From: a virus
Length of the DNA: 24,980 nt
IMG/VR virus record: IMGVR_UViG_3300015171_000030
Coordinates: 1-24,980 of that record
Strand: one strand, 5' to 3'
Made by a program: the position numbers and the translations under genes. Every line of letters begins with the position of its first letter. The first letter of the stretch is position 1. Shown piece by piece: positions 1 through 24,980 of this stretch. The notes below the pieces were generated by a model. It ran no database searches. It saw only the letters and a list, made by a program, of their open reading frames with translations, and was not told the DNA's origin.

Positions 1-168
1 TGTTTGGCTTGTAGATGCTGTAATTCTAGCAATAGCAGACTGTGTTTGATCTATAGTCTTTTGGATTCTAGAAACAGCCGACTGTGTTTGAGTAGTTACT
101 ATGCGTCCATGGAACTGCCTAATGATAAATTGGCGGCCTTCAAATTGTCGTCCGCCAAACTGTCTCAT
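1..168 (-). CDS. Partial virion/tail-fibre-like protein, C-terminus outside window
   Basis: An ATG at 166-168 overlaps the TGA stop of the upstream 276-residue gene (ATGA), and the frame stays open for 56 codons to the window edge, so only the N-terminus is visible. It begins with several R-Q-F repeats (MRQFGGRQFEGRQFIIRQF), followed by two imperfect copies of a QTQSA(V/I)xRI unit about 14 residues apart, which may begin a longer helical or coiled-coil repeat. The repeat is also visible in the DNA around 20-90. The stop/start overlap makes translational coupling likely. Position at the end of the tail and fibre genes suggests a virion or host-interaction protein, but no family is recognised and the function is unknown. 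Confidence 0.65.
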   Translation of the reverse strand, partial: MRQFGGRQFEGRQFIIRQFHGRIVTTQTQSAVSRIQKTIDQTQSAIARITASTSQT

Positions 169-995
169 GCTAGTGTTACCGTGGTCCTGTTATAGTTAGC
201 ATCATAAGCAACAGTTACACGAGTTGCACTCCCATTTAGTCCTTTAAAAACTGCAGAAGATGAAGGCTCGCCAGAGGATAGTGCTACACAAACTGCTCCG
301 ATATATGCTAGTGCTAATGCTGGAGAATATCCATCGACTACGTTTGCTGAGTTGAATCCTCCAGTAGCATCTCCAGCTAATACTTGAAACACAGAAGTAT
401 TATCTGGAGTAGTCGTCCATGCGCGACCCATTGTTGCAGTTTTAGTAGATCCAACATAGCTTTGAATTAGTCTATCTTGACCGGAACCAGTACCACTTAC
501 AATTCGCAACATACAGTTGCTATACCAATTATCAGTAGCAGATGCAGAGGCATCTAAAACGGCTGTAGTCGAAGTACTACCTGCCTGCATAGTATTTCGA
601 CGCAATACCATTTTATTAATCAATTCACCTATTGATGCGGCAACAGTATGATTAGCTACTAATTCATCCCAAACAGATCCTGGCACAGCATCGAGATCAT
701 TATTGTATACTTGAATAGTATCTTGCCATCCTGATGGATTATATGTTGCATTAGTAACAAGCAAGTCCCAATAGCCAGTAGCATTGGGAGTGTATGCCGC
801 CTTATATAGCCCAGCTAAATTAGATGAGTCGACTTCAGAAACGGTAACAGTTACTGCACTATTAACTCCATTAGCAGAGAGGAGTTTCGTAAAGTTACCG
901 TTAACTAGTCCAGTAACTCCTGCACCAGCCGAATCTTTGACCCAAAAGGTAGCAGAGTAAGCAGTGCTTATTTTCCAGTCTCCACGTTCACTCAT
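165..995 (-). CDS. Putative tail/host-interaction virion protein
   Basis: This 276-residue protein looks modular. Residues ~1-100 are rich in beta-branched residues, with an Ig-like or bacterial-adhesin-like pattern (KISTAYSATFWVKDSAGAGV near the start, YTPNATGYWDLLVT near residue 70). A short helical linker follows (SVWDELVANHTVAASIGELI). The second half resembles a small beta domain often met in phage structural proteins, with the pattern GTGSGQDRLIQSYVGSTKTA followed by GRAWTTTPDNTSVF. No signal peptide or catalytic motif is seen. It follows the 154-residue gene by 22 bases and overlaps the next, partial gene by 4. Known for the pattern: it occurs in phage proteins of poorly defined role. 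A tail or fibre accessory function is inferred from context. Confidence 0.7.
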   Translation of the reverse strand: MSERGDWKISTAYSATFWVKDSAGAGVTGLVNGNFTKLLSANGVNSAVTVTVSEVDSSNLAGLYKAAYTPNATGYWDLLVTNATYNPSGWQDTIQVYNNDLDAVPGSVWDELVANHTVAASIGELINKMVLRRNTMQAGSTSTTAVLDASASATDNWYSNCMLRIVSGTGSGQDRLIQSYVGSTKTATMGRAWTTTPDNTSVFQVLAGDATGGFNSANVVDGYSPALALAYIGAVCVALSSGEPSSSAVFKGLNGSATRVTVAYDANYNRTTVTLA

Positions 996-1017
996 TGAAA
1001 CTCCTCTCTACTAATGC

Positions 1018-1482
1018 CTACTTAGAAACTTTTTCTTCAACCTTTTTCTCAGACTCATCGACAAGTTTCTCAATAGCACTTGTTAAGTCTTCATACCAAC
1101 CAGTTGTTGACTGAGGAACACCTTGAGAAGTCTCTAACCATGACTTAAAACCATCGCGAACATGCTTAAGTTCATGAATATCGGCAAACTTAAGAACAGT
1201 TGCTCCAGAGTTCTTTGCCCGCGTAATAGCATTAACTACTCTTGCCGCAATACGGAGTTCTGCTCTATTCTTGTGCCCAGGTGTAGGTGAGCCATCCACA
1301 CCTCCCTTAACTGCATTAAGTCCAGTCCTTAACATAAAAATTGAGATAAGAGAGTTTGTAGCAAAAATAGGATTCTTACGATCTGCATCATCTACAACAT
1401 AATCAATATCAAGATTAAGATCCACTGGAATTTGCCTCCTCAGGCTGTTTCGTTTTAATTCTTGAAGCCAACTGCGTCTCAC
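1018..1482 (-). CDS. Hypothetical protein, helical C-terminus
   Basis: This 154-residue protein is not recognised. Its N-terminus is basic (MRRSWLQELKRNSLRRQ), the middle is mixed, and the C-terminus is a charged helix or coiled coil (EKLVDESEKKVEEKVSK). It contains one cluster of basic and hydrophobic residues (RAELRIAARVVNAITRAK, ~72-90) that should be helical. The start overlaps the end of the 87-residue gene by four bases, so the two are probably translated together. No membrane segment or catalytic motif is visible. Location among tail and fibre genes makes a small virion component or an assembly chaperone for the fibres possible, but this is context only. Confidence 0.6.
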   Translation of the reverse strand: MRRSWLQELKRNSLRRQIPVDLNLDIDYVVDDADRKNPIFATNSLISIFMLRTGLNAVKGGVDGSPTPGHKNRAELRIAARVVNAITRAKNSGATVLKFADIHELKHVRDGFKSWLETSQGVPQSTTGWYEDLTSAIEKLVDESEKKVEEKVSK

Positions 1483-1742
1483 TTTATCACTACAGTATTT
1501 GTGGCTACGTCGACTGATACAACAGTAGAAACATCAAAACCTAGTTCTTTTGAAACTTGATCTCGACAGGCAATTGCTGCTTTAAGTCTAATTAGTTTTA
1601 GGTCATGGTTTGCTTGATGAAATGCTCTTGCAAAATCTAATTCAGTTAAATGATTCTTAAGTTCAGTCTCTATATCTCCAATAGCAGCAATCTCACGAAT
1701 TGCTGCATTGATTGCTAGAGCATCTGACATCTTGACCTTCAC
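1479..1742 (-). CDS. Hypothetical small helical protein
   Basis: This 87-residue protein is predicted by eye to be mostly helical for residues 5-65 and to end in a beta-rich tail (VSVDVATNTVVIK). It starts 9 bases after the stop of the giant Gly-rich fibre gene and overlaps the 154-residue gene by four bases. Small helical proteins directly after a fibre gene are sometimes fibre assembly chaperones, but no family is recognised. The frame is free of stops and fits the contiguous gene packing, so a real gene is likely. Confidence 0.6.
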   Translation of the reverse strand: MKVKMSDALAINAAIREIAAIGDIETELKNHLTELDFARAFHQANHDLKLIRLKAAIACRDQVSKELGFDVSTVVSVDVATNTVVIK

Positions 1743-1751
1743 GTTTGCCTC

Positions 1752-4700
1752 CTACTGTGGCGTATAGTTGCCCTGACCGTTGACTCGTGCCTGGTGCGTC
1801 AACCGAACGGTGGTCGGAGTTCCTGCCGCCCACGAAGGCGTCACGATGACGCTGACGTTCGTGCTCGACACGGTGACCGTAGTAGTCGTGGTCAGCGTCG
1901 TGTAGGTAGTAGCATCGGAGATCGCACCGTCAGTTAGGTTCGTGAACGTCGTACAGACTGCAGTTACCGTACCGCTTCGATTAGACGCAGCCACGATCGT
2001 TATTCCAGATATCGTCGAGACGTGATGCGTGCCGTCGATGACTTCGATAGTCCAGAAGACTTCGCATCCGACGCCGGTATCGGTAACGGCGTTAGTCAAG
2101 ATTGCGAACGTAGTTGGTGTCGCCGTAGTCGTGCTCAGGCTCTTGGTCTTAGATGAAATGCGGAACCGGTCATATATGGTCTGAGCAGTCGATCCCGATG
2201 CGAGGATGAAGCCGGTCTGCATCACGATGTCTGAAGTGGCGGTTCCCGTGCAGGCTCCAGACGTGATCGTCACACCGCCCGATGCCTTGTTGGTGCCGAC
2301 CCCTGCACCACCCTTGAACGATGCGAGACCGCCGGCACCAGCTACTCCAGCGCCGCCGATGACGTTGACCGCACCGCCGGTGCCTGTTCCGCCTGCCACG
2401 CCGCCGGTGAGGGATGCAGCGCCACCAGCACCGGAACCTTGGCCTGCCCCGGCGACGGCGACGAACGTTCCACCGGCACCGTTCGAGAGTCCAGCACCAG
2501 AAGTAAGCGTAAGCGTATTGCCAGTGGTGCCTGCCGTCAGGCCAGCCGTGAAGAACAGACCAGCATCGGTAGGCCCTAGAACTTGAGGAGTACCGGCTGC
2601 GTAAGTGCCACCAGTACCAAATGCGATGCCGTCGGCCGTGGTCGCAGCAGAACGGAAGTTGATTCCCTTTGCTGCCGTGATATTGATAGTTCCGCAGCCG
2701 ATGGTAGCAGTTGCATCGCCAAGACCGCCATTACCAAAGTTGAGTGCCGCAGCCCCATTCCAAGATATGCCGCTGTTAGGTGATGTGGTTGCTACTGCGT
2801 TGACGAAACCTAGCACAGCATCACTTACGATCGTCACGGCAGAGCCGCAGACTGCAAAAGGATATGCCGCCGCACCTCCGATGACGACATTGAGTGAAGC
2901 ACTTGCGATGTAGAAGTCCTGGTCGCTAGGGCCAAGGAGATGCACGGGACTAGTTCCTAGACCCGACTGCCACTGCAACGATCCAGTATTGGTAAGCGTG
3001 ATGAGTCCGACACTAGCGTTAGCTCCGCTTCCAGCTCCAGCTGTAAGTGGCCCCTTGAACGCGATTGTCGGCTGCGTGGCAGGAGTGCCTGTGCTGGCTC
3101 CCATGTCAATTACAACGCCGCCAGATGCGCGATCCGCACCAACGCCAGCACCACCGGTGATAGACGCAGCACCGCCGACACCGGCTACACCTGCTCCGCC
3201 AGCTATCGTAGCGGCTCCACCAGTACCAGTTGCTCCAGCAACGCCGCCGGTGAGTTGCGCTGCGCCACCATTGAGATTGCCATGGCCTGCACCACCCACA
3301 ACCTTAGACACGCCGCCCGTACCGTTGGTGCTGTTTGCTGCACCACCTATGAGTGAAGCTTGCCCACCAGTGCCAGTTGTGCCAGTACCAGATGCGCCAC
3401 CAGTTACGCCAATACCACCGGTTACTTGAGCAGCACCGCCAGTGCCGGTCGAGTTCGAGCCAACTGATGCAGTTCCACCAGTCAACTTAGCAGCACCGCC
3501 GTTATTGGATGAGTTGGAAACTGTAATTGCGCCACCAACCAGTGATGCAATACCGCCATTGCCGGAAGTTGCTCCGCCGTCACCGGCTGTCCAAGTAACT
3601 GCTCCAGCAGTTCCAGTGTCAGACTGTCCAGCCTTACCAGTTATCGAACCGGCGGCAGTAGAACTAACCGACTGCAATGCTGCCGCAGCGATAGTGAACT
3701 GTGTGTTATCAATGGTTAGAACTGCAACAGGGGTGTTGACTCCAGTTCCAGTTGCAGCCACAACAGGAATCTTGAAGAGGATCTGGGTCGCAGCACCAGC
3801 ACCAGTTGATGCACCAGTCGAGATTACAACGCCACCACCTGAAACGTCAGTTCCTGCGCCAGATGCACCGCCGGTGAGTTGGGCGGCACCGCCTACTCCA
3901 GTGCCTTGCCCAGCGCCAGCTACGACCTTTGAGACACCGCCGAGTGCATTGGAAGCCGTCCCTGCTCCACCGATGAGCGAGGCGATTCCACCGTTACCTG
4001 ACGTACTCCCGCCAGCCCCAGCAGTCCATGTTACGGCTCCTGCCGTACCTGTAGCAGACTGCCCGGCAGTGCCAGCTATGCTGCCTCCGGCTACTGCGCT
4101 AACAGAAGCAAGACCAGCTGCAGCAATGGTGAACTGCGTATTGTCTAGAGAGAGAATCGTTACCGGGGTGTTTGAGCCAGTACCGGAAGCTAGGCTCTTA
4201 GCTATCTTGAAGAGGATGCTCGGCGTAGATGAACCAGTTCCTGCTCCAGTTGAAACTACTACACCGCCGCTAGGCTTATTCGTGCCTACGCCAGCGCCAC
4301 CTGCAATCGTTACGAGTCCGCCATAATCGGCAGTTGCTGCACCGCCAGTTATGTTAACTGCACCGCCTGGCGTAGGTGTGCCCGTGTTGGTTCCCAGTCC
4401 GCCAGTTACATTGGCCGCGCCTCCACCATTACTAACGTTGTTAGACGCTCCACCAGTGAGTGAAGCTGTACCGCCGACACCTAGAACGGCTCCTGCCCCT
4501 GCTGCAAGAATTAGGTTGCCGCCAGTTACGCTGACTCCACCACCAGACGTTGCTAGGCCAGCAGTAATAGTAAGCGCGTTTCCATTTGAATCAGTCGCTG
4601 CTGCCGTTGAAACTATCCAAGCACTTTGGTCGGCAGGGAAGAGAATCTGAGGTACAGATACGGAGTAAGTTCCGCCAGTCGTCCAAGTCAATCTGCCAGA

Positions 4701-5123
4701 TGCAGCAACACTATTGACTACGTTACCAGCATTGACTACGGCCCCGAGGGTAGGCGTAGCACCACCAGCAGATGCCCACGACAGTACGCCCGTTCCAGCA
4801 GCATCAGTCAATACCGTTCCAGCTGCACCGACGGCAGCAGGTAGCGTGTAGGTAGGAGTTCCTGCTATCGAGGGAACGGTGATGACCGCGTGGCCGCTCG
4901 TTGTTCCATAGATGTGGATCGCACCGGTCGTGCCTGCCGCTCCGAGGATGATGGTGCCTGTAGCTCCGGCGGCCTGGCCGAGACCGAGCGAACCGAACTG
5001 GACTGCGGAGCCAGTCGCGATGCTCTGCGGGAGTGAAAGCGTAACAGGGCCTACCGCCGCACTAGCGATAACTTGATTAGATGTTCCAGTAATCGAGTCT
5101 ACGCCGTGTGTAATGTTACGCAT
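1752..5123 (-). CDS. Giant Gly/Ala/Thr-rich repeat tail fibre protein
   Basis: This 1123-residue protein is very rich in Gly, Ala, Thr, Ser and Val. Residues ~1-160 form a less repetitive N-terminal part. Residues ~195-675 and ~890-970 consist of many short GGxxxxTGGxG-type units such as GGAAQLTGG and GGAVNITGG. A larger module of about 145 residues appears at ~288-390 and ~432-535, each copy containing LDNTQFTIAAA or IDNTQFTIAAA and TGTAGAVTWTAG; a degenerate third copy begins near 669. A motif of the type PQ(I/V)L.P.D is repeated near 158 and ~870. Residues ~985-1123 lack the repeats and may be a tip domain. The regular Gly pairs suggest a beta-helix, beta-roll or polyglycine-II fibre rather than collagen, since there is no G-X-Y register. 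A start signal AAGGAG lies 7 bases before ATG. Its base composition is richer in G+C than both neighbours. A receptor-contacting fibre is inferred. Confidence 0.75.
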   Translation of the reverse strand: MRNITHGVDSITGTSNQVIASAAVGPVTLSLPQSIATGSAVQFGSLGLGQAAGATGTIILGAAGTTGAIHIYGTTSGHAVITVPSIAGTPTYTLPAAVGAAGTVLTDAAGTGVLSWASAGGATPTLGAVVNAGNVVNSVAASGRLTWTTGGTYSVSVPQILFPADQSAWIVSTAAATDSNGNALTITAGLATSGGGVSVTGGNLILAAGAGAVLGVGGTASLTGGASNNVSNGGGAANVTGGLGTNTGTPTPGGAVNITGGAATADYGGLVTIAGGAGVGTNKPSGGVVVSTGAGTGSSTPSILFKIAKSLASGTGSNTPVTILSLDNTQFTIAAAGLASVSAVAGGSIAGTAGQSATGTAGAVTWTAGAGGSTSGNGGIASLIGGAGTASNALGGVSKVVAGAGQGTGVGGAAQLTGGASGAGTDVSGGGVVISTGASTGAGAATQILFKIPVVAATGTGVNTPVAVLTIDNTQFTIAAAALQSVSSTAAGSITGKAGQSDTGTAGAVTWTAGDGGATSGNGGIASLVGGAITVSNSSNNGGAAKLTGGTASVGSNSTGTGGAAQVTGGIGVTGGASGTGTTGTGGQASLIGGAANSTNGTGGVSKVVGGAGHGNLNGGAAQLTGGVAGATGTGGAATIAGGAGVAGVGGAASITGGAGVGADRASGGVVIDMGASTGTPATQPTIAFKGPLTAGAGSGANASVGLITLTNTGSLQWQSGLGTSPVHLLGPSDQDFYIASASLNVVIGGAAAYPFAVCGSAVTIVSDAVLGFVNAVATTSPNSGISWNGAAALNFGNGGLGDATATIGCGTINITAAKGINFRSAATTADGIAFGTGGTYAAGTPQVLGPTDAGLFFTAGLTAGTTGNTLTLTSGAGLSNGAGGTFVAVAGAGQGSGAGGAASLTGGVAGGTGTGGAVNVIGGAGVAGAGGLASFKGGAGVGTNKASGGVTITSGACTGTATSDIVMQTGFILASGSTAQTIYDRFRISSKTKSLSTTTATPTTFAILTNAVTDTGVGCEVFWTIEVIDGTHHVSTISGITIVAASNRSGTVTAVCTTFTNLTDGAISDATTYTTLTTTTTVTVSSTNVSVIVTPSWAAGTPTTVRLTHQARVNGQGNYTPQ

Positions 5124-5134
5124 TGGTGAACTCC

Positions 5135-5539
5135 TTATTCAACAAATACAGTGACTTTTTTGTTTTCAGCTTCCCAACCAATGAAGTGCTTCACATTGAT
5201 ACCAGAAGGCTGCCCATTTATAAAGTCACGGGTTACTCGTCTGAAATAAATTAAGTTCAATTTAACATTTGTAGGAGGTTGCTCGATCCAAAAAGGTTGT
5301 CCAGCAATCTCAAAATGCCCATCCATTAAATCTACTGCAACATATCTTAATGGGCTACTTCCTGCTTCAAAAACAGCAAACGACTTAACTTCATTTATTC
5401 TTTGTAATACATCGAAGAATGTATTCTTAGCCGGATCAAGTTTGGATTGACCATCGAGATGGCCCTCAAAAGGGACCATCTCGATAGTTGATCCGTCATT
5501 AAAGTGTGCAATAAAGTGAATCTTGAGAGCGGGATCCAT
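5135..5539 (-). CDS. Hypothetical protein in tail/fibre cluster
   Basis: This 134-residue protein shows a mixed alpha/beta composition with several aromatic residues (FIAHFNDGST near the start, GQPFWIEQPPTN at ~79-90, HFIGWEAENKKVTVFVE at the end). There is no signal peptide, membrane segment or known catalytic motif. It begins 3 bases after the 174-residue gene and ends 11 bases before the giant fibre gene. An imperfect hairpin lies inside its early codons (5453-5485). Its position between two structural proteins suggests a minor virion protein or fibre adaptor; no family is recognised. Confidence 0.6.
   Translation of the reverse strand: MDPALKIHFIAHFNDGSTIEMVPFEGHLDGQSKLDPAKNTFFDVLQRINEVKSFAVFEAGSSPLRYVAVDLMDGHFEIAGQPFWIEQPPTNVKLNLIYFRRVTRDFINGQPSGINVKHFIGWEAENKKVTVFVE
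5453..5485 (-). other. Intragenic stem-loop
   Basis: The ten bases at 5453-5462 (atcgagatgg) are exactly complementary to 5476-5485 (ccatctcgat). Inside them, ccct at 5463-5466 pairs with aggg at 5471-5474 around a caaa loop, with one unpaired base at 5475. The structure lies about 55-85 bases into the 134-residue gene on the transcribed strand. There is no T-run, so it is not a classic terminator. Confidence 0.5.
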
Positions 5540-5542
5540 GGT

Positions 5543-6067
5543 CTAGTTCTCATCATATCGAAGTGTAAGGGTCTGTGAAGCAATATCGCCAGCAGCAGCA
5601 TTAGAAGCCGGTTGAAGTTGTGTTGCAAGATACTGCGAGTACCCTGCTGCGGCAATAGACGATGCCGGTGACGCATCTTCTGGACCAGTCGTTGAAAAAA
5701 GAACAGTGGCACCAGAACCAATAGAAATTGCAGAAGTCATAGTTGTTGTTAGTGCCGCATTAGTTGAAGCAGATGGTGTTGCATAAGTTGAAGTAACAAC
5801 ACCTTTAAGCACGATGTTTGTAAGTGAACCAGCAGTGTGCGCCCACTTACCATTAAGAATATTGTTAAAACTGCCAGTGAACTTACCAAACTGATATTTG
5901 GTAAAGCTATTTGAACCAGCCGCAATTGGATATGATCCGTAGCCTGTTGCAACGTCATCGAGATTTTTCCAATTGCATTGGGTTACAGCAGTAGTGCGAG
6001 TAGTCCCCTTAAGAGGAGAACCTGTCTGTGCTCCATTGTCTTCGTTCCATTCAAACACGGCCGCCAT
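5543..6067 (-). CDS. Putative minor structural protein
   Basis: This 174-residue protein is rich in Ala, Ser, Thr, Asn and Gly, a composition common in virion proteins. It starts MAAVFEWNEDNGAQ, has an aromatic/Gly segment (KYQFGKFTGSFNNILNGKW, ~57-75), a low-complexity Ala/Ser/Thr stretch at ~95-115, and a C-terminus TLTLRYDEN that is probably a beta strand. A start signal AAGGAG precedes the ATG. It follows the 201-residue gene by 13 bases. No enzyme motif is visible. A fibre, tail-tip or decoration role is inferred from composition and position only. Confidence 0.65.
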   Translation of the reverse strand: MAAVFEWNEDNGAQTGSPLKGTTRTTAVTQCNWKNLDDVATGYGSYPIAAGSNSFTKYQFGKFTGSFNNILNGKWAHTAGSLTNIVLKGVVTSTYATPSASTNAALTTTMTSAISIGSGATVLFSTTGPEDASPASSIAAAGYSQYLATQLQPASNAAAGDIASQTLTLRYDEN

Positions 6068-6080
6068 GACTATAGTCTCC

Positions 6081-6686
6081 TTAGCAACTCACAGTGTAAG
6101 TGACCTTAATGAGATCGGCATTATTTACAGCGACTGTCGCCGCAAAAGCTGTCTCAGCCCAAAGAGTTCCAGTAGTTCCGCCCTTTGTTCCAATACTATT
6201 GATGAAGATACCCTTAACAACATGGGTTGCATTCATCGTAAATGTAACTGCTGTGCCGTTAGTAATAGTTACTGTGCCTGTTCCTGATGCGGCACCTGGA
6301 GTCCATGCATTTCGAGTAGCTTCATTGTAAGCTTGAAGTTCGACCCATCCAGCATGAGTAACCATTGTATCAGCAGCAGCAAAAGCTGACCACGCGGAAT
6401 TGTCTACTAGACCAATGAACCAAGTAGTAATTTGAGTAGCAGACTCAAACATGATATTGAGTAATTGCTGCTTACCAATATCAGTTATAAGATTAGTGAA
6501 GTCCTGCTTACTAAGCATCTCACCATCGCGCCAATGCTCAACATGAAACTTACCCTTAAGTCCAAAGATATCAGGAACTTGGTTAGGTGCTCGTTCTACC
6601 ACACATCCTACTTTCTCTACTAGTTGAAGAAATGAACCACCTGGTCCAGGGCCTTGAGGCCCTGGACCAGAATCAAGACTTTTCAT
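6081..6686 (-). CDS. Putative virion protein (tail/adsorption module)
   Basis: This 201-residue protein starts with an ATG that overlaps the tape measure stop (ATGA). The first ~18 residues are a Pro/Gly linker (SGPGPQGPGPGG) encoded by a perfect 13-bp hairpin. The rest resembles a family often met in phage genomes: a helix with LITDIGKQQLLNIMF (~64-78), then ITTWFIGLVDN (~85-95), EATRNAW (~120-126), a Gly/Thr-rich strand region, and a C-terminal strand ending LIKVTYTVSC. Family members are usually annotated only as phage structural or hypothetical proteins. Its place just after the tape measure gene, where tail-tip proteins are normally found, supports a tail role. A downstream start is possible, but the overlap favours this one. 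Confidence 0.7.
   Translation of the reverse strand: MKSLDSGPGPQGPGPGGSFLQLVEKVGCVVERAPNQVPDIFGLKGKFHVEHWRDGEMLSKQDFTNLITDIGKQQLLNIMFESATQITTWFIGLVDNSAWSAFAAADTMVTHAGWVELQAYNEATRNAWTPGAASGTGTVTITNGTAVTFTMNATHVVKGIFINSIGTKGGTTGTLWAETAFAATVAVNNADLIKVTYTVSC
6641..6670 (-). other. Perfect 13-bp stem-loop at the 5' end of a gene
   Basis: Bases 6641-6653 (ctggtccagggcc) are an exact reverse complement of 6658-6670, separated by a four-base loop. The hairpin starts 16 bases inside the 201-residue gene, directly after the tape measure stop, and encodes its Pro/Gly linker. No T-run follows on the transcribed strand, so attenuation, RNA processing or translation control is more likely than simple termination. 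Confidence 0.65.
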
Positions 6687-9600
6687 CAGTTCCTCAGATC
6701 AAGTGTTCCACGACGCTGTTCACGTCTCAGTGCTCTACCAATTTCAGCAGCAGTTTGCTGACTTGTTTCCTTGCCCATTACAGTGATGTGAAAGTCACCA
6801 TAACTGACACTTGAAGATGAAGTGTTGGACGAAGATTGCTGAAAAGAGTTGAAAGCTCCGGCCCTAGGGATGAAGTCGCCGCTATTCAATGATTCGAGCA
6901 ATTGACGATTTGCTGCCGTTGCTCGTTGATTAACAACGAATTCGCCACCAGTTAACATCGCCGGAATGCTATCGGTTCCAGAAAGCAGACTAGGGACAAG
7001 TCCACCATCCTTGAAACCTAAGCCTGCTGCTTTTAGCTCAAGCATCTTACGCTTATAGCCAGAGTCTGGAAAGAAAGTATTAGCTGCTCCTGGATCAGAT
7101 CTGTCGCTAGCTATTTGATCAATTTCAGCTTTTTCATGGATATTGCCAGGATCACCAAGTGCTTTTGCTTGTTCTGGCGTCTTCATATTCGCAAGTAGAT
7201 AGTTTCTTCTGTCCAGAATTTTCTTGCTTAAGCTGTTCGCGGAATCAATTTGCTTAGCAGAAGTATTGGCATTAGTCCCTTCTGGTGCCTGAACACTCTT
7301 TGGTAGTTCGGAAGGCTTGACGCCAAGTGAATTAATAACTTGCTTATCTGTTCTAGTGTCAGTTAATCCAGGAGCCTGCCCAATTAATTTAGTCTGAACA
7401 GCAAGAAGATGCTCATACTCTAAGACTAACTTAGTAATCCTATCCCGCTCTGCGTCAGTTGCCGATCTATTCTCTGCTTCATAAGTTTTCTCAACTTTAA
7501 TGAGGTCTTCTCTAATAACTCTTTTCTTCTTCAAGATATCCGCAAGCTTAGCTTCTTGATCTAGTTCTTCTTTACGTGCTGCAACTTCAGTTTTCTTATC
7601 GTCTAAGCCTTGCTGAAATTCAGCTTTGCGCGCAGCCTGAGTTTCACCAAATTGAGCTTTACGTGCAGTCTGCTCAGCTTCAAATTCAGCTTTTCTAGCT
7701 GCGGCAGCCTCACCACGTTCAGCTTCACGAGCTTTCTTCTGTTCTTCATACTCTGCTTTATGGTCAGCAATAGCTTGAAGATGTTCTTTCTTTTTCCATG
7801 CTTCATCATATGCGCGTTCTTCATTATGTATCTGAAGTGTAAGTTGATGCTCTTGTTCTTTTGAATTGCGCTCATATTCTCTGTCAGCTTCTTTTTCTTG
7901 TCTCTCTCTAATACGAACATCTTTATCGATCTTAAGTTCTTGTTGGCGAAGTTCAATACGAAATTGCTGGATGGCGTTGATCTCTGCACGTTGCTTAGTC
8001 GCACTTGCAGGGTTTGATGAAGCATACTTTTGTCTTAATTGAACTTCTTCTTGCAGCGCAGCATCGAGATCTTTGACTTCGGCTTTGTATCCGCCTAAAT
8101 CGCCAATACCTCTTGCTGATTCAGCTTTATTCTTAGCAAAGTTTTCAGCTTGCTGCACGAGCTGAAGTTGGTCATTAAGAGCCTTTTTAGGAGAAGCATG
8201 TTTTGCAGTGTCGTTCATATCAGCAACTTGCTGACGAATTTTTAGGATATCTTTTTGAGCTGAAGCTTCATCTCGATGACTTGCAAAGAGATCCTGCTCA
8301 ACTTCTTTGCGCCCCTTTGCACTTTCTGTGAATGCGGTATCTATTTCTTTAAGGTCATCAAGTTTTCTCTTATGGAGATCTTGTAAGTCATCTCGTTCTT
8401 TTTGATGTCTTTCTTGAATAGCTTCTTTATCAGCACGCAATTGTTCGCTACGAGCTTCTTTGTTGTCAGCTAATGCTTGGGATATTGCATCTTTTTGCGC
8501 ACGTTCTTTTTCAAGTCGCTCTTCTTTATCTTCAGCAAGAGATTCTCGAATTAGTTCCTTTTGCTCTTGTTCTTTTTCGATTCTTTCTTCTTTAGCAATG
8601 GCTTGCTGTTCACGACGAAGTTCTCTTGCATCTGAAATTTGGCGCTTAAGAATCTCCTGCTCATTACCAAATTGATCTTTGGGCAGATGCTGTAGTTCAT
8701 TCTCTCGAACATGTTCAGCTTGTTCGAGTGCAGAAACATACTTCAATTCAGCTTGTGCAGTCTCCTTAACTTCCTCTGTTAGACGAGACTGATAACTAAG
8801 TTGTTTTTCAATTACACCGTCTGAATTATTTACAATATTAGGTATACTTGGAGCAATAAGTTCTCCAAGTACTTTATTGAGTGAATGTCCCCAAGTCTCA
8901 AACTTGTTACTTATTTGGGCAGTAAAAGTAGCAATTTCGTGCTCGGCATTCTTTTGCATCTCTTGAGCATCTTTGTTGAACTGACCATGTGCATCACTTA
9001 GACCGGCAAGAATTTGCTTATATTGCTCCACTGACTGAGCAGACTCAGCCATAGCGCCACGAACACCGCGCATTGACTGAATTAACTTAGCAAATTCAGT
9101 ATCTGATCCGTTAGTCTTGGCACGGAGAACTTCAAAAGCACCACCAAGCCCACCAGATGTGGCAATAAGTTGATCGCCAGTCATTCCAGTAAGTTTGAAG
9201 ATCTCTTGCTTAGAGAGTAAAAGGTTAAAGAATTGCGATGCACCTTGGAATGCTTCTGTGCCAGAAAGACCCTTAGTCTTAAGCAACTCAAGAAATGCCG
9301 CAACTTCCTTGAAATTGATACCAAGTGCCTTAGCATTAGATCCTGTGCGCCCCATGAACTGAGACATCTCAGACATAGACACGCCAACATCTTTAGCAAG
9401 CTTGTTCATCACGCCAGCAGATTCTGCCGCGCCTAGATTACTCTGGCCAAAAGCCTTAATAGTAACAGTTATAGCTCGCATCGATTCCTCGACGGAGCTT
9501 CCTGTTGTAAGACTTAATTTATTGGCTTCTGTAAGCGCATCAACTGCATCCTTAGCAGAAACTACTCCAGAGGTTATTGCCGTATAGGCAGCCTTAGCTT

Positions 9601-11017
9601 CATCCATTCGGTCTGATCCGAAGGATGAAGAAAGATTAAGAACATCATCACGAAGCTTAATAGTATTTTCAGAAGCATTACCGGTAGCAATGCCGACTCG
9701 AACCATTGCTGGCTCAAAGTCCATTGCTGCCTTCATGCCATCGCTAAGTGCTGATCCGACTCTTTCTAAGCCGGTAGCAATCACTCCTAAAACAGCGGCA
9801 GGGGTTGCCAATGAACCTAGAGTAACACCTAGTCTCTGACCAATGTTCTCTAAGCTTCCAAATTGAATAGCTGCATTGGCTCCTTCGCCGAAACCACCGC
9901 CAAATCCGCCAGGAGGTGGTCCTCCAGGAGGGCCTCCGCCACCTAGTCCATTGGTAATACCGCCAAAGATGCGTTGACGAATCCCTGGGCCACCGAAGCG
10001 GTCATCGACTGGTATCGCTGCCGCCTCTTGGCGCAGTCTATTTAGATTTGCAATACTTCTAGCAAGGTTATTATTATTATTATATGCTACAAGAGTTACA
10101 GCAGCTTCTCTTTGAGCATTCTGGATATTTGTTTCAATTTGTGAATTTGTTCGTATATCTCTAAGTCTTCTTAATGAATCAGAAACTTGTTGAGTGTTAC
10201 GGTTCACAACATCTTGGGAGGCTGCAAATTTTTGATTTTGCTGTATATCAGTTTCTATCTGAGAATTTTGTCTAATTTCTTTAAGACTTCTTAGCGAATC
10301 AGTAACTCTCTGAGTGTTACGACTCACAACATCTTGAGTGTCAGCAAACTTCTTGTTCTGCTGAATGTCAGTTTCTATTTGGGAGTCTTGTCTAATCGCT
10401 TTGAGTCTAGCGAGTGCATCAGCAACTTGCTGTGTATTGGTCGCAACAACAGCTTTAGCTGCTGCTTCCTTAGTGTCTAATTGAATAAGCGATTCAATCT
10501 GAGAATCATTTCTAATCGCTTTGAGTCTAGCGAGTGCATCAGCAACTTGCTGTGTATTGGTCGCGACAAGGACAGATGCTTGACCTAATTTTATATCATA
10601 CTGAAGATCGGTTTCTACTTGAGAATCATTTCTAATCGCTTTGAGTCTAGCAAGCGCGTCAATATGATTTTGTGTATTTGCAGTGGCAATATTTTGAGCA
10701 GCTTGCTCATTAGTTATTCCACGAATCATTAGCCCTGAAAGATTAAGAAACTCTTCAGAGACCTTAATTAGCTGATATCTAGATTTAGCAACACCTTCTG
10801 CTGTCTGAGTAAAGATTTTTGTAAATTTATCTAACTCGACACTAGTTCCTCTGAGTATTACTTGAGTAGTGCCATTAATTTCATTCCATGCTTTGTGCAT
10901 GGTTATACCTTGAAAGCCAGCCTCATTCCACTGTTTGAGTGTTTTTACAGCTTCGCCCATGACATCGCTGTCGTCATTAAATTGAATGCCGCCAATGTCA
11001 AAAGTATTGTCGGCCAT
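6686..11017 (-). CDS. Tail tape measure protein
   Basis: At 1443 residues this is the longest gene in the window. It sets tail length and occupies the tube lumen. Residues ~111-310 hold five 40-residue repeats. A Gly/Pro-rich linker (~354-378) and a hydrophobic stretch (~400-425) follow. Residues ~430-680 match the TP901-type tape measure core (FGSDRMDEAKAAYTAITSG, SVEESMRAITVTIKAFGQS, GVSMSEMSQFMGRTGSNAK). Residues ~740-1190 are an extremely charged coiled coil rich in Glu, Lys, Arg and Gln, with short ARKAEF-type repeats. Near 1345-1367 is the common tape measure C-terminal pattern DSIPAMLTGGEFVVNQRAT. A strong ribosome site, GGGAGG, lies 7 bases before ATG. Location after the frameshifted chaperone is canonical. 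No peptidase or lysozyme domain is recognised. Confidence 0.93.
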   Translation of the reverse strand: MADNTFDIGGIQFNDDSDVMGEAVKTLKQWNEAGFQGITMHKAWNEINGTTQVILRGTSVELDKFTKIFTQTAEGVAKSRYQLIKVSEEFLNLSGLMIRGITNEQAAQNIATANTQNHIDALARLKAIRNDSQVETDLQYDIKLGQASVLVATNTQQVADALARLKAIRNDSQIESLIQLDTKEAAAKAVVATNTQQVADALARLKAIRQDSQIETDIQQNKKFADTQDVVSRNTQRVTDSLRSLKEIRQNSQIETDIQQNQKFAASQDVVNRNTQQVSDSLRRLRDIRTNSQIETNIQNAQREAAVTLVAYNNNNNLARSIANLNRLRQEAAAIPVDDRFGGPGIRQRIFGGITNGLGGGGPPGGPPPGGFGGGFGEGANAAIQFGSLENIGQRLGVTLGSLATPAAVLGVIATGLERVGSALSDGMKAAMDFEPAMVRVGIATGNASENTIKLRDDVLNLSSSFGSDRMDEAKAAYTAITSGVVSAKDAVDALTEANKLSLTTGSSVEESMRAITVTIKAFGQSNLGAAESAGVMNKLAKDVGVSMSEMSQFMGRTGSNAKALGINFKEVAAFLELLKTKGLSGTEAFQGASQFFNLLLSKQEIFKLTGMTGDQLIATSGGLGGAFEVLRAKTNGSDTEFAKLIQSMRGVRGAMAESAQSVEQYKQILAGLSDAHGQFNKDAQEMQKNAEHEIATFTAQISNKFETWGHSLNKVLGELIAPSIPNIVNNSDGVIEKQLSYQSRLTEEVKETAQAELKYVSALEQAEHVRENELQHLPKDQFGNEQEILKRQISDARELRREQQAIAKEERIEKEQEQKELIRESLAEDKEERLEKERAQKDAISQALADNKEARSEQLRADKEAIQERHQKERDDLQDLHKRKLDDLKEIDTAFTESAKGRKEVEQDLFASHRDEASAQKDILKIRQQVADMNDTAKHASPKKALNDQLQLVQQAENFAKNKAESARGIGDLGGYKAEVKDLDAALQEEVQLRQKYASSNPASATKQRAEINAIQQFRIELRQQELKIDKDVRIRERQEKEADREYERNSKEQEHQLTLQIHNEERAYDEAWKKKEHLQAIADHKAEYEEQKKAREAERGEAAAARKAEFEAEQTARKAQFGETQAARKAEFQQGLDDKKTEVAARKEELDQEAKLADILKKKRVIREDLIKVEKTYEAENRSATDAERDRITKLVLEYEHLLAVQTKLIGQAPGLTDTRTDKQVINSLGVKPSELPKSVQAPEGTNANTSAKQIDSANSLSKKILDRRNYLLANMKTPEQAKALGDPGNIHEKAEIDQIASDRSDPGAANTFFPDSGYKRKMLELKAAGLGFKDGGLVPSLLSGTDSIPAMLTGGEFVVNQRATAANRQLLESLNSGDFIPRAGAFNSFQQSSSNTSSSSVSYGDFHITVMGKETSQQTAAEIGRALRREQRRGTLDLRN
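10088..10687 (-). repeat. Five 120-bp tandem repeats in the tape measure gene
   Basis: Residues 111-310 consist of five consecutive 40-residue units with the pattern NTQ..(A/T)D(A/S)L..L(K/R).IR.(D/N)SQ(I/V)E. Spacing is exactly 120 bp with no gaps. The copies at 10391-10444 and 10511-10564 are identical over 54 bases, which suggests a recent duplication or gene conversion, while the outer copies have diverged. A sixth, decayed unit may follow (Asn run at ~313-317, then LNRLRQEA). Confidence 0.92.
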
Positions 11018-11028
11018 GAAATACCTCC

Positions 11029-11586
11029 CTAGAAGTTAACCCGTGTATGCGAAATGAACTTAGCAATCTTTGGTAAATTATTAGCTAAATTGTCTCTAAG
11101 ATATTTCTTAAAAGCTTCGCGTCCAGCTTCGATAGCTCCCCAAGGAATTGGATGAGTTAAGTTACCTGACTCACTAACAGTGTCAGTTCCGGCTTGACTA
11201 TAGAAATCGTTAATTAAAAAGTGAGCAAGTTGGACGTTAATAGAAAATCTATACTGCCCACCTTTGTTAAATGTGAAGTCTTGTCCAAAGGATGCTCCAG
11301 CCTCTGGATTCATACCCGGATGCTTTTTCTGAGCACCAACGACAGGATTGATGTCAAGTGTAACTAGAGACGAACCAATATCTCCCATGCGCTGGTTAAG
11401 ATATCTCTGGAGAGGCATCAACATTCCGCGAGCCATTCCAGTATATGTTGGCACTTTAAGAATTGCAGCCCGGAGGAACTCACGGGCTGCATTTCTTATC
11501 TCTCTTTGAAAAGCAGCTTGTAATTTTTTTGTTAAGTTGCCTTTATCAAGTTCAACTCTTTCTAAGTATCCCTTAAATGTGAACAT
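11029..11586 (-). CDS. Putative HK97-gp10-like tail/neck protein
   Basis: This 185-residue protein begins with a helix (LTKKLQAAFQREIRNAAREF, ~18-37), then AAILKVPTYTGMARGML (~40-57), which resembles the 'P..TG.L' segment of HK97 gp10-type tail completion proteins. A beta-rich middle (YRFSINVQLAHFLINDFY) is followed by PWGAIEAGREAFKKYLRD, like the C-terminal helix of that family. The similarity is judged by eye. Proteins of this class help join tail to head or finish tail tube assembly. The position between the tail chaperone and the tape measure is unusual for gp10, which is normally placed before the tube genes. The start overlaps the end of the frameshifted chaperone by 14 bases. Confidence 0.55.
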   Translation of the reverse strand: MFTFKGYLERVELDKGNLTKKLQAAFQREIRNAAREFLRAAILKVPTYTGMARGMLMPLQRYLNQRMGDIGSSLVTLDINPVVGAQKKHPGMNPEAGASFGQDFTFNKGGQYRFSINVQLAHFLINDFYSQAGTDTVSESGNLTHPIPWGAIEAGREAFKKYLRDNLANNLPKIAKFISHTRVNF

Positions 11587-12210
11587 GATCCGCTGACCTC
11601 ACATGATCGTAACCTAGCAGACTAGCCTGCATCCAGAGGTTGTTATCATCCCAACGCGGCTGAACATCCTCTGGATATAGACCAAGGCGCTCGCAAGCGT
11701 GCCAAATGGCCCATCTTTGCGTGCGCCCTGGACCGATTATTGCGCCTTGGCCGCCTGCTGAGAACGAAAAAAAGAGTCACGAGCCTGTTTGACAAGCCGC
11801 TCATCAAGAGAGTTAGCTGCCCAAACTCCATTGAAGATTCGACCGACTTCAACCTTACTAAATCCGGCAGCCTTAAGCTCATCTCGCCAAAGCTTCCAAG
11901 ATGATGGCTTCTCGTAATCAACCTGTTCCCACTGGATACCATCGGTTGCCTTAAGCGACTCGATAATCATCCAGTCAATCTCAAGAGATGAGCGATCATC
12001 CGACTTCTTCTTGTAATCATCATCATCAGGGTTATCGAACCAATCGCCACCTGCTCGCTGAGACCTTGGCATCTGTGGTGAAGGGCAAAGCTTCTCAAAT
12101 CCTGAATAGTCTAAGACTGCTCTCGCCTTAAAAATGATCTGACTACCGTCTCCTCTTGGAAGAACAATAGTCTCAATGTTAGGTCCTGGCTGAAATCCCT
12201 TAATCTTCAC
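11573..12210 (-). CDS. Tail assembly chaperone, -1 frameshift fusion (G-T type)
   Basis: Ribosomes that slip one base back on the T TTT TTT heptamer (11773 to 11767) add 64 residues to the first 148 residues of the upstream frame, giving a 212-residue protein that stops at 11573. The added frame is open from the slip site, reads like real protein (QRWAIWHACERLGLYPEDVQ, then DDNNLWMQASLLGYD), fills the otherwise empty 11587-11736 gap and ends inside the start of the next gene. Known for the family: tail chaperones just upstream of the tape measure are made in two forms by programmed frameshifting (lambda G and GT). The long form recruits tube subunits to the tape measure protein. Here position, slippery sequence and open -1 frame all agree. 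Confidence 0.85.
11680..11773 (-). promoter_or_regulatory. Programmed -1 frameshift site with downstream stem
   Basis: A run of seven T on the transcribed strand (11773-11767) sits in the frame X XXY YYZ (TCT TTT TTT CGT). About 14 bases downstream, 11752-11742 can pair with 11690-11680 through 11 base pairs including one G-U, closing a 51-base loop. A second 9-bp inverted repeat (11668-11676 with 11631-11639) follows. Either could act as the roadblock that stimulates slipping. Confidence 0.75.
11737..12210 (-). CDS. Tail assembly chaperone, short (unshifted) form
   Basis: This 157-residue protein is the product without frameshifting, ending TAA at 11737. It starts MKIKGFQPGPNIETIVLPRG, has a very acidic/basic linker (WFDNPDDDDYKKKSDD, ~57-72) and a helical C-terminal half (EIDWMIIESLKATDG, KLWRDELKAAGFSKVEVGRI). 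The family (lambda G, HK97 gp14-like) is poorly conserved in sequence but constant in position between tube protein and tape measure. It is thought to keep the tape measure protein soluble before tube polymerisation. A strong hairpin separates it from the upstream tube gene, which would lower its level relative to tube protein. Confidence 0.8.
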   Translation of the reverse strand: MKIKGFQPGPNIETIVLPRGDGSQIIFKARAVLDYSGFEKLCPSPQMPRSQRAGGDWFDNPDDDDYKKKSDDRSSLEIDWMIIESLKATDGIQWEQVDYEKPSSWKLWRDELKAAGFSKVEVGRIFNGVWAANSLDERLVKQARDSFFRSQQAAKAQ

Positions 12211-12230
12211 AGCTTCTCCTCAAATTGACA

Positions 12231-12258
12231 ATAACTAGGCCCTTTCGGGCCTAGTTAT
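12231..12258 (-). terminator. Stem-loop after the second tail tube gene
   Basis: A perfect 12-bp stem (12231-12242 with 12247-12258) closes a four-base loop which reads GAAA on the transcribed strand, a stable GNRA tetraloop. It directly abuts the stop codon of the 267-residue tube gene. Downstream the RNA reads UGUCAAUUUG, only weakly U-rich, so partial termination or 3'-end protection after a highly expressed gene is likely. Confidence 0.7.
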
Positions 12259-13061
12259 CACTGACGAACAACAGTGGCTTGCGTAACGTTACACTTGCCA
12301 GTTGTAGCAAACATCGCATTTTTGAAGTCGTGGTTGATGGCCTCGTAGCGGAAGTAAGGGAGCGTAATGAACTCATCTGCAACAGCATTACACCCAGGAG
12401 CATATCGAACTTCGATATCGATACAGAATGGATTGCAACCATCTTCATCAGTCGTAACCCATGCTGATGCTTCGCCACGATTCTTGAGAACATCCTCAGG
12501 AGTCGGCGTCCCTGAACCAGTAGATGCTGTGACGAACTCCCAAATTGTATCCAACTTAACGTCCATGGGATCCTCATCAGCATTCATGATTCCGCTCAGA
12601 AGTCCACGGTCCTTCGTGTACTTACGAGCCTTCTTCTCATCGTAGCTGATAGTCCCCTCAGCAATTTTGAGTTGAAGTGAACGTGCACCTGATGCTAGTG
12701 GAGTTACAGATTGAGCAGAAACAAGTGACGCGCCTGTTCCTGCCTGAGCAATAGTTACAAGGGCTGCTACAGTAGGCTGTGCATCAAGAAACGCCTTAAG
12801 TGCAGTGGCCGTAGTGTTAATTGCACCAGTAGCATACCCAAGTGTTACTACGATAGCTGGTCCAGTAACAACAACAGATAGCGAATGAGTAGTCCCTGGA
12901 TCAGTTAGTGTAATAGTAACTGGATTCTGTGTTCCACGATGCTTACTAGCATCGGTGAACACAAGTTCTCCGTTAACACCAGCGCCAGCCGTAGTCGTAA
13001 GTGTAGCAAGGCGACCATCGACAAGTCGAACGGTCGCCTTCTTAAGATCGAATTGTCCCAT
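12258..13061 (-). CDS. Tail tube protein paralogue with inserted domain
   Basis: This 267-residue protein is clearly paralogous to the 158-residue product of the next upstream gene: both start M.QFDLKKATV and share LKIAEGT(L/I)SYDEKK.RKYTKDRGLLS, RYEAINHDFKNAM and GKCNVTQATV. Between residues ~15 and ~127 it carries an extra ~107 residues with a strand-rich pattern (PVTITLTDPGTTHSLSVVV, IVVTLGYATGAINTTATALK, FLDAQPTVAALVT) resembling a domain common in phage tail sheath and tube proteins. The insert could decorate the outside of the tube. Gene position before the chaperone and tape measure is standard for the major tail tube protein. Which paralogue is the major one is undetermined; the two may form a mixed or two-part tube. 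Confidence 0.75.
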   Translation of the reverse strand: MGQFDLKKATVRLVDGRLATLTTTAGAGVNGELVFTDASKHRGTQNPVTITLTDPGTTHSLSVVVTGPAIVVTLGYATGAINTTATALKAFLDAQPTVAALVTIAQAGTGASLVSAQSVTPLASGARSLQLKIAEGTISYDEKKARKYTKDRGLLSGIMNADEDPMDVKLDTIWEFVTASTGSGTPTPEDVLKNRGEASAWVTTDEDGCNPFCIDIEVRYAPGCNAVADEFITLPYFRYEAINHDFKNAMFATTGKCNVTQATVVRQ

Positions 13062-13064
13062 GGA

Positions 13065-13541
13065 TCAATACCTCGTTACCGTTGCTTGGGTTACATTGCA
13101 CTTGCCAGTAAGGGCCAGCATTGCGTTTTTGAAGTCATGATTAATGGCTTCATAACGGAATGTGGTCAACGTAATCTTCTCATTCTGAGTCGGAGAACAT
13201 GCAGGAAGATACCTAATAACAATATCTACTGCATAAGGATTACAGACATCTGAATCAGATGAAACCCAAGCAGATGCTTGTCCGCGCCGCTTGACAGCAT
13301 CCTCAGGAGTTGGTGATCCAGATGATGCAGTAATGAACTCCCAAATCACATCAAGCTTAACGTCAACTGGCTCCTCGTCGCCATTCATTACGCTACTGAG
13401 GAGTCCACGATCCTTAGTATACTTCCTAGGCTTCTTCTCATCGTAGCTCAAGGTGCCTTCTGCAATTTTGAGAGTAAGTGTGTTGCCGCCACCACTATCC
13501 TCAAAAGTCACAGTGGCCTTCTTCAAATCGAATTGGGGCAC
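13065..13541 (-). CDS. Tail tube protein (compact paralogue)
   Basis: This 158-residue protein starts with GTG, with GGAG six bases upstream. It lacks the insert of its neighbour but otherwise matches it through its whole length, including the C-terminal motif RYEAINHDFKNAMLALTGKC. The nucleotide sequences of the two genes are also visibly similar (13085-13160 against 12275-12355). The size fits a minimal tail tube fold, a beta-barrel hexamer subunit. It is separated by only 3 bases from the longer paralogue, consistent with a tandem duplication. No family is named with certainty; assignment rests on location, size and the paralogue pair. Confidence 0.72.
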   Translation of the reverse strand: MPQFDLKKATVTFEDSGGGNTLTLKIAEGTLSYDEKKPRKYTKDRGLLSSVMNGDEEPVDVKLDVIWEFITASSGSPTPEDAVKRRGQASAWVSSDSDVCNPYAVDIVIRYLPACSPTQNEKITLTTFRYEAINHDFKNAMLALTGKCNVTQATVTRY

Positions 13542-13554
13542 AGAATTCTCCTAG

Positions 13555-14052
13555 TTAGCCTGGTAGATTCATCCAGTAACGTCCCTCGACTGATGCCTGG
13601 ATAATGGTCAGACTAGGCTGAATCAGACCAAAGTGATTTATGTTCACGCCACGGGTAGTTCCACTTGTATCTAATTGAAGACATCCAAGTGAAGATCCAT
13701 CATCAACACCCATAGTATCTAGACCAAACTTGGTGATTGCAATTGAGGAGATAAATGCAGCAGCAACGTCGCCGCACATTCGATCAATGAGATAAGCGTC
13801 CGGACCTGTATTACATGCGACCAATACATCATAGTCGATATCTACTCTAAAGAAACCTGACTGCTCTCTAAAGTAAGGTCCAGTTAATCTTAACTCGATC
13901 CACTTGTCTAGAACATTAGTAACTCTTGTAGACCCCTCTATGTATATCTGACCTTGTGCAGAATATTTACTACTTAGTGCATTTACAAATGCATTATTTA
14001 CTGATGCACGAATCCAACGAGGCCAGTTTGCATCAAAACTCACTCCACTCAT
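13555..14052 (-). CDS. Putative tail terminator/completion protein
   Basis: This 165-residue protein has the size and place of a tail terminator (lambda gpU-like): just before the tube protein and after the head-closure gene. Its N-terminal half is helical (ASVNNAFVNALSSKY), followed by strands with DKWIELRLTGPYFREQSGFF and RVDIDYDVLVAC and a C-terminal strand VEGRYWMNLPG. Terminators often contain such a pattern of N-terminal helix then strands ending in an aromatic motif. The start overlaps the stop of the 162-residue gene by four bases. The assignment is by context plus shape, not by a recognised motif. Confidence 0.55.
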   Translation of the reverse strand: MSGVSFDANWPRWIRASVNNAFVNALSSKYSAQGQIYIEGSTRVTNVLDKWIELRLTGPYFREQSGFFRVDIDYDVLVACNTGPDAYLIDRMCGDVAAAFISSIAITKFGLDTMGVDDGSSLGCLQLDTSGTTRGVNINHFGLIQPSLTIIQASVEGRYWMNLPG

Positions 14053-14537
14053 GACACACTCTCATCAAAGAACACGTAGTCATGCGCACGAGCAGAAATT
14101 ATCGAGTTATATTTCGCACCATCTACGCTATCGAGAACAAACAAAAAAGCTTCCCCGTTCTCATAGTTGATAATCTCTGTAACTTGGTATCCTGTTCCAG
14201 CAAAGATGAAGTAGCAAGTTAAATCAACAACAAACCCAGCAGGAATATCTCTAGCATCAACTACTATTTTACGTTTCTTATGATCAAACATAGCACCAAA
14301 AGTGAACTTTGGGCTAGCTGACATATAAGAACGGTCATAGACAAATGCCCTTATTTCCTTCTGAGGCAAGAGTATTGCTTTACTAATATTGACTCTAGTT
14401 ACACTTGCCGCAGATTGCATACCAGTTTGCGCGTTAACCGATATTGCATCCTGACGATAAATATCAATCGCAAGCGGGTACTTTCGCTTGAGACCATATA
14501 TAACTCGTCTGAAAGCTCGGAAACTCGGGCTTGTCAT
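14049..14537 (-). CDS. Putative head completion (stopper) protein
   Basis: This 162-residue protein begins with a basic helix (FRAFRRVIYGLKRKYP), then a strand-rich body (VNISKAILLPQKE, FVYDRSYMSASPKFTFGAMF, RKIVVDARDIPAGFVVDLTCYF) and the segment GTGYQVTEIINYENGEAFLF. A small beta-barrel with this phrase order is typical of head-tail stopper or 'head closure' proteins, in which a pattern like '..Y.V..V......' is common. It lies between the coiled-coil membrane protein and the terminator candidate. The function is inferred from gene order; the sequence itself is not diagnostic. Confidence 0.55.
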   Translation of the reverse strand: MTSPSFRAFRRVIYGLKRKYPLAIDIYRQDAISVNAQTGMQSAASVTRVNISKAILLPQKEIRAFVYDRSYMSASPKFTFGAMFDHKKRKIVVDARDIPAGFVVDLTCYFIFAGTGYQVTEIINYENGEAFLFVLDSVDGAKYNSIISARAHDYVFFDESVS

Positions 14538-14539
14538 GG

Positions 14540-14857
14540 CTACTTTACCTTTTGTTCAAGTAACGCTATCTTAGTCTTAAGTGAATTTATCTCATCGTGG
14601 TTTGTTGCAATAGTGGTAGCTTGAGCGGCCAGCATAGCATCAGTTCGCTTGCGGTCCTCTGCTATGCTTTTACGATCTTCTTCTATTCTTGTAATAGAAG
14701 TACTTAACTCGTCCAATTTCTTAAGGACAACCGAATTTGAATCAGAGTTAAGCTTTAGACCGCCACCACCCGCTAAAATAGCGATTAAGATAGCTGCAAC
14801 TGAAAAGTGTTCAGACTTTACTAATCGCTTGGTTGACGCTGTGATCTCATCAGCCAT
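14540..14857 (-). CDS. Membrane-anchored coiled-coil protein
   Basis: This 105-residue protein has one hydrophobic segment (VAAILIAILAGGG, ~20-32) followed by a long charged helix (LDELSTSITRIEEDRKSIAE, then HDEINSLKTKIALLEQKV) that should form a coiled coil. AGGAG lies 6 bases before the ATG. It sits immediately after the coat gene and its hairpin. Phage proteins of this shape include holin-like and spanin-like lysis proteins and internal virion proteins; the lack of a second membrane segment argues against class I or II holins. Tail or head genes are the only neighbours, so its role is unclear. Confidence 0.65.
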   Translation of the reverse strand: MADEITASTKRLVKSEHFSVAAILIAILAGGGGLKLNSDSNSVVLKKLDELSTSITRIEEDRKSIAEDRKRTDAMLAAQATTIATNHDEINSLKTKIALLEQKVK

Positions 14858-14876
14858 TGTATTCTCCTAGATGAGC

Positions 14877-14909
14877 CTGGTCGGCGAGACCACAAGTCTC
14901 GCCGACCAG
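14877..14909 (-). terminator. Perfect 14-bp stem-loop after the coat gene
   Basis: Bases 14877-14890 are an exact reverse complement of 14896-14909 with a five-base loop (cacaa). The hairpin lies 29 bases past the coat stop codon and before the next gene's ribosome site. No T-run follows on the transcribed strand, so partial attenuation or protection of the coat mRNA 3' end is more likely than full termination. Confidence 0.7.
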
Positions 14910-14937
14910 ATTCATGAGACCAGCCGAGGAGTGTCAA

Positions 14938-16329
14938 TCAACCAAGGAGGACGCCACCGAACTTGGTCTCCAGCGTTGCGAGACCAAAGAGACAGTCGAT
15001 GGTCACAAGGTGACCCTGGTTGAGGCCAAGGTAGGTGATGACTACGCGCAGCGCGAATCCGTTGTGCGAAGCCGTACCAGCGAGAGCACCCGTGCCAGGA
15101 AGCGGTAGCGCGAGCGGACGACAGACGAGTGCAAGCGAATTCCGGAGGAACGCGAATGCAAACTCACCCGTTGGACCCCAATTGACCGCATCCTCATCGG
15201 CGATGGCTGCGACGAGAGGACGATCAAGCAGAATCGTCACACCCGACACCTCGATGATGGTGTATACGTTGGTTACGTCCGTATTGAAGGAAACCATCTG
15301 ACCCTTACGAGGGGCCAGCGTGTTTCCGTCGAATGCGATGTATCCAGCGTAACCAGCAGCATAACCAGCAACGAGGTTAACAAGTGCCGGGGTGAAGATC
15401 GTCAGGATGTCATTAACAGCAGCCGCAGCAAGAAGACCCTGCGACATAATCGTGATGCCAGTCGTGTTACCGAGCGTCGGAGTCGTGGTAATCACCTGGT
15501 AGGGGAATCCACCAAGGATGAACCACGTGCCAACAGTGATGAGTCCAGTTCCCGTCTTGAGAACGAGAGCCGTCGCACCAACTGCTGCCGCCGTGCTGAT
15601 AAGAAATGCGGTATTCTTATCAACAGCCACCGGAACGCTAGCCATGTTCTGGCACATGTAGTGCTGGAACCCGAATAGCTCCCCGAGGTTTGCAGTCCGT
15701 AGCGCGTAACCACCGTCACCCGTGTTAATAGCAGCAGTGAAGGCTGCGTTCGACAGGATGAGCCGCTTGATACCAGGCGTCACGATGAGCGTGCGTCCAG
15801 TTACCGGTGCCTTGTTGTTATCGAACACCTGACCAAGCGAAGCAAGGTAGTCCTTGTAATTCGAGTTGGTTAGGAGACCGAGACCACCAGCAACCTGGCC
15901 AAGACGGAGGAACTGGATGTACTGCCCAAGAACAGCCGAGTCGATCATCTCTGCCATAGCGATCATGGCAGGCATGAGGTGAATCTCGATCAGCGATTCC
16001 ATCGCGAGAGATTCCTCACCATCGGCGATGAGGAACGACACGTGTGGGTGCTGGTTGAGCGTCACCGGGATGTTCGTGAGCGAAGCATCCTGAATAGTGA
16101 CCTGATCGGCGTCAGTCTTACGCTTCGCCACGAACGTCGAAGGCTTGCGCGTATTGACCGTCTGACCGAACCGGGCAATATCCGTCTCGAAATCGCGGTA
16201 AATCAGATTTGCCGCAATCATCGTTGACTCGAGTACTGCGAGCGAATACTTCGCCCACAGGGTGGGATTCAGAGCGGTGTTGTCGTTAGCAAACACCGGG
16301 TAGAATGCCCGCTTCATCGAAAAATTCAC
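14938..16329 (-). CDS. Major capsid protein, P22 coat family
   Basis: This 463-residue protein has the size of P22 gp5 (430). Residues 39-130 match the N-arm and spine region of the family (IARFGQTVNTRKPSTFVAKR; NIPVTLNQHPHVSFLIADGE). Residues ~251-314 form a beta-rich domain related to one in the connector protein. The C-terminal part (FAFLRNSLALVCRPLALPLP at ~392-411; GFALRVVITYLGLNQGHLVT at ~424-443; DCLFGLATLETKFGGVLLG) is the usual P22-type ending. The start is GTG, with AGGAAAGG upstream; ATG at codon 5 is too far from it. Codons end in C or G much more often than in neighbours, as expected for a very highly expressed gene. It follows the scaffold by 16 bases. Confidence 0.9.
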   Translation of the reverse strand: MNFSMKRAFYPVFANDNTALNPTLWAKYSLAVLESTMIAANLIYRDFETDIARFGQTVNTRKPSTFVAKRKTDADQVTIQDASLTNIPVTLNQHPHVSFLIADGEESLAMESLIEIHLMPAMIAMAEMIDSAVLGQYIQFLRLGQVAGGLGLLTNSNYKDYLASLGQVFDNNKAPVTGRTLIVTPGIKRLILSNAAFTAAINTGDGGYALRTANLGELFGFQHYMCQNMASVPVAVDKNTAFLISTAAAVGATALVLKTGTGLITVGTWFILGGFPYQVITTTPTLGNTTGITIMSQGLLAAAAVNDILTIFTPALVNLVAGYAAGYAGYIAFDGNTLAPRKGQMVSFNTDVTNVYTIIEVSGVTILLDRPLVAAIADEDAVNWGPTGEFAFAFLRNSLALVCRPLALPLPGTGALAGTASHNGFALRVVITYLGLNQGHLVTIDCLFGLATLETKFGGVLLG

Positions 16330-16345
16330 AGTATTTTACCTTTCC

Positions 16346-17176
16346 TTAGACCATACCACGAGGACGACGCTGCAAACCTAGCGAGGTCGGATCCTTGTGG
16401 TATGCGTCAATGAACTTGTCCATCGGAAGATCTTCGGCCTTTGTTTTCCCTGCATTAGTCGGGCGCACGCCGCCCGGAGGAGAACCAAGACCACCAGTTG
16501 CAGCTGAAACGAATTGATTGCCGTAACGAGCCGGGTCATCACGCATAGCCTTGACGACTTCGGCAGGAGTCAGTTCAACTTCTACTGGCTTACCGTCTTG
16601 AACAAGCTTGTGCTTGACCTTGACGATCTGCCGTCCAGTTGGCTTACCCTCTGTATCCACCTCAGGAGCCATTCGCGACTTGCTCCGAAGTAGGTCTGCC
16701 ATCTGCTGTGAGTCGAAGACATCTGATGCAGTCACAGCCCCAAGGATTTCGCGTTCAATCTTCTCCTCCTTATAGGTATTGAAGATAAGATCGCGTTCCT
16801 CAGAAACCTTCTTAAGCTGATCAGCGTGCTCTCTCTTAGCCTTCTCAGCAGCAACCTTAGCCTGCTCTTCCTTTGAAAGAGATGCGACACGAATCTCTTC
16901 CAGACGAGTTTCGAGAGCTTCCTTCTCTTGCTTGGTCAGGTTGAATTCCTGAACTTGCTTAGTAAGCTGCTCTCGCTCACGTGCTGCCTTAGACTTCTCC
17001 TCTGCTACCCTCTTAGCAACAATTGCGTCGACATCCTTTTGCGAAAAGGACGGCGGCGGAGGAGGCGGAGGCGGAGGCGGAGGCGGAGGCGGCTGATCGT
17101 TAGGCTTGTCAGCAGGCTCATCATTGAAGACTGGAAAGAACACTTTTGAAAACATTTCCTTGGCTGAAAACTGCAT
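16346..17176 (-). CDS. Capsid scaffolding protein
   Basis: This 276-residue protein lies directly before the coat gene, where scaffolds are found. Residues 1-20 carry a motif shared with the coat N-terminus (M.FS.K..F ... (F/Y)PVF). Residues 29-42 are 14 consecutive prolines. Residues ~45-150 are a highly charged helix typical of scaffolds (KRVAEEKSKAAREREQLTKQ; KAKREHADQLKKVSEERDLI). Residues ~195-230 include strand-like KHKLVQDGKPVEVELTPAEV and the basic end RRPRGMV could contact coat protein. No protease motif is seen. A 117-base leader precedes it, the longest gap between structural genes, and might hold a promoter, though no good consensus was found. Confidence 0.82.
   Translation of the reverse strand: MQFSAKEMFSKVFFPVFNDEPADKPNDQPPPPPPPPPPPPPPSFSQKDVDAIVAKRVAEEKSKAAREREQLTKQVQEFNLTKQEKEALETRLEEIRVASLSKEEQAKVAAEKAKREHADQLKKVSEERDLIFNTYKEEKIEREILGAVTASDVFDSQQMADLLRSKSRMAPEVDTEGKPTGRQIVKVKHKLVQDGKPVEVELTPAEVVKAMRDDPARYGNQFVSAATGGLGSPPGGVRPTNAGKTKAEDLPMDKFIDAYHKDPTSLGLQRRPRGMV
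17051..17092 (-). repeat. (AGGCGG)n microsatellite encoding 14 prolines
   Basis: Forty-two bases made mainly of alternating agg and cgg triplets on the plus strand encode a run of 14 prolines in the scaffold. The regular six-base unit invites slippage, and length changes in multiples of three would preserve the frame. Confidence 0.9.
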
Positions 17177-17293
17177 TTGTCTACTTTCTCACCGCTACTT
17201 ATTTGAGGCACAAGTTGTCCCAAGCGTAGCTTATTGGGCTTGTTCGCCAGTTAACAAGTTCACGTATCATCTAAATCTGGCTAGGTCTAGATG

Positions 17294-18004
17294 CTACTGG
17301 AAAGATTGAGAAGGTCCAAGTTTGTATGAGTCTCGAAGCATCCGAATCTCATTAGGATCCCTAAAGAATGGCAAGAGACAGTGCCAAGCTTGAAGACTAG
17401 GAATACCTGCTAAGATGTGAGGTTGAGCAAAACTACGCTCATAAGTCGTCCGAACATCACCCAAACTTTGACCAGTTGTATTCACGTTTTCTGCTTCAAT
17501 TGACGGATCAGCACCATCAAGAAAAGCATAGGCTAATTCACAAGTAGCCTTTAGAATACCTTGAGGCACAACTGAATCTGTTCCTCTTGGAAATTGACGT
17601 GTCTGATAGATAGTTAATGGATCTCCATCAGCAGTTGCAACTTGTAATCCTGGAGACGCAATAACAATACCAGTGGTATTGCCTGCTGTCTCCGTGTGAG
17701 ATACTACTGCATATGTATATCCATCTAATTGAAAGAGCGATGCATTTGGAACAACACCAGTTCCAGAAACTACTAATGATGTTGTTCCAAGTGGCTGAAT
17801 GCCAGTAGCAAGTAATCTAAGTTGCTTACTTGCCATCACTCCAGCAAATTTAAGTCTATCAATAGCCTCTGACGCAGTATAAAGAGCAGCCGTCTTATCA
17901 GATGAGCTACTGTCATCCCAAGCAGTATGTGGCCAACGAGTAGCCATATATACATCAGCAGACGTTACGTCAATGTAAGGAGCAACAATAGTAATAAGTG
18001 TCAT
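17294..18004 (-). CDS. DnaT-like / head-tail connector protein with beta insert
   Basis: This 236-residue protein starts with the pattern of phage 'putative DnaT-like' or head-tail connector proteins: VTSADVYMATRWPHTAWDDS (~13-32), followed by DKTAALYTASEAIDRLKFAG (~36-55), in which residues of the type A...TRW..AWD and AL..AS..ID are conserved. Residues ~72-134 are an inserted beta-rich domain similar to one in the coat protein (shared GNTTGI). The C-terminal part resumes the helical fold (QGILKATCELAYAFLDGADP, ~148-167), and LQAWHCLLPFF near the end is typical of connectors. DnaT annotation in databases is by similarity; head-tail joining is the more likely role here. Placement before the scaffold rather than after the coat is less usual. 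Confidence 0.65.
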   Translation of the reverse strand: MTLITIVAPYIDVTSADVYMATRWPHTAWDDSSSSDKTAALYTASEAIDRLKFAGVMASKQLRLLATGIQPLGTTSLVVSGTGVVPNASLFQLDGYTYAVVSHTETAGNTTGIVIASPGLQVATADGDPLTIYQTRQFPRGTDSVVPQGILKATCELAYAFLDGADPSIEAENVNTTGQSLGDVRTTYERSFAQPHILAGIPSLQAWHCLLPFFRDPNEIRMLRDSYKLGPSQSFQ

Positions 18005-18032
18005 AGGTAAAATACTCCATTATCTTTAGGGA

Positions 18033-19889
18033 TCATTTACCTTGACCTCTCGTCTTATCAGATACTACTTGTTCCTTAGTAGTGTCTCTAGACTTTGCTT
18101 TTTCTGCTGCTGCATCCTTAGTTGGACTAGCTGACTGGTCAGCTAGTCCTCTTGCAGCACCGGCTCCTTGAGTCCCAGGAGGATTATCCGGTGTTTGAGC
18201 AGCAGCAATTCTTGCAAGGCGTTCAGCATGATCTGCCTTAGCCTTCTCAGCCTCACCTGGACCATATCCACGAAGCTTAGATGCTGTCCCAAGTGAAACC
18301 AAGCCATTTTCAAGATCCTGAACAATAGTATTTGAGTCAGTTGTCATGGCCTGAGCAGCATCGATCTCAGATCTAATCTTTTCCATGACTTCATTCGGAA
18401 TCTTATGTGCAAGAAGCCTAAAAGCAATCTGCTTTGCAATTTCCTTCTGATAAGTCGTTGAAGGAACAACGGGGAGTTGTTCGGCAAGTTCTTTTGCGGC
18501 CTTCCGACGCTCCTCGTCAGTTGTGAGCGAATAGTTGGTCGGATATTGGATTGTCGCGACATCGCTAGACCCTTCATATACTGACCAATAGTAAGCTATT
18601 CTTCGCTCCATCTTCTCAAGTTCATGCCCGATAACACTTAGTCCGTTCTCAAGGGCACTATTGTCTTGCATCTTTGACTCAGCCGATGCCTTAGCTGGAT
18701 CAAGTCTGCTGACACTAAGATGAACAAGTTCTCGGATCTCAGCCTTCATCGTAGCTTGCTTCTCCATAGAAGCTTTAAGCGGCTCAGATGATGGATGAAT
18801 AAATCCAGGTCTCTCAAGCCCGAATCCGTATCGCCGACCATAACTTACACCAGTACGAGCAGTTGGTGTAGTTGATGTAACAGCGGCTACTTGTTCGGCT
18901 TGTGCCTTAGCAACTTGACCTTGGAGATCGGCAGTTGGCACCGAGTTACTGAGAATGTTGTCTGTTTCACGAAGATGGTCTGATTGAACTCGCGTATCTC
19001 GCTGTTCAGTGTAAAATGGATAATTGGCCTTAACTGAGAAATCAACGTCACTTGAGGCCATGTTCATCATACAGATGCCGTAATCAGCAATATCGACCAT
19101 CATACTATGGTCAAGCTGACCGACTACGAATGGAATTTCTCTTAACAGAGTCTTAATTGGTTGGGCCATTGTCAACTCAATGCCATTGGCATCTATTGAT
19201 GTTCCGGCATGATTGTAATAAGAAACATACATATAGCCGTCATTTGGATCAATGTAAAGTAGTTTGAATTTCTCTGCCCAATTAAGTGGCAATCCAGAAA
19301 TCGGATCTATATTATGTGACCACTCTCTTAAGAGTAGTTGCCTAAATCTACGATTTTGGTATCCATCCATCCAAGTCCATGATCGAATATCTTCGGCCCA
19401 AAAGACTTGAAGATAAGGATGTTTGTTTCCTTTATCAGCAAGAGTTATACCTTCTAACGGAGGCATCTCACAATATACGCCAACCTTACCTTTTACAAGA
19501 AGTTCACAAAGAACTTCTCGCGAAAGAAAGCCATTCATAGTAGAATCAAGCAAATCTACTCCACCTAATTCTCCGCGAGATGCTCTCTTAAATGTATCTG
19601 GCCCACCAGTTCTAGTCACGTCGCACATTCTTTGCGCAACGGCATATTTTATTTCGTCCAGTGCTTGCTTAGGAAAAGCAGGCACGTAAGTCATCTCTTT
19701 TCGCGAATTAAAATCTGCTAAGTCTTCGCGAATTGAGAACTGTTTTAAGTATCGATTAATCATTGGCAGTCCGCCACCATAGACAATACGATACTTCTCC
19801 CAAAGTATCATAGAGTCTAGAGTTTCAGGGTGCGTAACCGCATCAATACTACGCGGCAATGTATCAGGCATCCCTGCTAGGCTTACCAT
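18033..19889 (-). CDS. Portal protein
   Basis: This 618-residue protein forms, by inference, the dodecameric ring for DNA entry. Its size and place between terminase and scaffold fit. The N-terminal part (SMILWEKYRIVYGGGLPMIN; YAVAQRMCDVTR) and the central PYLQVFWAEDIRSWTWMD (~158-175) resemble DUF4055-type portals by eye. The segment VGQLDHSMMVDIADYGICMM (~253-272) is the stem-like helix region, and HELEKMERRIAYYW (~424-437) a crown-side helix. The C-terminus is charged, low-complexity and disordered (KDAAAEKAKSRDTTKEQ), with an intragenic hairpin in its DNA. ATG abuts the TAA of the HNH gene, so translation is likely coupled. An internal start at Met7 cannot be excluded. Confidence 0.85.
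   Translation of the reverse strand: MVSLAGMPDTLPRSIDAVTHPETLDSMILWEKYRIVYGGGLPMINRYLKQFSIREDLADFNSRKEMTYVPAFPKQALDEIKYAVAQRMCDVTRTGGPDTFKRASRGELGGVDLLDSTMNGFLSREVLCELLVKGKVGVYCEMPPLEGITLADKGNKHPYLQVFWAEDIRSWTWMDGYQNRRFRQLLLREWSHNIDPISGLPLNWAEKFKLLYIDPNDGYMYVSYYNHAGTSIDANGIELTMAQPIKTLLREIPFVVGQLDHSMMVDIADYGICMMNMASSDVDFSVKANYPFYTEQRDTRVQSDHLRETDNILSNSVPTADLQGQVAKAQAEQVAAVTSTTPTARTGVSYGRRYGFGLERPGFIHPSSEPLKASMEKQATMKAEIRELVHLSVSRLDPAKASAESKMQDNSALENGLSVIGHELEKMERRIAYYWSVYEGSSDVATIQYPTNYSLTTDEERRKAAKELAEQLPVVPSTTYQKEIAKQIAFRLLAHKIPNEVMEKIRSEIDAAQAMTTDSNTIVQDLENGLVSLGTASKLRGYGPGEAEKAKADHAERLARIAAAQTPDNPPGTQGAGAARGLADQSASPTKDAAAEKAKSRDTTKEQVVSDKTRGQGK
18124..18149 (-). other. Intragenic stem-loop near portal 3' end
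   Basis: An 11-bp perfect stem (18124-18134 with 18139-18149) closes a four-base loop inside the codons for the disordered portal tail. It has no T-run. It could be incidental or influence translation or stability of the mRNA. Confidence 0.45.
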
Positions 19890-20369
19890 TTAATCTTTAC
19901 TCCGAACACAATTATAGGTTATTTCCATTTGCCTACGTGCAGCTTCTGCTTCTTCTTGATTATCGAATCTCTTTGTGTATCTCTCACGACCTATTTTAAG
20001 CGAAGCCTTCCACTTATTTCTTTCAGAGTCATAAATTACACCAGGGTATCCTGATGTGTTATTCTTAGGTATTCCTCTATTAATTTGATTAAATGTATGG
20101 GTAACAATCTTAAGATTAGTTTCTTGATTGTCTAGTCCATTGCGATTATAGTGGTCTATTTCATATCCTTTAGGGATTAATTTACCAGCAAGTCTTATTA
20201 CTTCATAGTGCATAAATAAATGGGAACTAATTCTAGAAGACCCTGAACCAGTATGAAATGAATTAGAGACATACTTACCATTTACGTGCCAAGTATATTT
20301 GATTAACTCATCATAATATTTATCATCTACTAAAGCAAATTCGCCTTTAGTAAGTGCAATCTGCCTCAT
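19890..20369 (-). CDS. HNH homing endonuclease with AP2 DNA-binding domain
   Basis: This 159-residue protein has the standard layout of a free-standing phage HNH endonuclease: N-terminal domain (MRQIALTKGEFALVDDKYYD), HNH core YEIDHYNRNGLDNQETNLKI (~69-88) with the metal-binding His and Asn, and an AP2-type DNA-binding domain (NTSGYPGVIYDSERNKWKAS, ~104-123, through FDNQEEAEAARRQ). It nicks or cuts DNA near its insertion site and spreads by gene conversion; it could also assist packaging when next to terminase, as seen for some HNH proteins. It lies between the Cys-rich mini-gene and the portal, its stop touching the portal start. A partial paralogue lies at 20903-21049. Confidence 0.9.
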   Translation of the reverse strand: MRQIALTKGEFALVDDKYYDELIKYTWHVNGKYVSNSFHTGSGSSRISSHLFMHYEVIRLAGKLIPKGYEIDHYNRNGLDNQETNLKIVTHTFNQINRGIPKNNTSGYPGVIYDSERNKWKASLKIGRERYTKRFDNQEEAEAARRQMEITYNCVRSKD

Positions 20370-20469
20370 TGTCGACTATCTCCGCAAACCAGTAACGAAA
20401 TGCACATTCGCGACAACAAAATACTCGTCTACACGGTCTATCGCACGCCCAACATCTTTTAAGCAACAT
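20347..20469 (-). CDS. Cys-rich 40-residue mini-protein
   Basis: This 40-residue ORF is open from an ATG 3 bases after the lipoprotein stop to a TAA 23 bases inside the HNH gene. Its residues 6-22 have the pattern C-x2-C-x3-C-x5-CC-x2-C (CWACDRPCRRVFCCREC), which looks like a zinc-ribbon or 'treble clef' knuckle pair. The rest is FRYWFAEIVDNEADCTY. No strong ribosome site precedes it, so termination-reinitiation from the lipoprotein stop is the likely mode of translation. Small zinc-knuckle proteins occur in many phages and plasmids, often without known role. It may be DNA- or RNA-binding. Confidence 0.55.
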   Translation of the reverse strand: MLLKRCWACDRPCRRVFCCRECAFRYWFAEIVDNEADCTY

Positions 20470-20472
20470 AAA

Positions 20473-20820
20473 TCACTTAGGCCAAGGGGCTATTGTTCCC
20501 TGAGGATAGTAGATGTGGAATACTTCAGAATCCCGATACTCAGGAGAAGACCACACACGACCAAACTGACCGAAAGCAAGTGCATCAACTTGGAAACCAT
20601 CCGGAAAACCATGAGTATCAAATAATCCAACGCCTTGACTTGGGATAGTCTGTTGCTCTGAGCCGCTGATACTTGATCCGTGCCACCAAGTTACTGTTAC
20701 ACTTGCCGGATAACCTATATCTTGGTTATGCACGGCCACATCAAAGTGATGACTATGTGGCCTGTAGCTAGGATTTGGCCCGCAAGCTGTTAGGAGAAGT
20801 AGTAAGATGAGCCATTTCAC
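20473..20820 (-). CDS. Phage-encoded lipoprotein
   Basis: This 115-residue protein starts with GTG, with GGGAGG five bases upstream. It has a short lipoprotein signal (MKWLILLLLLTACGPNPSYR): Lys2, a Leu-rich core and lipobox L-T-A-C with Cys13 as the probable lipidation site. The mature ~103 residues are Pro/Gly/His/Tyr-rich and strand-like (VTVTWWHGSSISG, FHIYYPQGTIAPWPK). Known lipoproteins in phages include outer spanins and superinfection exclusion proteins (T5 Llp type). It is larger than typical outer spanins and has no Pro-rich linker like Rz1. The start overlaps the end of the 29-residue membrane peptide (GTGA). Exclusion or envelope modification is a hypothesis. Confidence 0.75.
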   Translation of the reverse strand: MKWLILLLLLTACGPNPSYRPHSHHFDVAVHNQDIGYPASVTVTWWHGSSISGSEQQTIPSQGVGLFDTHGFPDGFQVDALAFGQFGRVWSSPEYRDSEVFHIYYPQGTIAPWPK

Positions 20821-20906
20821 GTATTCCTCCCAAACATGAATCCTAAGACAAATGCAACTAATCCAGTTAGAACCATATAAGTGATAGCATCAATGAACTG
20901 GATCAT
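20817..20906 (-). CDS. 29-residue membrane peptide
   Basis: This very short ORF encodes 29 residues with one hydrophobic segment (ITYMVLTGLVAFVLGFMFG, ~8-26) and a polar end GRNT. Its ATG overlaps the TGA of the 48-residue ORF (ATGA), and its TGA overlaps the GTG of the lipoprotein (GTGA). Double coupling and a membrane composition over the entire length support a real gene. A partner of the lipoprotein, a small holin-type peptide or a membrane-stress peptide are all possible. Confidence 0.6.
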   Translation of the reverse strand: MIQFIDAITYMVLTGLVAFVLGFMFGRNT

Positions 20907-21049
20907 TTAGTCACTTGACAGTATTCAGAAACTCCATAAGTTCTAATACGGTAACCAAGATCAAAACGCCACTCATACTGATTTAGTTCATCAAAATACT
21001 TATCATCAACAAGGGCGCGTTTTCCTTGTGTTAGAATTATCTCACGCAT
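20903..21049 (-). CDS. HNH-endonuclease N-terminal domain fragment
   Basis: This 48-residue ORF starts one base after the large terminase stop (TAACATG). Its first 28 residues match the N-terminus of the nearby HNH endonuclease: MR(E/Q)I.LT(Q/K)G..ALVDDKY(F/Y)DEL..Y.W. After that it diverges (RFDLGYRIRTYGVSEYCQVTK) and stops, so the HNH core and AP2 domain are missing. Synonymous positions are largely different from the complete gene, so the copy is old, yet the frame is intact. It may be a decayed homing endonuclease or a retained small domain. Its stop overlaps the start of the membrane peptide. Confidence 0.65.
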   Translation of the reverse strand: MREIILTQGKRALVDDKYFDELNQYEWRFDLGYRIRTYGVSEYCQVTK

Positions 21050-21050
21050 G

Positions 21051-22718
21051 TTAAAAGACCTTCTCTCCAACATTCTCGTTACTCTGCATTCCGGCAGCGA
21101 ATACTAGAGCAATTTCACTATAAATACGTGCATGAGCCTGATGGTCCTGCTTATTATTTGCTGTTACGTAGTGATTAATTGGATTACCTGAGGAGTCTTT
21201 AGATGGCACTCTTACTATATTTTTTAGATGTTCGACGTATTCAAAGCCTATATTCTTTGGAATGGAGATGGTTTTCTGACGAAATCGACCTAGAGCCTGA
21301 TCAGCCCAGCTAGTTCGGTCTACCTTAACAATTGGTTCAGGCGAGTTAGCATCGACTTGACATTGCTTACCACTTAGTCCAACAACATAGATACAGAGGC
21401 GTACATATCCCATAAATCGCTGACTGAATTGATAAGCTGAGCGCCTATCTGGATGACAATCGATTACTGCCGACATAACTCGCCACTCACGCATAAGTGC
21501 ATCTAATTCATGCATATCTGCGCTTACCGGGATACCACCTGCATCTAAAACCTTAGCATGTGCAGTAGAATGGATGTCGTTGCCACGATACGCAGCTAAA
21601 GTCCACTCTACAACCTCATAATGACACTTACGACCTACGTCAATCCCAAGAGTTATGATCTTACCGCCCTTACGCGGGCACCTAGTAAGAAAGTCTCCCT
21701 TACAAGCTTGAATCATTTCATCTGAGATGCGTGCCCCAGCGACCTCGTGAGGCATACCCATCTTAGAATTGAAATACTCCTGCTCATCAGCTTCAGAAAC
21801 CTTAGCCCTTAAAAATGATGCCGCAATGTGTCCTGGTTTGATGGTAGTTGAGTAGCACTGGTTAATATAAAAAGTGCGTTTTGCTTTATCTGTGACACTT
21901 GGAACCCATTTACCGTGTCTTAACCACTCACTTTTAGTCTCATGATTAAGTTTGGCATTGCACTCTTTGCACTTTAGGTAAGAATCCATCACTAAAGTGG
22001 AGTCGGGGTCGTCGCCAATCACTTCTAAGCAATCGGCAGTTAATTCTGTTTGGCGGCTACAAGCTGGGCAAGGAAAGAAGAAGTGTTCCTGAGAACCTTC
22101 TCGATATTCCTTATTTATTCCCATATTATTCAGGACTGGCGTGGATGCCATCCATAACAGTTTTTCCTTTTGACCGCTCAAACGTTCCTTGGCAAGTGGA
22201 ACGTGATGCTGGTTCATTTCCTCAAGTTCATCGAGGATTACAACGGCAACCGGTATAGACTTAAGACCGGCGCGTGATTGGCTGCCGCGAATGTAGAAGT
22301 TTGCTCGTCCAGCTCGCTTGTGCCCAACGTTCTTAACATCAGAATACAGGCGAGTGAGGTGTGGAGAAAACTCAATAGCTGGATCGAAACGCGCAGCAGA
22401 GAATTGGCTAGCATCAGGAGTCTGATTAGGAAGGACGTAGAGAACATCACGTCCGAGAACATCATTATTGAACATACCAATGTTCAATAACATTTCAGAG
22501 ACTCCAAGCTGCGCGCCCTTTTGGGCTGCGTTTTCTTCAGCTTTAGAGTCTGCCATCTCACGGAGCCATGGGAAACGGTCGTGGCTCCAGGCGACTAAGT
22601 TGGCATCTTCCTTCATTATGCGACACGTCTCGGCCCATCTGGAACATGTAGTCAGGGATTGACGGACGAGTCCGGCTGAGAGTCTTTTGCGGAAATAATC
22701 TTCAAGAGACTCGCTCAT
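21051..22718 (-). CDS. Terminase large subunit, GpA family
   Basis: This 555-residue ATPase-nuclease packages phage DNA. The Walker A-like segment is at ~66-75 (QKGAQLGVSE), as in GpA-type terminases, with Walker B VAVVILDELEEM at ~157-168 and a coupling motif ASTP at ~191-194. Two CxxC pairs (C217/C220, C250/C253) form the zinc knuckle of this family. The nuclease domain begins IITLGIDVG at ~354-362, where the Asp is the first catalytic residue, followed by VIDCHPD near 415. C-terminal residues HQAHARIY contain conserved His residues. Length is slightly below the lambda protein (641). It is preceded 21 bases upstream by the DUF6527-like gene and followed after one base by the HNH fragment. 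Confidence 0.93.
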   Translation of the reverse strand: MSESLEDYFRKRLSAGLVRQSLTTCSRWAETCRIMKEDANLVAWSHDRFPWLREMADSKAEENAAQKGAQLGVSEMLLNIGMFNNDVLGRDVLYVLPNQTPDASQFSAARFDPAIEFSPHLTRLYSDVKNVGHKRAGRANFYIRGSQSRAGLKSIPVAVVILDELEEMNQHHVPLAKERLSGQKEKLLWMASTPVLNNMGINKEYREGSQEHFFFPCPACSRQTELTADCLEVIGDDPDSTLVMDSYLKCKECNAKLNHETKSEWLRHGKWVPSVTDKAKRTFYINQCYSTTIKPGHIAASFLRAKVSEADEQEYFNSKMGMPHEVAGARISDEMIQACKGDFLTRCPRKGGKIITLGIDVGRKCHYEVVEWTLAAYRGNDIHSTAHAKVLDAGGIPVSADMHELDALMREWRVMSAVIDCHPDRRSAYQFSQRFMGYVRLCIYVVGLSGKQCQVDANSPEPIVKVDRTSWADQALGRFRQKTISIPKNIGFEYVEHLKNIVRVPSKDSSGNPINHYVTANNKQDHQAHARIYSEIALVFAAGMQSNENVGEKVF

Positions 22719-22739
22719 AGATTCCTTGTTAGAGGCTAC

Positions 22740-23006
22740 TTAACAGTAGATTATTTGACCATTCTTGATGAAAAAGTGAGCACATTTTGTTAAAATTGAA
22801 GGATTAAGTGTTAAATCGTCCATATTTGTTCCATTAGGTGTCCAGCGACCAGGCGGTAAGATGTCTTTAGGAACTCCGACAAACCATAGCAGCCGTTCTT
22901 CTTGACCACAGGGGCACTCAATTATCACGCCCTGAGCATTAAGTCTTCTCTGACCGATTAGAGTATACTCACCTGTTAGACTCTGTAGTCTGATGAATTC
23001 GGCCAT
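22740..23006 (-). CDS. DUF6527-like small protein
   Basis: This 88-residue protein looks like the DUF6527 family found in phages and plasmids: CPCG near residues 31-34, followed by W, then GRWTPNG (~53-59), LTLNPSIL (~65-72) and C-H-F-F-I-K-N-G-Q-I at the end. The ordered Cys and His residues (C31, C33, C74, H76, C88) suggest metal binding. Function of the family is unknown. It overlaps the upstream membrane protein gene by 38 bases, a long overlap, and lies between it and the large terminase. Confidence 0.75.
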   Translation of the reverse strand: MAEFIRLQSLTGEYTLIGQRRLNAQGVIIECPCGQEERLLWFVGVPKDILPPGRWTPNGTNMDDLTLNPSILTKCAHFFIKNGQIIYC

Positions 23007-23232
23007 GGATCACCAGTCCTAGGTAAGTGCCTAGTGCTCCACCTAATGCATAAGCCACGACACCGGCCATTGAATTCTGTTCTTGTGTGACAACCCACAC
23101 ATAGTAGCCAAAAGTAGTAAGTATGCCGGAGATCATCGCAGCAAGTCCGGGCCGCTTGGCTGCAACGGCCCGAAGATAAAATGCACAGAGTATATCATGC
23201 ATCAAACCGAGGATAAATACTATGGCCAGCAT
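22969..23232 (-). CDS. Small membrane protein, DUF5698-like
   Basis: This 87-residue protein has three hydrophobic segments (~2-22, 30-48, 56-76) connected by short loops, with GGALGTYLGLVIHG at ~63-76. The layout resembles the short DUF5698/DUF2179-type membrane proteins that appear in many phages near packaging genes. The role is unknown; holin activity has been suggested only by topology. In frame, a TGA codon lies just upstream of ATG, so no longer start is possible. GGTGA sits close to the start as a weak ribosome site. It overlaps the DUF6527-like gene by 38 bases. Confidence 0.7.
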   Translation of the reverse strand: MLAIVFILGLMHDILCAFYLRAVAAKRPGLAAMISGILTTFGYYVWVVTQEQNSMAGVVAYALGGALGTYLGLVIHGRIHQTTESNR

Positions 23233-23243
23233 AAATCACCATG

Positions 23244-23417
23244 TTATTTCCTCGCAAAAATAATGTCTTTAGCCTCAGGGTTACTTAACATCATTGCTAA
23301 GTCACGTAATTTAGCAGAAATATTTTGGATATCTGGGTTGGGTCCACTTAATTCTGCAATGATGTCTCGCAACTCTAGCTTAATAGACCCCACCGTCTGT
23401 GTCAACTGATCCGGCAC
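23244..23417 (-). CDS. Hypothetical 57-residue helical protein
   Basis: This ORF starts with GTG, with a perfect GGAGG six bases upstream, inside the last codons of the secreted-protein gene, and ends 11 bases before the membrane-protein start. It fills an otherwise empty 150-base gap. The translation reads as an amphipathic helix-loop-helix: LTQTVGSIKLELRDIIAEL (5-23), then SGPNPDIQNISAKLRDLAMM and LSNPEAKDIIFARK. No family is recognised. A small DNA-binding or packaging accessory protein is possible. Evidence is the ribosome site, spacing and sensible composition. Confidence 0.7.
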   Translation of the reverse strand: MPDQLTQTVGSIKLELRDIIAELSGPNPDIQNISAKLRDLAMMLSNPEAKDIIFARK

Positions 23418-23838
23418 TTGGAGCCTCCACTATGATGGCAAAAGCATTGAAACCTTCAGCAGCGTAGACCACGGTATTTGATGTATAAAGTCCGCGAAGT
23501 TTTCCGATCAGCGCAGTGAAAGTGGTCACAGTCTGATCTTTAGGGAAGAAATTGACCCCATCAGTCCAGCCACGGACAAAGTGGACGACACAAGTTGCAC
23601 CAGAGTTAGTGAACTTGAGGCTCACTGCAACATTTTGACACTGATTTGGGTTAAGTAGAACAGGAATGGCTTTAGTAATAGAAGCATCATCAAGTGTCAC
23701 CGACGCTGTGTCAGCAACCGCGATAGAGCCTCTTAGTGTCTGCCACTGAATGGGTCGACTGACACTTGTAACATCACCAGCATAGGCCGATGCGCAACCT
23801 AGAAACAGTAAGCCAAGAATAACTGCACGTCTAATCAT
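23380..23838 (-). CDS. Secreted hypothetical protein
   Basis: This 152-residue protein begins with a clear signal peptide: MIRRAVILGLLFLGCASAYA, with likely cleavage after AYA at residue 20. A Cys at 15 (FLGC) is a non-standard lipobox, so signal peptidase I is more likely. The mature part is strand-rich, with SVTLDDASITKAIPVLL, NVAVSLKFTNSGATCVVHFV and AFAIIVEAPSAGS, and two Cys (~63 and ~78) that could form a disulfide. No known domain is recognised. Its start overlaps the small-terminase candidate by 8 bases and the 57-residue ORF starts inside its end. Export from the host cell is predicted; the role is unknown. Confidence 0.75.
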   Translation of the reverse strand: MIRRAVILGLLFLGCASAYAGDVTSVSRPIQWQTLRGSIAVADTASVTLDDASITKAIPVLLNPNQCQNVAVSLKFTNSGATCVVHFVRGWTDGVNFFPKDQTVTTFTALIGKLRGLYTSNTVVYAAEGFNAFAIIVEAPSAGSVDTDGGVY

Positions 23839-24463
23839 CGACCTCTATCCTCGCCGTTGTCACGGCTGCTATTTCACCCATGACCAGATTAGCAGCTTGT
23901 GCCATCTCGTCTTCATTTAAGAACTGAGCCATGATCTTGAGTATGCCATCACAGAGTTTCTGGATGGCTGCTCGATCCATGAGCATACCCATCTGAGATT
24001 CAAGCTTCTTGCAATCCATAACAATCTTATGGATGGCTTGAATATTAGCAAGGATTACCGACGAGTGAGCGATAAGATCATCAGCTTCTTCCCATCGATT
24101 AAGCTTAGTCTCAAGCAACATTCGCGTGATGCCAATTTCATCACGGAGCGTCAGAACCTTTGGATTGGTAGCAAAATCACTTACACGGGCTTTGTATTTG
24201 CTTAAGCGGTATTGTTCAAGTTCTTGCTTCTTAACAGATTTTTCAGTAATCATTCCGCCGTGCTTAACACAGTTTTCACTGTTTTGTGTTCGGTAAAAAT
24301 CACATTGTCCAAAGTGACTAGAGACTGATTGACATCTGTTTTTGTCTCCTGGATCAGTTACCCTTTTGAACTGATTCTCTGTATCGTAGACATATTCATC
24401 ATTACCATTAAGGTCATCATTACCATTAAGGTCATCATTACCATTAAGGTCATCATTACTCAT
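23831..24463 (-). CDS. Putative terminase small subunit
   Basis: The chosen ATG (24461-24463) gives 210 residues. An upstream ATG at 24580 is possible but would add 39 residues with no terminase character, and the promoter-like motifs lie there; AAAGGG precedes the chosen start. Residues 3-22 are three NDDLNG-type repeats. Residues 43-70 have C44, C54, C65 and H68 in the arrangement R-C-Q...G-Q-C...N-C-V-K-H-G-G seen in several small terminases and other phage DNA-binding proteins. Residues ~75-200 are long helices (TLRDEIGITRMLLETKLNRW; AAIQKLCDGILKIMAQFL), suited to oligomerisation. Gene position upstream of the large terminase supports packaging recognition. Confidence 0.65.
   Translation of the reverse strand: MSNDDLNGNDDLNGNDDLNGNDEYVYDTENQFKRVTDPGDKNRCQSVSSHFGQCDFYRTQNSENCVKHGGMITEKSVKKQELEQYRLSKYKARVSDFATNPKVLTLRDEIGITRMLLETKLNRWEEADDLIAHSSVILANIQAIHKIVMDCKKLESQMGMLMDRAAIQKLCDGILKIMAQFLNEDEMAQAANLVMGEIAAVTTARIEVDD
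24401..24454 (-). repeat. Three perfect 18-bp repeats
   Basis: Three identical head-to-tail copies of attaccattaaggtcatc encode an N-G-N-D-D-L repeat near the N-terminus of the small-terminase candidate, with partial copies at the edges. Gain or loss of a unit would keep the frame. Confidence 0.95.
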
Positions 24464-24573
24464 TTTTGGCCCTTTGTTGATGAGTGCTGGCTGCTTATTC
24501 CTGAACCCCGAATACAGAATACTACAAACCCAAATGAGAAAAGATTCTTTCGTGGCCCAAAAACTAGTAACCC

Positions 24574-24601
24574 TTGACATCTCATTAGTAGCAAGTATAA
24601 A
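24574..24601 (+). promoter_or_regulatory. Sigma70-like promoter 1 (rightward)
   Basis: TTGACA at 24574-24579 is followed, after 16 bases, by TATAAA at 24596-24601. Both hexamers are close to consensus. The direction is away from the structural genes. Confidence 0.65.
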
Positions 24602-24608
24602 TTGTTAC

Positions 24609-24637
24609 TTGACACTGGCTGGATTTTATGGTATACT
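24609..24637 (+). promoter_or_regulatory. Sigma70-like promoter 2 (rightward)
   Basis: TTGACA at 24609-24614 and TATACT at 24632-24637 are 17 bases apart, the optimal spacing. It lies exactly 35 bases downstream of the first TTGACA, forming a tandem pair. A start of transcription near 24644 is predicted. Confidence 0.75.
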
Positions 24638-24902
24638 TAACATCAGAGTTATGTATTGATGTGATGATAATTTTACAAAAGTTATTTTTGATGTATGTGA
24701 ACATTGATGACTTGTTTTAGGCTACCGATTTGACCCTACCTGGGTGGGTTAGACGCTATTGGTTATTTAACATCACAATGGCAGAGGCTACTTGTTCCTT
24801 GTTCGTTTGAAAAGTTGCTAGATGTCAGAGTCTATGGGGTGGCGGCACATCATTTGCAGTGAACGGGATTCCGTTTTCGGAAATTGACCCTACCACCATA
24901 TT
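24638..24902. other. Gene-free head region
   Basis: No convincing coding frame is seen on either strand; the longest plus-strand frame directly after the promoters is only about 18 codons (24663-24719). The stretch holds an 11-base direct repeat, ttgaccctacc, near 24730 and 24885, and overlapping small palindromes around 24862-24883 (aacgg/ccgtt and ttccg/cggaa). It may be a leader for genes beyond the right edge, a non-coding RNA, or a control region. Confidence 0.6.
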
Positions 24903-24980
24903 CGGGAAACGGGAAACGGGAAACGGGAAACGGGAAACGGGAATCGGGAAACGGGAAACGGGAATCGGGAATCGGGAATC
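24903..24980. repeat. G-rich 7-bp tandem array at window edge
   Basis: Eleven head-to-tail copies of a heptamer, cgggaaa or cgggaat, run to the last base and may continue. The order of the variable seventh base is A A A A A T A A T T T. GGG runs every 7 bases with 4-base spacers could fold as G-quadruplex on the plus strand. Such heptamer arrays are known from cyanobacterial genomes (STRR), but the link here is only by appearance. Confidence 0.95.

Follow-up and report, generated by a model that had tools for sequence, protein, structure and literature searches.

In Skunavirus, a packaging HNH occupies the position between the genes for the large terminase (terL) and the portal in all 89 genomes, whereas the I-HmuI-like HNH endonucleases vary in presence and site (PMC12724721). 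The latter are free-standing proteins that combine an HNH_3 domain with an AP2-type DNA-binding part, occur in many copies per genome and are inserted without an intron between intact conserved genes; truncated remnants are common (56/268; PMC12724721). Superinfection exclusion by small lipoproteins has been established for Llp of phage T5 and for Rtp45, both of which contain a disulfide (Cys11-Cys58 in Llp, Cys30-Cys38 in Rtp45), and the Llp gene is adjacent to the pb5 receptor-binding gene (PMC9586334, PMC12685063). The locus described here shares the listed features of the free-standing I-HmuI-like endonucleases, but, unlike them, it has a Cys-rich ORF and the genes of a membrane peptide and an accessory lipoprotein placed between the remnant and the intact nuclease. 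It represents mostly a known kind of event, the insertion of a free-standing homing endonuclease accompanied by a decayed copy, in which the orphan cargo is unusual.

The DNA analysed (the window), a fragment of 24,980 bases, comes from an uncultured tailed phage and has all its recognised genes on the minus strand. Downstream from terL the order is 48-aa ORF, membrane peptide (29 aa), lipoprotein (115 aa), Cys-rich ORF (40 aa), complete HNH protein (159 aa) and portal (Table 1). The coordinates of the small ORFs and the bases at their four junctions, all on the minus strand, agree exactly with those of a preliminary description made from the sequence. The best overall explanation, to which we assign a probability of roughly 0.65, is an insertion in which a homing HNH was the moving part, beside a nuclease remnant and accessory genes, chiefly a lipoprotein.

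Table 1. Features of the terL-portal region (positions in the window)
Feature	Position	Strand	Basis and remarks
terL (large terminase, gpA-type, 555 aa)	21051..22718	-	PF05876 4.2e-31; phrog_675 1.9e-77; left boundary of insertion
N-terminal remnant (48 aa) of second HNH homing endonuclease	20903..21049	-	similarity to N-terminus of full HNH
Single-span membrane peptide (29 aa)	20817..20906	-	hydropathy, codon score, weak phrog_22548 E=0.001
Predicted lipoprotein (115 aa), GTG start, lipobox L-T-A-C13, orphan	20473..20820	-	lipobox scan; AlphaFold model
Cys-rich peptide (40 aa), CxxC-x8-CCxxC, putative zinc-knuckle	20347..20469	-	motif
Predicted intact free-standing HNH/AP2 homing-type endonuclease (159 aa; D72, H73, N94)	19890..20369	-	PF13392 1.9e-6; phrog_99 6.6e-29
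Portal	18033..19889	-	phrog_145 4.5e-21; right boundary of insertion

Relatives were gathered with a terminase profile (A1, then A2); their terL proteins are 37-51% identical to that of the window and align with it over nearly the full length. Collapsing them at 90% nucleotide identity of terL yielded 77 clusters, one of which (L019) was left unscored because its portal was not detectable. The terL-portal interval contains at least one inserted ORF of at least 50 aa in 11 clusters and none in 65, where the gaps were judged from tblastn boundaries and read ORF by ORF only when longer than about 70 bp. In most relatives the portal start is overlapped or touched by the terL stop (e.g. TAGTG, ATGA). 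Since terL and portal are contiguous in most relatives, the 1,160 bp found in the window represent extra DNA at a gene boundary: the block of about 1.16 kb (about 19890-21050) is a lineage-specific insertion that left terL and portal intact. The accessory, moron-like character that the preliminary description had attributed to the unit is supported by its absence from the interval in those 65 of the 77 clusters.

The different inserts in the other 11 clusters make the terL-portal junction an insertion hotspot in this phage group. They comprise a solitary HNH_3/AP2 gene that at its end runs into the start of the portal (L162), a lone GIY-YIG homing-type gene with a weak I-HmuI-NUMOD match (L113), structural-looking proteins together with a zinc-ribbon protein (L112/L114 and L096), a 324-aa protein (L151/L152), small ORFs (L088, L090, L097 and L130) and a 6.4-kb insert (L143), in which a holin-like protein (95 aa), the lipoprotein encoded after it (96 aa) and an HNH-like ORF were recognised by eye. 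The junction of a little-described phage group thus repeatedly gains accessory genes, among them homing-type endonucleases from two families. No relative carries the same cassette, and scans of viral contigs with the single proteins terL, lipoprotein, portal and HNH gave no matches. The capsid scan of viral contigs returned one 81% relative (L006), which ends before terL. A scan of genome contigs yielded one relative of the group, in an 8.5-kb contig of an Acetothermia MAG, which is too little to name a host.

The 159-aa protein (P0005) carries an HNH_3 domain (PF13392; 27.8 bits against a Pfam cutoff of 24.8) and the PHROG label HNH endonuclease, whereas the AP2 domain stays below the Pfam cutoff for this protein alone (16.5 against 33.3). 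A group profile of the protein and its relatives matched I-HmuI (1u3e) at 1.7e-7 and AP2 domain structures at 4.7e-17, and apart from these two it retrieved nothing among the PDB sequences, packaging HNH structures included. Residues D72, H73 and N94 fall within the stretch that the profile aligns to I-HmuI, and were matched by eye to D74, H75 and N96 of that enzyme. Four characteristics of HNH/AP2 homing endonucleases are present, namely HNH_3 with the D-H-N residues, a C-terminal AP2/NUMOD-type domain, variable presence and several sites in the relatives. On this basis the intact nuclease can be classed as an I-HmuI/AP2-type free-standing homing endonuclease and not as a packaging HNH, and presumably it homes. 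The complete HNH gene noticed in the preliminary description is thus confirmed as intact and of a homing type.

The HNH_3/AP2 copies number 10 in the related phage G029, 5 in G019 and 1 in G011; the ten genes of G029 (the 112-kb record of L097) include L178, L183, L186, L188, L190 and L192-L196 and amount to a heavy burden of homing-type endonucleases. The HNH of the window scores 250, 232 and 215 with copies located elsewhere in related phages versus 141 with the L162 copy, which in turn is nearest to a copy elsewhere in G029 (score 224). That both are nearer to copies elsewhere points to separate insertions; support in the HNH gene tree is mostly weak.

The 48-aa ORF and the N-terminus of the full HNH are identical at 18 of 33 residues and at about 61% of the nucleotides. 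The differences are distributed as 11/6/17 over the three positions of 29 codons and are thus dominated by third positions, a pattern that shows no more than past selection on the protein sequence. The best matches of the fragment elsewhere are the N-termini of HNH homing endonucleases. By these comparisons the ORF is the stump of a second, long-diverged homing endonuclease, cut off after about 38 residues, which is real as a relic whether translated or not. The low DNA identity of the two N-termini was the reason to discard a recent tandem duplication of the HNH.

The genes of the block are tightly coupled. The junction between terL and the fragment reads TAA-C-ATG, that between fragment and membrane peptide ATGA, that between membrane peptide and lipoprotein GTGA, and that between lipoprotein and Cys-rich ORF TGATTTATG; the Cys-rich ORF and the full HNH overlap by 23 nt, and the TAA of the HNH directly abuts the portal ATG. 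By eye, strong Shine-Dalgarno-like sequences were recognised in the last codons of terL for the 48-aa ORF (GGAGAGAAGG) and at the 3' end of the membrane peptide gene for the lipoprotein (GGGAGG). A GGAG ahead of the HNH and another one, inside the HNH, ahead of the portal are strong as well, while the sequences ahead of the membrane peptide and the Cys-rich ORF are weak (also by eye). The chain of same-strand ORFs spans 700 of 704 nt; dinucleotide shuffling, repeated 1000 times, gave a mean of 251 and never attained this value. By codon usage the fragment and the membrane peptide resemble coding sequences, their scores being reached by 0.6% and 1.3% of spurious ORFs, respectively. The lipoprotein is a marginal case (5%, from only 20 controls), and the Cys-rich ORF does not resemble coding sequence (59%).

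In the signal of the lipoprotein, MKWLILLLLLTAC, the lipobox (LTA-C) is perfect and position +2 is Gly. Across 1.4 Mb of related loci, 0.2% of the ORFs of at least 45 aa carry a lipobox signal; in the window, the scan flagged no other ORF. The call is strong, and that the ORF is a real gene is hardly in doubt; it is the lipobox, taken by itself, that argues for a function in the envelope. The mature protein comprises 103 residues from Cys13, with no other cysteine and no second membrane span (maximum hydropathy 0.38). An AlphaFold model made from one sequence (pLDDT 70) has seven strands and predicts a beta-sandwich, for which the fold searches brought up nothing but generic beta-sandwiches (TM-scores of about 0.3-0.5); the T6SS lipoprotein TssJ/SciN was among them, at no useful significance, and was discarded. 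Searches for a homologue in phages, plasmids, 66 related records and PDB sequences, and with a degenerate DNA pattern, gave only chance-level matches, and a match in G021 (E=0.004) was dismissed as it concerns 43 residues of a 230-codon frame. The lipoprotein is an orphan and new, with a putative function, and it is offered here as a candidate for testing.

The two neighbouring peptides are less certain. The membrane peptide is almost entirely a hydrophobic span, the maximum 19-residue hydropathy of which (2.15) is matched by 5 of 110 spurious ORFs, and it is likely to be a real gene. For the Cys-rich ORF this is uncertain, at about even odds: its CxxC...CxxC motif is found in 0.14% of the ORFs of 30-60 aa, and no homologue was detected among Pfam, PHROG or the other sequences searched. 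Indeed, our searches found no homologue for any of the three small proteins. The GC content separates these genes from the nuclease genes. The block formed by membrane peptide, lipoprotein and Cys-rich ORF has a value of 0.445, close to terL (0.454), portal (0.440) and the window itself (within 0.44-0.46), whereas it is 0.333 for the HNH and 0.361 for the fragment. Given this sharp difference, and as no relative carries both, a joint spread of HNH and small genes, as suggested earlier, is no more than a possibility.

Other readings were weighed against these data. The HNH might be a terminase packaging cofactor of the HK97 gp74 or Skunavirus HrdP type and as such belong to the core packaging operon, the small genes being incidental. 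Its site between terL and portal is shared with HK97 gp74, the GVE2 HNH and HrdP, and is the exact position of the packaging HNHs in Skunavirus (PMC12724721). However, the packaging HNH is present in every member of the Skunavirus set, whereas nearly all relatives studied here have no HNH at this site, so that the HNH of the window, which is variable and not conserved next to terL throughout its phage group, behaves like the I-HmuI-like kind. It also belongs to another HNH family, HNH_3/AP2 with similarity to I-HmuI, and the profile search of PDB sequences revealed no similarity to the GVE2/gp74 family. A packaging role was rejected on distribution and is highly improbable. It is rather unlikely, too, that a single HNH gene was split by recombination, such that incoming small genes and a second HNH N-terminus entered a resident HNH, with the resident N-terminus left upstream and its C-terminus fused to the new N-terminus. 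The old, diverged paralogous N-termini at the two ends of the block and the lack of a separate C-terminal remnant would suit such an event, but the homologous stretch of only 33 aa is too short to test for discordant ancestry, and a plain second HNH insertion followed by decay accounts for the same facts. That the micro-ORFs are untranslated chance frames in decaying insertion DNA would explain their lack of homologues and the codon usage of the Cys-rich ORF; the near-complete tiling of one strand, the strong Shine-Dalgarno-like sequences before fragment, lipoprotein and HNH, the lipobox and the coding-like codon scores make it improbable.

With respect to the function of the small genes, membrane peptide and lipoprotein may form a superinfection-exclusion unit of the T5 Llp, Cor and Rtp45 type, in which the lipoprotein binds a host receptor from the periplasm and blocks adsorption. 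As in these systems, in which small phage lipoproteins are proven exclusion factors (PMC9586334, PMC12685063), the window encodes a small accessory lipoprotein with a perfect lipobox, which is predicted to be an exported beta protein. The exclusion role that the preliminary description considered is nevertheless weakened, as the protein shows no homology to the exclusion lipoproteins, is larger than their roughly 6-8 kDa mature forms, lacks the second cysteine required for an internal disulfide, and is encoded in the packaging operon and not, like Llp, beside a receptor-binding gene (PMC9586334). It is therefore not a member of the Llp/Rtp45 type, while it could still act similarly, and exclusion or receptor masking is a tentative possibility, well short of even odds. 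Lysis, by a small holin or antiholin or by a pair of inner- and outer-membrane spanins, is quite unlikely. The membrane gene lies directly upstream of the lipoprotein gene, side by side as in the two-component spanins (Rz/Rz1), and L143 encodes its holin-like protein and lipoprotein in that order between terL and portal. Yet an inner-membrane spanin has an N-terminal span and a periplasmic coiled coil, for which the 29 aa of the peptide are too few. The lipoprotein is devoid of a C-terminal membrane span and is predicted to fold as a beta-sandwich, and the proteins of L143, for which Pfam has no matching family, are unlike those of the window. Other envelope roles account for the remainder.

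In the preferred reading, insertion driven by a homing nuclease, the intact HNH/AP2 endonuclease is most likely the moving part of the block. In a mixed infection its target would be a competitor in which the terL-portal region is uninterrupted; repair of the resulting break from the insertion-bearing genome would copy the endonuclease and adjoining DNA (intronless homing). The 48-aa ORF is the leftover of an earlier or second homing endonuclease. Considering the AT-rich nuclease pieces and the backbone-like GC content of the middle block, the simplest reading is that two nuclease arrivals bracket small accessory genes of phage-like composition. The lipoprotein would be a late product, expressed alongside the head genes and destined for the cell envelope; the gene for the membrane peptide precedes it and its 3' end would supply the ribosome-binding site. 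The leading candidate role of the lipoprotein, held tentatively and well short of even odds, is to modify the envelope of the infected host, for example by masking a receptor against superinfection or loss of progeny. Should nuclease and small genes move together, homing endonucleases would be carriers of cargo that affects phage competition. A composite homing island, in which two related homing endonucleases bracket the envelope genes and phages with an empty terL-portal junction receive a copy of the entire block there, is doubtful; if true, it would provide phages with a nuclease-driven route to exchange anti-competitor envelope genes.

Several further observations concern the surroundings of the insertion. 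On the other side of terL, four small genes (88, 87, 57 and 152 aa; 22740-23838) are located between terL and a putative small terminase gene (23831-24460); one encodes a multi-span membrane protein and one a protein with a signal peptide or lipobox (MIRRAVILGLLFLGCASAYA). In L010, L012 and L014 terL and the small terminase gene are adjacent. Both flanks of terL seem to collect small, partly envelope-related genes. Unrelated lipoproteins near terL are encoded in L015 (4462-4989), L161 (100-564) and L172 (3781-4071), two of them upstream of terL and one between terL and portal. After the capsid gene of the window, a 105-aa protein (14540-14857) has one membrane span, a coiled coil and a weak match to Rz-like spanins (E 0.015), and L006 has an ORF of similar size after its capsid gene. 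In addition, the putative small terminase gene has, close to its start, an in-frame 18-bp tandem repeat (24404-24464) that repeats the residues DDLNGN, and the tail gene region contains a low-complexity, repetitive Gly/Ala/Thr-rich protein of 1123 aa (1752-5123). At the end of the contig (24900-24980), GGGAAAC/GGGAATC units are arrayed in tandem, which is the probable reason for the assembly stopping there.
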